A stretch of DNA of 64,000 nt, taken from Lysobacterales bacterium 66-474. Its GTDB lineage: Bacteria > Pseudomonadota > Gammaproteobacteria > Xanthomonadales > Rhodanobacteraceae. Under the pieces are notes generated by a model. It was not told where the DNA came from and searched no databases. It was given only the letters and a program-made list of their open reading frames with translations. Positions 1 to 64,000 of the stretch are shown one piece after another. The DNA is taken from positions 1 to 64,000 of the forward strand of contig MKWP01000009.1 in assembly GCA_001899805.1 (NCBI GenBank). The letters run 5' to 3'. The translations under genes and the position numbers were made by a program. Every line of letters starts with the position of its first letter. Position 1 is the stretch's first letter.

Positions 1-2
1 CT

Positions 3-86
3 CTTCTTGCCGGAAAAGGTTCATCGCCAGTGTCCCAGATCGCCTCACTTGGATTCCAAGCGGGGCGCTGTGCACTTACTTGTTGA
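3..86 (+). CDS. possible 3' end of an upstream integron-cassette gene (partial)
   Basis: A reading frame is open from the left edge and stops (TGA) ten bases before the first attC site, which is where cassette genes usually end. Only 27 codons are visible and no family is recognisable. Two other frames are also open here, so coding is an inference from position alone. Confidence 0.2.
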   Translation, partial: LLAGKGSSPVSQIASLGFQAGRCALTC

Positions 87-95
87 ATTCGCCGC

Positions 96-167
96 ACCTA
101 ACAACTCGGTCAGCCGGACGCAAATCCCGCTACGCGGTCTTTGCGCCAGTTGCCTCGGGCGTTAGCC
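96..167 (+). repeat. integron attC recombination site 1
   Basis: The 72-bp site begins with the R'' box ACCTAAC and ends with the R' box GTTAGCC. Between them lie the conserved ACAACTCGG start and an imperfect palindrome of the integron attC type (seen). Two further sites of the same design follow at 732 and 1378. Recombination would occur between G161 and T162, so the next cassette starts at 162. Its R' box is the complement of the R'' box at 732-738, as expected for one inserted circular cassette. Confidence 0.88.
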
Positions 168-194
168 AACAGGTTCAGCCGCGTCGCAAGCGTG

Positions 195-223
195 TTGACA
201 GCACCATTTACCGTAGCTACGAT
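195..223 (+). promoter_or_regulatory. promoter of the first brnTA cassette
   Basis: A perfect -35 TTGACA (195-200), a 17-base spacer and a -10 TACGAT (218-223) lie just inside the cassette start. The toxin ATG at 230 is only six bases past the -10, so the mRNA is probably leaderless. This promoter belongs to the cassette and does not depend on an integron Pc promoter. Confidence 0.7.
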
Positions 224-229
224 TAGTCC

Positions 230-502
230 ATGCGGATCACCTGCGACCCTGCAAAACGCGAATGGACGCTGCAGGAACGCGGTCTGGACATGCGCAGAGC
301 AAAGGAAGTCTTTGCCGGGCCGCACTTCACTCGCGCAGATGATCGCCAAGGCTACGGCGAGCCTCGCTTCATCACTGCAGGTTGGCTCGATTCTCGGCTT
401 GTCGTGTTCGCATGGACGCCGCGCGGCGTCGCAAGACGCATCATCAGTATGAGGCATTGCCATGAGCGCGAAGCGAAAAAACTCCAACCCCATCTCGCAT
501 GA
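230..502 (+). CDS. brnT: BrnT-type ribonuclease toxin (cassette 1)
   Basis: A 90-residue BrnT toxin. The family (RelE-like fold) cleaves RNA and is neutralised by BrnA. Seen: the N-terminal DPAKR segment followed by the RG(L/V)D region, a central TRADDR-GYGEPR block, a beta-rich middle (LVVFAW), and the C-terminal RRIISMR motif with the basic residues expected for catalysis. Length fits the family (about 90 residues). It overlaps the antitoxin gene by 41 bases, the usual brnTA coupling. It lies in an integron cassette bounded by attC sites 96-167 and 732-800, with its own promoter and probably no 5' leader. Family assignment is strong; toxicity is inferred. Confidence 0.88.
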   Translation: MRITCDPAKREWTLQERGLDMRRAKEVFAGPHFTRADDRQGYGEPRFITAGWLDSRLVVFAWTPRGVARRIISMRHCHEREAKKLQPHLA

Positions 503-737
503 CGCCGAGACTCCGCCGGAAATCACCGACGCATGGATTGCCGAGGCCGACTTGTATCACGGTAAAAAGCTGGTGCGCCGCGGGCGTCCCAAGCTCGCCA
601 ACCCGCGTCAGCTTCTGTCCCTGCGCTTGCCACCCAAGGTCATTGAGCGGTGGCGGGCTACTGGGCCGGGCTGGCAAACACGTATGGTCGAGGTTCTCGA
701 GAAGTCTGCGCCTAAGTCTGGCCGGGCTGTTGGCTAA
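462..737 (+). CDS. brnA: BrnA antitoxin (cassette 1)
   Basis: A 91-residue BrnA antitoxin, a ribbon-helix-helix DNA-binding protein that binds BrnT and usually represses its own operon. Seen: a central RRGRPKL segment, then LSLRLPPKVIERWRATG and GWQTRM, the typical BrnA C-terminal ribbon-helix-helix. ATG at 462 is preceded by GAGG about seven bases upstream and lies inside the end of brnT. The TAA stop (735-737) is formed by the R'' box of attC2, so the cassette has no spare 3' sequence. Confidence 0.88.
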   Translation: MSAKRKNSNPISHDAETPPEITDAWIAEADLYHGKKLVRRGRPKLANPRQLLSLRLPPKVIERWRATGPGWQTRMVEVLEKSAPKSGRAVG

Positions 738-800
738 CAACTCGGCCAAGCGGACACAAACCCGCTACGCGGGGTGCGCCGGTTACCTCGAGCGTTAGCC
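732..800 (+). repeat. integron attC recombination site 2
   Basis: A 69-bp attC with R'' GGCTAAC (732-738) and R' GTTAGCC (794-800). Its R'' box is exactly complementary to the R' box at the start of its own cassette (161-167), as the single-strand cassette model predicts. The stop codon of brnA falls in the R'' box. The next cassette starts at 795. Confidence 0.88.
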
Positions 801-807
801 CCCGCAA

Positions 808-1092
808 TCAGCTTGCCGCATCACGAAACGCTTTCAACACCGCATTCATGCGTGTCTGCCAGCCGGTGCCTTGGTGGCGGTACCACTCCAGCACGTCCTT
901 ATCCACGCGCAGGGCAATCTGTTCCTTGCGCTCTTCAGGTGGCTTGGCGGGCCGTCCACGTTTTGCGCGCAGTTCGGCCACGCCTCGATGTGCGGTGGCG
1001 CCTTTCCAATACTTCAGCGTCGCCGCTTTGCGCTTGGGGTCGTACGGCACATCGGATTTGGGGGTACGCTTGGTAGTACGCTTCACGTTCAT
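808..1092 (-). CDS. brnA: BrnA antitoxin (cassette 2, reversed)
   Basis: A second BrnA, 94 residues from the ATG at 1092, which has GAGG about nine bases upstream; a GTG at 1107 in the same frame would add five residues. Seen: KRGRPAK, then IALRVDKDVLEWYRHQG and GWQTRMNAVL, matching the ribbon-helix-helix half of the first BrnA while the N-terminus differs. It is encoded against the direction of the cassette array, with its toxin upstream and overlapping. It should neutralise the toxin at 935-1324 and repress their promoter at 1333-1361 (inferred). Confidence 0.85.
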   Translation of the reverse strand: MNVKRTTKRTPKSDVPYDPKRKAATLKYWKGATAHRGVAELRAKRGRPAKPPEERKEQIALRVDKDVLEWYRHQGTGWQTRMNAVLKAFRDAAS

Positions 1093-1324
1093 AGGGTTCT
1101 GCCTCACGGCACGAAATCAGTCGGGGGCCGTCTTCGCGGTCAGTCCATACCAGCACAACCACTCGGCCATGCGCCCAGCCCAGGCTCACCAGTCGTTGCC
1201 CGCCGTAGTCTTCCCGGTCGTCCTCGCGGGTGAGCATCGGGCCATCGAATGCTTCCATGCAGCCGGCCAGGTCAACGCCGTGCTTGCGCAGGTTCTTGCG
1301 GCGTTTCGCGGGGTCGTGGCCCAT
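935..1324 (-). CDS. brnT: BrnT-type toxin with long C-terminal tail (cassette 2, reversed)
   Basis: A 129-residue BrnT. Seen: DPAKRRKNLRKHGVD at the N-terminus, LTREDDREDYGGQR and LVWTDREDGPRLISCREA, all aligning with the first BrnT. An in-frame stop lies just upstream, so ATG 1324 is the start. The family normally ends near residue 90, but this frame continues about 40 basic residues, giving a 158-base overlap with brnA. The tail may be real or may simply be the frame running on. The promoter at 1333-1361 again places the ATG at the expected transcript start. Confidence 0.82.
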   Translation of the reverse strand: MGHDPAKRRKNLRKHGVDLAGCMEAFDGPMLTREDDREDYGGQRLVSLGWAHGRVVVLVWTDREDGPRLISCREAEPYEREAYYQAYPQIRCAVRPQAQSGDAEVLERRHRTSRRGRTARKTWTARQAT

Positions 1325-1332
1325 GCGTAATT

Positions 1333-1361
1333 ATCGTATATGCACTAATCTTGGGTTGCAA
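1333..1361 (-). promoter_or_regulatory. promoter of the reversed brnTA cassette
   Basis: On the minus strand: -35 TTGCAA (1361-1356), 17-base spacer, -10 TACGAT (1338-1333). The -10 hexamer and spacing equal those of the first brnT promoter, and the ATG at 1324 again follows at the expected transcript start. Confidence 0.6.
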
Positions 1362-1377
1362 GGCCCGCGCGAGCGTG

Positions 1378-1447
1378 GGCTAACAACTCGGCCAAGCGGA
1401 CGCAAACCCGCTGCGCGGGTTCGCGCCGATTACCACAGGTGTTAGGC
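1378..1447 (+). repeat. integron attC recombination site 3
   Basis: A 70-bp attC with R'' GGCTAAC (1378-1384) and R' GTTAGGC (1441-1447). The R'' box complements the R' box at the start of its cassette (794-800). The palindrome AACCCGC-TGC-GCGGGTT lies in the centre. The next cassette begins at 1442. I found no matching R'' box GCCTAAC downstream. Confidence 0.88.
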
Positions 1448-1471
1448 CCTAATAGGCAACGGAGGTAGGTC

Positions 1472-1906
1472 GTGGGTGATTCCATTCCTTGGCGTATCGT
1501 TCGCTATCTGTACGCCGCGTACTACCTGTTCATTGGCGTCTATCTCGCGCTGTCGCTCGCGGGCATCATCGCGCCACCGCATCCCAGGGTGAGCGTCGAG
1601 TCTGCGGCATTTCAGGGCGCCTTGGGCAAAACGGGCTTCATGTTCCCCCTGCTCGCGTTCACCTACATAGCTTCGGCTTGTGCGCTGTTTTTCCACCGCA
1701 CTGCACCGCTTGGCCTGGTACTCCTTGCACCGGTTGCGGTCATCATCTTCTTTACCGACACGCTTCTCGACACTGCTTGGGTCCTTGGCACACTCAACGC
1801 GGTGGTGTTGGCAGCATTGGCTTGGCACTTTCGGTCCGCGTATCGGCCGCTTTTTTCCTACTCGGCCGGGTTGCAAGGTGCCGTCCGGGCGGCGCATCAA
1901 ATTTGA
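1472..1906 (+). CDS. small four-helix membrane protein in the last integron cassette
   Basis: A 144-residue protein of unknown function. Seen: four hydrophobic segments at about residues 10-33, 52-74, 78-99 and 104-120, a layout resembling DoxX-like small membrane proteins, though I see no motif that proves it. GTG 1472 has a strong ribosome-binding site (GGAGG, 1461-1465). The gene starts 25 bases after attC3, on the array strand. No attC follows, so the cassette is either the array's end or has lost its own site. No promoter is evident; it may depend on read-through from upstream. Confidence 0.65.
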   Translation: MGDSIPWRIVRYLYAAYYLFIGVYLALSLAGIIAPPHPRVSVESAAFQGALGKTGFMFPLLAFTYIASACALFFHRTAPLGLVLLAPVAVIIFFTDTLLDTAWVLGTLNAVVLAALAWHFRSAYRPLFSYSAGLQGAVRAAHQI

Positions 1907-2049
1907 AGTGCACATGACGAGGTGGTCGGACATGCCGCCGATGGCGATGGCCGGCGACCGCGAAGGCAGGTGAGATTCCGGTTCCGGTCCGTTGGCGGTG
2001 TTGCCCGCGCGATGGGCTCGGAGATCGTCTCGATGCGAAGGGGAGATGC

Positions 2050-2436
2050 ATGAATTACGTCGATCTGGTGGCGGTACTCGCACTGCTGCAACTGGTTTTC
2101 TTCGGCACGCTGGTGGCGCGTGCGCGGGCGCGCAGCGGATTGAAGGCGCCCGCCGTCACCGGCAACGAGATGTTCGAGCGTGCCTATCGCGTGCAGATGA
2201 ACACGCTGGAACTGATGGTGGTGTTCCTGCCTGCGTTGTACATCGCCGCGCGCTATTGGCCGCAGGCGTATCCGGCCGCGGCCGGCGCGATCTATCTCGT
2301 GGGCAGGTTCATCTACTGGCGCAGCTACATGCGGGCACCGGCGACCCGCGAACTGGGGTTCGGGCTGTCGATGCTGCCCATCCTTGCGCTGCTGATCGGC
2401 GCGCTGGCGGGCATCCTGCGCCGTGGCCCGGCCTGA
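2050..2436 (+). CDS. MAPEG-family membrane protein
   Basis: A 128-residue integral membrane protein of the MAPEG family (membrane-associated proteins in eicosanoid and glutathione metabolism). Seen: a first transmembrane segment at residues 1-22, the family signature FERAYRVQMNTLE near residue 42, and two or three further hydrophobic helices ending near residue 124. Bacterial members are often glutathione-dependent transferases or peroxidases, but the substrate cannot be read from sequence. A good ribosome-binding site (AAGGGGAG) precedes ATG 2050. It is the first ordinary chromosomal gene after the integron array. Confidence 0.82.
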   Translation: MNYVDLVAVLALLQLVFFGTLVARARARSGLKAPAVTGNEMFERAYRVQMNTLELMVVFLPALYIAARYWPQAYPAAAGAIYLVGRFIYWRSYMRAPATRELGFGLSMLPILALLIGALAGILRRGPA

Positions 2437-2454
2437 CCCGGCGAAGCGCGGGCG

Positions 2455-2790
2455 CTATTCGCGCGATGGCGCGAGCCGTTTCAGGAATACGCGCATTTCC
2501 CGGGCGGCCTGCACGTCGCCACGGGCTTCGGCGACGGCGATGCCGCGTCGCCAGGCTTCGGCGGCGGCGGGCGGTTCGCCGCTCGCGACCAGGGCCTTGC
2601 CGAGCAGCTTCCACGCGGCCGAATAGTCGGGGTCGAACTCGAGCGCGGCACGCAATTGTGGGACGGCTTGCGTGGCGTCGCCGGCTTCGAACAGCGCCGT
2701 GCCCAGCGCATGGCGCAGCAGCGCGCCATCGCGCGCGCCCCCAAGTTGCGCGCGCAAACGGGCAATACGGGAAGCTGGTTCGTTGCTCAT
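2455..2790 (-). CDS. small TPR-repeat protein
   Basis: A 111-residue soluble protein with at least two tetratricopeptide-like helical pairs (about residues 22-55 and 56-90; a typical pattern is ALG-ALFEAG-A-A-LRAALE-DP). TPR proteins are scaffolds for protein contacts; the partner is unknown. ATG 2790 is preferred over GTG 2817 because the latter lies inside a palindromic repeat. It is convergent with the MAPEG gene and lies downstream of the glycosyltransferase gene on the same strand. Confidence 0.6.
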   Translation of the reverse strand: MSNEPASRIARLRAQLGGARDGALLRHALGTALFEAGDATQAVPQLRAALEFDPDYSAAWKLLGKALVASGEPPAAAEAWRRGIAVAEARGDVQAAREMRVFLKRLAPSRE

Positions 2791-2814
2791 GGCAGGGTTT
2801 CGATGGGGCTCGTT

Positions 2815-2846
2815 CACCCTTCGACGGGCTCAGGGCGAACGGTCCA
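2815..2846. repeat. REP-like palindrome
   Basis: A short dispersed element with the core CCTTCGACGGGCTCAGGG. A close relative recurs at 63098-63125 and a partial copy at 25048-25066, all between genes. It lies between the TPR gene and the GT83-like gene and may act as a terminator. Confidence 0.5.
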
Positions 2847-2862
2847 GGACGATACCGCGGCT

Positions 2863-4572
2863 TCAGTGCACATTGCCGTATCGCCAGTACCCCGGTGCCG
2901 GCAGCAGCACCGTGGGCGTGACGGGTTCGGGCGGTTGCTGGCCGCGCCTGAGCGCCGCCAGCGTCGGCGCGTTCCAGATCACCAGCCAGACGCCGCGATA
3001 CGGTTGCACCAAGCGCGCGTAACGCAGGTCGTCGGCATCCAGGCGCGACGGGTATTCGATCACCAGTCCGCGCGGATGCCTGGCCGCCCAATCCTGCAAC
3101 GCCTGGCCTTCGAACAGGCGCTCGATCGGACGCGTCATGCGGCCCGCGAACTCGAACTGTCCATCGTAGAGGCCGAGGTTGCCGATCGCGTGGCCTTCGG
3201 CTTCGGCGCGTGCCAGCACCTGCGCGGCGGGCCGCATGTCGAAAGCCGGATACAGCGCCAGCGCGAACAGCGCGTAGGCGCCGACCGTGCCGATCAGGCT
3301 GGCGATCGCGATGCGGCGCAGTTCGCCGCGCCCGGGCAGCATCACGAGCGCGCCCAGCAGCAGGTACAGCACGCCGAACGGCGCGCACACCACGGAGACA
3401 TCGCGCAGCCAGTGGCTGTGCAACTTGCCCGCGTCCGCAACCAGCGGCAGTGCGAACAGCGCCACGGCGGCCGCCACGGAACCCAGTGCCAGCGGCCATG
3501 CCGACAGCCACGCGCTGCGTGCGGCGGCGCCTTCGCGCGCGCGCAACGCGGCGATCGCCGCGGCCATCACGATCGCGGCGCCGGAGAGCTCCGGAACGAA
3601 GTAGTAGGTTTGCTTGCCGCTGAATGCGCTGAAGATCACGAACGCGGGGACCAGCCACGCCAGCAACATGCGCAGCCCCGGTTGCGGTAGGCGACGCAGC
3701 GACACGATGCCCGCCCACATCCGCGGCCACAGCACGAACGGGAACAGCAGCACCGCGAGCCACGGCACGTACCACCAGAACGGGCGCCTGTGGATGAAGG
3801 CGTCCACCACGCGCCCGCCGGTCTGCTTGAACAGCAGGTTGTGGGTGTAGGCATCGCCGCTCATCTGCACGGCCGGGATCACCCACGCCGCCAGCATCGC
3901 GCCGCCGCCGAGCAGCGCGGCGAAGCCGCCGCCGTACCAGCGCGCGCGGTGTTCGCGCGCCCAACCGCACCACCACGGACCGAGCAGCCAGACGGGCGCG
4001 ATGTGCACCAGCATCACCGGCCCCTTGGTGAGGAGGCCGAGCCCGGTGCACACGGCAAAGCCGATCCAACTCGGCGAGCGGCGGCGCGGCCCCGGCACGA
4101 GGCACAGCATCGCCGCCAGCACCCACACGGCCAGCAAGCCGTCGTACATGATCTGCAGGCCGAACAGGAATCCGAACGACAACCCCAGCAGCAGCCACGG
4201 TGTCGAGCGCGCGATCCACGCGCGTTCCGGGAACAACCGCCGCGCCAGCGCCTGCGCGAGGACCAGTTGCGCGGCGCCGATCAGCACCATCAGCACGCGC
4301 GGCCACACGTCGTTGACGCCGAACGCGGCCCAGCCGGCGTGGATCAGCCAGAACAGCAACGGCGCCTTCTCGGAATACGGCGCGCCGTTGATGTGCGGCA
4401 CCCAGAACTGGTGGTGCGACCACATGTCCCATGCCACCGCCAGCGCGCGCGTGGAGTGCAGCGGGACCGGCGGCTGCAGGAAAATCGCGAGCAGCGCCGC
4501 CGCGAGGTACAGCGGCAGCCACCACAGCAGATGGCGCAGGCGTTCGGAACGGGCGAGGGAGGCGAGGGTCAC
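2863..4572 (-). CDS. ArnT/GT83-like membrane glycosyltransferase
   Basis: About 570 residues from a GTG at 4572; a longer open frame runs into the neighbouring gene and is not credible. Seen: a hydrophobic protein with roughly 11-12 membrane helices, and after helix 1 the family loop with HSTRALAVAWDM, NGAPYSEKAPLLFWL and an aromatic-rich segment, as in ArnT/PMT-type transferases that use polyprenyl-phosphate sugars. It likely adds a sugar or aminosugar to lipid A, LPS or another envelope glycan at the periplasmic face. It lies 58 bases downstream of the GT9 gene on the same strand. The start is uncertain (no clear ribosome-binding site). Confidence 0.75.
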   Translation of the reverse strand: MTLASLARSERLRHLLWWLPLYLAAALLAIFLQPPVPLHSTRALAVAWDMWSHHQFWVPHINGAPYSEKAPLLFWLIHAGWAAFGVNDVWPRVLMVLIGAAQLVLAQALARRLFPERAWIARSTPWLLLGLSFGFLFGLQIMYDGLLAVWVLAAMLCLVPGPRRRSPSWIGFAVCTGLGLLTKGPVMLVHIAPVWLLGPWWCGWAREHRARWYGGGFAALLGGGAMLAAWVIPAVQMSGDAYTHNLLFKQTGGRVVDAFIHRRPFWWYVPWLAVLLFPFVLWPRMWAGIVSLRRLPQPGLRMLLAWLVPAFVIFSAFSGKQTYYFVPELSGAAIVMAAAIAALRAREGAAARSAWLSAWPLALGSVAAAVALFALPLVADAGKLHSHWLRDVSVVCAPFGVLYLLLGALVMLPGRGELRRIAIASLIGTVGAYALFALALYPAFDMRPAAQVLARAEAEGHAIGNLGLYDGQFEFAGRMTRPIERLFEGQALQDWAARHPRGLVIEYPSRLDADDLRYARLVQPYRGVWLVIWNAPTLAALRRGQQPPEPVTPTVLLPAPGYWRYGNVH

Positions 4573-4630
4573 GGAAGGTTTCGGCGGCGCCGGGCGCGAG
4601 GCGCGATTGTAGTGGATGACTTCGTCGTGC

Positions 4631-5758
4631 CTAGGCGGCGTGCGGCAATTCCGGCTCGCGCGGCGCGAGGCTGCACAACGCGGCGATGGCTTCCTGCGGG
4701 CGGATCTGCGCCACGCGCGCACGCTGCGGCGGGCCGCCCAGCGCGATCACGGCACTCCCGCGCGGACTGCGCGGACACCACTGCCGCGGCGATTGCGATC
4801 CGAACAGCACCAGCAGCGGGCAACCCAGCGCGGCGGCCACGTGCGCGGGACCGGTGTCCACCGACACCATGCCGCGGGCGATCTCCGCCAGCGCCATCAG
4901 GCGGCGCAACGGCAACTCGCGCGCGGCGACGTCGAGGTTGCCGGGTCCGGCGATGGCCGCGATGGTTTCCAGCGACGCCGCTTCGCGCTCCGAGCCGCAC
5001 AGCAGGATGCGCGCATCGGCGTGGGCCGCGCGCAGCGCGCGCAGCAGCGCGATCCAGCAGGGCAACGGCCAGGACTTGTCGTCGTCGGCCTCGTCGCGCG
5101 GACCGTTCCAGCGCATGCTGCGCTTGTTGAAGGGCTGGACCAGCCAGACCGGTTCGCCGCGCCAGCCGCGCGTGCGCAGCCAGGCATCGCGATCGCGGCG
5201 GTCCGCTGCGCCCAGGTACAGGCGCGGCGCGGTCTCGTCGCCGGCGGTCGGCACGCGCCAGGCGTCGATGCAGGACGGCGGCGGGTGTCCGCCACCGCGC
5301 AGCAGGCGGTCGATCCAGTGTTCGTCGGCGCGCGCCGGGGTATCGGTGACGAACACGCAACGCTCGCGCGGCACCTGCGCCAGCGCGAGCATCCGGCGGA
5401 TCTTCGCGAGCGCGCGCGGCTCGGTTTCGCACACGTGCACCGGCGCGCCGCGGTGCGCGTGCAGCACCTGCAGCATCTGCCAGCGCTGCGGACTCAGCGC
5501 GAGCGGACGATGGCGCGCGCCGACCTCGAACACGCGCGCGACGTCCGGGTGTCCGGCGTACAGCGGTGCGCTGCAAGGCCCGCTGCCCAGCAGCAGGCAG
5601 GGTTTGCCGTAGCCGCGATGCAGGCGGTTCAACAACGGCGCCAGCAACAGCATGTCGCCGAGCCGGCCGAAGCGGATCACGATCGGAACGGAGCTCTTGG
5701 CCACGGAGCTCTTGGCCATGGATGGCAGTTCTGTCTGCAGTTTCGTTGGCAAATTCAT
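4631..5758 (-). CDS. glycosyltransferase family 9 (heptosyltransferase-like) protein 1
   Basis: A cytoplasmic GT9 protein of about 375 residues. Seen: N-terminal IRFGRLGDMLLLAPLL, and near the C-terminus the nucleotide-sugar signature SVDTGPAHVAAALGCP with LFGSQSP. These are typical of ADP-heptose:LPS heptosyltransferases. It lies downstream of a second GT9 gene on the same strand, 16 bases apart if ATG 5758 is used. A small in-frame tandem duplication (5691-5720) repeats AKSSV near the N-terminus, so ATG 5719 is also possible. Specific acceptor unknown; LPS core assembly is the likely role. Confidence 0.8.
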   Translation of the reverse strand: MNLPTKLQTELPSMAKSSVAKSSVPIVIRFGRLGDMLLLAPLLNRLHRGYGKPCLLLGSGPCSAPLYAGHPDVARVFEVGARHRPLALSPQRWQMLQVLHAHRGAPVHVCETEPRALAKIRRMLALAQVPRERCVFVTDTPARADEHWIDRLLRGGGHPPPSCIDAWRVPTAGDETAPRLYLGAADRRDRDAWLRTRGWRGEPVWLVQPFNKRSMRWNGPRDEADDDKSWPLPCWIALLRALRAAHADARILLCGSEREAASLETIAAIAGPGNLDVAARELPLRRLMALAEIARGMVSVDTGPAHVAAALGCPLLVLFGSQSPRQWCPRSPRGSAVIALGGPPQRARVAQIRPQEAIAALCSLAPREPELPHAA

Positions 5759-5774
5759 CCACCGTTTCGATCTT

Positions 5775-6875
5775 TCACGCCGGGTTGTTTGCGTTTGCAA
5801 GCGCGCCCGATGGCGCGGCGACCACGGACAACCGCAATGGCAGTGCCCGCCACGCGGCGAGCACTTCCTCGAGCGGGATCTGGTCGACGCGGTCGCGTTG
5901 CGGCAGCCCGCCCAGCGCGACCACCGCGCTGCCGGTCGGGCTGCGCGGCAGCCACAGCGACGGCGGCTGCGCGCCGTACAGCACGATCAGCGGACAGCCC
6001 AGCGCGGCGGCGGCCTGCGCGGGACCGGTGTCGATCGAGATCATCGCGGCGGCGTGTTCGCACAACGCCAGCAGCCGGCGCAGCGGCAGTTCGTCGCCGG
6101 CGGCGAGCACGCGATCGGATTGCGCGGCATCGGCGATCGTGCGCAGCAACGCGGCTTCCGCCGGCGCGCCGCACAGGACGATCTTCAATGCGGGAGCGTG
6201 CGCCAGCAGCGCGTGGATCAATCCGGTCCAGTTGCCCAGCGACCATTGCTTGTCGTCGCCGATCTGCCCCGCGCGTCCGCGTTTCAAGGTGCGCTTGTTG
6301 CCCGGTTGCAGCAGCACCAGCGGCGCGTCGTCGAAGGCGTGCCGGCGCAACCACGCCTGCAGGTCGGCGCGGTCCCCGGGGTGGACGACGAGGCAGGGCG
6401 CGTGCATCGCGTCGAGGTCGGCGGCCGGCGGGATTGACGCGAACGCGGCCGGCGTCATCGCGCCGAAGCGCTGCCAGCGGTCGATCCAGTGTTCGCCTTC
6501 GCGCAGCATGCAGTCCGGATTGGCGAACACGCAATGCCCGTCGGGAACGCGCGCGCGCCGCAGCAGCCAGCGGAGCTTGTCGATGGACCAGTCGTCGCAC
6601 ACGTACACCGGGCCGGGCGGTTGCGCGCGCAGCCGCGCGACGAGGTCGCGTTGCGTAGCGTCCAGCCAGTACGGCCGCTTGCGGCTGGCCAGTTTCAGCG
6701 TCGCGCTCACGTCGGGATGGCCCGCGAACAGGGGCTCCAGCCAACCGCCCGAGCCCAGCACGCGGCAGGCCCCGCCGTAACGAAGGTGCAGCAGGCGCAG
6801 CAGCGGCGTCAGCAACACCATGTCGCCGAAGGCGCCGAAGCGGATCACGAGGGGTGCGGCGGAGGGGGTGGGCAT
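5775..6875 (-). CDS. glycosyltransferase family 9 (heptosyltransferase-like) protein 2
   Basis: A paralogue of the gene downstream of it, about 366 residues from ATG 6875. Seen: IRFGAFGDMVLLTPLLRLL at the N-terminus, a QPGNKRT segment at the domain junction and SIDTGPAQAAAALGCPLIVLYG near the C-terminus. In the signature the usual H after PA is replaced by Q (GPAQ for GPAH), a difference from its neighbour. It probably transfers heptose or another sugar in LPS core synthesis. It is divergent from the GT2 gene with about 100 bases between starts. Confidence 0.8.
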   Translation of the reverse strand: MPTPSAAPLVIRFGAFGDMVLLTPLLRLLHLRYGGACRVLGSGGWLEPLFAGHPDVSATLKLASRKRPYWLDATQRDLVARLRAQPPGPVYVCDDWSIDKLRWLLRRARVPDGHCVFANPDCMLREGEHWIDRWQRFGAMTPAAFASIPPAADLDAMHAPCLVVHPGDRADLQAWLRRHAFDDAPLVLLQPGNKRTLKRGRAGQIGDDKQWSLGNWTGLIHALLAHAPALKIVLCGAPAEAALLRTIADAAQSDRVLAAGDELPLRRLLALCEHAAAMISIDTGPAQAAAALGCPLIVLYGAQPPSLWLPRSPTGSAVVALGGLPQRDRVDQIPLEEVLAAWRALPLRLSVVAAPSGALANANNPA

Positions 6876-6976
6876 GGCGGGCTCGCGGGCGGCGTGCAGT
6901 GTGGCGGTGCTTCCTGTCGGCAGTCTTTCGGCGGCGGGCATTACACTCGCTGAATCCACGCGCCTGTCCAACCGCC

Positions 6977-7744
6977 ATGTCCGAACGCCCCCGCATCTCG
7001 GCTTGCGTCATCACCCTGAACGAAGCCGACCGCATCGGCGCCTGCCTCGCCTCGCTGGCGTTCTGCGATGAACTGGTGGTGGTCGATTCGGGCTCGACCG
7101 ATGACACCCGCGCGGCTGCGACGGCGCGCGGCGCGCGGGTCATCGAACATGCCTTCGAGGGCTTCCGCACGCAAAAGGATTTCGCGGTGGCGCAGGCGCG
7201 GCACGACTGGGTGTTGTGCCTGGATGCCGACGAGCGCGTGACGCCGGCGCTGCGCGCCTCGATCGAAGCCGCGCGCGACGCCGGTTTCGCCGGTGCCGCC
7301 GGTTATCGCTTCGCGCGTTGCACCGAGTACTTCGGCGCCTTCCTGCGCCACGGCAACGCCTATCCCGATCGCGTGTTGCGGTTGTTCGATCGGCGCCGCG
7401 GCGGTTGGCGCGCGGGCCGCGAGATCCACGAACACGCCGTGGTCGAGGGCAACGTGGCGATGCTCGCGGGCGACCTGGAACATCGCGCCTACCGTTCGCT
7501 GGACGACCAGCTCGCCCGCTATCGCCGCTATGCGGCGATGATGGCGGTCGACATGCATGCGCGCGGCCGGCGCGGGCGCCTGCGCAACCTGGTGGTGAAT
7601 CCCGCGTGGCGATTCCTGCGCGGCTATGTGCTGCGCGCGGGCTTCCGGGACGGCTGGCGCGGCTTCCTGTTCGCCTGCATGGAAGCCGACTATGTGCGCG
7701 AGAAATTCGCGCGGCTGTGGTTGCTGCAGCATGGCGGCCGGTGA
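6977..7744 (+). CDS. GT2 glycosyltransferase (WaaE/KdtX-like)
   Basis: A 255-residue cytoplasmic GT-A-fold transferase. Seen: ACVITLNEADRIGACL, then VVVDSGSTDDT, and the metal-binding LCLDADERV (DXD-like) near residue 80. The short single-domain form with a HEHA motif after a DRVLRLF segment is typical of LPS-core beta-1,4-glucosyltransferases of the WaaE/KdtX group. It is the first gene of a plus-strand run leading into the GDP-mannose dehydratase and reductase, so it may belong to the same glycan system. Exact acceptor is inferred only. Confidence 0.82.
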   Translation: MSERPRISACVITLNEADRIGACLASLAFCDELVVVDSGSTDDTRAAATARGARVIEHAFEGFRTQKDFAVAQARHDWVLCLDADERVTPALRASIEAARDAGFAGAAGYRFARCTEYFGAFLRHGNAYPDRVLRLFDRRRGGWRAGREIHEHAVVEGNVAMLAGDLEHRAYRSLDDQLARYRRYAAMMAVDMHARGRRGRLRNLVVNPAWRFLRGYVLRAGFRDGWRGFLFACMEADYVREKFARLWLLQHGGR

Positions 7745-7760
7745 TCCCCGCTCGCGATGA

Positions 7761-9744
<1,984 letters not shown>

Positions 9745-9788
9745 AGGCCTGCGTCGCGGGCGAGTCCGTTCCCGTTCCACCAACCAGC

Positions 9789-9905
9789 CTTGTCATTCCG
9801 GGGCGACCTCCACGGGTCGAACCCGGAATCCATTTTGATCTTCCGGCATGTCAATGGATTCCGGGTTCCGTCCGCGTGCAGCCGCGGACGGCCCCGGAAT
9901 GACGA
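9789..9905. repeat. paired REP palindromes (BIME-like)
   Basis: Two half-elements in opposite orientation: TCATTCCGGGGC ... GGAATCCAT and ATGGATTCC ... GCCCCGGAATGA. They form a long imperfect hairpin after the rmd gene. The same ATTCCGG/CCGGAAT core recurs at 28765-28820, 36300, 37490-37570, 39575 and 41200. Confidence 0.7.
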
Positions 9906-9938
9906 GTCCTTGGCTGCTACGTGCGCAATGAGGTGCAA

Positions 9939-10928
9939 TCACGCAACCAGCATTCGCACCGCTTCGGCGATGCGCGCGCGGAACGCATGATCGTTGTCCT
10001 CGAACCACGCGCGCGCGGCGGCGCCGATCCGTTCGAGCTCGGCGCCGGGCGTCGCCAGCAGGCGTTCGATCACGCTTTCCAGCGCGGCCGCGTCGTAGAA
10101 GTACGTGGTGGCGAGGCTTTGCGTGCCAGTGCGCGATGGGGCGATCAACGCGCCGCGCGTGGGCGCCACCATTTCATTCATCGGCGGCGCGTCCAGCGAG
10201 ACCGTCACCGCGCCGACGCCCATGGCCTCGACGAGGTAATGCCCGAAGCCTTCGGTTTCCGACGGACAAAGATGAAAGCGGTGCGCGTTCTGGAGACGCT
10301 TCAGCTCGGCATCGGGAATGTAATCGACGCGGTGCACGATGTTGGGCGCGTGCACCACCGCACGCGTGACGCGCGGGCTTTGCAGCACGGTCAGGCGTGG
10401 CCACTCGGGATGCTTCTGCCAGGTCGCCAGCAGGGTGTCGGTGCCCTTGTTGGAACTGCGGCCGGCGAGGTGGAAGAACGCGCGCTCGCGCGGCACGTCG
10501 GCGTCCAGGCGATCCTCGCTGGTGAAGCCGGTGTAGTCGGTGCGCAGGCCCAGCGCCTCGAAAATCGGCACCGCGTGACGGGTCAGCACGAACGCGCGAT
10601 CCAGCCGCGGCAACCACGTGCGGTCGCGCTCGTCGAACCATTCGGGGTGCGGCATCAGCACGTTGCGGCGCGCGGTCCCAAGGTATTCGGGGCGCACCCG
10701 CTCCAGCATCAGGTTGACGTCCCAGCGCTGCGCGCCGCGGCCGGCCAGGCGACGTGCAAGCGTGCCCAGTCGCAATTTCAGCGGGTGCAGCGCCTTGCGC
10801 AGGGCGCCGCGCCGGATGCCGCTGATCGTCACCTCGAAACCCGCTTCGACCAGTGCAGCGTGCAGCAATTTCAGGTTCCGGCTGAGCCCGAAACCGTTGT
10901 CGCGCGCGATCAGGTTGACCCGGATCAT
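9939..10928 (-). CDS. GT4-like glycosyltransferase 1
   Basis: A 329-residue protein that starts by a four-base ATGA overlap with the upstream paralogue, so translation is coupled. Seen: an N-terminal DNGFGLSRNLKLLHAAL segment, PHPEWF, a C-terminal GT-B donor-site stretch CPSETEGFGHYLVEAMG followed by DAPPMNEM. The E-x7-E spacing is typical of GT4-type retaining transferases. It is clearly a duplicate of the gene at 10925-11980. Probable role in cell-surface glycan synthesis given its neighbours; donor and acceptor unknown. Confidence 0.72.
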   Translation of the reverse strand: MIRVNLIARDNGFGLSRNLKLLHAALVEAGFEVTISGIRRGALRKALHPLKLRLGTLARRLAGRGAQRWDVNLMLERVRPEYLGTARRNVLMPHPEWFDERDRTWLPRLDRAFVLTRHAVPIFEALGLRTDYTGFTSEDRLDADVPRERAFFHLAGRSSNKGTDTLLATWQKHPEWPRLTVLQSPRVTRAVVHAPNIVHRVDYIPDAELKRLQNAHRFHLCPSETEGFGHYLVEAMGVGAVTVSLDAPPMNEMVAPTRGALIAPSRTGTQSLATTYFYDAAALESVIERLLATPGAELERIGAAARAWFEDNDHAFRARIAEAVRMLVA

Positions 10929-11980
10929 GCCCGCGCATCCATCCCGCGCAGCGCCGCGTCCAGCCGTGCGGGAAAGGCCGCGCGCTCGACTTCGTACCAG
11001 GCGCGCGCTGCCGCGCCGAGTGTGTCGCACTGCGGGTCGTCGGTTGCCAAAGCGCGTTCGATGGCGGTTTCCATCGCGTCATCGTCGAAGTGGTAGGTGG
11101 TCGCGAGGTGCTGGCTGCCGGTGCGCGAGAACGGCAGCAGGATGCCGCGCCCGGGCGTGATCATTTCGTTCATCGGCGGCGCGTCCAGCGTGATCACCAC
11201 CGCGCCCGCGCTCATCGCTTCCACGATGTAATGGCCGAAGCCTTCGGTTTCGGACGGGCAGACGTGGAAGCGGTGCGTATTCTGCAGGCGTTTCAATTCC
11301 GCATCGGCGAGATAACCGATGCGGTGGTCGATGTTGGCCACCGGCGCGCCGGGCTTCGCTTCCTTCGGATGCTGCACCACGGTCAGGCGCGGCCATTCCG
11401 GGTGCCGGCGCCACAGCGCCAGCAGCGGTTCGGTGGCCTTGGTGCGGCTGGATCCCGCCAGGTGGAAGAACGCGCGTTCACGCGCCACCGCCGTGTCGCG
11501 CCGGTCCTCGCTGGTGAAGCCGATGCAGGCGGCGCGACACCCTTGCGCGGCGAAGATGCGCTCCGCTTCGCGGGTCTTGGTCAACACCAGGTCGATGCGG
11601 TCCAGCGCCTGCAGGTCGCGCGGCAGGAACCATTCCGGATGCGGCAACAACACGCGGCGCGGCGCATCGTCGAGGAACGCCGGCGCGATGTGTTCCTCCA
11701 TCAGCACGAAGTCGTAGGGTGGCGGCAGGCCGCGTCGGCGGCGGCGCGCAAGTTCCGCCGCATGGCGTTTGCCGCGCATCCGCTGCAGCAGCCCCGGGAT
11801 CCCGCCGCGCCGACGGGTATTGGTGAAATCCACGCGATAGCCGCGCGCTTCCAGCGTTGCCGTCAACAGGCGCAGGTCGCGCGACAGGCCGACCCCGTTG
11901 TCGAAGCCGAGCAGGTGCACCGCAAACGAAGCCGCGTCAGTCGTCGTCGGGTTCATACGCGCCGAATTGTCCCGCATCAT
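10925..11980 (-). CDS. GT4-like glycosyltransferase 2
   Basis: A 351-residue GT-B-type transferase. ATG 11980 is chosen because GAGGA lies just upstream; it overlaps the preceding gene by 44 bases, and ATG 11956 is a weaker alternative. Seen: LGFDNGVGLSRDLRLL, PHPEWFLPRD, GFTSEDRRDT, CPSETEGFGHYIVEAM and DAPPMNEMI. These blocks occur in the same order in the downstream paralogue, so the two arose by tandem duplication. The chain GT39/83-like protein, transferase 2, transferase 1 looks like one operon. Confidence 0.72.
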   Translation of the reverse strand: MMRDNSARMNPTTTDAASFAVHLLGFDNGVGLSRDLRLLTATLEARGYRVDFTNTRRRGGIPGLLQRMRGKRHAAELARRRRRGLPPPYDFVLMEEHIAPAFLDDAPRRVLLPHPEWFLPRDLQALDRIDLVLTKTREAERIFAAQGCRAACIGFTSEDRRDTAVARERAFFHLAGSSRTKATEPLLALWRRHPEWPRLTVVQHPKEAKPGAPVANIDHRIGYLADAELKRLQNTHRFHVCPSETEGFGHYIVEAMSAGAVVITLDAPPMNEMITPGRGILLPFSRTGSQHLATTYHFDDDAMETAIERALATDDPQCDTLGAAARAWYEVERAAFPARLDAALRGMDARA

Positions 11981-13700
11981 CGTTCCTCGACGGAATGCAC
12001 CCCGGCACGACTGCGCTGCGATCGAACAGGTACCACTCGCGGCGGTTGGCGTGGCCCACGTGGACCGCATCGTGCATCCGCACGCACGGTGCCAGCACCT
12101 TGCCGTAGGCGAAAATCCAGCGGTGCGCGGGATCGGCGGCCTGCCACGCCAATGCGCGTTCGAGTTGCACGTGCCAGGCCAGCTTGAAACCGAAATCGAC
12201 GGTGTCGCGGCCGAGCATGTCCAGCATCAAAAGGTTCTGTTCCTTCCAGGCCACCAGCGCGATGGAATCGCCCTTCGGCACGAAGCCGGACACGCGCGCC
12301 ATCACCGTGCGCGACGAGGAATAACCGTTGAGCAGCGGATAGGCGACCAGCCCCCAGGTTCCCCACGCGGCGAGCGCGAAGCCGCACCACGCCTGTGCCG
12401 CATGGCGCGGCCGCGCGAGCAGCGCGACCACGACACCGGCGGCGCCAATGCCCAGGATCATCGCGACCAGCGGTCGCGGCGAACCGTCCAGCGCCGACGT
12501 CGCCAGTGCGACCAGCTTGTGCAGGTGGCCCGCGTGCATGCCGAGGCCGGCGAGCAACAACACCAGCGCCAGCAGCAAGGTCAACACCCACAGCGCCCAG
12601 CGGAACGATGCGCGATGCACGACGTCGGGCAGCAACGGTGCCAGCGCGATCGCGGTGATCGGCAGCGCCGGCAGGATGTACACGTCGCGCTTGCCGCCGC
12701 TCAGCGAAAAGAACACCACCACCAGCACCACCCACGCCAGCGGCAACAAGGTGCGTGCATCGCGGTTTTGCAGGGCGCGCTTCCAGCCCGGAATCGCCCA
12801 TGCGATCGCCAGCGACAGCGGCAACCATTCGAATGCAATCACCGAAAGATAGAACCACCATGGGTGGAAATGGTGCTTCGGCGCGGCGTAGCGATCGACC
12901 GTCTGGCCCAGCAGGATGTCGTGCGCGTAGCGTGCATACGCGGCGTCGCCCGCGTGCATGTGCAGTGCCGACCACAGCATCGGCAGCGCCCAGCCGAGCA
13001 CGGGCACCAGCAACAACAACGCCAGCCACCAGCGCGCGTCGCGATTCTGCGAAGGCAACACATTGTCCCAGCCGCGCCAGCGCGCGAACCAGAACGGCAC
13101 GAACACCAGCAGCGCGATCACGCCGACGCCCTTGGTGATCACGCCCATGCCGGCCGCGAGGAAGCCGATCGCGTACCAGCGCCATGCGGGTCCGAGCAGC
13201 AGGTGCCTCAACAACCCGACCATCGCCAGCGTGATCCAGAACGTTTCCACGCCGTCGATCTGCGCGCCGCGCATCTGGAAAGTGAAATCGAAACTCACCA
13301 GCACCGCCGCGGCAGCGATCAGCCCGCTGCGATGGTTCCATTGCCGGCGCACGAAGTCGTACACCAGCGCGATCGTGCCCAAGCCCGCGAGCAGCGACGG
13401 CAGCAGGAACCAGCCGCGCCAGCCGCCGGTCAGGAAATACGCGCAAGCCTCCAGCCACATGAATACGGGCGGCTTGTCGGAATAGAGTTCCACGCCGCGG
13501 TGCGGGAACAGCCACTGCCCGCTGGCCAGCATCTCGCGCGCGACCAGCGCGAAGCGCGGTTCGTCGGATGGCCACGGGTCGCGCAACCCGATGCCGAGGC
13601 CCAACAGCAGCAACGCGAACACGAACAGCAGCGCGAGCTGCACGCGTTCGTCATCGAGCCAGCGGCGGGAACCGGAAGAGGATTGCGAGTTCAGGGACAT
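11937..13700 (-). CDS. ArnT-like (GT39/83) membrane glycosyltransferase
   Basis: A 587-residue polytopic membrane protein. Seen: the signature loop after helix 1 with PWPSDEPRFALVAREML and YSDKPPVFMWLEA, where the DE pair is the likely catalytic/metal site of the PMT/ArnT superfamily, followed by about ten more membrane helices and a soluble C-terminal domain of about 130 residues. These enzymes move sugars from polyprenyl-phosphate to lipid A or other acceptors in the periplasm. Its 3' end overlaps the start of the GT4-like gene, implying co-transcription. Substrate unknown. Confidence 0.8.
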   Translation of the reverse strand: MSLNSQSSSGSRRWLDDERVQLALLFVFALLLLGLGIGLRDPWPSDEPRFALVAREMLASGQWLFPHRGVELYSDKPPVFMWLEACAYFLTGGWRGWFLLPSLLAGLGTIALVYDFVRRQWNHRSGLIAAAAVLVSFDFTFQMRGAQIDGVETFWITLAMVGLLRHLLLGPAWRWYAIGFLAAGMGVITKGVGVIALLVFVPFWFARWRGWDNVLPSQNRDARWWLALLLLVPVLGWALPMLWSALHMHAGDAAYARYAHDILLGQTVDRYAAPKHHFHPWWFYLSVIAFEWLPLSLAIAWAIPGWKRALQNRDARTLLPLAWVVLVVVFFSLSGGKRDVYILPALPITAIALAPLLPDVVHRASFRWALWVLTLLLALVLLLAGLGMHAGHLHKLVALATSALDGSPRPLVAMILGIGAAGVVVALLARPRHAAQAWCGFALAAWGTWGLVAYPLLNGYSSSRTVMARVSGFVPKGDSIALVAWKEQNLLMLDMLGRDTVDFGFKLAWHVQLERALAWQAADPAHRWIFAYGKVLAPCVRMHDAVHVGHANRREWYLFDRSAVVPGCIPSRNDDAGQFGAYEPDDD

Positions 13701-13846
13701 TTTGCGTTTCCGTTCGCGCTGAGCGTAGTGAGCGAAGCGAACGAAGTCGAAGCGTGAGTGCCCTTCGACTTCGGACCTGCGGGCCTGTGCTCAGAGCCTG
13801 CCCCGGACTTGATCCGGGGGCGAACGGAGATTACTTGATTGCACTG
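13701..13846. repeat. intergenic palindromic repeats
   Basis: The gap between the glycan operon and rsmB holds imperfect palindromes: TTCGCGCTGAGCGTAG with its reversed partner AAGCGAACGAAGTCGAAG, and the hairpin CCCGGACTTGATCCGGG. No gene is visible. It may end transcription from rsmB. Confidence 0.45.
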
Positions 13847-15145
13847 TCAGGCGCGCTTTTCGAGGATCGCGTAAAACATCCCGTCGAGACCGCCCTCGCC
13901 CGGCAGGATTTGCCGGCCGGGGCCCGCGTCGTGGCCGACGGGCAATTCGACGGGCAGCGTTCGGGCATCGGCGTGCGCCGTGAGGAAAGTTTCCACGACG
14001 CGCTGGTTTTCCTCGCGCAGCAGCGAGCAGGTTGCGTAGACCAGTCTTCCACCCGGCGCCAGCAACGGCCACAACGCGCCGAGCAATCGCGACTGTTCGC
14101 GCGCGAGTTGCACGATGTCCTTCGCGCGCCGGTGCAACTTGATGTCGGGGTGGCGACGGATCACGCCGGTGGCCGAACACGGCGCATCCAGCAGGATGCG
14201 GTCGAAGGGTTGGCCGTCCCACCACGCGGCGGGTGCGCCCGCATCGCCAACGCGCACGTCGCCGTGCAGGCCAAGCCGATGCAGGTTGTCTTCGATCGTC
14301 GTGGCGCGCGCCGGATCGCGCTCCAGGGCCGTGAGTGCGACGTCCGCGCGTTCCAGCATGTGGCAGGCCTTGCCGCCCGGCGCGGCACAGGCGTCCAGCA
14401 CGCGCTGGCCGGGATGCAGGTCGAGCAGGTCGGCGGCGACTTGCGCGGCGCCGTCCTGCACCGAGAAATGACCTTCGGCGAAACCGGGCAGGCGCGTCAC
14501 GTCGGCATTCGCAGCGAGCGTGATGGCGTCGCGCAGGAAGGGATGGGCGGCAGCTTCGACGCCGGCTGGCGGCAGCGATGCGAGAACGTCCGCGCGCGTG
14601 GCGCGGCGCGTGTTCACGCGCAGCATCGGCGGCGAGGGCGCATTGCCGGCGGTGAGGATCGCGTCGGCGTGTTCCGGCCAGTCCTCGTGCAACGCGTCGA
14701 TCAGCCAGCGCGGGTGCGAGCTGCGCGTCACGGGATCGCGGTCGAGTCGCGCGTCCAACGCGTCGCGTTCGCGCAACCAGCGACGCAGGATCGCGTTGGC
14801 GAGCTTGGCAAAGCCGCCGCGATCCAGCGCACGCGTGGCTTCCACGGTTGCAGCGACCGCGGCATGCGGCGGCAGCTGCAGGATTTCCAGTTGCACGAGT
14901 CCCAGCACCAGCAACGCGTGCAGCGCCGGATCGCGTTGGCGCAGCGGCTTGTCGAGCAGCAGGTCGAGCGCCTTGTCGAAGCGCAGCCACCAGCGCGCGC
15001 CTTCGCTGGCGAGCGCGGTCAGGAACGCGCGGTCGCGTGCGTCTGGAAGTTTCGCCTGCGCCGGCCGCAGCTGCTCGCGCAGGGAGGCTCCGCGCAGCGC
15101 GACGTGCGCCAGCACCTCTGCCGCAAGCGCGCGGGTATCGGTCAT
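13847..15145 (-). CDS. rsmB: 16S rRNA (cytosine-967-C5)-methyltransferase
   Basis: A 432-residue RsmB that methylates C967 of 16S rRNA. Seen: an N-terminal NusB-like helical domain (about residues 1-140), then a Rossmann methyltransferase with [16 protein letters not shown] (SAM site), [19 protein letters not shown] (catalytic Cys of the PCS motif) and [12 protein letters not shown] (second conserved Cys). Full family length. It starts by a four-base ATGA overlap with fmt, completing a def-fmt-rsmB operon as in many gammaproteobacteria. Confidence 0.95.
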
Positions 15146-16089
15146 GCGGTGCGCAACCCGGCGCGCGCGTTCACGTAATCCGCCGCGTCGATCGCGCGCC
15201 CACCGGCGCGTTGCAGTTTCAGGATGCGCAATGCGCCGCTGCCGCAGGCGATGTCGATGCCGGCTTTCGATGCGGTCAAGATCTGCCCGGGACTCGGGAC
15301 TCGGGACTCGGGACTCGGCAAAGCAACTGCGCGCCACACCCGCACCCGCTCGCCGGCCAGCTCCGCTTCCGCCACCGGCCACGAATCGAACGCGCGCACC
15401 TTGCGTTCGAGTTTGGCGGCAGGCTGGGTGAAGTCGAGTTTCGCTTCGGCCTTGTCGAGCTTGCGCGCATAGGTCGCGCCGGTTTCGGATTGCGGGGTTG
15501 CCGGCAGGGATTCGCCGCGCGATGCGCGCGCCAAACCTTCCTGCAAGACTTCCGCGCCCAGCGCGGCGAGCCGGTCGTGCAACGAGCCGCCGGTGTCGTC
15601 GGACGTGATGGCGGTGCGACGCTCCAGCAACACCGGCCCGGTGTCGAGGCCCGCATCCATCTGCATCAGGCACACGCCGGTTTCCGCATCGCCGGCCAGG
15701 ATCGCGCGCTGGATCGGCGCCGCGCCGCGCCAGCGCGGCAACAGCGATGCGTGCACGTTCCAGCAACCGAGGCGCGGGATCGCCAGCACCTTGCGCGGCA
15801 GGATCAGCCCGTAGGCGATCACCACCATCAGGTCGGGCGCGTGGTCGTGCAGGCGCGCTTGCGCCTCCGGGGTCTTCAAGGATTCGGGTTGTTCGACCGG
15901 AATCCCGGCTGCGAGCGCCGCCTGCTTCACCGGGCTGGGCGCGAGCTTGCGGCCGCGTCCCGCGGGCCGATCCGGCTGCGTGTAGACCGCGACCACTTCC
16001 GCACCCGACTCGATGCACGCGCGCAAGCCCGGTACCGCGAAATCCGGCGTGCCGGCGAATACCAGCCGCAAGCGCGTGGCCGCGGCCAC
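15142..16089 (-). CDS. fmt: methionyl-tRNA formyltransferase (with heptamer-encoded insert)
   Basis: A 315-residue formyltransferase that formylates initiator Met-tRNA using 10-formyl-THF. Seen: [16 protein letters not shown] at the N-terminus, catalytic core [23 protein letters not shown] (cut here for length: [13 protein letters not shown]), D-x-G-LDTG, and the C-terminal OB-like domain. Inside that domain, at about residues 257-267, four tandem CGGGACT heptamers encode a [11 protein letters not shown]-like insert in an otherwise normal protein. It lies 3 bases after def. The insert is probably on a surface loop (inferred). Confidence 0.94.
15288..15318. repeat. heptamer microsatellite inside fmt
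   Basis: Four perfect tandem copies of CGGGACT (15288-15315) plus a partial fifth. One copy more or less shifts the fmt frame, so the tract could act as a slippage switch. The same heptamer occurs twice in polA (46700 and 46819). Confidence 0.85.
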
Positions 16090-16092
16090 GCG

Positions 16093-16596
16093 TCAGCCCG
16101 CGTGGCGCCGCTGCTTCTCCAGCTTGCGCAGCAGCAGCGTGCGTTTGAGCGGCGAGAGGTAATCGACGAAGACCTTGCCGTCCAGATGGTCGATCTCGTG
16201 CTGGATGCAGACCGCGAGCAGGCCGTCGGTTTCGAGCTCGAAGGATTGGCCGCTGGCATCCCGTGCCCGCACGCGGATCCAGTCCTTGCGCTGCACGTCG
16301 GCGAACACGCCCGGGAACGACAGGCAGCCTTCCTGGCAAACCTCGCTGCCGCGGGTTTCCAGCAATTCGGGATTCACGAACACCATCGGTGCGTCGTGGG
16401 TTTCCGACACGTCCAGCACCAACAGGCGCTTCTGCACGTTGACCTGGGTTGCGGCGAGGCCGATGCCGGGCGCCGCGTACATGGTTTCCAGCATGTCGTC
16501 GGCCAGTTTTTCCAGGTCGGCGTCGAACGTCTCGACCGGCTGCGCCTTCAGGCGCAAGCGCGGGTCGGGGAATTCGAGGATGTCGAGTTTGGCCAT
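16093..16596 (-). CDS. def: peptide deformylase
   Basis: A 167-residue iron/zinc peptide deformylase that removes the N-formyl group from nascent proteins. Seen: all three family motifs, [17 protein letters not shown] (metal Cys) and QHEIDHLDG (HExxH metal histidines and catalytic Glu). ATG 16596 is chosen because the protein then begins [14 protein letters not shown] as in the family. First gene of def-fmt-rsmB; divergent from the lysM gene. Confidence 0.95.
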
Positions 16597-16733
16597 GGTT
16601 GGGCGGGCTTCGCTGGGCGTGTGCAACCGTGATATGGGACCGCGCGCGGCGGTTTTCACGGCCGCCTAGCCTAGCAGTATCGCGAACTCCAGCACGGTTC
16701 CGATCAGTGGTTCACCAAATGTGAAATTTGTGC

Positions 16734-16761
16734 TTGCCGCCGCCGGCCTTTCGGGTACACT
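16734..16761 (+). promoter_or_regulatory. candidate promoter of the LysM gene
   Basis: A -35 TTGCCG (16734-16739) and a -10 TACACT (16756-16761) are 16 bases apart, 36 bases ahead of ATG 16798. The element lies in the divergent def/lysM gap. The match is moderate. Confidence 0.4.
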
Positions 16762-16797
16762 CGGCGAAACTCTCGGGGGATCGGGGGATTGCCAGCC

Positions 16798-17916
16798 ATG
16801 TTTAAGAAACTGCTTGCGTTCACCGCGAGCCTTGCGATCACGTTGACGGCTTACGCGGCGGGCGCCCAGTTGCGCGCCGATGCCCCGCACACCTATGTCG
16901 TCAAGAAGGGCGACACGCTGTGGAGCATTTCCGCGCGTTTCCTCGACAAGCCGTGGCTGTGGCCCGAGATCTGGGACGTCAACCAGCAGGTCTACAACCC
17001 GCACCGGATCTATCCGGGCGACGTGCTGAACCTCGACGTCAATGGTTTGCGTGTGGCCAAGCGCGCCACCGAACAAGCCAATCCGATCCCGACCGTGCCG
17101 TTGTCGGCGATCGAGCCGTTCCTGAAGGATTTCCGCGTGCTGACCGCGGCGGAGCTGCAGCAGACGCCGTACGTGGTCGCGGTGGAGGAGAACGAGCCGC
17201 GCGCCACCGAAGGCATGAACCTGTACGTGCGCAACCTCGGGGGCGCCAGCGCCGGCCAGCGTTTCGCGGTGGTGCGGCCCACCCATGTCTATCGCGAATT
17301 CGGCGAGGGCGGCAAGTCCGATGATGTCGGCCACCTGGTCAGCAACAACGTCGACCTGGTGCCCGGTCCGTGGCAGGAGGATTTCCGCAACGACGGCCAT
17401 TTCGGCCGGGGCAAGGAAATCGCCACCGAGGTCCGCGTGATCGGCACCGCGCAGGTCTTGAAGAATGGCGACCCCGCCACGCTGCTGCTGACCAACGCCA
17501 GCATGGAAATCCGCGCCGGCGACCGCCTGATGCCGGTCGACGACACCCCCTACGATTACACCTTCTACCCGCACCCGCCGCGCAATGCGCCGGCCAACGC
17601 CTACATCATGGCGCTGTCCAACGGCTACGACGGCATTTCGGTGCAGGGGCCGTTGGACGTGGTGGCACTGAACGTCGGCAGCGCCGATGGCGTCGACAAC
17701 GGCACCACCTTCGCGATCTACCAGCCCGGCGACACCGTCCCGGATCTGGTGCAGGGGCACACCGACCGCCGCTCGTTCGGGCCCAAGGTGACGTTGCCCG
17801 AAGAGTACGTCGGCCACGTGATGGTGTTCCGCACCTTCGACCACATCAGCTATGGCCTCGTGATGGACGGCATCCGTCCGGTGCGGGTGAAGGACACGCT
17901 GCGGACGCCGAACTAG
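16798..17916 (+). CDS. LysM-domain periplasmic protein
   Basis: A 372-residue exported protein. Seen: a signal peptide (residues 1-21, ending AYAAG), then a LysM peptidoglycan-binding domain at about residues 30-80 (YVVKKGDTLWSISARFL, IYPGDVLNLD), followed by a long region with no recognised domain. The gene regularly sits next to dprA-topA in this order of bacteria. It probably binds the cell wall; the role of the C-terminal part is unknown. GGGGGA (16782-16788) precedes ATG 16798, which beats a TTG nine bases upstream. A strong hairpin terminator follows. Confidence 0.85.
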   Translation: MFKKLLAFTASLAITLTAYAAGAQLRADAPHTYVVKKGDTLWSISARFLDKPWLWPEIWDVNQQVYNPHRIYPGDVLNLDVNGLRVAKRATEQANPIPTVPLSAIEPFLKDFRVLTAAELQQTPYVVAVEENEPRATEGMNLYVRNLGGASAGQRFAVVRPTHVYREFGEGGKSDDVGHLVSNNVDLVPGPWQEDFRNDGHFGRGKEIATEVRVIGTAQVLKNGDPATLLLTNASMEIRAGDRLMPVDDTPYDYTFYPHPPRNAPANAYIMALSNGYDGISVQGPLDVVALNVGSADGVDNGTTFAIYQPGDTVPDLVQGHTDRRSFGPKVTLPEEYVGHVMVFRTFDHISYGLVMDGIRPVRVKDTLRTPN

Positions 17917-17937
17917 GCGAATCATCGGGGTTTTCTT

Positions 17938-17975
17938 ACAAAACGGCGCGGCCTTGGGCCGCGCCGTTTTGCTTG
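17938..17975 (+). terminator. Rho-independent terminator after the LysM gene
   Basis: A perfect GC-rich stem (AACGGCGCGGCC/GGCCGCGCCGTT) with a TTG loop is followed by TTTGC. It separates lysM from dprA. Confidence 0.8.
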
Positions 17976-17997
17976 GCGGCGCCCCTACACTGTCTGC

Positions 17998-19158
17998 ATG
18001 CAATCCGAAGAGCTGCGCGCCTGGCTGACCTTGCTGCGCGCCCCCGGCGTGGGCGCCGGCGGCTTGCAGGTCCTGCTGCGCGAGGCGGGTTCGGCGCGCG
18101 CCGCCTGCGCGGATATCCGGAAGTTCCGCCGCCAGGCAGGGCCGGGGCAAGTCGTCCTGGAGCAAGCCGCGCTGGACTGGATCGAGCATCCCGATCGCGC
18201 CCGCCTCGATGCCGACATGGCGTGGCTGGCCGAACCCGGCCACCGCCTGCTGTGCTGCGGCGAACCCGACTTCCCGCCGCAACTGGAAAACATCGCCGCG
18301 CCGCCTGCCGCGTTGTTCGTGGCGGGCGATCCGGCAGTCCTGTTGATGCCGCAGGTGGCGATCGTGGGTGCGCGCAGCGCCAGTGCCCAGGGCCTTGCGA
18401 CGGCGCGCGATTTCGCGCGTACCTTCGGCCGCGCCGGACTCGTCGTCACCAGCGGCATGGCCGACGGCATCGACGGCGCGGCGCACGCCGGTGCGCTGGA
18501 AGCCGGCGCCGCGACGATCGCGGTGGTGGGCACGGGGCCGGATCTGGTTTATCCACGCAAGCATCGCGAATTGGCGGCCAGGATCACCCGGCATGGGGCC
18601 ATCGCCAGTGAGTATCCGCCCGGCACCGAAGCCCGGCCCCATCACTTTCCGCGCCGCAACCGGCTGATCGCCGGGCTGGCGCTGGGAACCCTGGTGGTCG
18701 AGGCGGGTCTGCAGTCCGGATCGTTGATCACCGCAAGGTTGGCCGCCGAAGCCGGCCGCGAAGTGTTCGCGCTGCCGGGTTCCATCCACAACCCGCTGGC
18801 CAGGGGTTGCCACCGGCTGATCCGGGACGGCGCGCGGCTGGTCGAGACCGCTGCCGAAGTGGTCGAGGCGCTGGCGCCGGGTGCACGGGCGCTGGGCGCC
18901 GACCTCAGGGCGCGGCTGGACGGCGGGGATGCACCGGCCGCGGCCGTCGATGGAGCCCACGACCGGGCGCAGGACCCTGATTACAAAGCACTTCTCGGCG
19001 CGCTTGGCGATGCGCCCGCGGCGCTGGACGAGCTGGTCGAGCGCACCGGCCTCGGCCCTGCGGCGATCTCGTCGATGCTGTTGTTGCTGGAGCTGGAGGG
19101 CAGCGTGGCGTCGGCGGGAAATGGGCGCTGGCAGCGACTTTTCGCTTCCGGCGCTTGA
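17998..19158 (+). CDS. dprA: DNA-processing protein DprA
   Basis: A 386-residue DprA/Smf, which loads RecA onto incoming single-stranded DNA during natural transformation. Seen: an N-terminal SAM-like helical region, the Rossmann core with VAIVGARSASAQGL, SGMADGIDGAAH, GTGPDLVYPRKH, SEYPPGTEARPHHFPRRNR and EAGLQSGSLITARLA, and a C-terminal winged helix (residues about 325-380). Full length and all signature blocks present, so competence is plausible. It follows the terminator of lysM; topA is 74 bases downstream, with no smg gene between them. Confidence 0.95.
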   Translation: MQSEELRAWLTLLRAPGVGAGGLQVLLREAGSARAACADIRKFRRQAGPGQVVLEQAALDWIEHPDRARLDADMAWLAEPGHRLLCCGEPDFPPQLENIAAPPAALFVAGDPAVLLMPQVAIVGARSASAQGLATARDFARTFGRAGLVVTSGMADGIDGAAHAGALEAGAATIAVVGTGPDLVYPRKHRELAARITRHGAIASEYPPGTEARPHHFPRRNRLIAGLALGTLVVEAGLQSGSLITARLAAEAGREVFALPGSIHNPLARGCHRLIRDGARLVETAAEVVEALAPGARALGADLRARLDGGDAPAAAVDGAHDRAQDPDYKALLGALGDAPAALDELVERTGLGPAAISSMLLLLELEGSVASAGNGRWQRLFASGA

Positions 19159-19179
19159 CACCACTACCCTGCGCGTGTG

Positions 19180-19216
19180 TTGACTATATATAGGGGGCGG
19201 ACCCAAGCCGCCCATG
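19180..19216 (+). promoter_or_regulatory. AT-rich candidate -10 and small hairpin before topA
   Basis: TATATATA (19185-19192) is rare in this GC-rich region and could supply a -10 for topA; a TTGACA at 19155-19160 is too far upstream to be its ideal partner. The inverted repeat GGGCGG/CCGCCC (19196-19214) follows. Confidence 0.3.
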
Positions 19217-19232
19217 GATTGCGTTCAAAAAA

Positions 19233-21767
19233 ATGGCCAAAAACCTCCTCATCGTCGAATCGCCCGCCAAGGCCAAGACGATCAACAAATACCTCGGCGA
19301 CGACTTCAAGGTGCTGGCGTCCTACGGGCACGTCCGCGACCTCGTGCCCAAGGAAGGCGCGGTCGACCCCGACCACGACTTCCGGATGGACTACGCGCTG
19401 ATCGACAAGAACGTCAAGCACGTCGATGACATCGCCAAGGCCGCCAAGGCCGCCGAGTCGATCTACCTCGCCACCGACCTTGATCGCGAGGGCGAGGCGA
19501 TCAGCTGGCACATCAGCGAGATCCTGAAGGAGCGGGGCCTGCTGAAGGACAAGCACACCCACCGCGTGGTGTTCAGCGAAATCACCCCGCGCGCGATCAA
19601 GGAAGCCGTGGCGCACCCGCGCAAGCTGTCGCACGACATGGTCGATGCCCAGCAAGCCCGCCGCGCGCTCGATTACCTGGTCGGCTTCAACCTGTCGCCG
19701 GTGCTGTGGCGCAAGGTCCAGCGCGGACTGTCGGCCGGGCGCGTGCAATCGCCCGCGCTGCGGATGATCGTCGAGCGCGAGGAGGAAATCGAAGCCTTCA
19801 AGCCGCGCGAGTACTGGACGGTCGAGGCCAGGCTCGCGCACGGGGACGGCGAGTTCAACGCGCGGCTGGTCAGGCTCCACGGCAAGAAGTTCGAGCAGTT
19901 CGACCTCACCAATGCCAACGATGCCCACGCCGCGCGCGATGCGTTGTTGAAAGCCGCGGGCGGCCAACTCGTCGTGGGCGACATCCAGTCGAAGCAGCGC
20001 CAGCGGCGTCCGGCCGCGCCATTCACCACCTCCACCCTGCAGCAGGAAGCCGCGCGCAAGCTCGGCATGGCGACCTCGCGCACCATGCGCATTGCGCAGG
20101 GCCTGTACGAGGGCGTGTCGCTGGGCGGCGAGGGCAACGTCGGGCTGATCACCTACATGCGTACCGACTCCACGCACCTGTCGGGTGAGGCGATCGGCGA
20201 ATTGCGCCAGGCCATCGAGCGCGAGTTCGGCAAGCAGGGCCTGCCCGAGCACGCGATGGTCTACAAGACCAAGTCCAAGAACGCGCAGGAAGCGCACGAG
20301 GCCATCCGACCGACGTCCGCGTTGCGCACCCCCAAATCGGTGGCGGCGTATCTCACGCCCGACCAGTTGAAACTGTACGAACTGGTCTGGAAACGCGCGG
20401 TCGCCTGCCAGATGAAACCGGCGACGCTCAACACGGTATCCGTCGAGTTTCCGTGTGGCGGCGACGCGGGTTTTCGCGCCACCGGCACCACCGTGGTCGA
20501 CCCGGGTTTCCTCGCGGTGTACGAAGAGGGCCGCGATGCGAAATCGGACGACGACGAGGAAGCGCGCAAGCTGCCTGCGCTGGCGAAGGGCGAAGCGGTG
20601 CCGTTGACCGACATCGCCACCGACCAGCACTTCACCGAACCGCCGCCGCGTTATTCCGAAGCCTCGCTGGTGAAGGCGCTCGAAGAATTCGGCATCGGCC
20701 GTCCCTCGACGTATGCCAGCATCATCCAGACGCTGCTGTCGCGCGAGTACGTGATCCTGGATTCGCGTCGCTTCAAGCCGACCGACGTGGGCCGCGCGGT
20801 GGCGAAGTTCCTCACCGCGCATTTCACGCAGTACGTCGATTACGACTTCACCGCGAGGCTCGAGGACGAACTCGACGCGGTCAGCCGCGGCGAGGAGGAA
20901 TGGCGCCCGCTGATGGCGGGGTTCTGGAAACCGTTCAAGGCGCTGGTCGACGACAAGATGGAAACCGTCGATCGTTCGGAGGCGACCGGCGCGCGCCTCC
21001 TGGGCGACGATCCGAAAACCGGCAAGCCGGTGTCGGTGCGGCTCGGCCGCTACGGGCCGTACGCCGCGTTGGGCGACAAGGACAAGGACGATGAAAAACT
21101 GAAATTCGCGTCGCTGTTGCCCGGCCAGAGCATGCACACCATCACGCTGGAAGAGGCGCTGGAACTCTTCAAGCTGCCGCGCCATCTCGGCGCGGATGCC
21201 GATGGCGAGGACATTTCCGCGGGCATGGGGCGTTTCGGCCCGTTCGTGAAAAAGGGCACGATGTACGCCTCGATCAAGGGCGACGAGAGTGCCTACACCA
21301 TCACGCTGGAACGCGCGAAGGAGCTGATCCGCGAGAAGCAGGAATTGATCGCCAACCGCGTCATCACCGATTTCGGCGACGGTATCCAGGTATTGAACGG
21401 GCGCTATGGCCCGTACATCACCGACGGCGAGAAGAACGCGAAGATCCCGAAGGATCGCGAACCCAAATCGCTGACGCACGACGAGTGCAAGGCGTTGATC
21501 GAGGCCGCCCCGGTGCGGCGCGGGCGTGGCGCGTTCAAGAAGGCGGCGGTGAAGAAATCCGCTCCGAAGAAGGCCGCTCCGAAGCAAGCCGTCGCGGAAA
21601 AAGCCGTGCCGAAGAAAGCCGCGGCGAAGCAAGTCGCGACCAGGAAAAGGGCCGCAAGAAAAACCGCGACCAGGAAAGCGGCCGCGAAGAAAACCGCGTC
21701 GAAAAAAGCGGTGCGCGTGGAATCCTCCACGGCGGTCGATGCGGAAACGCCGCCTTTCGACCTCTGA
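19233..21767 (+). CDS. topA: DNA topoisomerase I
   Basis: An 844-residue type IA topoisomerase that relaxes negative supercoils. Seen: TOPRIM domain (residues 1-120; IVESPAKAKTI, LATDLDREGEAISWH), the active-site Tyr308 in LITYMRTDSTHLS, GRPSTYASIIQTLL, and C-terminal repeat domains with GRYGPY at about residues 605 and 725. No tetracysteine zinc fingers are seen, unlike the E. coli enzyme. The last 80 residues are a lysine/alanine-rich, histone-H1-like tail. It is three bases from tsaC, so the two are likely co-transcribed. Confidence 0.96.
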   Translation: MAKNLLIVESPAKAKTINKYLGDDFKVLASYGHVRDLVPKEGAVDPDHDFRMDYALIDKNVKHVDDIAKAAKAAESIYLATDLDREGEAISWHISEILKERGLLKDKHTHRVVFSEITPRAIKEAVAHPRKLSHDMVDAQQARRALDYLVGFNLSPVLWRKVQRGLSAGRVQSPALRMIVEREEEIEAFKPREYWTVEARLAHGDGEFNARLVRLHGKKFEQFDLTNANDAHAARDALLKAAGGQLVVGDIQSKQRQRRPAAPFTTSTLQQEAARKLGMATSRTMRIAQGLYEGVSLGGEGNVGLITYMRTDSTHLSGEAIGELRQAIEREFGKQGLPEHAMVYKTKSKNAQEAHEAIRPTSALRTPKSVAAYLTPDQLKLYELVWKRAVACQMKPATLNTVSVEFPCGGDAGFRATGTTVVDPGFLAVYEEGRDAKSDDDEEARKLPALAKGEAVPLTDIATDQHFTEPPPRYSEASLVKALEEFGIGRPSTYASIIQTLLSREYVILDSRRFKPTDVGRAVAKFLTAHFTQYVDYDFTARLEDELDAVSRGEEEWRPLMAGFWKPFKALVDDKMETVDRSEATGARLLGDDPKTGKPVSVRLGRYGPYAALGDKDKDDEKLKFASLLPGQSMHTITLEEALELFKLPRHLGADADGEDISAGMGRFGPFVKKGTMYASIKGDESAYTITLERAKELIREKQELIANRVITDFGDGIQVLNGRYGPYITDGEKNAKIPKDREPKSLTHDECKALIEAAPVRRGRGAFKKAAVKKSAPKKAAPKQAVAEKAVPKKAAAKQVATRKRAARKTATRKAAAKKTASKKAVRVESSTAVDAETPPFDL

Positions 21768-21770
21768 GCC

Positions 21771-22334
21771 ATGCGTGTCTTTGCTGCCGGTGAAATCGAC
21801 GAAGCTGCCGCGCTGCTGCACGCGGGTGGCGTGTTGGCGTATCCGACCGAAGGCGTCTACGGACTCGGCTGCGACCCGGACAACCACGCGGCTTTCGAAA
21901 AAATCTTCGCGCTCAAGCGGCGCCCGCCCGAGCAGGGCGTGCTGTTGATCGCCGCCGATTTCGGGCAAATCCGGCCATGGCTGGGCGACGTTTCCGAAGC
22001 CGCGTTGGCGCGCGCGCGCGCGGCCTGGCCCGGCGCGCATACCTTCATCTTCCCGCGCTCGCCACGGGTGCCGGAATGGGTCGCCGGCGGGCACGCCGGC
22101 ATCGCCCTGCGCGTGACCGCGCACGGCCCGTCGGCCGCGTTGTGCCGTGCGTTCGGCGGACCCATCGTGTCCACCAGCGCCAACCGTCATGGCGAACCGC
22201 CGGCGCGCAGCGCGGCGGACATCCGCGCCATCTTCGGCGACGAGCCGGACGGCGTGCTGGATGCCCCTCTGGGCGGATTGGATCGCCCGACGCCGATCAC
22301 GGATGCCGTGAGCGGCGCTATCATCCGCGCCTAG
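21771..22334 (+). CDS. tsaC: threonylcarbamoyl-AMP synthase (Sua5/YrdC/TsaC)
   Basis: A 187-residue YrdC-fold enzyme making threonylcarbamoyl-AMP, first step of the t6A37 tRNA modification. Seen: AYPTEGVYGLGCDP at the N-terminus, KRRPPEQGVLLI (substrate-binding KR-P), a FP-SPRVPEWVAGG strand and IVSTSANRHGEPPA. It is the short TsaC form without the Sua5 C-terminal domain. Starts three bases after the topA stop. Confidence 0.92.
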   Translation: MRVFAAGEIDEAAALLHAGGVLAYPTEGVYGLGCDPDNHAAFEKIFALKRRPPEQGVLLIAADFGQIRPWLGDVSEAALARARAAWPGAHTFIFPRSPRVPEWVAGGHAGIALRVTAHGPSAALCRAFGGPIVSTSANRHGEPPARSAADIRAIFGDEPDGVLDAPLGGLDRPTPITDAVSGAIIRA

Positions 22335-22350
22335 GGACCGGGGAGTTTCG

Positions 22351-23706
22351 GTGTCGAGCGTATACGAACCACAGCGAGGCGCGGTGGCGGGGCCATGGTG
22401 GCCGCTGCTCGCCGATGCGTCGCCGCAGCGCGTGGTGGTCTGGCGGGACGGCCAGGCCGTGCACGCCACGTCTTTCCTCGCCGACGTCGAGTCGCTGGCC
22501 GCGCGCCTGCCGGTCGCGCAGGCGGCGGTGAACCTGTGCGAAGACCGTTACGCGTTCCTGGTCGCGTTTGCCGCGTTGCTGGTGCGCGGCCAGATCAACC
22601 TGCTGCCGCCCTCGCGCGCCGCGCACGCGATCGATGCGGCGTTGCGCGCCCATCCCGACAGTTACACCCTGGGCGACGCACCGCTTTACCCCGAGCCGCC
22701 CGACTTCCTGCATTTCGTGCCGGATGGTCGCGGCCACCCGGTCGCGCCGATGCTGGTCGCGGGCAACGCGACGGCCGCGATCGGTTACACCTCGGGGTCC
22801 ACCGGCGTGCCGCGCGCCAATCCCAAGTGCTGGGAACGGCTTGCGGTTTCCAGCGGCCACAACGATGCGCTGCTGCGCGCGCTGGCGGGCGGCGACTACC
22901 ACGTGGTCGCGACGGTACCGCCTCAGCACATGTACGGCCTGGAATTCTCGGTGCTGCTGCCGCTGTTCGGGCATGCGTCGGTGTGCGCGGGCAAGCCGTT
23001 CTTTGCGGCCGATATCGCGGCTTCGCTGCAGCAACTGCCCGAACCGCGGATCCTCGTGACTACCCCGGTGCATTTGCGCGCACTGCTGGATTCCGGACAC
23101 CCGCTGCCGCGGTTGTCGGGCATCGTTTCCGCCACCGCGCCGCTTTCGCGCGAGCTCGCGCACGACGCCGAGGCCCGCTTCGGCGCACCGGTGCAGGAAG
23201 TGTTCGGTTCCACCGAGACATGCGTGATCGCGCACCGCCGCACCGCGCACGAGGACGCCTGGACGCCGTATCCGGGCATCTCGTTGCATCCGCAACCGGA
23301 TGGCACCCGCATCGAAGCCCCGCAGCTGTTGCAGCCGGTGGTGCTTGCCGACGTCGTGGAGTTGCCGGGCGATGGGCGCTTCCGCCTGTGCGGCCGCAAT
23401 ACCGACCTGCTGGAGATCGCCGGCAAGCGCGCCTCGCTGGGTGACCTGACGCACAAGTTGCTGGCGGTGCCGGGCGTGCGCGACGGCGTGGTGTTCCAGG
23501 TCGATGACGTCGACAACATGGGCGTGCGCCGCATCGCTGCGCTGGCGGTGGCGCCCGGACTCGACGCACGCACGATCCTCGACGCGCTGCGTGCCGACAT
23601 CGATCAGGTGTTCCTGCCGCGCCCGTTGAAACTCGTCGACGCACTGCCGCGCAGCGAAACCGGCAAGCTGCCGCGCGTCGCCTTGCTGGCCGCGTTGAAC
23701 CGCTAG
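22351..23706 (+). CDS. AMP-dependent synthetase/ligase-like protein
   Basis: A 451-residue member of the ANL adenylating superfamily, starting at GTG 22351. Seen: the phosphate-binding GYTSGSTGVPRANPK, PPQHMYGLE, STETCVIAHRR, and the hinge/C-terminal LCGRNTDLLEIAGKRASLGDL with a terminal SETGKLPR lysine. It is shorter than acyl-CoA synthetases (about 500-560). Such short ligases activate aryl or acyl acids for pigments or lipids in related bacteria, but no carrier protein or ketosynthase gene lies next to it, so the substrate is unknown. It lies between tsaC and purD on the same strand. Confidence 0.75.
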   Translation: MSSVYEPQRGAVAGPWWPLLADASPQRVVVWRDGQAVHATSFLADVESLAARLPVAQAAVNLCEDRYAFLVAFAALLVRGQINLLPPSRAAHAIDAALRAHPDSYTLGDAPLYPEPPDFLHFVPDGRGHPVAPMLVAGNATAAIGYTSGSTGVPRANPKCWERLAVSSGHNDALLRALAGGDYHVVATVPPQHMYGLEFSVLLPLFGHASVCAGKPFFAADIAASLQQLPEPRILVTTPVHLRALLDSGHPLPRLSGIVSATAPLSRELAHDAEARFGAPVQEVFGSTETCVIAHRRTAHEDAWTPYPGISLHPQPDGTRIEAPQLLQPVVLADVVELPGDGRFRLCGRNTDLLEIAGKRASLGDLTHKLLAVPGVRDGVVFQVDDVDNMGVRRIAALAVAPGLDARTILDALRADIDQVFLPRPLKLVDALPRSETGKLPRVALLAALNR

Positions 23707-23739
23707 AATGCGCGGCCTGTCCGCAGCGCAGTGGGTGGC

Positions 23740-25047
23740 ATGAAAATCCTGGTGATCGGCTCCGGCGGCCGCGAGCACGCCCTGGCCTGGAAACTCGCGC
23801 AGTCGCCGCGCGTCGCCGAAGTCATCGTCGCACCCGGCAATGCCGGTACCGCGCGCGAACCCGGCATGCGCAACGCGGATGTTTCCGCGGCCGACCTGGA
23901 TGGATTGCTGACGCTTGCGCGCAGCGAAGGAGTTGCGTTCACCGTGGTCGGTCCAGAAGCGCCGCTGGTCGCGGGCGTGGTGGACCGGTTCCGGGCAGCG
24001 GGGCTGCGCATCTTCGGGCCGACCGCGGCGGCGGCCCAGCTCGAAGGTTCCAAGTCCTTCACCAAGGATTTCCTCGCGCGCCACCGGATTCCGACCGCGC
24101 ATTACGCGGTGTTCGGCGCGTTGCAGCCCGCGCTCGAATACGTGCGTGCACATGCCGATGAAAGCGGGGGTGCGCCCATCGTGATCAAGGCCGATGGCCT
24201 TGCCGCCGGCAAGGGCGTGGTGGTGGCGATGACGCTGGCCGATGCCGAACACGCACTCGCCGACATGCTGGGCGCGCATGCCTTCGGCGAGGCCGGCGCG
24301 CGCGTGGTGATCGAAGAGTTCCTCGACGGCGAGGAAGCCAGCTACATCGTGATGGCCGATGGCGCGCACGCATTGCCGATGGCGTCCAGCCAGGACCACA
24401 AGCGCGTGGGCGACGGCGACACCGGCCCCAATACCGGCGGCATGGGCGCGTATTCACCGGCGCCGGTGGTGACGCCGGAAGTCGAACGCCGCATCCGCGC
24501 GGAAGTCATCGAGCCCACCCTGCGCGGCATGGCCGCCGAGGGCGCGCCGTTCACCGGATTCCTCTACGCCGGTTTGATGATCGACAAGACCGGCGCGCCG
24601 AAGGTGATCGAATTCAACGTGCGCTTCGGCGATCCCGAAACGCAACCGATCATGCAACGTCTGCGATCCGACTTCGTCCATCTGATCGAAGCCGGGCTGG
24701 ACGGAAAGCTCGACCGCGTCGAAGCCGAATGGGACCCGCGTCCGTCGCTGGGCGTGGTGATCGCGGCGCAGGGGTATCCCGCCAGCCCGAAAAAGGGTGA
24801 CGTGATCACGGGACTCGACGTGGATTTCGGGGGCGACACGAAGGTATTCCACGCGGGCACCACGCTGGATGCGGATGGCGGCATCGTCACCGCCGGCGGA
24901 CGCGTGTTGTGCGTGTGCGCGCTGGGCGATGATCTGTCGCAGGCCCGCGATCGCGCGTACGCGGCGGTCGATCGCATCCATTTCGATGGCGCGTTTTACC
25001 GCCGCGACATCGGGCATCGCGCGCTGGCGCATCGTAGGGTGGGCTGA
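23740..25047 (+). CDS. purD: phosphoribosylamine-glycine ligase
   Basis: A 435-residue GAR synthetase, second step of de novo purine synthesis. Seen: MKILVIGSGGREHALAWKL, the ATP-grasp domain with IVIKADGLAAGKGVVVAM, EEFLDGEEASYIVMADG, SSQDHKRVGDGDTGPNTGGM and EFNVRFGDPETQ. ATG 23740 gives the canonical N-terminus. Purine genes purD here and purH at 49095 are unlinked. A palindromic repeat begins at the gene's end. Confidence 0.96.
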   Translation: MKILVIGSGGREHALAWKLAQSPRVAEVIVAPGNAGTAREPGMRNADVSAADLDGLLTLARSEGVAFTVVGPEAPLVAGVVDRFRAAGLRIFGPTAAAAQLEGSKSFTKDFLARHRIPTAHYAVFGALQPALEYVRAHADESGGAPIVIKADGLAAGKGVVVAMTLADAEHALADMLGAHAFGEAGARVVIEEFLDGEEASYIVMADGAHALPMASSQDHKRVGDGDTGPNTGGMGAYSPAPVVTPEVERRIRAEVIEPTLRGMAAEGAPFTGFLYAGLMIDKTGAPKVIEFNVRFGDPETQPIMQRLRSDFVHLIEAGLDGKLDRVEAEWDPRPSLGVVIAAQGYPASPKKGDVITGLDVDFGGDTKVFHAGTTLDADGGIVTAGGRVLCVCALGDDLSQARDRAYAAVDRIHFDGAFYRRDIGHRALAHRRVG

Positions 25048-25165
25048 GCCCTTCGACAGGCTCAGGACAGGCTCGCGAAGCCCAACGTCGTGATCCAAGC
25101 CCGCGTTGGGCTTCCACCGGATGAAGCCCGGCGTCAGCCCAACCTGCGATGCTGACGTGCGCGCC
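25034..25165. repeat. palindromic repeat cluster after purD
   Basis: Contains TAGGGTGGGCTGA, the CCTTCGACAGGCTCAGG REP core and a GAAGCCCAACG/CGTTGGGCTTC inverted pair. The GTTGGGCTTC part is shared with the block at 49002-49086. The repeat overlaps the last codons of purD. Confidence 0.6.
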
Positions 25166-25202
25166 TGTGGCTTGATAGGCTTGGGCGCCACGAGGGGGCC
25201 GC

Positions 25203-27074
25203 ATGAACCAATTCCGTTTGCTGGGCAAACGCCGCTTCGCGCCGTTCTTCGCGGTGCAGGCGCTGGCCGCGTTCAACGACAACGCGTTCCGCAACGCGAC
25301 GATCGTGCTGGTCGGGTTCCAGTTGGGGCTGTCGACCGGGACGATCGGGATGTATTCCAACCTCGCGCCGGCGTTGTTCATCCTGCCGTTCTTCCTGTTT
25401 TCCGCGAGCGCCGGGCAGCTGGCGGAAAAGTACGAGAAGCACACGCTGATCCGCTGGGTGAAGGTGTTCGAGATCGCGGCGATGTGCATCGCCGCGTGGG
25501 GTTTCCACGCGAAGAGTCCGCCGCTGCTGTTCGTGGTGCTGTTCCTGATGGGCCTGCACTCGACGGTGTTCGGGCCGATCAAGTACGCGATCCTGCCGCA
25601 GGTGCTCGAGCGCGACGAGCTGGTGGGCGGCAATGGCCTGGTCGAAACCGGCACGTCGATCGCGATCCTGGTCGGCATGATCGCCGGTGGTGCGGCGATG
25701 GCTTCGCATTTCGGCTGGATGGCTGCCGCCGCGCTGGTGATCGGCGTTGCGGTGCTGGGACTCATCGCCAGCCTCGCGATCCCGCGGGTTCCCGCTGCGG
25801 CGCCGGGTTTGAAATTCAACTGGAACTTCATCGTCGAAAGCGGTCGCGTGCTGAAGCTCGCCGCCAGGCAGCGCGCGGTCTTCAATTCGATCCTCGGGAT
25901 CTCATGGTTCTGGTTCTTCGGTGGCGTGGTGACCGCGCAACTGCCGAACTACACGCGGCTGTACCTCGGCGGTGGTGCCAGCGTCGAAATCTTGGTGCTG
26001 GCGTTGTTCTCGATCGGGGTCGGCATCGGCTCGCTGTTGTGCGAACGCCTGTCCGGGCACAAGGTCGAGATCGGGCTGGTGCCGCTGGGCGCACTCGGGA
26101 TGACCGTGTTCGGCATCCTGCTGTTCTTCGCTCGCCACACGCCGCCGGGCTACAGCGAAATCGACTGGCTGGCCTTCCTGCACGCGCCGGGGAACGGGTG
26201 GATCGCGCTGGACATGGCGTTGCTGGGCGTGTTCGCGGGTTTCTTCATCGTGCCGCTGTTCGCGCTGGTGCAAAGCCGCACGCCGCAGGGCGAGCTGTCG
26301 CGCGTGATCGCGGGCAACAACATCATCAACGCGATTTTCCTGGTGGCGGCGGCGCTGTTCGGCATCGGCTTGCTGGCGGCCGGGCTCACCATTCCGCAGT
26401 TGTTCCTGGTGACTGCGCTTCTGAACGCCGCAGTGACCTTGTGGATCTTCCTGCTGGTACCCGAATTCCTGGTGCGGTTCGTGGATTGGCTGCTGATCAA
26501 CGTGCTGTACCGCGTGCGGGTGGCCGGTCTCGAGCGCGTGCCTGACGAGGGTCCGGCGCTGCTGGTGTGCAACCATGTCAGCTTCATGGACGCGCTGATC
26601 ATCATGGGCAGCGTGCGGCGGCCGGTGCGCTTCGTGATGTACTACAAGATCTTCAAGGTGCCGGTGTTGAGTTTCGTGTTCCACGCGGCCAAGGCCATTC
26701 CGATCGCGGGCGGCAAGGAGAATCCGAAACTGCTGGCGCGTGCGTTCGACGCCATCGACGCGGCACTGGCCGAAGGCGAACTGGTGTGCGTGTTTCCCGA
26801 GGGCGGCCTGTCGCTGGATGGCGAGATCGCCACTTTCCGTCCCGGCGTCGAGAAGATCCTCGCGCGGCGGCCGGTACCGGTGATCCCGATGGCGTTGCGC
26901 GGATTGTGGGCCAGCATGTGGAGCCGGCGCGATTCCAGGCTCGGACGCGCGCGCCTGCCGCGGCGTTTCCGCGCGCGCATCGAACTCGCGATCGGGGCAC
27001 CCATGCAGGGAGCCTCGAACAGCGCCGCGCAGATGGAAGCCGCGGTGCGCGAACTGCGCGGCGTCGAGGCATGA
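25203..27074 (+). CDS. MFS transporter fused to a PlsC-type acyltransferase (LplT-Aas-like, two-domain)
   Basis: A 623-residue fusion. Residues 1-420 form an 11-12 helix MFS permease resembling the lysophospholipid flippase LplT (FFAVQALAAFNDNAFRNA near the N-terminus). Residues 430-623 form a glycerolipid acyltransferase with NHVSFMDALI (HX4D catalytic pair) and FPEGGLSLDGEI. The model is import or flipping of lysophospholipid and re-acylation at the inner membrane. The acyl-ACP synthetase domain found in full LplT-Aas fusions is missing, so acyl groups must come from elsewhere. GAGGGGG precedes ATG 25203. A hairpin follows. Confidence 0.85.
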   Translation: MNQFRLLGKRRFAPFFAVQALAAFNDNAFRNATIVLVGFQLGLSTGTIGMYSNLAPALFILPFFLFSASAGQLAEKYEKHTLIRWVKVFEIAAMCIAAWGFHAKSPPLLFVVLFLMGLHSTVFGPIKYAILPQVLERDELVGGNGLVETGTSIAILVGMIAGGAAMASHFGWMAAAALVIGVAVLGLIASLAIPRVPAAAPGLKFNWNFIVESGRVLKLAARQRAVFNSILGISWFWFFGGVVTAQLPNYTRLYLGGGASVEILVLALFSIGVGIGSLLCERLSGHKVEIGLVPLGALGMTVFGILLFFARHTPPGYSEIDWLAFLHAPGNGWIALDMALLGVFAGFFIVPLFALVQSRTPQGELSRVIAGNNIINAIFLVAAALFGIGLLAAGLTIPQLFLVTALLNAAVTLWIFLLVPEFLVRFVDWLLINVLYRVRVAGLERVPDEGPALLVCNHVSFMDALIIMGSVRRPVRFVMYYKIFKVPVLSFVFHAAKAIPIAGGKENPKLLARAFDAIDAALAEGELVCVFPEGGLSLDGEIATFRPGVEKILARRPVPVIPMALRGLWASMWSRRDSRLGRARLPRRFRARIELAIGAPMQGASNSAAQMEAAVRELRGVEA

Positions 27075-27103
27075 AAAAGGGCTGCGGCAAAAACCGCAGC
27101 CCG
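27074..27103 (-). terminator. terminator between the MFS-PlsC gene and the exported protein
   Basis: The stem GGGCTGCGG/CCGCAGCCC (27079-27102) is followed on the minus strand by TTTTT (27078-27074). It ends the minus-strand gene at 27125 and probably also the plus-strand fusion gene. Confidence 0.75.
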
Positions 27104-27124
27104 TTGTGCACACCAGCGAAAGCA

Positions 27125-27604
27125 TTACCGGCGACTGATGGTGAACGCGCCGACGTCGACGCCCAAGTCGATGCCTTCGCCGTGGCCGGCGAGGGCCAGC
27201 GACACGGTGCCCTTGGTCAGCACCTGCGCTTCGGCGGATTTGACCACGCCCGCATGTGCGCCGCCTTGCGCGTAACGGCCCAGCACGTCGTTGATGGCAT
27301 GTACGTCGGTGAACTTGCCCTTGCCGTTGTCGATGTGCCATTTGCCGGCGGTCAAGCCGCCGCCCTTGATGCTGATTTTCACCGGCATCGATTGGCCGTT
27401 TTCGCAAGTCACACGCCCCGTGCCGTCGGCATGCTTGTAAAGCAACGACCAGCCGGTGAGCGAGAAGGTGAGCTTGCAGTCGAGATCGGGGGCGCCGCGC
27501 CCGGCTTCGTTCGACGGGTGGCCGGCTGGCGCAGGCGAAGCCGCATGTCCGGCCATGGCCGCGGCAGCCAGCAGGGAGGCAATGATCAGGGGAAACTTCT
27601 TCAT
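27125..27604 (-). CDS. exported protein of unknown function
   Basis: A 159-residue protein with a clear signal peptide (residues 1-21, MKKF start, ending GHA-A). The mature part has two cysteines (C43 and C67), which could form a disulfide, and a beta-rich glycine pattern (ISIKGGGLTAGKWHIDNGKG) resembling DUF1134/EipA-like small periplasmic barrels; I am not certain of the family. A strong ribosome-binding site (GGAAGGAG) precedes ATG 27604. It is divergent from hemC and ends at a terminator. Confidence 0.6.
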   Translation of the reverse strand: MKKFPLIIASLLAAAAMAGHAASPAPAGHPSNEAGRGAPDLDCKLTFSLTGWSLLYKHADGTGRVTCENGQSMPVKISIKGGGLTAGKWHIDNGKGKFTDVHAINDVLGRYAQGGAHAGVVKSAEAQVLTKGTVSLALAGHGEGIDLGVDVGAFTISRR

Positions 27605-27831
27605 GGGGTTCTCCTTCCGCGTGGAAAGCGCATCCAGTTTCCGGGGTGAAACTGAACGCGGAAGAACGGCCGGTGGACCAGGTTCAGCAACCCGAGTCGC
27701 GGCCGAACGCGTCGCGCTGAGCGGGCCTGGCGCGCCCGCGCAGCGCCTGCCCTGTGCAAGAACGGGTCAAGGCGGTGGCATCCGGCGATCGATGCGATAC
27801 TTGTGTGGATCGAACCGCGAATGTTCCACCC

Positions 27832-28752
27832 ATGCCCGCTTCCTTGTTGCGCATTGCCACCCGCAAGAGCCCGCTGGCCTTGTGGCAGGCCGAACACGTT
27901 GCAGGACGCTTGCGCGAAACCCACGCGCGACTCGCGGTGGAATTGCTGCCGCTGTCGACGCGCGGCGACGAAGTGCTGGATCGCTCGCTCGCCGCGATCG
28001 GCGGCAAGGGCCTGTTCCTGAAGGAACTGGAAATCGCGCTGGCGGATGGCCGCGCCGACCTGGCGGTGCATTCGCTCAAGGACGTGCCCGCGCATCTCGA
28101 CCCGCAATTCGAGTTGGCCGCGATCCTCGCGCGCGCCGATTGCGCGGATGCGTTCGTCAGCAACGATTGCGCGTCGCTGGATGCGCTGCCGCGGGGTGCG
28201 CGGGTCGGCACCTCGTCGCTGCGGCGCGCCGCGCAATTGCGCGCACGTCGTCCCGACCTGGAAGTTGCCGACCTGCGCGGCAACGTCGGCACGCGGCTCG
28301 CCAAGCTGGATCGTGGTGACTACGCGGCGATCATCCTTGCGGTCGCGGGCCTGCAGCGGATGGGCTTCGACGCGCGCATCCGTTCGCGGCTCGCGCCGCC
28401 GGAATGGTTGCCGGCGCCGGGGCAGGCCGCGATCGCGGTCGAAACACGCAGTGGGGATGCACGGGTGATCGAGCGGGTGAAGGCGCTGGACGATGCCGCG
28501 ACACGGTGCAATGTCGCCGCCGAGCGCGCGCTCAACGCGGAACTCGGCGGCGATTGCACGATGCCCTTGGGCGCGTGGTGCGAGACGCGTGCGAACGGCA
28601 CGCTGCGCCTGCACGGCTTGCTCGGCGATGCCCATGACGGTCGCCTGCTTCGCGCCGAAGCCGACGGCGACGCCCCGGCCGCGCTGGGTCGTGAAGTCGC
28701 GCGGTTGTTGCGCGAGGGTGGCGCGGATGCGCTGCTGGCCGAACGTGCCTGA
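27832..28752 (+). CDS. hemC: porphobilinogen deaminase (hydroxymethylbilane synthase)
   Basis: A 306-residue enzyme of haem synthesis that links four porphobilinogens. Seen: [38 protein letters not shown] (shown in part: GDEVLD, GGKGLF), [12 protein letters not shown] (catalytic Asp), [24 protein letters not shown] and [11 protein letters not shown]. The dipyrromethane cofactor Cys lies in [12 protein letters not shown] 27832 fits the usual N-terminus. hemD is not next to it; a repeat and a convergent DUF481 gene follow. Confidence 0.95.
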
Positions 28753-28764
28753 CCTTTGTCGGTG

Positions 28765-28822
28765 TGCGTGGCGAGAGCGGGTTCCGGGTTCCGGCGTCGC
28801 CGGCCCCGGAATGACGAGACGT
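28765..28822. repeat. REP-like palindrome between hemC and the DUF481 gene
   Basis: GGGTTCCGGGTTCCGGCGTCGCCGGCCCCGG-type hairpin (core CCGGCGTCGCCGG) ending in GGAATGACGAG, the same tail as in the repeat at 9889-9905. It lies between convergent genes and may end both transcripts. Confidence 0.55.
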
Positions 28823-28851
28823 TGGATAGCCTTTCCCGAGTCCCGAAAAAA

Positions 28852-29694
28852 CTACTTCGATCCGCCGAAGCTGTACACCAGGTTGGTGGTGAACAGGCTG
28901 TCGAGGTGCTTGGTGCCGGGCACGATGTTGGAGTTGTAACGGTTCTCGTAGGCGACCTTCAGCGCCAGCGTCCTGGTCATCGCCACCGCGACGCCGATGT
29001 CGTTCTGGTAGTACTTGTTCTCGCTGCCGACTTCGGCCAGGAAGGTCTCCTGCAGGCTGGCGCTGTCGGTGAGCGCGAGCTTGTAGTTGACGAGCCCGCG
29101 GCCGATCGCTTCGTCCTGCACCGGCGGCTTGACCACCGCGCTGGTGGGCGGCGTGACGCTGGTATCGACCACGATGTAGGTCTGCGGCTGGTAGCGCTTG
29201 TAACCGGGGCCGGCTTCGAACGACAGTTCGCTGCGGACATTCTTGAACAGGATGTAGCCGAAGCCGATCGAGGCAACCTGCTGCCAGCGGTTCGGCGCGA
29301 AGTCGTCGTGGTCGTAACGCGCCGCGCCGATCAGGTAGGAACGCGGGTTGAACTTGTAGCCGACCGATCCGCCCACGTCGAAATGGTTGGCGGTGGTTTG
29401 GTAGGTGTTGGTCGTGCCGACCACCGTGCCGTTCTCCACGACCGGGGTCTTGACGTTGCTCTTGGCGCGGTTGGCATCGAGGAAGAACGCGTCCTTCCAG
29501 GTGTCGTCCTCGTAGCCGAGCTTGAACTTGGCGTCCACGTTCAGCGATTTGGTGTTGCCGGTGGCATTGGCGAGGCCGAGTTCGCCGCTGCCGCTCCAGC
29601 CCGAAGTGGAGGCGGCGGGCGTGTCCGCCAACGCCAGGACCGGCAGGCAGAGGATCGATGTCGCCGCGAGCGCGACGATGCGAGAGGGTTTCAT
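28852..29694 (-). CDS. DUF481 (YdiY-like) outer-membrane protein
   Basis: A 280-residue exported beta-barrel candidate. Seen: a signal peptide (MKPSRIVALAATSILC ... ALA), then alternating amphipathic strands with WSGSGELGLANATGNT, the DUF481 N-terminal pattern, and a terminal strand ending VYSFGGSK. Proteins of this family are salt- or stress-related outer-membrane barrels of unknown function. AAGGAG lies 12 bases before ATG 29694. Convergent with hemC. Confidence 0.8.
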   Translation of the reverse strand: MKPSRIVALAATSILCLPVLALADTPAASTSGWSGSGELGLANATGNTKSLNVDAKFKLGYEDDTWKDAFFLDANRAKSNVKTPVVENGTVVGTTNTYQTTANHFDVGGSVGYKFNPRSYLIGAARYDHDDFAPNRWQQVASIGFGYILFKNVRSELSFEAGPGYKRYQPQTYIVVDTSVTPPTSAVVKPPVQDEAIGRGLVNYKLALTDSASLQETFLAEVGSENKYYQNDIGVAVAMTRTLALKVAYENRYNSNIVPGTKHLDSLFTTNLVYSFGGSK

Positions 29695-29800
29695 GCACAA
29701 CTCCTTGATGCGTACGACAAAACACCGCAAGGCTGGGCCCTGCGCGCTGAATGGGTGTTAAATTTCTGTGATGAAAGACTAGGGTTTCGCGGCCGGGCTT

Positions 29801-30739
29801 TCAACCCCGGAACCGGGGAAAGTACGCCGCCACCGCGTGGCGCGCCTCGGCGAAGAACAACCAACGCTCCACGAACAGCCCCGCGACGCAGGCGACCGCC
29901 ACGACCGGGGCGACCCAGGGTGCGTGGACGAGTACCGCAATCGCGATCCCCAGCGCGGGCAGCACGGCAAACAGCGCGAGCGCGCCCTGGCGCAGGCGCG
30001 CCGCATGCTTGCGTGCCAGCACGAAAGCCATTTCGCGGGTGAGGTAGCTTTCCTCGGTGACCGGGCCTTCGAAGGCCCGCACCGCGCCCAACGCTTCGAG
30101 GCCCGTCGCGTGCCCCGCGGTGTTCGCGGGGAGGGCGTCGATGGCGTGCCAGTAATCGAACTTGATGATCGCCGCGATCACGGCCAACGCCAGCAGCGCC
30201 AGCGGAAAGGCCGCGCCGGTCGCGCCCTTCGATGTGAACAGCAACCACGACCACAGCCACAAGCCGCCGGACAGCAACGCGAACATGAAGTACAGCGGCA
30301 ACACCTGCGGCGCGCGCCAGGCGCGGATGGTCTTGAGCGAGCGATAGATGTTGGCGGTGCACAGGACCGTCGCGAACGCGCACAGCGCCAGCAGCGCCCC
30401 CGCCACGCGCAATCCGAAGCCCGCACTCCCGAAGTACGCGTACCAGGCCACGGCCAGCATCGGAAGGTAGGTGAGGAGCGAGGCGATGCCTTCGCGCGAC
30501 AGCCACGACGAACGCCACTGGCTGAGCGCGCGCCACGCGCGTTCCGGCCTGCCCAGGTGCGAAGTCGACGCGAGCAGTCCCGCCGTCACCAGCACGAACC
30601 CGAACGCGAGCGGCACCAGCACGCCGGTACCCGCGTGCGGGTAGGCGCCGATCGCGAGCGCGATGCCGAGCAGGCACCACAGCCCATAACCCATGCCGCT
30701 CAATACCGTGAAAAAAATCACCGAGAGCGCGGGCTTCAT
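29801..30739 (-). CDS. DmsC/SoeC-like membrane anchor subunit
   Basis: A 312-residue polytopic protein with about eight to nine membrane helices, of the DmsC family (MKPALSVIFFTVLSGMGYGL at the N-terminus, TSHLGRPERAWRAL in the second loop). It would anchor the Fe-S and molybdenum subunits to the membrane and pass electrons to or from quinone. It overlaps the Fe-S subunit gene by four bases (ATGA), so they are translated together. With the genes at 30736-31593 and 34262-37255 it completes a three-subunit complex like sulfite dehydrogenase SoeABC. Confidence 0.85.
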   Translation of the reverse strand: MKPALSVIFFTVLSGMGYGLWCLLGIALAIGAYPHAGTGVLVPLAFGFVLVTAGLLASTSHLGRPERAWRALSQWRSSWLSREGIASLLTYLPMLAVAWYAYFGSAGFGLRVAGALLALCAFATVLCTANIYRSLKTIRAWRAPQVLPLYFMFALLSGGLWLWSWLLFTSKGATGAAFPLALLALAVIAAIIKFDYWHAIDALPANTAGHATGLEALGAVRAFEGPVTEESYLTREMAFVLARKHAARLRQGALALFAVLPALGIAIAVLVHAPWVAPVVAVACVAGLFVERWLFFAEARHAVAAYFPRFRG

Positions 30740-31593
30740 CGCGACAACGCCTTGTCCAGCCAGCGCAGCAGCGGCGGCAGCTTTCCAGCGTCCAGGGTTT
30801 CGGTTGCGGGGGCTGCGGTGGCGCCCGTCGCATTGGATCCATCGCGGCGCGGCCGTGGCGGCAGATAGCGGTTCACCGGCCGGTAGCCGAACTCCGGCAT
30901 CAGTGCGAAGCCTGCGCGTTCGGCCACCACTTTCGACACCTCGGAATCCGGATCGCCGAGGTCGCCGAACATCCGCGCGCGGGTCGGGCACGCGAGCACG
31001 CACGCCGGTTGCCGATCGCGTTCGTCCAGCGTTTCGTTGTAGATGCGGTCCACGCACAGCGTGCACTTCTGCATCGTGCCGCGCTTGGAATCCTTGCGGC
31101 TTGAGTCCGATGTGGAAGTTTTCGGGTGCGGCAGCGCGATCTCGCGCGCGCCGTAGGGGCAGGCCCACGCGCACAGCTGGCAGCCGATGCATTTGTCTTC
31201 GTCCACCAGCACGATGCCGTCCGCGGCGCGCTTGTAGCTCGCTCCGGTCGGGCACACCGTCACGCAATCCGGCGTTTCGCAATGCAGGCACGAACGCGGG
31301 AAGTGCACCATCTGCGGGACCGGCCCGCCCCCTCCCGCGTGCGCTGCGCGCACCTTCTCCTCCCCCGCGTGCGGGGGAGGGTTGGGGTGGGGGGCAATCT
31401 CGTAACTATGCACCCGATTGAACCACACGCCGTGCGGTTCAGCGCCATAGGGATCGTCGTCGGCCAGCGGGCCGAAGTCGCCGCCGTCGTTCCATTCCTT
31501 GCAGGCGACCGCGCACGCGTGGCAGCCGACGCAGGTGTCGAGGTCGATCACCAACCCGAGCTTTTTCTTCGCCGGCGCGGGCAGGCTGGTCAC
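30736..31593 (-). CDS. four-cluster ferredoxin-type electron-transfer subunit (DmsB/SoeB-like), with a repeat-encoded insert
   Basis: A 285-residue Fe-S protein from GTG 31593 (GAGG upstream); the frame extends upstream only through repeat DNA. Seen: four [4Fe-4S] cysteine sets, CVGCHACAVAC, CLHCETPDCVTVC, CIGCQLCAWAC and CTLC...CVLAC. It relays electrons between the molybdenum subunit and the membrane anchor. Residues about 62-92 are an insert encoded by a REP palindrome (31316-31405; PHPNPPPHAGEE-like), lying between the first and second cysteine sets. The catalytic subunit gene is upstream beyond an SLC13 permease and a repeat element. Confidence 0.88.
   Translation of the reverse strand: MTSLPAPAKKKLGLVIDLDTCVGCHACAVACKEWNDGGDFGPLADDDPYGAEPHGVWFNRVHSYEIAPHPNPPPHAGEEKVRAAHAGGGGPVPQMVHFPRSCLHCETPDCVTVCPTGASYKRAADGIVLVDEDKCIGCQLCAWACPYGAREIALPHPKTSTSDSSRKDSKRGTMQKCTLCVDRIYNETLDERDRQPACVLACPTRARMFGDLGDPDSEVSKVVAERAGFALMPEFGYRPVNRYLPPRPRRDGSNATGATAAPATETLDAGKLPPLLRWLDKALSR
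31316..31405. repeat. REP palindrome in frame inside the Fe-S subunit gene
   Basis: The stem CTCCCCCGC/GCGGGGGAG with TTGGGGTGGGGGGCAA behind it matches the element inside prmA (53277-53365). It adds about 30 proline/glycine-rich residues without breaking the frame. Confidence 0.75.
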
Positions 31594-31617
31594 CGTGACG
31601 ACCTCAGTTTGGAATTC

Positions 31618-32177
31618 GACATCCCTGTCTTTTTCCGCGCGCCTCCCGGGCGCGCGTGTAACTTTCTCTTGCGTGGCCAAGAGAAAGTCACCAAAGAGAA
31701 GGCCACCCCGCGGACGCGCCCTTCGCGCATCCGTGCGCTGCGGGTTCGCTCGCAGACGCCGGAGTTCGCCGACGGTGCATCCATGCACCCACGGCGAACT
31801 GGTCCACATCCTGTGGACCACCCTTCGGGCTGCTCCTGCGTCCGCTCGCCGCGTCCGAGGGGCCCCATTTGGCGCGCTTCCTGCGCGCTGTACGTGTGGG
31901 GCGGGCATTCGGCTCCCCTTCGAACGAGGCCATGGATGGCCGGTGGGCGAAGCACAAGCCGCGCCGTCGCATGCCGCCGAGTAGCGCAGTCGGGCGCGCG
32001 AGCAAGGCGCGCATGTTCGAGGGCACGGACGCCCGAGTTCGCGCCGGCGCGCGCTCGACGAGCAACGCAGGGAAGTTTCAGCGACACGACGTCGCTGAAA
32101 CCGGCATGCCCGGCGCAATGGTCTTTGGTGACTTTCTGCCAAAACAGAAAGTCACCCGCTCGCCGCCGAGGCGAGCG
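31618..32177. repeat. structured repeat element A (hairpin array with inverted arms)
   Basis: This fills most of the 737-bp gap between the Fe-S gene and the permease gene; no gene is supported. It starts with CGACATCCCTGTC and two hairpins (31636-31656; ACTTTCTCTTG/CAAGAGAAAGT at 31661-31688). It continues through a chain of short stems with TCC at the apex (for example GTGCATCCATGCAC and CCACATCCTGTGG) and ends with GTGACTTTCTG/CAGAAAGTCAC (32128-32155) and CGCTCGCC/GGCGAGCG. The right half (32177 to about 31925, minus strand) is the same unit as both arms of element B. From 32178 to 32330 nothing is recognised. Confidence 0.85.
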
Positions 32178-32330
32178 GAACACTGCGACGGACGATCGGT
32201 CTTGCGGGGTTGTGCAATGGGCATTCGATCCGATCGCCAAGTGCGTCGTCGTTGCCAATTGCGTGCAAATTGGTGACTGCGATGGCAGGACACGTGCGGG
32301 GGAGGTCGCGTGCAGATGGGTCACGATGGA

Positions 32331-34088
32331 TCAAAACGGCCAGATCTTCGGGATGAGATACATCGACAACACGCAGAACAACAGGATCAACGGCACGCCC
32401 ATCTTGGTGAAATCGAGGAAGCGATAGCCGCCAGCGTAGTACACCATCGTGTTGGTCGGATACCCGACCGGCGTCGCGAACGAGGTCGCGGCGGCGAACG
32501 CGACCGCCACCACGAACGGCCGCGGATCGGCATGCACGGCGTGCGCGACGCTGACCGCGATGCCGACCATCAGCACCACCGACGGGTTGTGTCCCATCAG
32601 TTCGGTGAGCAGCGCGGTGAGCAGGTACACCATCAACAAGGCGGCCAGCGGGCCGTGGTTGCCGACGACGTCGAGTGCGCCCTGCACCACCACGTTGGCG
32701 AGGCCGGTGCGTTCGATCGCGATGCCGAGCGGCAGGATCGCGCCGAGCAGGATGATGATCTTCCAGTCCATGCCCTGGTACACGTCCTTGCGCCCGAAGC
32801 AGCGCGTCAGCGCCATCGCCGCAACGCCGCAGATCGCGGCGATCGGGATCGGCAGCCAACGCAGCGCGGAAACGATCACCACCGCCGCCATGATCCCGGT
32901 CGCGACGAACGCCTTGTAGCGCGGGCGGCGCGCATCGTCGCGCTCGTTCAACACCACGAAACGATCGTCGCGGCGCAGACGGCTCACCGCGTCGGCGGGC
33001 AGCAGCATCATCAGCACGTCGCCGGTCTGGAACGCGACGTCGCGGATCTTGTCGCGCAGCAGGTGGCCGCGGCGATGGATGCCGAGCACGGTGGCGCCGT
33101 AGCCGGGCAGCAGGTCGAGGTCGCGCAGCGTGCGGTCCTCGGCGGTGCTGGCCGGCGCGACCATGGCTTCGACCAGCACGTTGGCCTTGTCGCCGTCCTC
33201 GACGTGGGTGAACTCGGGGTTGATTTCCAGCCCGGCGTGCTTGCGGAACTCCTCCAGCTTGTCCCATTCGCCGCGTACCAGCAGCACGTCGCCGGACGAG
33301 AGCTTCTGGGTGCGTGGCGACCACATGTGCTCGTCGCCGCGCAACAGTTCCAGCGGGTACACGCCGCGGTCGCCGAGCTTGGCCTCGGCGATGGTCTGGC
33401 CCACCAGCGGCGAATCCGACATCACCTTGAGTTCGGTGACGTATTTGCCGACCTCGGCCGGGCCGGATACCTCGTTGTCGAGGCGCTGGGGCAACAACCA
33501 GCGCCCGATCACCATCAGGTAGATGATGCCCGCGATCGCCAGCATCACGCCGAGCGGCGTGAACTCGAAGATCCCGAACGGCGCGAGGCCCTGCTTCTGC
33601 GCCAGCGAATCCACCAGCAGGTTGGACGAGGTGCCGATCAATGTGCACACCCCGCCCATTTGCGCCGCGAATGCCATCGGCATCAGCACCCGCGCAGGCG
33701 AGGTGCCGGTGCGCTGGCACACCCGCAACGCCAACGGCAGGAAGGTCGCGACCAGCGCGGTGTTCTTGATGAACGCGCCCAGCGGCGCGATCGCCAGCAT
33801 CATGCCCAGCGACAACAGCCACGGTTTGCGGATCCCGGAGAGCAGGTTGATGATCGGGTCCAGCGCGCCGGAGCGCTCGATGCCCAGCGCCAGCGCGAAC
33901 ATCGCCGCGACCGTCACCGTGGCTTCGTTGCTGAAGCCCGACAAGGCCTGTTCGGGCGAGACGATGCCGAGCGCGGCCAGCAGGCCCAGGGTGATCAGCG
34001 CGACCAGGTCGACGCGCACCTTCTCGCTCGCGAACAGCACCATCGCGAACAGGATGATCCCGGCAGTGGCCCAGGCCTGCCAGGTCAT
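32331..34088 (-). CDS. SLC13-family anion permease with RCK (TrkA-C) domains
   Basis: A 585-residue membrane protein. Seen: two sets of hydrophobic helices with the SLC13/DASS patterns (GAFIKNTALVATFLP, CTLIGTSSNLLVDSLA; second half NPSVVLMVGIAVSVAH, ATPVGYPTNTMVYY) separated by a cytosolic part with two TrkA-C-like domains at about residues 200-370 (VGQTIAEAKLGDRG; LRDLDLLPGYGATVLGI). This layout is that of SAC1/YfbS-type sulfate or dicarboxylate carriers. It lies between the catalytic and Fe-S subunit genes of a SoeABC-like enzyme on the same strand, so sulfate or a related oxyanion is an attractive substrate (inferred). ATG 34142 would add 18 residues. Confidence 0.82.
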   Translation of the reverse strand: MTWQAWATAGIILFAMVLFASEKVRVDLVALITLGLLAALGIVSPEQALSGFSNEATVTVAAMFALALGIERSGALDPIINLLSGIRKPWLLSLGMMLAIAPLGAFIKNTALVATFLPLALRVCQRTGTSPARVLMPMAFAAQMGGVCTLIGTSSNLLVDSLAQKQGLAPFGIFEFTPLGVMLAIAGIIYLMVIGRWLLPQRLDNEVSGPAEVGKYVTELKVMSDSPLVGQTIAEAKLGDRGVYPLELLRGDEHMWSPRTQKLSSGDVLLVRGEWDKLEEFRKHAGLEINPEFTHVEDGDKANVLVEAMVAPASTAEDRTLRDLDLLPGYGATVLGIHRRGHLLRDKIRDVAFQTGDVLMMLLPADAVSRLRRDDRFVVLNERDDARRPRYKAFVATGIMAAVVIVSALRWLPIPIAAICGVAAMALTRCFGRKDVYQGMDWKIIILLGAILPLGIAIERTGLANVVVQGALDVVGNHGPLAALLMVYLLTALLTELMGHNPSVVLMVGIAVSVAHAVHADPRPFVVAVAFAAATSFATPVGYPTNTMVYYAGGYRFLDFTKMGVPLILLFCVLSMYLIPKIWPF

Positions 34089-34261
34089 GGGCAAGGTTCC
34101 GTCGCGAGATGGGACTGCGGCACTTTCATTCTCCCCGAACATCGATCCGGTGCGTCGTCGATGCGACGACCGGTTTCATCCGCTGGCCGATTGTGCCGGC
34201 ATCGCATGCGCGCGGCCAAGCGTCGCGTTACCGCGCATCAGTGTACGCGGCGGAACCGGCG

Positions 34262-37255
34262 TCAGGCATCGGCCAGCTCGATCCGGTGCCCCGGCACGCC
34301 GGGCTCGGGATCATGCTCCAGCCGCACCCTCAGGTCGAACCACGCGGCCTGGCCCGTCACCGGATCGCCGTTGGCGTAGCGCGTGTCGCCGGCGCGTTCG
34401 CCGATCAGGTGGTTGAGCAGGAACCCGTCCACGAACTCCGGCGCGCGGTCACCCAGTTTCCAGGCACCGCGCTTCTTGCCGATCGCGTTCCAGGTCCACA
34501 CCGTGCCTGGCGCGGTGGCCGCGTGCGCACAAACTTCCACGCGGATGCGACCGCGCGGCGACGCGATCCACGCCCAGTCACCGCTCCGGAGCGCATGCCC
34601 GGCCAGCGTACGCGGATGGACGTACAGCACGTTGCGCGCCGCGATCTGCCGCAGCCAGCGATTCTGCGAACCCCATGCGTGGTACATGAACATTGGCCGC
34701 TGGGTGATGGCGGAAAGCGGGTAGCTGCCTTTCCCTTCTCCCCCCGGGAGAAGGTGGCGCAAAGCGCCGGATGAGGGTCCGTTGTCATCGAGGCGTTGGT
34801 GCGGCGCCGTACCCTCACCCAGCGCGCTGTGCGCGCTTCCCTCTCCCGAGGGGAGAGGGAAATCAGCGTCGCTTCGCGACGAATACCAAAAAGGCACCGG
34901 ATCGAAATACCGCGCCACCCGCGCGCGCTCCGATTCCGGCGGTTGCACCGCACCATGGCCCTGCGCCGCGAGCCGGAAGTGTTGCAGCGTTTCGCAATAC
35001 AACTGCATGGTGACCGGTTCGGTGGAACCCGCGAAGCCCATCGACTGCGCCCACTCGAGGTAATCGCGATTGGCCATCCGGTAATACGCGCCGGCTTCCG
35101 GGATTTTCGATTCGAAGAAACAGCCGTGTTCGATGTAGCGCTGCAACTGGTCCGGGTTCGGTGCGCCCTTGCCGGCTTGCGAACCGTCCGCGCCGCGCCA
35201 GCCTGCAAGCATGCCCACGCCGGGCGCGCGTTCATGCCGCACCATGTAATCGGCATAGCTCCTGTAGGTCGGCGCGCCTTCGGTGTCGGCCATGTTCGGC
35301 AAATTCAGGCGTGCACCGAGGTCCAGCAATACATCCTGGAATGACCGCACGTCGCGATCGGGTCGGACCACGGGTTGTCGTATCGCGTCGGCCGCGCCTT
35401 CGGCGTCGCTGATCGGACGGTCCAGCAGGCTGATGCAGTCGTAGCGTTCGAGGTAGGTCGTGTCCGGCAGCACCAGGTCGGCGAACGCGACCGTTTCCGA
35501 ATCGTAGGCATCGACGTAGATGATGTGCGGGATCTTGTAGTTGCCCGCGTCATCGCGCGCGCACAGCAGCTTGCGGGTCGCGGTGGCATCCATCGCCGAG
35601 TTCCAGCCCATGTTGGCCATGAACAGGAACAGCGTGTCGATCTTCGAGGGATTCGCATCCACCGCATTGCGGATCACCGATTGCAACAAGCCGTGCGCCG
35701 CCAGCGGATATTCCCAACTGAAAGCATGATCGATGCGACGTGGCCGGCCTTCTGCATCGACCAACAGATCGTCGGGCGATTGCGGATAGCCGAGCGGGTT
35801 GCCGGTGAGCGTGCCGTCCGGTTTGCGCGCCTTGGCCGGCTTGTTGCCGGGCGGCGCGGGTTTCGGATACGGCGGTTGGTAGCGGAAGCTGCCGGGCGTG
35901 TCGATCGCGCCGAGCAGGATCTGCAGCACATGGATCGTGCGGCAGGTGTGAAAGCCGTTGGCGTGTGCGGCGATTCCGCGCATCGCGTGCATCGAGACCG
36001 GACGGCCGGGCATGGTGTCGTGATGGCGGCCGTGGGTGTCGGTCCATGCGATCGGCAACTCGATCGCTTCCTCGAACGCCGTGTGCGCGAGTTCGGCGGC
36101 GAGCCGGCGGATCGTTGCTGCATCCACGCCGCAGCGTTCGCTGACGTTTTCCGGCGCGTACTCGTCGGCGAGAAATCGTTCGGCAACGATTTGGAAGGCT
36201 GGCACCGCCTTGCGGCCGTCGGGCAGCGTGTATTCGCCTGCGATCAATGGCGCGATGTCGGGCTGTGTGGCGTCGACAATCATCGAGCCTGGTTGCTTTT
36301 GCTCGTCATTCCGGCGCAGGCCGGAATCCAGTGGTGAAGGCCGCCCGTCACCAGATAAAACCGGGCCCCGGCCTTCGCCGGGGCGACGAGCGGAAGCGCA
36401 CACCGCGCACAACGGCTTGCCGTCCGCGTCGCGCGCGATCAGTCCATCGTCCGCCGCGCCCGGATCGCGGATCACCAGATGATGCGCGTTGCTGTAGCGC
36501 ACCAGGTAATCGAAATCCACGCGGTCGTTCTGCAGCAATTCGTGGATCAGCACGCCGGCCAGCAAGCCATCGGTGCCCGGGTTCACCGGGACCCATTCGT
36601 CCGCGATCGACGCGTAACCCGTGCGCACCGGATTGATCGCGACGATCTTGGCGCCGCGCGCCTTCATCTTGCCGAGGCCAAGCTTGATCGGGTTCGAATC
36701 GTGGTCCTCGGCCACGCCCCACAGCATCAGGTATTTGGTGCGCTCCCAATCGGGCTCGCCGAATTCCCAGAACGAGCCGCCGAAGGTGTACATGCCGGCC
36801 GCCGCCATGTTCACCGAACAGAAGCCGCCGTGCGCGGCGTAGTTGATGGTGCCGAACTGCTGCGCCCACCAGCCGGTCAGGGCCTGCGACTGGTCGCGGC
36901 CGGTGAAGAACGCGAGTTCATCCGGATTGCGCGCGCGGATGTCGCCCAGCCACTTCGTCGCGAGCTGAAGCGCTTCGTCCCATTCGATCTCGCGGAACTC
37001 GCGCGCGCCGCGTTCGCCCGTGCGCAGCAACGGCTTGCGCAAGCGTGCCGGCGAATAGTGCTGCATGATGCCCGACGAACCCTTCGCGCAGATCACGCCG
37101 CGGTTGACCGGATGTTCGGGATTGCCGTCGATGTAACGGACGCGGCCGTTCTTCAGGTGCACTCTTATCCCGCAACGGCACGCGCACATGTAGCACGTCG
37201 TGGTTTTGATCTCGTCGCCAGTGGGTTCGTTGAGTTTGAGATTCTTGTGGGGCAT
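34262..37255 (-). CDS. molybdopterin oxidoreductase catalytic subunit (SoeA-like), with two repeat-encoded inserts
   Basis: A 997-residue complex iron-sulfur molybdoenzyme subunit. Seen: the N-terminal cluster C21-x2-C24-x3-C28-x27-C56, a probable molybdenum-ligand Cys146 in GGFCSVNMAAAG, RTGYASIADEWVPVNPGTDG, and a C-terminal dinucleotide-binding domain (VYVHPRTLAGHALRSGDW-like). No twin-arginine signal, so the enzyme is cytoplasmic-facing, as for SoeA sulfite dehydrogenase. Two inserts are encoded by palindromic repeats: residues about 285-321 and 797-843. The first 88 bp are duplicated upstream. Alternatives: polysulfide/thiosulfate- or DMSO-reductase-like enzymes. Confidence 0.82.
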   Translation of the reverse strand: MPHKNLKLNEPTGDEIKTTTCYMCACRCGIRVHLKNGRVRYIDGNPEHPVNRGVICAKGSSGIMQHYSPARLRKPLLRTGERGAREFREIEWDEALQLATKWLGDIRARNPDELAFFTGRDQSQALTGWWAQQFGTINYAAHGGFCSVNMAAAGMYTFGGSFWEFGEPDWERTKYLMLWGVAEDHDSNPIKLGLGKMKARGAKIVAINPVRTGYASIADEWVPVNPGTDGLLAGVLIHELLQNDRVDFDYLVRYSNAHHLVIRDPGAADDGLIARDADGKPLCAVCASARRPGEGRGPVLSGDGRPSPLDSGLRRNDEQKQPGSMIVDATQPDIAPLIAGEYTLPDGRKAVPAFQIVAERFLADEYAPENVSERCGVDAATIRRLAAELAHTAFEEAIELPIAWTDTHGRHHDTMPGRPVSMHAMRGIAAHANGFHTCRTIHVLQILLGAIDTPGSFRYQPPYPKPAPPGNKPAKARKPDGTLTGNPLGYPQSPDDLLVDAEGRPRRIDHAFSWEYPLAAHGLLQSVIRNAVDANPSKIDTLFLFMANMGWNSAMDATATRKLLCARDDAGNYKIPHIIYVDAYDSETVAFADLVLPDTTYLERYDCISLLDRPISDAEGAADAIRQPVVRPDRDVRSFQDVLLDLGARLNLPNMADTEGAPTYRSYADYMVRHERAPGVGMLAGWRGADGSQAGKGAPNPDQLQRYIEHGCFFESKIPEAGAYYRMANRDYLEWAQSMGFAGSTEPVTMQLYCETLQHFRLAAQGHGAVQPPESERARVARYFDPVPFWYSSRSDADFPLPSGEGSAHSALGEGTAPHQRLDDNGPSSGALRHLLPGGEGKGSYPLSAITQRPMFMYHAWGSQNRWLRQIAARNVLYVHPRTLAGHALRSGDWAWIASPRGRIRVEVCAHAATAPGTVWTWNAIGKKRGAWKLGDRAPEFVDGFLLNHLIGERAGDTRYANGDPVTGQAAWFDLRVRLEHDPEPGVPGHRIELADA
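34725..34865. repeat. inverted repeat pair in frame inside the molybdoenzyme gene
   Basis: CTTCTCCCCCCGGGAGAAGG and CCCTCTCCCGAGGGGAGAGGG-type hairpins in a GGATGAGGGT...ACCCTCACCC arrangement. It adds about 47 residues near the C-terminus of the subunit. Related pieces lie between genes at 39595-39770 and 41285-41330. Confidence 0.7.
36290..36400. repeat. REP palindrome pair in frame inside the molybdoenzyme gene
   Basis: CATTCCGGCGCAGGCCGGAATCC followed by CCCCGGCCTTCGCCGGGG (both cut to cores) is the same family as the intergenic repeats at 37490 and 39575. It adds about 37 residues in frame. Confidence 0.7.
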
Positions 37256-37256
37256 G
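37169..37256. repeat. 88-bp direct repeat, copy 1 (start of the molybdoenzyme gene)
   Basis: Covers the start codon and the first codons up to the second half of the CxxCxxxC motif. It is identical to 37391-37478 except one base (37240 A versus 37462 G), giving an offset of 222 bp. Confidence 0.92.
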
Positions 37257-37667
37257 AGTGCGCGCGCCTGAAGGTTCCGGCTTTACTGCTATCGAGCCGT
37301 CCATGGCGCTGGGCACCGGCCCGGCCATCCTTGGCCGGTCGCTCGCCTGCGCGCGATCTGCCCCCGGCAGATCGCAAGCGCGCCGCCTCGCCCGCAACGG
37401 CACGCGCACATGTAGCACGTCGTGGTTTTGATCTCGTCGCCAGTGGGTTCGTTGAGTTTGAGGTTCTTGTGGGGCATGCGTGGTTCCGGTTGTCATTCCG
37501 GCGAAGGCCGGAATCCAGCTTCCTGCCTTGACCTGGATCCCGGCCAATCCGTGGCCGGGATGACGAAGAACTCGAAGGTGCGATAACGGATGGTAGCCAC
37601 CCCGGCGCTTGCCGCCAATCGCGCGGCGCGGCATGCTGGAGTCTGCGGGTGTTGACGGGCCCTTGGC
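37257..37667. repeat. gap between molybdoenzyme gene and WYL gene: repeats and duplication
   Basis: This holds a hairpin series at 37297-37390 (GGCCGGCCATCC-like and GATCTGCCCCCGGCAGATC stems), copy 2 of the 88-bp repeat (37391-37478) and a REP pair at 37490-37570 (TTCCGGCGAAGGCCGGAA; CCCGGCCAATCCGTGGCCGGG). The remaining 37571-37667 precedes the WYL gene and shows no clear promoter. Confidence 0.7.
37289..37477 (-). pseudogene. truncated duplicate of the molybdoenzyme gene start
   Basis: A 62-codon frame. Its first 29 residues equal those of the intact gene (KTTTCYMCACRCG), then it diverges into repeat-derived sequence and stops. It lies directly upstream of the real gene on the same strand, so a transcript may carry both. 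It encodes only three cysteines of the cluster motif plus one, so it cannot build a normal [4Fe-4S] site. Most likely the product of a duplication or a recombination between repeats. Confidence 0.75.
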
Positions 37668-38648
37668 ATGCACCAGTACGAACGCGTCCTCAAGTTGCAC
37701 GGCATCTTCAAGTCGCACCGGCGGCCGGTCGGCGTGCAACGCCTGCGCGAGGAACTGGGCTGCTCGCGCGCCACCTTGTATCGCGACATCGCGTTCCTGC
37801 GTGATGCGCTGGGCGCACCGCTGGACAGCGATCCCGAAGGCGCGGGTTTTGCCTATGCCCAGGACGAAGGCGAGCGCTTCGAACTGCCCGGCCTGTGGCT
37901 GACCAGCGAGGAACTCTCGGCGTTGATGGCGCTGGAGGCGCTGGTCGCGCGTTCGGATCCGGGCGTGCTGGCCGATGCGCTGGCGCCATTCCGCGCGCGC
38001 GTCGAGAAACTGCTCAACGAACACGCCGGCACGCGCAAGCAACCGCTGGAGCGCATCCGCGTGGTGCCATGGGGTTCGCGCAAATTCAACCAGCAGGTGT
38101 TTCGCGCGGTGGCCGGTGCGGTGCTGGCGCGCCAGCAGTTGAAGTTCCGCTACCGCGCGCGCACCACCGGCGCCGACAGCGTGCGCCACGTGTCGCCGCA
38201 GCGGCTCACGCACTACCGCGACAACTGGTACCTGGATGCATGGGACCACGATCGCGAGGCGCTGCGCAGTTTCGCGGTGGATCGCATCGGTGAACCCGAG
38301 GCGCTCGACAAGCCCGCCGTCGACCGCAATGAGAAGGAATTGAACGACACCCTGGCGTCGAGCTACGGCATCTTCGCGGGCGCGCCCAAGGCCTGGGCGA
38401 CGATCCGGTTTTCCGCGCGCGCCGCGCGCTGGGTCGCCGACGAGCATTGGCATTCGCTGCAGGAAGGCCGCTGGCTCGACGACGGCCGCTACGAATTGAA
38501 GGTGCCGTATTCGCAATCGCGCGAGCTGGTGATGGACATCCTGCGCTACGGGCCGGATGCGCAGGTGGTGTCGCCGCAATCGCTGCGCGAGGAAATCCGC
38601 ATCATGCACAAGCTCGCGCTGGACGAGTACGACCACGCCAAGCCGTGA
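37668..38648 (+). CDS. HTH/WYL-domain transcriptional regulator
   Basis: A 326-residue regulator. Seen: an N-terminal winged helix (residues 1-55, VQRLREELGCSRATLYRDIAFLRD) and a WYL domain (about residues 140-215, LKFRYRARTTG, NWYLDAWDH), plus a C-terminal WCX-like extension. WYL proteins sense nucleic acid or small-molecule ligands and often control DNA-damage or defence genes. The patatin gene starts on its stop codon (GTGA overlap), so the two form an operon. Target genes unknown. Confidence 0.85.
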   Translation: MHQYERVLKLHGIFKSHRRPVGVQRLREELGCSRATLYRDIAFLRDALGAPLDSDPEGAGFAYAQDEGERFELPGLWLTSEELSALMALEALVARSDPGVLADALAPFRARVEKLLNEHAGTRKQPLERIRVVPWGSRKFNQQVFRAVAGAVLARQQLKFRYRARTTGADSVRHVSPQRLTHYRDNWYLDAWDHDREALRSFAVDRIGEPEALDKPAVDRNEKELNDTLASSYGIFAGAPKAWATIRFSARAARWVADEHWHSLQEGRWLDDGRYELKVPYSQSRELVMDILRYGPDAQVVSPQSLREEIRIMHKLALDEYDHAKP

Positions 38649-39562
38649 ACGACCGTCGCGAACTCGTGGTGCAGCCGCACGCCCAGCCCACCGTTGCGCT
38701 GGCGCTGGGCACCGGCGGCGCGCGCGGGCTGGCGCACATCGGCGCGATCGAGGCTGTCGCGGCCGCGGGCTACCGCATCACCGCGGTCTCCGGCAGCTCG
38801 ATGGGCGCGTTGATCGGCGGTATCCACGCGGCCGGCAAGCTCGACGTCTATCGTGACTGGGTGTGCGCGCTGCAGAAGATGGATGTGCTGAAACTGGTGG
38901 ACTGGACGCTGTCCGGCGCCGGGCTCATCAAGGGCGATCGCATCATCGGCGTGCTGCGCGAACTGATCGGGCCCGTGAACATCGAGGACTTGCCGATCCC
39001 GTTCACCGCGGTCGCGACCGACCTCGACCGCGAACGCGAGATATGGCTGACACGCGGCCCGTTGTTCGATGCGATCCGCGCCTCCATCGCGATCCCGACC
39101 ATCTTCCGCCCGCATCCCGTGCACGGACATCGCCTCGTCGATGGCGGACTGATGAATCCGCTGCCGCTGACGCCGCTGCTGCAATCGCCCAGCGACTACA
39201 CCGTCGCGGTCAACGTCAACGGTTCGCCCGAAACCCTGGCCGCCTCGCGCGCGCCCGCGAAGCAGCCCGCACGCACCGGATTGCGCAGCCGCGTCGCGGC
39301 GTTCGTCAAACGCACCATCGGCAACCACGACGACAAGGAAACCGAGCCCGGCTGGATGGACACGCTCACCCAATCGCTGGACCTGATGCAGCAGAACCTC
39401 ACCGGCTTCCGGCTCGCCGCGGACCGTCCCGACCTCGTGATCGAAATCCCGCGCAACGCCAGTGCGGTGTACGAGTTCTACCGCGCGTCGGAGTTGATCG
39501 AACTCGGGCGCGAGCGCGCCGAGCGCGCGCTGGCGGCGTGGCAGCCGCAGAGTCGCGGTTGA
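38645..39562 (+). CDS. patatin-like phospholipase
   Basis: A 305-residue patatin-family lipid hydrolase starting at GTG 38645 inside the WYL stop codon. Seen: the oxyanion loop GTGGARGLAHIGAI, nucleophile elbow GSSMG (Ser52) and the catalytic Asp in VDGGLMNP, completing the Ser-Asp dyad. This compact RssA/YchK-like form lacks a signal peptide and a barrel domain, so it is probably cytoplasmic. Co-expression with a WYL regulator is notable; the substrate lipid is unknown. Confidence 0.88.
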   Translation: MNDRRELVVQPHAQPTVALALGTGGARGLAHIGAIEAVAAAGYRITAVSGSSMGALIGGIHAAGKLDVYRDWVCALQKMDVLKLVDWTLSGAGLIKGDRIIGVLRELIGPVNIEDLPIPFTAVATDLDREREIWLTRGPLFDAIRASIAIPTIFRPHPVHGHRLVDGGLMNPLPLTPLLQSPSDYTVAVNVNGSPETLAASRAPAKQPARTGLRSRVAAFVKRTIGNHDDKETEPGWMDTLTQSLDLMQQNLTGFRLAADRPDLVIEIPRNASAVYEFYRASELIELGRERAERALAAWQPQSRG

Positions 39563-39782
39563 CCCTTGTTCGTCATCCCGGCGCAGGCCGGGATCCAGCT
39601 CTTTCCCTCTCCCGACGGGGTGAGAGGCGGCGCTTGCGAACTGCCAGTGGCGGTTCGCGCCGACTCGAACGCCCGAGGCAGGACGCCGAGGGCCGGGTTG
39701 CTTGGCGAGCACCGGACGCGCGAGCCTAGCAACGGTGGCGCGTAGCGCCGGGTGAGGGTACGGTCCCTCGCGTGATGCCGCA
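39563..39782. repeat. palindromic repeats after the patatin gene
   Basis: Contains TCATCCCGGCGCAGGCCGGGATCC (core GGCGCAGGCC) and a CCCTCTCCCGACGGGGTGAGAGG-like stem, ending in GGGTGAGGGTACGG. The families are the same as those inside the molybdoenzyme gene. No gene is seen here. Confidence 0.6.
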
Positions 39783-41157
39783 CGACATCCCTGTCTTTTT
39801 CCGCGCCGTCCCACGGCGCGGGCTACTTTCTGTTTCGGCAGAAAGTAGCCAAAGACCATTGCGCCTGTGGCGGAGGGTTCGGCAACATCGTGTTGCCTCA
39901 CCTTCCCTGCGATGCTCGCCGAACGGCAGCCGCGCCGAACTCGCACATCCCTGTGCTCAAACATGCGGCGCTTGCTCTGCCGTTCGGCTGCGCTTCTCGG
40001 CACCGCCAACGGCGCGAGGAAAGCTCGCTTCGTTGCCGGCCATCCATGGCCTGCTCCTATGGATTTACGTCAGACTTTGGTGGCTCGGTTGTGGCCGTCT
40101 CTGATTCATACTTTGCCAAGAACTCGTATAGAGCATCAACGAGCGGTTTATCTCCAAACGCTTTTGCTACCATGGTTGCAGCCATAAGGCCACGATAGAT
40201 GTAATTTTCAAAAGCATTTTCGCAATCATCGATACGTGACGTCCCAACCATCCCCTGAACATGAAAGTGTGGGGGATCGCCGCCGTACATTTCCATGATG
40301 TTTGCGGATTGTGCATGGACATAGCCGGAATACACGGTGCTCAAGCTCTCCTCCGCATCAAGCGCTTGAGAGATGTTTACCCCCTGACCGAGGGTGCGTA
40401 CGGTGTGGGCTCGAATCTTTTTCCGTGGAAGCAGGTCAGGCTTTGGAATTTGCAATGAGCCTTCTGGGCGTGAAAGGACGGTGTCGGCGTAGAACGCTAA
40501 GAGGTATCGTTTGTGCTTCGCTGTGCTAGTGCCACTCGTGACTGCACTGGCCAGGAATAAAATGTCTTCCTGAATTTCGTCGAGCGTTCGGAAGATCACG
40601 CCGACTTCTTGGGCGTATCCGGTGTCGAGGAGCACTGCCGCAGCGTTTAAGCCACTTATGTGACGGGCCAGCTTCTGTATGAGTGCTTCGTGAATACCTT
40701 TGGTGGCGTAGCGAAAAACAAAAGAATCCTTGTATGGAACACGCTGTGGTGGAGCGATGGCCGCCTCCATCCTTCGCATGGAGCTCGTCATTACCGTCAA
40801 GGCTTCGGTTCGCAGTTGATGCATGCTTTGGAGCCCGATCGTGGTTGCGTTCCAAACGTGTGACGGTGCGACCCTATCACTGCTCGGGTTCTAGATGTGG
40901 CTAAACGCAGGCCATGGATGGCCGGCAGCGAAGCTAGAAACGCGCCGTTGGCGGTGCCGCAGCCGCGCAGGCGATCGCGCGAGCAAGGCGCGCATGTTTG
41001 AGCGCAGGGATGTGCGAGTTCGCGCCGGCGCGCGATCGGCAAGCGGCAAGGGAAGGTGAGGCAACACGACGTTGCCGAACCCACCGCCACGGGCGCAGTG
41101 GTCTTTGGCCACTTTCTGCCGAAACAGAAAGTGGCTCGCTCGCCGCAGAGGCGAGCG
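39783..41157. mobile_element. structured repeat element B: inverted arms enclosing a cargo gene
   Basis: Left arm 39823-40054 and right arm 40907-41135 are near-identical inverted repeats of about 230 bp. Each starts with an ACTTTCTG/CAGAAAGT hairpin and CCAAAGACC and ends with GGCCATCCATGGCCTGC. The outer left end (CGACATCCCTGTC, stem CCGCGCCGT/ACGGCGCGG) and outer right end (CTCGCC/GGCGAG) match those of element A. The 852-bp core (40055-40906) carries one gene of clearly lower GC. No transposase or target duplication is visible, so the mobility mechanism is unknown. Confidence 0.75.
40057..40824 (-). CDS. low-GC cargo gene, helical protein of unknown function
   Basis: A 255-residue, mainly helical soluble protein. 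A segment near residues 45-95 (LARHISGLNAAAVLLDTGYA, FRTLDEIQEDILFLA) resembles the repeated long helices of DUF5677/HEPN-like proteins, which is only a weak hint. Base composition is near 50% GC by eye against about 68% around it, pointing to transfer. Its stop codon lies three bases from the left inverted arm, and its start is 83 bases from the right arm. No clear ribosome-binding site is seen at ATG 40824. Confidence 0.6.
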   Translation of the reverse strand: MHQLRTEALTVMTSSMRRMEAAIAPPQRVPYKDSFVFRYATKGIHEALIQKLARHISGLNAAAVLLDTGYAQEVGVIFRTLDEIQEDILFLASAVTSGTSTAKHKRYLLAFYADTVLSRPEGSLQIPKPDLLPRKKIRAHTVRTLGQGVNISQALDAEESLSTVYSGYVHAQSANIMEMYGGDPPHFHVQGMVGTSRIDDCENAFENYIYRGLMAATMVAKAFGDKPLVDALYEFLAKYESETATTEPPKSDVNP

Positions 41158-41336
41158 AAACTTTCGCGAAAGCGCTGCGCGCTCGGCGTAGACAAAATGG
41201 ATTCCGGGTTCTGGCCTGCGGCCAGCCCCGGAATGACGACGCTTGTTGGGGCGTGGTTTGCGCCAGGAGATAAGTGCTCGCGCGAGTGTGCACCCTCACC
41301 CGCCCTTCGGGCACCCTCTCCCGATGGGAGAGGGAT
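41158..41336. repeat. palindromic repeats downstream of uvrD
   Basis: Contains ATGGATTCCGGGTTCTGG ... CCAGCCCCGGAATGACG (41199-41240), the family of 9789-9905, and a CCCTCTCCCGATGGGAGAGGG stem near 41310-41332, immediately after the uvrD stop. These probably terminate uvrD transcripts. No gene is visible. Confidence 0.6.
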
Positions 41337-43523
41337 TCAAAGCGCAGTCAGATTCGCGTACGCGGCGACCAGCCACTTCGGCCCCGCGTCCGCGAAATTC
41401 ACCTGGATGCGGGTGTGCGCGCCGGAGCCTTCGGCGGTGACGACGACGCCTTCGCCGAATTTGGCGTGGCGGACGCGCTGGCCGAGTTTGACGGGCAGGC
41501 TGTCGTCGAGGTCGGCGTGGCCGCGGGCGCGTTGCAAATGCCCGGACGACGGGTAAACCGGCCGCGAAATCTTGGCGCGCGGGCGTACTTCGGTCAGCAG
41601 GTGCGCGGGCAATTCGTCGAGGAAGCGCGACGGGCGCTGCAGGGTTTCGCTGCCGTACTGGCGGCGCGATTCGGCGTAGCACAGCACCAGCCGTTCGCGT
41701 GCGCGGGTGATGCCGACGTAGGCGAGGCGGCGTTCCTCTTCCAGGCGCGAAGGATCTTCGACCGAACGCTGGGTCGGGAACAGGCCGTCTTCCAGACCGA
41801 CCAGGAACACGACGGGAAACTCCAGGCCTTTCGCCGAATGCAGGGTCATCAGTTGCACGCAGTCGGTACCCGCTTCGCCCTGGCCTTCGCCGGCTTCCAG
41901 CGCGGCGTGCGCGAGAAAGGCGCTGAGTTCGGACAAGCCGGCTTCGATGTCTTCGGGGGTCATTTCGAAACGGCTGGCGACGTTGACCAGTTCGTCGAGG
42001 TTCTCGACCCGCGCCTCGGCATTGCCGCGGCTGTCGCGTTCGTAATAGTCGCGCAAGCCCGATTGGTTGATCGTGCGTTCGATCTGTTCGGCCAGATTGA
42101 TGTCGTCGGAACCCTTGGCCAAACCATCAACCAGGGTCATGAAGCCGCGCAACGCATTTTTCGCGCGCATGTTCAATTCGCCGCCCGCGAGTTCGGCCAG
42201 CGCGGCATCCCACAGCGACGTGTCGCCGGCACGTGCGCGGCGGCGCAGTTGATCGACGCTGCGTTCGCCGACGCCGTGCGGGGGCGTCGCCAACGCGCGT
42301 TCGAACGAGGCGTCGTCGCCGCGGTTGGTGGCGAGCCGCAGGTAGGCCAAGGCGTCTTTCACTTCCGCGCGTTCGAAGTAGCGCTGCCCTCCATACACGC
42401 GGTAGGGAATGTTTTTCTGGTGCAGCTGTTCCTCGAAGTTGCGCGACTGCGCATTGGAGCGGTACAGCACCGCGATGTCGGAGGCGTGTCCGCCGCCGTC
42501 GAGGTATTCGCGGATGCGTTCGATCACGAAGCGCGCTTCGTCCTGCTCGTTGTAGGCGGCGTACAGCGCGATCGCCTCGCCCTTGTCGCCGGACGTCCAC
42601 AATTTCTTGCCGAGCCGCGACGGGTTCTGCACGATCACCGCGTTGGCGGCTTCGAGGATCGTGGACGTGGAGCGGTAATTCTGTTCCAGCCGCAGCGTTT
42701 TCGCGTCCGGGAAATCGTGCAGGAACGCGCGCATGTTCTCGACCTTGGCGCCGCGCCAGCCGTAGATCGACTGGTCGTCGTCGCCGACCGCGAACACTTT
42801 TCCCGTCTTGCCCGCGAGCAGCCGGATCCACGCGTACTGCAGCGCGTTGGTGTCCTGGAACTCGTCGATCAGCAGGTGCCGCCAACGTTCCTGGTAGTGC
42901 GCGCGCAAGGCGTCGTTGTCGCGGATCAGTTCGTGCGCACGCAGCAGCAGTTCGGCGAAGTCGACCAGTCCCGCGCGGCGGCAGGCCTGCTCGTAGGCTT
43001 CGTAGATTTTGAGGTAGGTGCGCGCGACCGGGTGGTCGCCCGGCTCGATGCCTTCCGGGCGCTTGCCTTCGTCCTTCCACTGGTTGATCTGCCACATCGC
43101 CTGGCGCGGCGGGTATTTCGCTTCGTCGATGCCGAGTCCCGCGACCACGCGCTTCACCAGCCGTTGCTGGTCTTCGCTGTCGAGGATCTGGAAGGTTTCC
43201 GGCAATTGCGCTTCCTGCCAGTGCTGGCGCAACAGCCGGTGCGCGAGTCCGTGGAAGGTGCCGACGGTGAGTCCGCGCATCCCGTGCGGCAACAGGTTGG
43301 CGAGGCGCGCGCGCATCTCGCCGGCGGCCTTGTTGGTGAAAGTGACCGCGAGGATGGCCCACGGCGGCGCGGCTTCGGCTTCGATCAGCCAGCCGATCCG
43401 GTGGGTGAGCACGCGGGTCTTGCCCGAACCTGCGCCGGCCAGCACCAGGTAGTGGCCCGGCGGGGCGGCGACGGCTTCGCGTTGCGCGGTGTTGAGCGAA
43501 TCCAGCAGGTACGAAACATCCAT
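41337..43523 (-). CDS. uvrD: DNA helicase II (UvrD)
   Basis: A 728-residue SF1A helicase of nucleotide-excision and mismatch repair. Seen: LNTAQREAVAAPPGH, Walker A AGAGSGKTRVLT, motif Ia TFTNKAAGEM, Walker B LIDEFQDTN, DDDQSIYGWRGA, VLYRSNAQSR, TLHSAKGLEF and VGITRARERL, in the correct order, and a C-terminal Tudor-like tail (GQRVRHAKFGEGVV). ATG 43523 matches the family N-terminus MDVSYLLD; GTG 43544 is an alternative. Confidence 0.95.
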   Translation of the reverse strand: MDVSYLLDSLNTAQREAVAAPPGHYLVLAGAGSGKTRVLTHRIGWLIEAEAAPPWAILAVTFTNKAAGEMRARLANLLPHGMRGLTVGTFHGLAHRLLRQHWQEAQLPETFQILDSEDQQRLVKRVVAGLGIDEAKYPPRQAMWQINQWKDEGKRPEGIEPGDHPVARTYLKIYEAYEQACRRAGLVDFAELLLRAHELIRDNDALRAHYQERWRHLLIDEFQDTNALQYAWIRLLAGKTGKVFAVGDDDQSIYGWRGAKVENMRAFLHDFPDAKTLRLEQNYRSTSTILEAANAVIVQNPSRLGKKLWTSGDKGEAIALYAAYNEQDEARFVIERIREYLDGGGHASDIAVLYRSNAQSRNFEEQLHQKNIPYRVYGGQRYFERAEVKDALAYLRLATNRGDDASFERALATPPHGVGERSVDQLRRRARAGDTSLWDAALAELAGGELNMRAKNALRGFMTLVDGLAKGSDDINLAEQIERTINQSGLRDYYERDSRGNAEARVENLDELVNVASRFEMTPEDIEAGLSELSAFLAHAALEAGEGQGEAGTDCVQLMTLHSAKGLEFPVVFLVGLEDGLFPTQRSVEDPSRLEEERRLAYVGITRARERLVLCYAESRRQYGSETLQRPSRFLDELPAHLLTEVRPRAKISRPVYPSSGHLQRARGHADLDDSLPVKLGQRVRHAKFGEGVVVTAEGSGAHTRIQVNFADAGPKWLVAAYANLTAL

Positions 43524-43582
43524 CGGACCAATTGTAACGTTCACCCGCCTCGCCGACTTGGTGGTATCGTCGCAAGAATCGC

Positions 43583-43733
43583 TGAATAGCCTGCTGCGCT
43601 CGGCAGCTTGCGCGCCGGCGGTGCTCGGAATGCTCGCGTACTCATATGTACGCCCCGCTTCCTGCGCTCCGGCGTCACGCAATTTGGGAGCTCTGTTGCA
43701 TGGATGGCGTTGTTCGCTCGCGACGGCTATTCA
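43583..43733. repeat. GTAC-hairpin dispersed repeat, copy 1
   Basis: Minus-strand reading: GAATAGCCGTCGCGAGCGAA, then CGCCGGAGCGCAGGAAGCGG, GCGTAC-ATATGA-GTACGC, GAGCATTCCGAGCACCGCCG and CGAGCGCAGCAGG. The copy at 60619-60740 has the same blocks in the same order. It lies between uvrD and the DUF937 gene. Confidence 0.75.
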
Positions 43734-43768
43734 ACGATTCCAGCCCACACAAAGGAAGGAGTGTTGCC

Positions 43769-44185
43769 ATGTCGATTCTCGATGCGTTGAAAGGTCTGGC
43801 GGGCGGGCAGGGTGCCGGCAGCGGCAATCCCACGCTGGACGTGATCGGTGGGTTGATCCAGAAATCGGGCGGGATCGGCGGCCTGGTTTCGGCGCTGCAG
43901 CAGGGCGGCCTGGGTGGCGTGGTCAATTCGTGGGTGGGCAATGGCGCCAACCAGTCGGTGAGCGGCCAGCAACTCGGGCAGGCGCTGCAGGGCACTGCCG
44001 CGGGCCAGCACGTCGAGGAGATGGCGCAGAAACTGGGCGTCGATCCATCGCAGGTGCTGGGACAACTCGCGCAACACCTTCCCGACGTGGTGAATCACCT
44101 GACGCCGAACGGACAGGTGCCTGCGGGCGGCGGCGGGTTCAACCTGAGCGAATTGTCGGGACTCGCGAGCAAGCTGGGGCTGTAA
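43769..44185 (+). CDS. DUF937/YidB-family protein
   Basis: A 138-residue soluble protein of the YidB/DUF937 family. Seen: an N-terminal SILDALKGLAGG, a glycine-rich region (GGLGGVVNSWVGNGANQSVSG), then LAQHLPDVVNHLTPNGQ and a C-terminal LSGLASKLGL. Function of the family is not established. The ribosome-binding site AAGGAAGGA (43751-43759) is strong. It converges on the DUF3185 gene with a shared hairpin. Confidence 0.82.
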   Translation: MSILDALKGLAGGQGAGSGNPTLDVIGGLIQKSGGIGGLVSALQQGGLGGVVNSWVGNGANQSVSGQQLGQALQGTAAGQHVEEMAQKLGVDPSQVLGQLAQHLPDVVNHLTPNGQVPAGGGGFNLSELSGLASKLGL

Positions 44186-44196
44186 TCGCGTTGTGC

Positions 44197-44227
44197 GGGA
44201 ACGCGCGCCTGCACGCCGCGCGTTCCC
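44197..44227. terminator. shared hairpin between convergent genes
   Basis: GGGAACGCGCG (44197-44207) pairs with CGCGCGTTCCC (44217-44227). It lies between the stops of the DUF937 and DUF3185 genes and has no T-run. Confidence 0.5.
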
Positions 44228-44237
44228 GTCGTCCGGC

Positions 44238-44459
44238 TCAGCGCGATTTCTTCAGCACGCCCGCGGCCAACAGGATGCCCCCCACCACGATGCCGGCATA
44301 GCCGATCGGCGCCGGCACGGGTTTGTCGACGGTGGTTTTCACTTCGACGTCACCGAACTTGAAGGGGGTTTCGTGGCTGGGATAGCTGAGCTTGCCCAGC
44401 GCGATCCACACGCCGAGTGCGATCAACACGATGCCGATGAGGATGGCGGCGTAGCGCAT
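44238..44459 (-). CDS. DUF3185-family small membrane protein
   Basis: A 73-residue inner-membrane protein with two hydrophobic helices (about residues 3-22 and 52-70) and a short polar loop, as in DUF3185. GGAG lies about seven bases before ATG 44459. Function unknown. Confidence 0.7.
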   Translation of the reverse strand: MRYAAILIGIVLIALGVWIALGKLSYPSHETPFKFGDVEVKTTVDKPVPAPIGYAGIVVGGILLAAGVLKKSR

Positions 44460-44891
44460 GCGATTCTCCGTTGCCGTGTGGTCCACGAGGCTACGGGAAT
44501 CCGCTGAACGGCGCCAGAAAAAAGTGTCTCGACAGCGCGGGAGCTCTCGGGGTGGGGCCGAATCTGATGCGGAGCCTGAAAACAAAATGCCCCGCGAAGG
44601 CAGGCGGGAGCTCTCGGGGGTTTCGAAGCCGGAAATAATTCGAAGCCGGAAATAAAATGCCCCGAGAGCCAGGGGGGAGCTCTCGGGGCGGGCGATGCCA
44701 AACCTGGGGAGGGGTTTGACATCGGGGGTTCGCTCAGGGAGGTGAGTGAACCGGGACGCCGTTGCGTGCGTCCGGAAACTTAGATGGGGTTCGCCGCCGG
44801 AAGTTCAAACTGTTTTTTCGAGTGGGTTTAGGCTTCGTTCATGCACTGTTTCATGCATGACTTTCGGCCTACGTTTGGACGGCCAGACGGC
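44460..44891 (-). terminator. terminator-hairpin array downstream of polA
   Basis: No gene is visible. On the minus strand, CCCCGAGAG/CTCTCGGGG (44688-44660) is followed by CATTTTATTT, a typical terminator. A second, diverged copy lies at 44618-44584 and a partial third near 44557-44538. A 17-bp unit TTCGAAGCCGGAAATAA is repeated head to tail at 44622-44638 and 44639-44655. Nothing is recognised in 44700-44891. Confidence 0.65.
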
Positions 44892-47687
44892 CTAATGCGC
44901 CTCGTTCCAGTTGGCACCCGCGCCGACTTCGACCAGCAGCGGCACCGTCAGTTCCGCCGCGCCCTGCATACGTATGCGGACACCTTTCGTGACATCGTCG
45001 ACGGCGTCGGCGCGCACCTCGAACACCAGCTCGTCGTGGACCTGCATCAGCATGTGGGCGTCGTCCTCACGTTTTCCTAACCATTGGTCGATGGCTGCCA
45101 TCGCACGCTTGATGATGTCGGCCGCGGTGCCCTGCATCGGCGCGTTGATCGCGGCGCGCTCGGCCCCGGCGCGCTGCGCGGCGTTGCGGGAATGGATGTA
45201 GTCGAGGTACAGGCGCCGCCCGAACAGGGTCTCTACGTAGCCGTCGCGCTTGGCTCGTTCGCGGGTGGAGTCCATGTAATCCTTCACGCCCGGATAACGC
45301 TCGAAGTAGCGCTGCACGTAACCCGCCGCCTCGGCGCGCGGGATGCCGAGGCGCTGGGCAAGGCCGTGCGCGCTCATCCCGTACATCAAGCCGAAGTTGA
45401 TCATCTTGGCGACGCGGCGCTGCTCGGGGGTCACCTCGCCGGACTCGACCCCGAACACTTCCGCGGCGGTGGCGCGGTGCACGTCTTCGTCGTGCCGGAA
45501 GGCGCGGGTCAGGCCCGGATCGCCCGACATGTGCGCCATGATGCGCAGCTCGATCTGCGAATAATCCGCCGCCAGCACCTTCCAGCCCTGCGGGGCGATG
45601 AAGGCCTCGCGGATGCGCCGGCCTTCCTCGCTGCGCACCGGGATGTTCTGCAGGTTCGGATCGGTCGACGACACCCGGCCGGTGGCGACCGCGGCCTGGT
45701 GGTAACTGGTGTGCACGCGCCCGGTGCGCGGGTTGACCATTTGCGGCAGCTTGTCGGTGTAGGTCGAACGCAGCTTCGCGAATTGGCGGTAGTCGAGGAT
45801 CAGCCGCGGCAGCTCGTGCTGGTCGGCGATCGCTTCCAGCGCTTCCTCGTTGGTGGACGGTTGGCCGGTCGGCGTCTTCACCTTCACCGGCAACCCCAGT
45901 TCGTCGAACAGCAGCGCCTGCAACTGCTTGGGGGAGTCGACGTTGAATTCATGCCCGGCGAGACGCTGCATGTCCTGTTGCAACGCGTGCATGCGCTTGC
46001 CGAGTTCGCCGCTCTGTTTTTTCAGCGCGGCGACATCGATCAACACGCCGCGCTGCTCCATCCGCGCCAGCACCGGCACCAATGGCATCTCGATGTCGGT
46101 GAACACCTTTTGCAGGGTCGGTTGTTCTTCCAGCTTGGGCCACAGCACACGGTGCAGGCGCAGCGTGATGTCGGCATCCTCGGCGGAGTAGCGGCAGGCG
46201 GTGTCGAGGTCGACCTGCGAGAACGGAATCTGTTTGCTGCCCTTGCCGGCGACGTCCTCGTAGTGGAGGGTGTCGTAGTCGAGCCAGCGCTTGGCCAGCG
46301 TGTCCATGTCGTGGCGATTCGCGGTGGCGTTCAGCACGTAGGATTCCAGCATCGTGTCGAACGCGATGCCGCGCACCCCGATGGCGTAGTTCGACAGCAC
46401 GTTGCAGTCGTACTTGGCGTGCTGGCCGAGTTTCGGTCGTTGCGGGTCTTCCAGGATCGGTTTCAGCGCACCCAGCACGGCGTCGAATTCGAGCTGTTTC
46501 GGCACGCCGGGATAATCGTGGCCGACCGGGATGTAGCACGCGGCGCCGGGTTCGACCGACAGGGAAACGCCGACCAGTTGCGCCTGCATCGGATCGAGCG
46601 AGGTGGTTTCGGTGTCGAAGGCGATCAAGTCGGCCTTGCGCAACCGGACCAGCCACGCGTCGAGTTGTTTCTGCGTGGTGACGAGTTCGTAACGGGTTTC
46701 GGGACTCGGGACTCGGGACTCGGGACTCGGGGTTGAGGCTGCGGATTGCGAGGCGCTGTCCCGGCTGGATCCGGCGTTCCGCGATCGTGCCGTATCGATC
46801 GAGGAGTCGGCTTGGTCGAGTCCCGAGTCCCGAGTCCCGAGTCCCGAGGCTTCCAGCTCCTTCAACGCCTGCCGGAATTCGTAGCGCGAATACAACCCGC
46901 GCAAGGCTTGCGTGTCGCGTTCGCGCAGGGTCAGGTCGCGCGGGCCCTGGTCGAGTTCGACGTCGGTCTTGATGGTGGCGAGCTGGCGCGACAGCGGCAG
47001 TTGCGGCAGCGTGTCGCGCAGGTTCTCGCCGAGCTTGCCCTTGACGTCGTCGGCGTGTGCGATGACCGCATCCAGTGAACCGTATTCGTTCAACCACTTC
47101 GCCGCGGTCTTGGGGCCGCATTTGGGCACGCCGGGGATGTTGTCGATGGCGTCGCCCATCAGCGCGAGGTAGTCGACGATGCGCTCGGGCGGCACGCCGA
47201 ACTTCTCGATTACGCCCTCGCGATCCGTGCGCGTGTGGGTCATGGTATTGACCAGCCCGATGCGCGGGCCGACCAGCTGCGCGAAGTCCTTGTCGCCGGT
47301 GGAAACCTCGACCTCGATGCCGTCCGCGGCGGCGCGCGTCGCCAGCGTGCCGATCACGTCGTCGGCCTCGACGCCGGGCACGCGCAGGATCGGAAAACCC
47401 AGCGCCTCCACGACGGCCAGCATCGGCTCGACCTGCGCGCGCAGGTCGTCCGGCATCGGCGCGCGGTTGGCCTTGTATTCGGGGTACAGCTCGTCGCGGA
47501 AGGTGGGTCCCGGCGCATCGATCACGAACGCGGCGTAATCGGGCCTGGCGTTCAGGGTTTCGCGCAGCATGTTGACCACGCCGAACAGCGCGCCGGTCGG
47601 CTCGCCCGCGGCGTTGCTGAGCGGCGGCAAGGCGTGGAAGGCGCGATACAGGTAACTCGACCCGTCGATAAGTGTGAGCTTGGGCAT
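44892..47687 (-). CDS. polA: DNA polymerase I (with heptamer-flanked linker insert)
   Basis: A 931-residue PolA with three domains: 5' nuclease (residues 1-280; LIDGSSYLYRAFHAL, STGDKDFAQLV), proofreading 3'-5' exonuclease (about 335-520; FDTETTSLDPM), and polymerase (530-931; ADYSQIELRIMAH, VAKMINFGLMYGMS, MLMQVHDELVFEV). The linker at about residues 281-329 is encoded by a segment bounded by inverted heptamer arrays. Domain motifs are complete, so the enzyme should be active. It is followed by a terminator array. Confidence 0.95.
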   Translation of the reverse strand: MPKLTLIDGSSYLYRAFHALPPLSNAAGEPTGALFGVVNMLRETLNARPDYAAFVIDAPGPTFRDELYPEYKANRAPMPDDLRAQVEPMLAVVEALGFPILRVPGVEADDVIGTLATRAAADGIEVEVSTGDKDFAQLVGPRIGLVNTMTHTRTDREGVIEKFGVPPERIVDYLALMGDAIDNIPGVPKCGPKTAAKWLNEYGSLDAVIAHADDVKGKLGENLRDTLPQLPLSRQLATIKTDVELDQGPRDLTLRERDTQALRGLYSRYEFRQALKELEASGLGTRDSGLDQADSSIDTARSRNAGSSRDSASQSAASTPSPESRVPSPETRYELVTTQKQLDAWLVRLRKADLIAFDTETTSLDPMQAQLVGVSLSVEPGAACYIPVGHDYPGVPKQLEFDAVLGALKPILEDPQRPKLGQHAKYDCNVLSNYAIGVRGIAFDTMLESYVLNATANRHDMDTLAKRWLDYDTLHYEDVAGKGSKQIPFSQVDLDTACRYSAEDADITLRLHRVLWPKLEEQPTLQKVFTDIEMPLVPVLARMEQRGVLIDVAALKKQSGELGKRMHALQQDMQRLAGHEFNVDSPKQLQALLFDELGLPVKVKTPTGQPSTNEEALEAIADQHELPRLILDYRQFAKLRSTYTDKLPQMVNPRTGRVHTSYHQAAVATGRVSSTDPNLQNIPVRSEEGRRIREAFIAPQGWKVLAADYSQIELRIMAHMSGDPGLTRAFRHDEDVHRATAAEVFGVESGEVTPEQRRVAKMINFGLMYGMSAHGLAQRLGIPRAEAAGYVQRYFERYPGVKDYMDSTRERAKRDGYVETLFGRRLYLDYIHSRNAAQRAGAERAAINAPMQGTAADIIKRAMAAIDQWLGKREDDAHMLMQVHDELVFEVRADAVDDVTKGVRIRMQGAAELTVPLLVEVGAGANWNEAH
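46700..46727. repeat. heptamer array 1 inside polA
   Basis: Four perfect CGGGACT copies. They are the inverted partner of the array at 46819-46846, 91 bp away. On the coding strand they specify [11 protein letters not shown]. Confidence 0.88.
46819..46846. repeat. heptamer array 2 inside polA
   Basis: Four perfect AGTCCCG copies, reverse complement of the array at 46700-46727. On the coding strand they specify [10 protein letters not shown]. The same heptamer is in fmt. Confidence 0.88.
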
Positions 47688-47768
47688 GGTTCGATTGTCG
47701 CATGCACACCGTGCTCACATGGTGCATGTATGCTGGCGATGCAAACTGTCCGCATCGGGAGGCGTGTC

Positions 47769-48254
47769 GTGAAAGCATTGTTATGGCTGACGGCGGGCAC
47801 AATGCTGCTGGGATTGCCGGCAGCGCAGGCGCAACAGGTGCTGGCGCATGCATCCTCCGCGGCACCGCCTGCGGGATCTGCGTTGCCGCCGCCCGGCATC
47901 AACGATCCCGGCGAGAAGCCGCAATCGGTGCCACTGCCCAGCACCGGCATCCCGCCGTCGGTGGCGCCCGCGGCGCGGGATGGCGGCCGCGACAGCACCA
48001 ACGTGACTACGCGCACCGACGCCAACGGCGACACCATCGAGGAATACAGCCGCAACGGCAGCGTCTACATGGTGCGCATCAAGCCCAAGCACGGCGTCAC
48101 CCAGACCTACATGGTCAACGAACCCGGCAGCAACCGGATGCACGATCCCAAGCTTGGACCGGTATCGCCGGTGTATTACGACATCTACAAGTGGGGCGGT
48201 CCGAAGAAACCGGCCGGCAACCAGGAGCCGGCTCAGGCATCCAGTTCCGGATAG
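47769..48254 (+). CDS. DUF2782-like exported protein
   Basis: A 161-residue protein starting at GTG 47769 (GGGAGG six bases upstream; the ATGs upstream lack a ribosome-binding site). Seen: a signal peptide MKALLWLTAGTMLLGLPAAQA, a proline-rich linker, then a compact domain with TIEEYSRNGSVYMVRIKP and PVYYDIYKWG, the DUF2782 pattern found next to polA in this order. Periplasmic; function unknown. Divergent from polA; its 3' end overlaps the GST gene by 22 bases. Confidence 0.8.
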   Translation: MKALLWLTAGTMLLGLPAAQAQQVLAHASSAAPPAGSALPPPGINDPGEKPQSVPLPSTGIPPSVAPAARDGGRDSTNVTTRTDANGDTIEEYSRNGSVYMVRIKPKHGVTQTYMVNEPGSNRMHDPKLGPVSPVYYDIYKWGGPKKPAGNQEPAQASSSG

Positions 48255-48964
48255 CGGCGGAAGATGCCGTCATTGTTGAACGGAATGCGCCGCGTCGAGG
48301 CGAGGTAGGACGCGATCCGGGGGCGCGCGCCAATCCGCTCGTGCAGCGCGACGCACAACGGCAGCGACGGTTCCAGCCTGCGCATCGCGCGCGGGAACGC
48401 GTAACGCAGGCCTGCGATCACCTGGAACAGCGACAGGTCGGCATGCGTGACGGCGCTGCCGACGAGGCAGCGTTGCCGTCCGCGCGCGTTGTCCGCCAAC
48501 ACCCTTTCGAAGTAGCCGAGGTATTTCGGCAGGCGTTCGCGGCGCAGGGAGGCGCTGCGGCGCTTCGCTTCGTCACGCTGGTCTTCGTAATAAAGCGAGC
48601 CCGCGATCGGGTGGTGGCTGTCGTGGATTTCCGCCACCAGGTCGGAGAAGGTCAGTTGCAGCTGGTGGGTCCACAGCCGGCCGGTCTCGTCGCGGGGCGC
48701 CAGCCCGAGGCGCGGCCCGAGGAACAGCAGGATGTTCGCGGTTTGCCCGATAAGGCGACGCCCGGCTTTCAGGAACGGCGGTGCGAAGGATGGGTGCCCG
48801 ACCGGCGGATCGTGCATCCATTGCAACAACGCCGCCTCGCCGCCACCCGATCCTTCCGGCAAGCGCGCGACGTCGACGTAATCGGCGCCCGCATCCTCCA
48901 GCGCGAGCCGGACGAATTCACCGCGGCCCTGGACGGTGGGCCAGTAGAACAACTCGTAGCGCAT
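48233..48964 (-). CDS. glutathione S-transferase family protein
   Basis: A 243-residue cytoplasmic GST. Seen: an N-terminal thioredoxin-like domain starting MRYELFYWPTVQGRGEFVRLALEDAG, with a GQTANILLFLG interdomain segment (QTANI replacing the common ES-AI), and a helical C-terminal domain (LVGSAVTHADLSLFQVIAGL, N-capping box HADL). ATG 48964 gives the canonical first strand. Convergent overlap with the DUF2782 gene. Substrate unknown. Confidence 0.85.
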   Translation of the reverse strand: MRYELFYWPTVQGRGEFVRLALEDAGADYVDVARLPEGSGGGEAALLQWMHDPPVGHPSFAPPFLKAGRRLIGQTANILLFLGPRLGLAPRDETGRLWTHQLQLTFSDLVAEIHDSHHPIAGSLYYEDQRDEAKRRSASLRRERLPKYLGYFERVLADNARGRQRCLVGSAVTHADLSLFQVIAGLRYAFPRAMRRLEPSLPLCVALHERIGARPRIASYLASTRRIPFNNDGIFRRYPELDA

Positions 48965-49001
48965 GGCGGCGCGAATCGGAATCAAGAGTCGACAGGCTAC
49001 A

Positions 49002-49086
49002 GCGGGTAGGTTGGGCTGAGCAACGCGAAGCCCAACATGATTGGACGCGTTGCGTTGGGCTTCATTGCATTCAGCCCAACCTACCG
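49002..49086. repeat. palindromic repeat between GST and purH
   Basis: GTAGGTTGGGCTGA ... TTCAGCCCAACCTAC form the outer inverted pair, and GAAGCCCAAC/GTTGGGCTTC the inner pair. The family is the one after purD (25034-25165). It lies just past the purH stop. Confidence 0.7.
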
Positions 49087-49094
49087 TGTTGACG

Positions 49095-50678
49095 TCAGTG
49101 ACGGAAATGGCGCGTTCCGGTAAACACCATCGCCATGTCGTGCTGGTCGGCGGCGTCGATGACTTCCTGGTCGCGCATGGAGCCGCCGGGCTGGATGATC
49201 GCGCGCACGCCGGCGCCCGCGGCGAGGTCGACGTTGTCGCGGAACGGGAAGAACGCGTCCGACGCCATCACGCTGCCTTGCGTCGAAAGCTTCGCCTCGG
49301 CGGCCTTCATCGCGGCGATCTTCACGCTGACCACGCGGCTCATCTGGCCGGCGCCGATGCCGACTGTGGCGCCGTCCTTCGCGTACACGATGGCGTTCGA
49401 CTTCACGAACATCGCGACGTGCCAGGCGAACAGCAGGTCGCGCAGCTGTTCGGCGTCGGGCACGCGGCGGGTCACCACCTTGAGGTCGGACAGCATCAGG
49501 GTGTCGATGTCGGAATCCTGCACCAGGATGCCGCCCGCGATGGAACGCAACTGGCGTTGCGCGAGTCCCGGCGCGGCCGGCCACTCGCCGGTGGCGAGCG
49601 CGCGCACGTTGGGTTTTTTCCTGAGTTCGGCGAGCGCGGCTTCGTCGAACGACGGCGCGACCAGCACTTCGACGAACTGATTGGCCAGGACGTGCTCGAC
49701 CAGCGCGCCGTCGATCGGACGGTTCATCGCGATGATGCCGCCGAACGCCGAGGTGGTGTCGCAGGCAAAGGCGCGCTGGTAGGCGTCGATGGAGTCCTTG
49801 CCCAGCGCCACGCCGCACGGGTTGGCGTGCTTGACGATCACGCATGCGGGGGCCTTGTCGAAGGCCTTCACGCATTCCAGCGCGGTGTCGGCGTCGACGA
49901 GGTTGTTGTAGGACATCTCCTTGCCGGCCAGCACCGTCGCGCCCGCGACCGTGCCGGCGACGGGGCTGCCGTCGAAGTACAACGCCGCCGCCTGGTGCGG
50001 GTTTTCGCCGTAGCGCATTTCCTGCGCGCGGCGCAGCGCGAGGTGCAGGGTCGGCGGGTAGGCGTCGCGCGGCTCGCCTTCGGCGCGTGCGGACAACCAG
50101 TCCGCGATCATGCCGTCGTAGCGCGCGGTGTGCGCGAACACCTTGGACGCGAAGCGGCGGCGCTGCTCGAACGAGGTGCCGCCGTCGCGGCGCAGGGTTT
50201 CGATCAGGCCGGGATAATCCGAGGGATCGCAGACCACGGTCACGCGCTCGTGGTTCTTGGCGCCCGCGCGCAGCATCGCCGGGCCACCGATGTCGACCTG
50301 TTCGATGGCTTCCTCGTAGGTCGCGCCCGCATCGGCGATGGTGCGCGCGAACGGGTACAGGTTGACGACGAGCAGGTCGATCGGCGTGATCCCGTGTTCG
50401 CGCATCACCGCGTCGTCGGTGCCGCGCCGGCCCAGCAGGCCGCCGTGCACTTTCGGATGCAGGGTCTTGACGCGTCCGTCCATGATCTCGGGGAAGCCGG
50501 TGAACTCGTCGACCTCGCGCACCGGCACGCCGGCCTCGCGCAAGCTGCGTGCGCTGCCGCCGGTCGAGACGATCTCGACGCCCAGCGCATGCAGGGCGCG
50601 GCCGAAGTCGGCCAATCCGGTCTTGTCCGAGGCGCTCAGCAGCGCGCGGCGTGTGGTGACGATGCCCGATCCGGTCAT
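49095..50678 (-). CDS. purH: bifunctional AICAR transformylase/IMP cyclohydrolase
   Basis: A 527-residue bifunctional enzyme for the last two steps of IMP synthesis. Seen: the N-terminal MGS-like cyclohydrolase ([42 protein letters not shown]) and the transformylase domain ([11 protein letters not shown] with R changed to M in [70 protein letters not shown]). AAGGA precedes ATG 50678. fis lies 16 bases upstream and is probably co-transcribed. Confidence 0.96.
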
Positions 50679-50694
50679 TGATGGTCCTTGCTGG

Positions 50695-50985
50695 TCAGCC
50701 GAGCCCGAGTTCGCGCAGCTTCTTGCGCAGGGTCGCGCGATGGATGCCCAGGATGCCGGCCGCGCGGCTCTGGTTGCCGTCGCACCACGCCAGCACTTCG
50801 CGCAACAGCGGCAGTTCGATTTCACGCAGCATCCGCGCGTACATGCCCTCGCGGCACGGCGTGCCGTTGAGGTCGGCGAGGTAACGCCGCGCGTTCGTCG
50901 CCATGCAGTCGCCGAGCGTCTGCGTGGCGCTGTTCGCGCTGCCCGCGACGGGTGCCGGAACCGGTTTCGACGAGTGGTTGTCCAT
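50695..50985 (-). CDS. fis: Fis-family DNA-binding protein
   Basis: A 96-residue nucleoid/regulatory protein. Seen: a C-terminal helix-turn-helix ([21 protein letters not shown]) and a preceding helix pair for dimerisation ([11 protein letters not shown]). Length matches Fis. The pairing fis-purH, rather than dusB-fis, is common in pseudomonads and xanthomonads. It likely bends DNA and tunes growth-linked promoters. Confidence 0.92.
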
Positions 50986-51049
50986 GGAGCGTGCAGGTCC
51001 CCGCGCTGCACGCGTAGTGTGTGCATGCGAACCGGAGAGTCTAGCAGGG

Positions 51050-51250
51050 TGCTGAAAAAATACGGCCCTGCACTTTTTACTCGCGCCGTCGCTGGCGCTC
51101 GCCCTTCGGGCCAGCTCCGCTGTTCGCGCCCGCTCCTGCGGGCGCAGTCAACGCGCCGGGTCCGGCGCATGTCCGGCCCGGCTTCGCCGACTCAAGCGCT
51201 TCCGGCGCTTGAGTCGCGGCGGGCCATCCATGGCCCGCGCCACTCCGGCA
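51050..51250. repeat. hairpin-array repeat between fis and the DUF3426 gene (probable third member)
   Basis: A chain of stems: CGCCCGC-TCCT-GCGGGCG (about 51128), CTCAAGCGC-TTCC-GGCGCTTGAG (51191-51213) and GGGCCATCCATGGCCC (51220-51235). The TCC apex and the last hairpin are shared with elements A and B. No gene is visible in the 293-bp gap. Confidence 0.6.
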
Positions 51251-51278
51251 GCGCGTGGCCGACCGTCGCAGTGTCCTG

Positions 51279-52688
51279 TCATTCGAAACCGAAGCGGAAG
51301 CCGCCGGCGTCCTTGCCGGGATCGGCCACCTCGAACGCCAACGCGGCGGTCGCGCCCGGCGCGATGCCGGCGGCGCGCCGGGCAGGGTCGGGCATGTATT
51401 CGGCGGGACGGAAGCGGCGCATCGCCACCGGATGGTTGTCGAAATCGGTGAGCTCGACCACCACGACCGGCCATGGCTGCCGGAATGCCGCATCGTTGCG
51501 CATGGTCGCGGTGATCGTCAGCGCGCCGACCGCGTTCGGGTCGGGGCGCACGTCGCGTGACAGCAGTTCCAGCTGCGCCGTGTCCTTGATCGGCGGCAGG
51601 CGGCACGGGATGCTCCGGCACACGCGTTCCGCCCAGGTGCGCGTGGCGGGATTGCGGACCAATTCTATCCGGCCTGCCCACGCGAGCTGGACCGCCAGCG
51701 CCAACGCCAGCACCACGCAGCCGATGCCCAGGGCCACGCCGGTGGCCGAGGCCCGGCGCCGGTTGGGAGGGATGTAAACGTGCGCCGGCGCGGAGGCTGC
51801 CTCGGGTGCGTCGACGGGCGTGGGTTCGACGGCTGCAATCGGCTCCGGCGACTCCGCCACGCTGCCTGCGCCGGGGGCCCCGGCAGGGACCGGGGCGTCT
51901 TCGCTTTCGGCGCCGAACACGTCGCCATCGGCCAGCAGCGGCGACACGATGCGCGCGGTGTCCGGCGCTTCGGCTGCGACATCCGTGCCGGGCGTGATGT
52001 CGGGAACCGGCGCGTCGGTTGCCTGTTCCGGCGACATCGTTGCGAGGGGTGCCGCGACGCGGGCATCCGGCGCCGGTTCGACCTCGGTCCCGATGGTGTT
52101 GCCGACGTCGTCGGTGATGGCCTGGAGCGGCATGGCATCGCCATCGGCATGGGTGGCGTCGACGCCCCATGGACCGGCGTCCACCGGGTCGGCATTCGTT
52201 GCCGCCATGGCCGTGTCGCCGGCGGGTTCGACCTCCCAGGGTTCCGCATCGTCGGCTTCCGGCGGCGAGGGTTCGGGCGTTTGGCCGGCCGGGACGACGG
52301 CCAACTGCGATTCCATGTCGGCGAACCAGTCGTCGGCGCCCGGGTCCGCGCGCGGCGGCCCTCCCGTTTCGTCCGGGGCCGCGGGTGTCGCCGCATCCAG
52401 GTCCAGCTCATGTTGTTCGCTCGCGCCGGGGCCGTGTTGCAGGCGCCGCTTGTGCGCCGCAAGTTCATACGCCGATGGCGGGACGGCTTCGGTCAAGGTG
52501 GGTGCGTGCCACTCGGGATCCTGCGTCGGCAAGGGTGTCAGCGGCGCCTCGGGCAGCGCGTTGCTCAGCGTGCGCAGTGCGTCGAAGCGCTTCCCGCAAC
52601 GTCCGCAATGCACGATGCCGAGCGATACCTGCAAGGCATCCTCGTCGATCTCGTAGATCGTCAGGCATTCCGGGCACTGCGTGTACAT
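51279..52688 (-). CDS. zinc-ribbon/DUF3426 membrane protein
   Basis: A 469-residue protein. Seen: an N-terminal zinc ribbon (CPEC near residue 5 and CGRC near residue 29, MJ0042-type), a long acidic, proline-rich disordered region (about residues 45-310), one transmembrane helix (about 324-345) and a C-terminal DUF3426 domain (NPATRTWAERVC onwards, TMRNDAAFRQPWPVV). The family is located next to prmA and fis in this order; the function is not established. Probably inner-membrane with a cytosolic zinc ribbon. Confidence 0.85.
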   Translation of the reverse strand: MYTQCPECLTIYEIDEDALQVSLGIVHCGRCGKRFDALRTLSNALPEAPLTPLPTQDPEWHAPTLTEAVPPSAYELAAHKRRLQHGPGASEQHELDLDAATPAAPDETGGPPRADPGADDWFADMESQLAVVPAGQTPEPSPPEADDAEPWEVEPAGDTAMAATNADPVDAGPWGVDATHADGDAMPLQAITDDVGNTIGTEVEPAPDARVAAPLATMSPEQATDAPVPDITPGTDVAAEAPDTARIVSPLLADGDVFGAESEDAPVPAGAPGAGSVAESPEPIAAVEPTPVDAPEAASAPAHVYIPPNRRRASATGVALGIGCVVLALALAVQLAWAGRIELVRNPATRTWAERVCRSIPCRLPPIKDTAQLELLSRDVRPDPNAVGALTITATMRNDAAFRQPWPVVVVELTDFDNHPVAMRRFRPAEYMPDPARRAAGIAPGATAALAFEVADPGKDAGGFRFGFE

Positions 52689-52746
52689 GGGCGACCAGCG
52701 CGGGGCAACGGTGGAAGCGTAACAACATCGGGCACGCGAGGCACGT

Positions 52747-53739
52747 TCAGGCCTGGCCGCGGTAGCGACCCGCGATGCGCACCCAGTCCTCGCGCCGTGC
52801 CGCGTGCAGGTCGGCGAAGCCGCAGGCGGCGTAGCGTTCCAGCAGTTCGGCTTCCTGCCCGGCGAGGATGCCGGACAGCGCGAACGGCGCGCCGGGTTTG
52901 CACAACGCGGCGAAGCGCGCGGCGAGTGCGTGCAGCGGGCCCGACAGGATATTCGCGACGAACGCGTCGGCGCGTGTCGCGTCGGGCAGTTCGTCCGGCA
53001 GGTGCAATGACAGGCGCGTGGCCACGCCGTTGCGCACGGCGTTGTCGCGCGATGCGGTCAGCGCCTGCGGATCGTTGTCCACGCCGAGCGCGCGTGCGGC
53101 GCCGAGTTTCAGCGCGGCGATCGCGAGCACGCCCGAACCGCAGCCGTAGTCGATGATCGTCTTGTCCGCGAGGTCGCACGCATCCAGCCACTCGAGGCAC
53201 AGCGCGGTGGTCGGATGGGTGCCGGTGCCGAAGGCGAGGCCGGGGTCGAGGCGCACGATGACGGGCGCTTCATTCAACAAGGTTGTCGCGCTTCGCGCGA
53301 CGCCGTCTCCCCTTCCCCCGCTCGCGGGGGAAGGCAAGGGATGGGGGGCAGTCTGGCAAGGAGGTTCGATGTTCCACGGGTAGATCCACAGGCGCCGCCC
53401 GAAGGGCATGGGCCGGTAGCGATCCATCCAGGCGCGTTCCCAGTCCCGGTCGGCGACTTCGCGGAACGCGACGCGGTCCGGCGCGAGTTCCGGCAGCGCG
53501 TCGTGCAGCAGGTGCACGATGCCGCGGCGATCGCTGTCCGCGTCGAACAGCGCCAGCAGGGTCAGCGAACGCCACAGCGGCGTTTCGCCGACGCCGGGTT
53601 CGAAGATCGCGGCTTCGTCCGGCGTATCGGCGTCCGCATCCATCAGCGTCACCGAGAGCGCGCCGAGTTCTTCCAGCACGGCTTCGGCGCGGGGCTGCGC
53701 GGCAGCGTCGGTGGTGAGTTGCAGTTCGAGCCAGGGCAT
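52747..53739 (-). CDS. prmA: ribosomal protein L11 methyltransferase (with repeat-encoded insert)
   Basis: A 330-residue PrmA that trimethylates ribosomal protein L11. Seen: an N-terminal ferredoxin-like substrate domain (ELQLTTDAAAQPRAEAVLEE, DRDWERAWMDRY), then a methyltransferase domain with RLDPGLAFGTGTHPTTALCL, DYGCGSGVLAIAALKLGA and VANILSGPL. The family is about 295-300 long; the excess is an insert at residues about 125-154 between the domains (TAPHPLPSPASGGRGD-like), encoded by a palindromic repeat. It should not disturb the SAM site. Confidence 0.93.
   Translation of the reverse strand: MPWLELQLTTDAAAQPRAEAVLEELGALSVTLMDADADTPDEAAIFEPGVGETPLWRSLTLLALFDADSDRRGIVHLLHDALPELAPDRVAFREVADRDWERAWMDRYRPMPFGRRLWIYPWNIEPPCQTAPHPLPSPASGGRGDGVARSATTLLNEAPVIVRLDPGLAFGTGTHPTTALCLEWLDACDLADKTIIDYGCGSGVLAIAALKLGAARALGVDNDPQALTASRDNAVRNGVATRLSLHLPDELPDATRADAFVANILSGPLHALAARFAALCKPGAPFALSGILAGQEAELLERYAACGFADLHAARREDWVRIAGRYRGQA
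53277..53365. repeat. REP palindrome in frame inside prmA
   Basis: CTTCCCCCGC/GCGGGGGAAG stem followed by GGGATGGGGGGCA, with a second stem TCGCGC/GCGCGA at the other end. It is the same family as 31316-31405 and encodes a very similar PHP-P---G peptide. Confidence 0.75.
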
Positions 53740-53868
53740 GGCGCATTCTATTTCGCGCGCGGGCGGGGCGGATCAACACGCGCGGCACCGGGTCCGTTGT
53801 CGGGCGTCGGTCCGCATTGCCGGTTCCGACGCCGCGCGTCTTGGAGCTTCCCGCGGGATTGAACCGGC

Positions 53869-55110
53869 CTACGCGGTCCTCGGCAACCCCGCGATCGCCG
53901 CGATGCGCGCGCGGCGCATGGCTTCGCCGATCGCGGTGCCGGTCAGGCCCTGTTCGACGAACGGGCGTGCGGTGACCGCGCGCGCGGCGTCGCGCGCGGC
54001 GCGCAGGAAATCCGCCTGCGGGTAGGCATCGTTCTCGTGGTGCAGGCGGCCGCGCCTGTCGGCGGCGCAGACGATGAGGAACGGATCCAGCCGTTCGGGG
54101 CGCCGCAACGCGTCGAAGGCTTCCAGCAACTGCAGCACGGTCGCGGGCTTCAGTTCCAGCGCGCGGTGCGCGTCGAGGTGGTGGCGGCAGGTGAGCGCGG
54201 CGAGTTGCGCGTGTTCGGCGGGCACCTTCAGGCGCTCGCACAGCGCGGCGACCGGCGCGAGGCCGCGGTGTTCGTGGGCGATGTGGCGTGGCCATTCGTC
54301 CCGCGGCGTCAGCGCCTTGCCGAGATCGTGGGTGAGCGCGCAGAACCCCGCGAGGTCGTCGCCCGGCGCGAGCCGCGCGCATTGGTCCAGCACCAGTTCC
54401 AGGTGCTTGCCGCAATCGACCTCGGGATGGTGCTGCGGGCTTTGCGGCACGCCGTACAGCGCATCGACCTCGGGGAACAGCACCACCAGCGCACCGCATT
54501 CGCGCAGGCCGCGCACGAACGCGGACGGTTCGGGTTCGGCCAGCGCCTTGCGGGTTTCGGCCCACACCCGTTCGGGCACCAGATGCGCGGCTTCGCCGCG
54601 GGCGACCATCGCGCGCATCAGCGCCATGGTTTCATCGGCGATGCGGAATCCCAGCGGCGCAAAGCGCGCGAGGAAACGTGCGACCCGCAGGATGCGAACG
54701 GGGTCTTCGGCGAATGCGGGCGAGACGTGGCGCAACACGCGCGCGCGCAAGTCGCCGGCGCCGCCGTAGGGATCGACCAGGGTGCCGGCTTCGTCGCGCG
54801 CCATCGCGTTGATGGTGAGGTCGCGGCGCGCGAGGTCCTGTTCCAGCGTGACCTCGGGCGCGGCGTGGAAGGCGAACCCGTGGTAACCGGGCGCGGTCTT
54901 GCGTTCGGTGCGCGCCAACGCGTACTCCTCGCCGGTGCCGGGGTGCAGGAACACCGGGAAATCCTTGCCGACCGGTTTGAAACCCCGTGCCAGCATGGCC
55001 TCCGGGGTCGCGCCGACCACCACGTAGTCGCGATCGCCGTGCGCGCGGCCGAGCAGCTCGTCGCGCACCGCGCCGCCGACCAGATAGACGCGGTGGCCGG
55101 CTGGCGGCAT
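53869..55110 (-). CDS. cca: multifunctional CCA-adding enzyme
   Basis: A 413-residue tRNA nucleotidyltransferase that adds or repairs the 3' CCA end. Seen: [23 protein letters not shown] (DxD catalytic), [36 protein letters not shown], and the C-terminal HD domain ([23 protein letters not shown], shown in part: [16 protein letters not shown]) that gives phosphatase/phosphodiesterase activity in the long form. AGGA precedes ATG 55110. It is the last gene of slt-epimerase-cca, two bases after the epimerase stop. Confidence 0.95.
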
Positions 55111-55112
55111 CC

Positions 55113-56051
55113 TCAGGCTTCCTGGGTCATGCGCGCGCGGTCGAGCAGGCGTGCCCGCGCGCGGCTGCCCAGCAGCAGCGGCAGCATCGCCGCGAAGCGG
55201 CGCGGCGTGATGCCGAGCTCGGCGAAGCCGTCGCGGGTGCCGACCGAGTCGACGCCCAGCGAATTGAAGTTGTCGCGCGAAAAGGGTTTTCCTGGGATCA
55301 GTTCCGCGGCGTACGCCTGCATGCGCCCGAGCAAGGCGGGCAGCGGCAACACGGCGCGCCTCAGGCCCGCGGCGTCGCGGATCATGCGCACGATCTGCAG
55401 CAGTTCCAAGGTGTCCGGACCGTACAGTTCGAGGATCCTGCCGATGCTGGAGCGGTCCGCGAGACAAAGCCTGATCGCCGTGGCGACGTCGCCCACCCAG
55501 GCAGGCGCGAACCTTGCGTGCGGTTGCGCGAGTGGCAGCACCGGACCCATGCGCAGCAGTTTCAGGAACCGGAACACGAAACCGTCACCGTCGCCGTAGA
55601 CCACGCTGGGCCGGTAGATCGTCCAGTCCATGCCCGAGTTGCGCATCTGCGCCTCAGCCTCGCCGCGCGTCTTGAGGTATTTCGAGGCGCGCTCTCCGGC
55701 GTTCAGCGAACTCATCTGGTGGATGCGCCGGATGCCGACCTGGCGGCACGCGGCAATCACCGTCGCGGTGAAGTCCACGTGCGCGCGGGTGAAGGTCGCG
55801 CCACCGGTCTCGTTGAGGATGCCGACCAGGTTGATGACCGCGTCGTGGCCCTTGAGGTGTTTCTCCAGCACCGCACGGTCGTACACGTCGGCGCTGAAGG
55901 TCCGCACGTTCGGCAGCACGTTGACGGCGCGGCGTTGCTCGCGGTTGCGGCTGAGCACGGTGACCCTGCAGTCGCGGGTGGCCAGTGCCGCGAGCAGGTG
56001 GTTGCCGATGAAGCCGGTGCCGCCGAGGACAACATAGCGTCGCGTGGTCAT
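55113..56051 (-). CDS. NAD(P)-binding epimerase-like protein (complex I NDUFA9 type)
   Basis: A 312-residue atypical SDR. Seen: [27 protein letters not shown], the modified active site [20 protein letters not shown] (shown in part: [11 protein letters not shown], with Y-x3-R instead of Y-x3-K), and PSVVYGDGD. This is the pattern of NDUFA9/YbjT-like proteins, which bind NADPH but often lack classical activity. It overlaps slt by four bases (ATGA) and is followed by cca. Role unknown; links to quinone or membrane lipids are suggested for the family. Confidence 0.82.
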
Positions 56052-58126
56052 GGGGAAACACTCCCTGCGGAAGCCGGTGAGGGCGGTGCGTGGGTCGAAC
56101 CTGCAGGTGCGACCGATGGCGGCGAGGGTGCGCGGCACACCACTTGTTTGCGCTCGGGGTCGACCGCCGGATCGTACGGCGTGCCGATCGCGGCGAGCCG
56201 CGAGGAGACCGGGACGGGCTCGCCGTGCAGGCGCCAGCCGTAGATCGTCGCGAACGACATCACCCGGGTCACGTAATCGCGCGTTTCGTTGAACGGGATC
56301 GCGAGGATGAAGGCTTCCGGGTCCAGGTTGCCGCGCGCGTCCACCCAGCGCCGCGCGTTGGCGGGACCGGCGTTGTAGGCCGCCGATGCCAGCCACGGGC
56401 TGCCGTCGAAGCGTTGCGCGAGGTTGGCGAGGTACTGGGTGCCGAGCGGGATGTTGATGGCTGGATCGTACAGGCTGGCGGCGCCGTCGTAGGCAAGCCC
56501 GCTGCGGCGCGCGACCATTTTCGCGGTGCCCGGCAGGAGTTGCATCAGGCCGCGGGCGTCGGCGCCGGATTGTGCGTCGGTCTGCCACGCGGTTTCGGCA
56601 CGGATGATCGCGAACGCCCACGCCGGGTCGATGCCGGCGTCGCGCGCGGCCTTCAACACGCGCTGCCGGTCCGCCAGCGGGAAGCGCAGTGCGTAGTACG
56701 CAAGGTCGCCAGACTTGCCGAACGCGAACACCGCGCGGTCGTACCAGCCTTTCGCCGACGCCAGCGCCGCGGCCTGCTTCTGCCGGTCGGGCGGCAGGTC
56801 GGCGAACGCGCGGTTCCACTCGCGGCGCGCCTGCGGCAGCATGTCGAGGGCGAAGAATTCGAAGGCGCGAGCGAAACCCGGGATCGATTCGATCTGCCGG
56901 TCGACGGCGGGGTCGGCGGCGAGGGTCGCCGGGCAGATCGAATACGGCAGGTTGGCCTGGTCGGCGGCGAGGAAGCCGTAGAACGTCGCCTGTTGCGCCA
57001 GCGCCGTGTAATCGTCGAGCGCCGCCGCATCCTCGCCGAGTTTCTGCGCGACGCGCGCCTGCCAGTAGCGCCATTCGTCGCGTTGCATCTGTTCGGGCGT
57101 CAGCGCGGCGAGCGCCGCCGCCGCGGCTTTCCAGTCGCCTTGCGCGACCGCCGCGCGCACGCGCCATTCGCGGGTGGCATCGGTTTGCGCGGCGGTCGGC
57201 AACGCGGCGAGGCGGCCGATGGCATCCGGACCGAAATCGACCGCGTTGTACAACGCCAGCGCCGCGAGCACGCGATGGCGTTGGTCGTCGCTGAACTTGA
57301 AGCGTTGCGAAAGCGCTTGCCAGTCGGCTTGTGCCTGCGCGCTGTCGCGCCGCGCCAGCCGGATCAGCGCACGCGTCACGGCTTCGCGGTTGTACATGGT
57401 GTCGGCGAAAGCCGACGCCTGCTTCAACAGGTCCGCGGGCGAACCCAGCGCGTCGGCGATGCGTTGGGCCGCGCTCGCGTCGTTGCCCGCGAGCCAGGCC
57501 GCGGACGCGGCCACGGTGCCGGCGCGGCCGGCGTCGGCGGCACGTTCGATGCGCTCCCACACGCGTTGCGGCGTCAGCAGGCCCTGCGCGTAGGCGGCGG
57601 CCAGCACCGGATCGCACGCGGACGGCAGGCTGACCTGTTGCCACAGCGCGGCGAGGTCGCGCTCGAATTCCAGCGGCTTGCCTTGCGCGAGCGTGGCCTG
57701 CAAATCGGCGCAGGTCAGCGCGTCGCCCAAACCGGGTTGGTAGAACTGCCGGAACGTCGTCCAGTCCTTCTGCTGCGCCAGCCAGTTCAGCTCGGATTTG
57801 CGCAGGTCGTCGGCGGGGATCAAGCCCGCGTAGCGCTTCAGGTACGCATCGACCGCGGCCGGGGTCGCGGTCTTGATGCCCTGCTGCAACGCCGCGGCTT
57901 CGAGATACGGGTACAGCGGATAGCCGTCCAGGCCCTTCGCCAGCGCCCGCCAGTCCTGTCCGCTGGTCGCGGCGGCATAGGCCGCACGGAACGCGTCGCG
58001 CTGCTGCTGGAGCGTGGACGCAGGCGCTTGTGCGAAGGCGGTGCTTGCGATCGCCGCCAGCGTCATGCCGGCGAGCCAACGCGCGCGGGCACGCCAGTCT
58101 GCGTGCTTCGATGCGGTCGTGTGCAT
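56048..58126 (-). CDS. slt: soluble lytic murein transglycosylase
   Basis: A 692-residue periplasmic enzyme cleaving peptidoglycan between MurNAc and GlcNAc with formation of 1,6-anhydro ends. Seen: a signal peptide (residues 1-31, ending AFA), a long alpha-superhelical U-domain (about 40-470) and a C-terminal SLT domain with catalytic Glu511 (RAETAWQTDAQSGADARGLMQ, shown in part: AETAW, GLMQLLPGTA) and AYNAGPANA. A proline-rich tail follows. ATG 58126 gives a proper signal peptide. First gene of slt-epimerase-cca. Confidence 0.93.
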   Translation of the reverse strand: MHTTASKHADWRARARWLAGMTLAAIASTAFAQAPASTLQQQRDAFRAAYAAATSGQDWRALAKGLDGYPLYPYLEAAALQQGIKTATPAAVDAYLKRYAGLIPADDLRKSELNWLAQQKDWTTFRQFYQPGLGDALTCADLQATLAQGKPLEFERDLAALWQQVSLPSACDPVLAAAYAQGLLTPQRVWERIERAADAGRAGTVAASAAWLAGNDASAAQRIADALGSPADLLKQASAFADTMYNREAVTRALIRLARRDSAQAQADWQALSQRFKFSDDQRHRVLAALALYNAVDFGPDAIGRLAALPTAAQTDATREWRVRAAVAQGDWKAAAAALAALTPEQMQRDEWRYWQARVAQKLGEDAAALDDYTALAQQATFYGFLAADQANLPYSICPATLAADPAVDRQIESIPGFARAFEFFALDMLPQARREWNRAFADLPPDRQKQAAALASAKGWYDRAVFAFGKSGDLAYYALRFPLADRQRVLKAARDAGIDPAWAFAIIRAETAWQTDAQSGADARGLMQLLPGTAKMVARRSGLAYDGAASLYDPAINIPLGTQYLANLAQRFDGSPWLASAAYNAGPANARRWVDARGNLDPEAFILAIPFNETRDYVTRVMSFATIYGWRLHGEPVPVSSRLAAIGTPYDPAVDPERKQVVCRAPSPPSVAPAGSTHAPPSPASAGSVSP

Positions 58127-58238
58127 GCGTTCGATTCTAGACGAACCGCCGCACGGGGTGCGCAGATGCGCGGTCGCCCGAAACGCGCAAACGAAAGGCC
58201 GCTTGCGCGGCCCTTCGCGGCGACGCTTGCCGAAACAC

Positions 58239-58853
58239 TCAGTGGCGCTTGCGGGCGTTGTGCTTGGCGCGATGGATGCGGCGGCTGTCGCGGTTGTCGG
58301 CGCGTTGCACGCGCGCGGTGTTGCGCAGCGTGTCGCGATGCGACTCCATGCGATCGACATGCGCTTCGCCGCCTTCGGCGCGCCCGAGTTCGCGGTTGGT
58401 CAGCGAGCCATGGGTGACGCCGTTGTGCAGGCGGCTTTCCTGGTTGATGTTGCGCTGCACGTTGGCCTGCTCGAGGTTGGACTTCAACGAATCCGGATTG
58501 CCGGTGGTCGCGTTGTGCTTGTCGCCGTAGATGGCCTTGCTCTCGCGGTTCTGCTGGCGCTGGATCTGCGCGCGCTCGGAGGCCGACAGCGAACCGTTGC
58601 GCAGGTCGCGTTGTTCGGTCTTGTCGATGCGCGCTTCGCCGGCTTCCAGCTTGCGTGCTTCGCCGGTGCCGAGTTGCCCGGATTGCAATCCCTGTTCGAT
58701 GCGCTTTTGCTGGGCGACGTCGCGACCGGTTTCGCTGGCGGCGTTGTGCTTGACGGGTGTCGTGGCTGGCGTGGGTGTGGTTTGCGCTTGCGCGCCGGCC
58801 GCCAGCCCGAGGCCGAGCGCGATGGCCGCGGCCAGGATGAGGGTGCGTGACAT
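58239..58853 (-). CDS. exported repeat protein of unknown function
   Basis: A 204-residue protein with a signal peptide (residues 1-24, MSRTLILAAAIALGLG). The mature part is hydrophilic and helical, and consists of two diverged units of about 70 residues (about 50-115 and 120-190) sharing RI--G--SG-LT--E---LE, then G-LS--E, then N--S--IY--KHN patterns. Relatives with this motif exist in xanthomonads but have no known role. AGAGGA precedes ATG 58853. The 112-bp gap upstream of slt separates them. Confidence 0.65.
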   Translation of the reverse strand: MSRTLILAAAIALGLGLAAGAQAQTTPTPATTPVKHNAASETGRDVAQQKRIEQGLQSGQLGTGEARKLEAGEARIDKTEQRDLRNGSLSASERAQIQRQQNRESKAIYGDKHNATTGNPDSLKSNLEQANVQRNINQESRLHNGVTHGSLTNRELGRAEGGEAHVDRMESHRDTLRNTARVQRADNRDSRRIHRAKHNARKRH

Positions 58854-58973
58854 GGTGGATTCCTCTGCGTGGATGGTGGGTGCGGTCCGCAGGGAAGGAA
58901 CGCGACCCGGCCGGCACCGGTTGACGCGCCATCACGGATGTTCAGTTTCGCGACAGCCGGTTGTTCCAGGGTT

Positions 58974-59765
58974 TCAAGCGGCGGCTTGCCACGCCGTCAC
59001 CGGCACGCGGATCTCCGCGGCGATCGGCAGGTGGTCGGAGAACGCGGCCGGCAGGGTCCACATGCGTTCGACCTGGATGTGCGAGGTGACCAGGATGTGG
59101 TCGATGGCACGCTGCGGCCGCCAGCTCGGAAAGGTGGGGCGCGGATCGTCGGGGGGTGTCAGCGCGGTGTGCGCGAACAGCTTGCGCAGCTCGCGGCTTT
59201 CGGGTGGGCTGTTGAAATCGCCCATCAGGACCGCGTTCGGGTGGTCCTGCAGCAGTTCGGCGATGAAGTCGATCTGGCGCTGGCGCGACTGCACGCCCAG
59301 CGAAAGGTGGGCGACCGCCACGGTCAGCGCTTCGCGGTCGCCGCCGTAGCGCGCCAGCAATACGCCGCGCCCGCCGATGCGTCCCGGTAGCGGATAGTCG
59401 AGCACCTCGACCGGCGCGGCGCGGCTGATCAGGCCGTTGGCGGTGTGCGAGAGGTTGGAGAGGTTGCGGTTGGGCTGGTGGCTCCAGTACGGCAGCCCCG
59501 AGGTTTCCGCGAGGTAGCGGGTCTGGTTGAGGAAGCCCGAACGGATGCTGCCGGCGTCGACTTCCTGCAGGCCGACCACGTCGAACTTGGCGATGGAGCG
59601 CGCAAGGTTGTCGAGGTTGCCGAGCTTGTACTTGCCGGGCAGCACGGCGCCCCAGCTGCGCGTGAAGTATTCGTGGTAACGCTTCACGCTCGCGCCGGCG
59701 AGGATGTTGCAGCTCAGGATGCGCAGGACGTTCTCGGTCGGTGCGCTGGCGGGTTCGTGCTTCAT
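58974..59765 (-). CDS. endonuclease/exonuclease/phosphatase-family hydrolase
   Basis: A 263-residue metal-dependent hydrolase of the EEP superfamily. Seen: RILSCNILAG, LQEVDAG (metal Glu), MGDFNSPPES (catalytic D-N) and AIDHILVTSH plus the terminal SDHLPIAAE (catalytic D-H). Substrates in this family range from DNA to phospholipids; this single-domain, signal-less form is not specific. It lies upstream-to-downstream with dsbA genes on the same strand, an arrangement often seen in this order. Confidence 0.85.
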   Translation of the reverse strand: MKHEPASAPTENVLRILSCNILAGASVKRYHEYFTRSWGAVLPGKYKLGNLDNLARSIAKFDVVGLQEVDAGSIRSGFLNQTRYLAETSGLPYWSHQPNRNLSNLSHTANGLISRAAPVEVLDYPLPGRIGGRGVLLARYGGDREALTVAVAHLSLGVQSRQRQIDFIAELLQDHPNAVLMGDFNSPPESRELRKLFAHTALTPPDDPRPTFPSWRPQRAIDHILVTSHIQVERMWTLPAAFSDHLPIAAEIRVPVTAWQAAA

Positions 59766-59846
59766 GGCTGGATCAGACTAGCACTTTGTTCCGCGCGGAA
59801 ACGTGTGCCGGAACGCACGGGTCGCGTGCGTTGCGCGGGCCTGCGT

Positions 59847-60593
59847 TCAGCGCTTCTCCACCTGCCGCACCATCCACAGGCCCACCTGCTGCAGTTCGGC
59901 GTAGCTTCGGATTTCGGCGCTGCGCATCAGCGCGACGAACGGCGCGTCTTTGGCGTCGCTGGCGCGGCGTCCCACGACCAGGGTCGGGGTGGAATCGACG
60001 CCCCAGCCCATTTCGGTGTGCTGGTCGGCCGCCATTTGCTGCATCGTTTCGGCGCTGGTGGCGGCAGCCATGAATTGCTGCGGGTCCACGCCGTGGCGGC
60101 CGTACCACGCCGCCATGTCCTGCAACGAATTGAGCGGATAGTGTTCCAGCATGGCCTGGAACATCGCGTCGTGGGTCTGTTCCAGCACGCCCAGTTGCCG
60201 GGCCGCGTAGAAGGCTTGCGCGTACGGCGCCCAGGCCTCGCTGAACACCACCGGCATGTAGCGCACCGTCACGCCCTGCGGCAATCCGGCACGCAGCTTG
60301 TCCATGTACGGCGCGAATTCCGCGCAGTGCGGGCAGCCGTAGGAGAACGCCTCGACGACTTCGACCGGCCCGGTCGGCGCGGCTTGTCCGGCCGGCAATT
60401 TCAGGGCGACGTACTGGTTGCCTTCGGTGAAATGCGTCGAGCTCGCCGGCGCGGGAGTGCCCGCTTCCGCGCTGGCGGCGGTTGAAGCGGTCGGCGTGCC
60501 CGTCGCAGCGGCGCCGTCGTCGTTGTGCGCCGAACAGGCCGCGGTCAACAACAGGCCGCAAGCCAGTAAAACAATTCGAAGCGTCGATGACAT
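59847..60593 (-). CDS. DsbA-like thiol:disulfide interchange lipoprotein
   Basis: A 248-residue periplasmic thioredoxin-fold oxidoreductase. Seen: a lipoprotein signal (LLTAAC, lipidated Cys at residue 20), a low-complexity A/T/S linker, active site FSYGCPHCAEFAP (CPHC, as in DsbA) and cis-Pro loop DSTPTLVVG. It should form disulfides in exported proteins while tethered to a membrane. ATG 60593 or 60602. A second, unlipidated DsbA-like gene lies upstream, separated by a GTAC-hairpin repeat. Confidence 0.88.
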   Translation of the reverse strand: MSSTLRIVLLACGLLLTAACSAHNDDGAAATGTPTASTAASAEAGTPAPASSTHFTEGNQYVALKLPAGQAAPTGPVEVVEAFSYGCPHCAEFAPYMDKLRAGLPQGVTVRYMPVVFSEAWAPYAQAFYAARQLGVLEQTHDAMFQAMLEHYPLNSLQDMAAWYGRHGVDPQQFMAAATSAETMQQMAADQHTEMGWGVDSTPTLVVGRRASDAKDAPFVALMRSAEIRSYAELQQVGLWMVRQVEKR

Positions 60594-60618
60594 GGCAGAC
60601 ATGGTGGGATCAGGAACC

Positions 60619-60740
60619 TTCGAATAACCGTCGCGAGCGAAGACGGATGGGTCGGCGCCGGAGCGCAGGAAGCGGAGTGTACACGTCAGTACATGAGCAT
60701 TCCGAGCACCGCCGACGGCCCAGCTGTCGAGCGCAGCAGG
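60619..60740. repeat. GTAC-hairpin dispersed repeat, copy 2
   Basis: Same blocks as 43583-43733, here on the plus strand: GAATAACCGTCGCGAGCGAA, CGCCGGAGCGCAGGAAGCGG, TGTAC-ACGTCA-GTACA, GAGCATTCCGAGCACCGCCG, CGAGCGCAGCAGG. The stem bases next to GTAC differ between the copies but stay paired. Confidence 0.75.
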
Positions 60741-60752
60741 TTAGTCGGAGGT

Positions 60753-61454
60753 TCATTTGGCCTTTTTCGCGGCCAACTCCCTGTTCACCAGGTACAGCGT
60801 CAGGTCCACCAGTTGTTGCGCGCCCTTGGCCGAGGCGGTGTCCGCGCGCCACTTGCCGTCGACGATGATGGTCGGGGTGCTGGTGACGCCCCACGCGATG
60901 ATCTGCTGGTCGGCGCGCTTCATTTCAAGGTTGACGGCGAACGAGTTGGCGGTGGCGACGAACTCGTCGGGCTTGGCGCCGAACCGGGCGTAGAACTTCG
61001 CGACGTCCTCGAGCTTGGGCAGGTTGGCTTCCGCCTTCGGCCGCTGCGTCGCGGGATCATAGGTCGCGAGCGGGCCGTTCGGGTCCCAGATCGCCTTGAA
61101 CACCGCATCGTGCGATTGCGCATTGTCGACGCCCAGCGACTTGGCGGCGAAATAGGCGCGCTGGAACACCGGCCAATCCTCGTTGGGGTGCCAGGAGGCC
61201 GGCACGAACTCCAGCACCGTGCCCTGCGGCAGCTCGGCCCGCAGCTTGTCGATGAACGGCTGGAAGCCGTTGCAGGCCGGACAGCCGAACGAGAAGACTT
61301 CCGTCACCACCACCTTGTCGGGCTGGTGGGTGGGCTGCGGGTTCGGGATCGCGAAATACTGCTGGCCCTCGACCCACTGTTGCGGCGCGGCCTGCGCGAA
61401 CGCGAGTCCTGAGACGGCGGCCAGCGAGAGCAACACGGCGATACGTTTGATCAT
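60753..61454 (-). CDS. dsbA: DsbA-like thiol:disulfide interchange protein
   Basis: A 233-residue periplasmic oxidoreductase. Seen: a cleavable signal peptide (residues 1-20, ending AFA), active site FSFGCPACNGFQP (CPAC), and cis-Pro TSTPTIIVDG. GGGGA precedes ATG 61454. The alanine in place of histidine in the CxxC dipeptide should make it less oxidising than CPHC forms (known for the family). Two different DsbA-like genes side by side suggest division of labour. Confidence 0.9.
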   Translation of the reverse strand: MIKRIAVLLSLAAVSGLAFAQAAPQQWVEGQQYFAIPNPQPTHQPDKVVVTEVFSFGCPACNGFQPFIDKLRAELPQGTVLEFVPASWHPNEDWPVFQRAYFAAKSLGVDNAQSHDAVFKAIWDPNGPLATYDPATQRPKAEANLPKLEDVAKFYARFGAKPDEFVATANSFAVNLEMKRADQQIIAWGVTSTPTIIVDGKWRADTASAKGAQQLVDLTLYLVNRELAAKKAK

Positions 61455-61535
61455 GATCGGTTCCCCGATGAAGTCACGGATTGCGGGCGCGCACCACGGC
61501 ACGTCTTGCATCGACCACGCGCACCCGCCCCGGGT

Positions 61536-62345
61536 TCAATCGACGCGGCCGAGCCTGGGCGCCGGCGGCGCCTGCGCGGCATGCAGTCCTTCGACGTAGC
61601 TCGACACCGCCGAGATGTCCTGGTCGGTCAGGCGCTGCGCGATGGTCGGCATGATCCCGGCGTGCGCATCGCTGCCCCAGCTGGTGCCGTCGTGCCAGAG
61701 CTTGAGTTGCTTCTGCACGTAGTCGGCGTGTTGGCCGCCGATGTTGGGCACGCGCCAACCCGGGTTGCCGGCACCGTCGGGACCGTGGCAGGCCATGCAG
61801 GCGGGAATGCCTTTGCCGGCATCGCCTTCGTTGTAAAGCTGCTTGCCCGTGCTGACCAGCTTGTCGTCAGCCACGCCGGGCGACCGCGTCTGTGCGGAAA
61901 AATACGCGGCGAGGTCGTGCATGTCCTGCGGCGACAACGGCGCGGCCATGCCCGACATGATCGGGCTCTGGCGCACGCCGCTCTTGAAACGCATCAACTG
62001 GGTGACGATGTACTGCTCGTTTTGACCCGCGAGCTTCGGGTACTGCGCGTCGGTCGAATTGCCGTCCATGCCGTGGCAGGCGCCGCAGGCGGCGGCCTTG
62101 GCCTGGCCCGCGGTGGCATCGCCGGGTTTGGTCGCGACGGTCTCGAGCTTGGTGAACTCGGCTTCGGCGGCCTTGGCGGCGTCGGTGGAGCTGGCCGGCG
62201 CGGCCGTGCTGCTGCCGGCAGCGGGTGCCGAAGCGGCCTGGATCGGTTCGGCACTCTTGCTGGCCGGCGACGCGGACAGCGCGAGCGCGATCGGCGCCGT
62301 GGCGGCGAGCATGACGATGACAGCTGCTGAGCGCCGGAACCCCAT
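61536..62345 (-). CDS. dihaem cytochrome c4
   Basis: A 269-residue exported cytochrome. Seen: a signal peptide (residues 1-24), an A/S-rich linker (about 25-75), then two class I cytochrome c domains, each with a haem-binding site (CGACHG and CMACHG) and a distal Met region. Cytochromes c4 carry electrons to haem-copper oxidases. AGAGGA precedes ATG 62345. Divergent from engB. Confidence 0.9.
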   Translation of the reverse strand: MGFRRSAAVIVMLAATAPIALALSASPASKSAEPIQAASAPAAGSSTAAPASSTDAAKAAEAEFTKLETVATKPGDATAGQAKAAACGACHGMDGNSTDAQYPKLAGQNEQYIVTQLMRFKSGVRQSPIMSGMAAPLSPQDMHDLAAYFSAQTRSPGVADDKLVSTGKQLYNEGDAGKGIPACMACHGPDGAGNPGWRVPNIGGQHADYVQKQLKLWHDGTSWGSDAHAGIMPTIAQRLTDQDISAVSSYVEGLHAAQAPPAPRLGRVD

Positions 62346-62426
62346 AGAATCCTCTCTTTCCCGTAAGGCGTGAGCACCGGTACACAAGCCGGCGCGAACC
62401 GCGGGATTATCGCCGCGAGCACAAAC

Positions 62427-63086
62427 ATGCGTCAAACACGTCATCCTGGCCATGCGCTGGCCGGGACCCAGGCACAGGGACGTACGAAGGCGGCGGACAA
62501 CCCGTTGCAGGGCGCGGCGTTCGTGCTGGCCGCGCACCGCCCCGACCAGCTGCCGCCGGACCGCGGCGCGGAAATCGCCTTCGCGGGGCGCTCCAACGCG
62601 GGCAAGTCCAGTGCGCTCAACGCGCTGGCGGGGCAGACCGCGCTGGCGCGCACCAGCAAGACGCCGGGCCGCACCCAGCAACTGGTGGTGTTCGCGTTGC
62701 CCGACGGCCGGCGGCTGGTGGACCTGCCGGGTTACGGCTACGCCAAGGTGCCGCCGGCCCTGCGCGACCACTGGAAGCACGCGATCGACCACTACCTGCG
62801 CGAGCGGCGATCGCTGCGCGGCCTGGTGCTGATCGCCGACATCCGCCATGCGCTGGCCGCGTTCGATCGCCAGATGCTGGCGTTCTGCGCGTCGATCGAA
62901 CTGCCCTGCGTGGTGCTGCTCAGCAAGGCGGACAAGCTGTCGCGCGCGCAGGCACACACACGGCAGCGCGAGGTCGATGCGGAAATCGCGAAACAACATT
63001 GGCGCGCGCAGACCATCGCGTTCTCGGCACCGGCCGGCACCGGCCTCGACGCGGCACGTGCGGCGGTGGAGGCACTGCTGGGATGA
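62427..63086 (+). CDS. engB: ribosome-biogenesis GTPase EngB/YihA
   Basis: A 219-residue TRAFAC GTPase needed for 50S subunit assembly. Seen: G1 FAGRSNAGKSS, G2 TSKTPGRTQ, G3 DLPGYGYAKV, G4 LSKADKL and G5 FSAPAGTG. ATG 62427 gives the usual N-terminus; GTG 62370 is an alternative. Divergent from the cytochrome c4 gene, an arrangement conserved in many gammaproteobacteria. A REP follows. Confidence 0.94.
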   Translation: MRQTRHPGHALAGTQAQGRTKAADNPLQGAAFVLAAHRPDQLPPDRGAEIAFAGRSNAGKSSALNALAGQTALARTSKTPGRTQQLVVFALPDGRRLVDLPGYGYAKVPPALRDHWKHAIDHYLRERRSLRGLVLIADIRHALAAFDRQMLAFCASIELPCVVLLSKADKLSRAQAHTRQREVDAEIAKQHWRAQTIAFSAPAGTGLDAARAAVEALLG

Positions 63087-63091
63087 TACTT

Positions 63092-63175
63092 TCCCGTTCG
63101 CCCTGAGCCTGTCGAAGGGCGAACGGCCAATGACTCGTCTCCGCCCGTGCTTCGACAAGCCCGGCACGAACGGAC
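63092..63175. repeat. REP-like palindromes between engB and gshA
   Basis: CCGTTCGCCCTGAGCCTGTC pairs with GAAGGGCGAACGG, and a partial copy follows (CTTCGACAAGCCCGGCACGAACGG, core CTTCGACAAG). The family is that of 2815-2846. Confidence 0.65.
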
Positions 63176-63256
63176 ACACGCTTGTTCCGTTCGCGCCACT
63201 TGCGGATCGGTGTTCGCCGCCCCATCTTGGCATCCTTGTCCCTGCTGGAAATGCGC

Positions 63257-64000
63257 ATGTCCGGTCCCAGCCACGTTGCCGAACAACCGATCGAACGCCG
63301 CGCGCAACTCGTCGAATACCTCGCCGCCGGCGGACGTCCCGCGGCGGACTGGAAGATCGGCACCGAGCACGAGAAGTTCGTGTTCCGCACCGACGACCTG
63401 CGACCACCCCCGTACGACGGCGAACGCGGCATCGGCGCGCTGCTGCACGGCATCGCCGATTGCGGCTGGGACCCGGTCGAGGAAGACGGCAACGTCATCG
63501 CGCTGACGCGCGGCAAGGCCTCGGTGACGCTGGAGCCGGCCGGCCAACTGGAACTGTCGGGCGCGCCGCTGGAAACCATCCACCAGACCTGTTGCGAGGT
63601 ACAGGAGCACCTGCACTGCGTGCGCGTCGCGTCCGAGCCGCTCAAACTCGGCATCCTCGGCATGGGCTTCCAGCCCAAATGGAAGCGCGACGAAATGCCG
63701 TGGATGCCCAAGGGCCGCTACGCGATCATGCGCCGCTACATGCCCAAGGTTGGTTCGCTCGGCCTCGACATGATGACCCGCACCTGCACCGTGCAGGTGA
63801 ACCTCGACTTCGCCGACGAAGCCGACATGGTGAAGAAGTTCCGCGTGTCGTTGGCGCTGCAGCCGATCGCCACCGCGTTGTTTGCCGATTCGCCGTTCAC
63901 CGAAGGCAAGCCGAACGGTTTCCAGAGTTATCGTTCGCACATCTGGACCGACACCGACCCCGACCGCACCGGCATGCTGGACTTCGTGTTCCAGGACGGC
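63257..64000 (+). CDS. gshA: glutamate-cysteine ligase, plant/proteobacterial type (partial, runs off the window)
   Basis: The first 248 codons of a glutamate-cysteine ligase, first enzyme of glutathione synthesis. Seen: [13 protein letters not shown] near residue 27 (ATP/glutamate site), an [19 protein letters not shown] segment, [18 protein letters not shown] and [15 protein letters not shown], matching the class-3 enzymes of plants and many proteobacteria and not the E. coli type. ATG 63257 has GGA about seven bases upstream; ATG 63251 would add two residues. The C-terminal part lies outside the window. Confidence 0.92.

Follow-up and report, generated by a model that had tools for sequence, protein, structure and literature searches.

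What kind of sequence occupies positions 31618-41157 of the window (the whole 64,000-nt stretch of DNA analysed) is the question that this locus raises. An earlier note had described it as one dispersed hairpin-array repeat. From sequence and alignment we find two separate elements of one repeat family, A (31616-32184) and B (39782-41164), with ordinary genes in between (ORFs 32331-34142, 34262-37255 and 37668-38648, and one ending at 39562). We read them as non-autonomous mobile DNA elements, each made of two inverted arms with folded ends and, in some copies, a single foreign-looking gene as swappable cargo, whose fold is maintained as DNA, and we put the probability of this reading at roughly one half. 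The family is apparently undescribed. The earlier note knew of no named family, and this holds for Rfam 15, where nothing in window positions 31000-41500 exceeds the gathering score, and for the open-access papers that our searches listed; the kind, however, is already known (the class II intrastrand triplex repeat, BoxC/PIT).

Element A (about 31616-32184, no strand assigned) carries no cargo and consists of an L arm, a spacer of about 30 bp and an inverted R arm. It is flanked by two minus-strand genes, one transporter-like and the other ferredoxin-like (names given by eye). From its outer to its inner end, the L arm (31616..31888, plus strand) comprises a hairpin TCGACATCCCTGTC, a CGCGCGCC hairpin, a triplex-pseudoknot core and hairpins with a TCC apex. 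The core (31661..31706, plus strand) consists of a pyrimidine (Y) strand ACTTTCTCTT at 31661-31670, a loop GCGTGGCC at 31671-31678, a purine (R) strand AAGAGAAAGT at 31679-31688 followed by CACC, a mirrored third strand AAAGAGAA at 31693-31700, and a pseudoknot strand GGCCAC at 31701-31706, whose partner is GTGGCC in the loop. The R arm of A (31918..32184, minus strand) has, again from outer to inner, its Y strand at 32152-32145, R strand CAGAAAGT at 32138-32131 and third strand AAAGAC at 32126-32121. The left half of A, which the earlier note omitted, is a second arm type (L) that has its outer ~80 nt in common with the R arms.

Element B (about 39782-41164, likewise without a strand) encloses about 0.84 kb, cargo included, between two R arms in inverted orientation, and is flanked by convergent patatin-like and UvrD-like helicase genes (also named by eye). 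The left arm (39784..40059, plus strand) places its Y strand at 39825-39832, R strand CAGAAAGT at 39839-39846 and third strand AAAGAC at 39851-39856. The right arm (40903..41164, minus strand) has its hairpin at 41132-41111 and third strand at 41106-41101, and its outer end is without the GACATCC hairpin. The cargo ORF (40057..40824, minus strand, 255 aa) has its stop 3 nt inside the arm and no match in Pfam, PADLOC or NCBIfam; the cargo DNA is 52% GC, compared with 65% for the arm. What the earlier note quoted, namely the hairpins, their constant loops and stem changes on both sides, is all present in these arms, and its three arms align as claimed; the long stem that it gave for A is there too, although it includes a G-T pair. 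The whole of A and three arm stretches or strands give folds that lie 6.2-8.3 SD below dinucleotide shuffles, and 48 places in the same genome match (24 loci after manual grouping, a few of which are fragments); the folding signal is therefore not due to chance.

The window holds other repeats as well. Two BoxC-type hairpins, CCCTCTCCC..GGGAGAGGG, with CCCTCACCC near each, lie outside both elements at 34839-34859 and 41314-41334; this makes a G-rich intrastrand triplex motif, and none would be expected from 100 shuffles. A different dispersed repeat of ~107 nt, with many similar copies in this genome and its congeners, occupies the start of the UvrD-like gene (43576-43682). A 92-bp direct repeat (37169-37260 and 37391-37482, 98% identical) lies at the start of an oxidoreductase-like gene. 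A short REP-like repeat GTCATTCCGGC..GCCGGAATCCA is found at 36303-36331, 37489-37518, 39568-39598 and 41211-41239, and sequence resembling it adjoins, by eye, the outer end of several R arms.

At the outer side of every arm is a hairpin of one pyrimidine and one purine strand, and a third strand (in L-type arms the stretch between hairpin and pseudoknot strand) repeats the purine strand in mirror image. The pairings include AAGAGAAA with AAAGAGAA and AAAGAAAA with AAAAGAAA, and reciprocally AAAGAGAA with AAGAGAAA and AAAAGAAA with AAAGAAAA. In L-type arms, the loop of this hairpin pairs with the strand just inside (GTGGCC/GGCCAC, TCGCC/GGCGA, TGCCC/GGGCA and others); four of the six pairs of this pseudoknot change on both sides and none on one side. 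A loop pseudoknot in the R arms found no clear support. We selected 99 matches by hairpin, pseudoknot and purine-rich R strand, leaving the third strand unconstrained: 83 obey the mirror rule at 8/8, 13 obey it at 7/8 and three break it, with 2 or fewer. Many of the loci behind these matches were fetched by sequence similarity, so that the fair unit is the type; the 14 distinct combinations score 85/112, more than any of 5000 shuffles (highest score 80). Direct repetition, counted in place of mirroring, gives no excess. A second set (n=80), found with a covariance model trained on the consensus and including some duplicate loci, has 44 members at 7/7, 26 at 6/7 and 10 lower. Its mirror score is 395/448 (best of 2000 shuffles, 374), and a complementary stretch of 4 or more occurs in 71/80; in several exceptions, by eye, a T in the purine strand faces a C in the third strand. 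Both the mirror-rule sets and the placement set described below include loci that are orthologous or were fetched twice (L046/L095, L236/L278, L251/L279 and L256/L281). In R arms the third strands are shorter but mostly obey the same rule, a few exceptions aside (CAGAAAG with AAAGA, CAAAAG with AAAA, GAAAG with AAAG). Pyrimidine, purine and mirrored purine third strand thus follow one another in this order on a single strand, and the core, judged by its sequence, is laid out like a class II purine-motif intrastrand triplex. It does not fit the G-rich TM_ECO consensus (which is BoxC itself), the cores being A/G triads. A third strand in the major groove and the pseudoknot may fit in one molecule or may alternate.

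The predicted stems, pseudoknot and third strand co-vary. Across 63 R arms, the two sides of a stem share normalised information of 0.63-0.96 in H2, H3, H4, H5 and H5b, of 0.57-0.96 in H6 and of 0.49-0.58 in the domain stem. Between blocks that are not stem partners it is 0.03-0.31, except H5b with H5 (up to 0.93), which are parts of one long stem. The small hairpin enclosed by the long stem reassorts freely with it, pairing being kept, which linear block exchange could not produce. The earlier note had allowed that gene conversion between inverted arms might account for the stem changes; simple block exchange fails to explain them, and gene conversion alone is rejected because enclosed and enclosing stems reassort. 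Selection or maintenance of structure rather than of protein, in line with its view, fits the data, since two-sided changes persist between blocks that are otherwise near linkage equilibrium. In a core alignment of 34 sequences and 19 pairs, there are no one-sided changes and 10 pairs have two-sided changes. Compared with 500 shuffles, the alignment lies above all of them on four of five measures and, on the fifth (the number of pair types), below 499; its covariation score exceeds that of every slid version. Column pairs 8-37 and 21-54 are unpaired in about half of the sequences.

Whether the fold is kept as RNA or as DNA, both of which the earlier note had entertained, can be approached through wobble pairs. 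The core helices of the R arms (3393 cells) contain 3260 Watson-Crick, 23 G-T, 50 A-C and 60 other pairs, and those of the L arms (3752 cells) 3510, 37, 63 and 142, respectively. Acceptor and T stems of tRNAs from the same genome (360 cells) contain 286 Watson-Crick, 49 G-T, 4 A-C and 21 other. Arm stems are therefore 94-96% Watson-Crick with about 1% G-U, against 14% G-U in tRNA stems, a crude control (30 of 44 matches, stems placed by a simple rule). RNase P was a poorer control: its automatic alignment was badly folded, and at 19 variable pairs (400 Watson-Crick, 27 G-T, 19 A-C and 64 other) the expected excess of G-U was not clearly seen, so the tRNA stems were used. Wobble pairs are thus not tolerated in the arms as they are in functional RNA. 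Because G-T pairs are few in the arms compared with tRNA, the core shows no one-sided change and the layout is that of a purine-motif triplex, RNA is poorly supported and the arm fold is probably maintained as DNA; of the two options named by the earlier note, single-stranded DNA is the better supported. A-C exceeds G-T by about 2:1 in the arms, which means roughly two G-U pairs on the strand that carries GGA apices for every one on the other strand, and this lean is the sole hint of selection on RNA.

A role in RNA would make the arms that lie downstream of genes 3'-UTR structures, or arrays of hairpins that bind CsrA/RsmA (through CANGGATG loops on whichever strand leads out of the element) and so act as a sponge for the regulator. 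The GGA hexaloops, which we take to match the CsrA consensus, speak for it, as does the lean of G-U to the GGA strand. So does the gene context: for 44 paired elements genes were called on both sides within 600 bp, and these flanking genes are tandem in 28 cases, convergent in 14 and divergent in two, counts that are rough because the simple gene finder misses genes (it overlooked two real-looking genes of the window, and element B is hence absent) and some sites are orthologous. A Gilvimarinus locus, furthermore, has two matches to the TwoAYGGAY RNA (RF01731) of 41.2 and 33.8 bits, the gathering score being 43. However, there is almost no G-U, the GGA loops of two inverted arms fall on different strands, and 30 single arms have no strong strand preference. 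By eye, an Aggregatibacter copy has no GGA apices and many apices of one R hairpin are CGA. TwoAYGGAY is absent from window positions 31000-41500 at E<=1, and among eight distant loci nothing in Rfam exceeds the cut-off near the copies, where TwoAYGGAY appears below threshold only. Purine-motif triplexes, moreover, cannot form in RNA, as Holder et al. 2015 (PMC4666352) state in their text, citing others. We therefore regard an RNA role as improbable. ARAGORN makes only three tRNA calls in the fetched loci, and a cobalamin riboswitch lies away from the copies in one locus (L186).

In the own genome, the best arm identity between copies is 92-94%, that is, there are no recent copies. Matches occur in 37 of 61 genomes searched (this one included), among them all 16 of the genus; copy counts from this search are lower bounds, few candidates having been scored per genome. 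Profile matches at 106 loci yield 65 neighbouring inverted arm pairs (38 L/R, one of them at a locus fetched twice, 14 R/R and 13 L/L), in addition to single arms. The spacer is 28-37 bp in 35 of the 38 L/R pairs. R/R pairs lie 13-17 bp (five), 116 bp (one) or 628-843 bp (six) apart, or overlap (two), and L/L pairs 56-78 bp (seven) or 103-342 bp (six). The six long R/R intervals are 52-57% GC, lower than the 62-66% of the arm beside them; five contain one clear ORF each (158-215 aa), and the sixth is that of the cargo ORF of B. Searched against Pfam, one of the six proteins encoded in the cargo scores above the cut-off (Mrr_N); none matches PADLOC. A HEPN protein lies between an arm pair 2.85 kb apart (L276), and an FRG protein at L277 is outside the pairs of that locus and was not counted as cargo. 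No transposase is found among the cargo proteins scanned, and the elements resemble MITEs in having inverted ends without a transposase of their own. In several copies the R arm has an additional hairpin block of ~65 nt, in each case at one shared position (L014 2932-2995, L019 2957-3021 and L039 1429-1493).

The earlier note had proposed a covariance-model search; run with a 59-nt core model in place of whole arms, it gives matches in 92 of 369 evenly sampled Gammaproteobacteria. Across the phylum, 51 of 299 genomes match; 24 of them belong to a single family outside this class and score less well. In both surveys, the numbers of individual matches are to be read as "at least", and both strands of one palindrome may be listed. 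The core model was built without R arms, and in the own genome it also finds R-arm cores. Hosts of the exact pattern include Silvimonas, Aggregatibacter, Gilvimarinus, Halopseudomonas, Methylomonas and Dokdonella, and BLAST matches fall in Pasteurella, Aeromonas, Burkholderia and Rhizobium records, the Rhizobium match being to a different part of the query. Loci of Pasteurella, Aggregatibacter, Silvimonas, Methylomonas and Dokdonella contain inverted core pairs whose left and right variants mostly differ. The window element has no match in plasmids; an 801-bp Aggregatibacter query hits 12 plasmid records, nearly all over a core of ~50 nt. A 76-nt core query finds nothing in E. coli or phages, and one stretch in viral contigs matches the R-arm pattern.

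Signs of mobility were sought in related genomes. Site A is readable in 14 of 15 congeners, and 12 have arm sequence there, in differing combinations; one (G004) has a remnant of ~60 bp that the profile missed, and another (G011) nothing recognisable. Site B is readable in 12, of which five have arm pieces and several, by eye, different genes. No clean empty site was found. Three copies in one genome (G1003) are 87-96% identical over 315-321 bp and have common ends against unrelated flanks. In another (G949), 18 copies were read, and the six that could be scored automatically (12/18 could not) divide evenly: an 8-bp flank match is seen at L271 (8/8), L272 and L285 (both 7/8), with a shuffle p of 0.014, and no match at L265 (4/8), L266 (5/8) and L270 (0/8). 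L270 and L264 reach 8/8 only with the end set by hand. These flanks hint at possible 8-bp target duplications in a few copies of that genome; none is visible in six G523 or three G1003 copies. We hold our main reading slightly less firmly because half of the automatically scored copies are without a duplication. By eye, six G949 elements (L264, L267, L271, L283, L288 and L290) adjoin the T-run of a sequence resembling an intrinsic terminator, and these neighbours suggest a target preference.

If the elements are mobile, each strand would expose one folded 5' end when single-stranded, and a transposase or recombinase provided in trans could act on the folded ends. Recombination in the common outer ~80 nt would exchange arms and cargo between copies, and stalling or template switching at the folds might keep the stems perfect. 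Folding in the cell, the mobiliser and the mechanism of exchange are all things that we infer. A further rival is REP/BIME-type elements, which RAYT (Y1 HUH) transposases move through single-stranded hairpins; the elements here are likewise hairpin arrays in intergenic DNA. However, the Y1 transposase family (PF01797, Y1_Tnp) has no match in the own genome (G000) at E<=0.001 and matches in only seven of the 16 genomes of the genus, all of which have elements. HUH single-strand transposition also leaves no target duplication, contrary to the hint in G949. With no Y1_Tnp match in the own genome we reject the RAYT mechanism, and consider it very improbable that the family belongs here.

The chief rival is a motif of DNA-structure instability that needs no transposase, like BoxC/PIT: polymerases would stall at the triplex hairpins, and repeated recombination and template switching at old sites would leave mosaic palindromes and captured genes. 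This would account for one orthologous site with different arm combinations and for the failure to find a mobiliser, and strict Watson-Crick stems fit template-switch correction. The main text of Holder et al. describes such intergenic class II motifs in E. coli K-12, where five inverted pairs, always of two types joined, occupy highly unstable loci (PMC4666352); work cited there shows that the motifs block DNA polymerase in vitro. On the other hand, discrete units with common ends at unrelated sites, together with the few 8-bp flank matches, resemble transposition, and a third strand and pseudoknot conserved over many families call for selection or a binding partner. Replication and conjugation assays in vivo, as cited in the same text, also found no effect of such motifs (PMC4666352). 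We consider the instability motif possible, at well below even odds, and still prefer non-autonomous mobile elements. A more ambitious version of the latter, which we offer tentatively and think on balance doubtful, is that they are transposable elements of a class not seen before, carried by about a quarter of the Gammaproteobacteria sampled, in which an enzyme recognises the ends by their folded DNA triplex-pseudoknot and not by linear sequence, and single foreign genes are shuttled between sites.

If our reading is correct, the family would provide comparative evidence for a DNA triple helix under strict sequence constraint in bacteria, with a third strand that changes in step with its hairpin across genera. 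The unexplained BoxC/PIT motifs would then be the simplest form of a larger family of elements, and single accessory genes would have a route for spread. Among known systems, BoxC/PIT/TM_ECO is the closest. As described in the main text of Holder et al., it shares with our elements the order of pyrimidine, purine and third strand that defines the class II purine-motif intrastrand triplex, the mirrored purine third strand, the intergenic location, inverted pairs of two variants and unstable loci; its E. coli version folds in DNA by CD and NMR, and footprinting in vivo indicates a triplex that is at most transient (PMC4666352). The elements here differ in having A/G-rich rather than G-rich triads, a loop pseudoknot, hairpin-array arms of ~250 nt, an overall size of about 0.3-3 kb, cargo in some copies and covariation across many genera. 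That main text contains neither the word pseudoknot nor Xanthomonas, and reports no association of the motif with mobile elements. MITEs and TIMEs (PMC4133298), the latter being non-autonomous transposons with passengers, are similar in their inverted ends, several copies, passenger genes and want of an own transposase. Their ends are the fixed terminal repeat of a known IS, whereas those seen here are folded, co-varying hairpins. TwoAYGGAY RNA shares GGA-apex hairpins and the sub-threshold match at one Gilvimarinus locus, but GGA apices are not found in every host, nor the RNA in the window region searched. Pam-1 of Pasteurella multocida, a structured intergenic repeat of 155 nt in 12 copies according to the description in PMC2267715, may or may not be the same family; we set it beside our elements by that description rather than by sequence.
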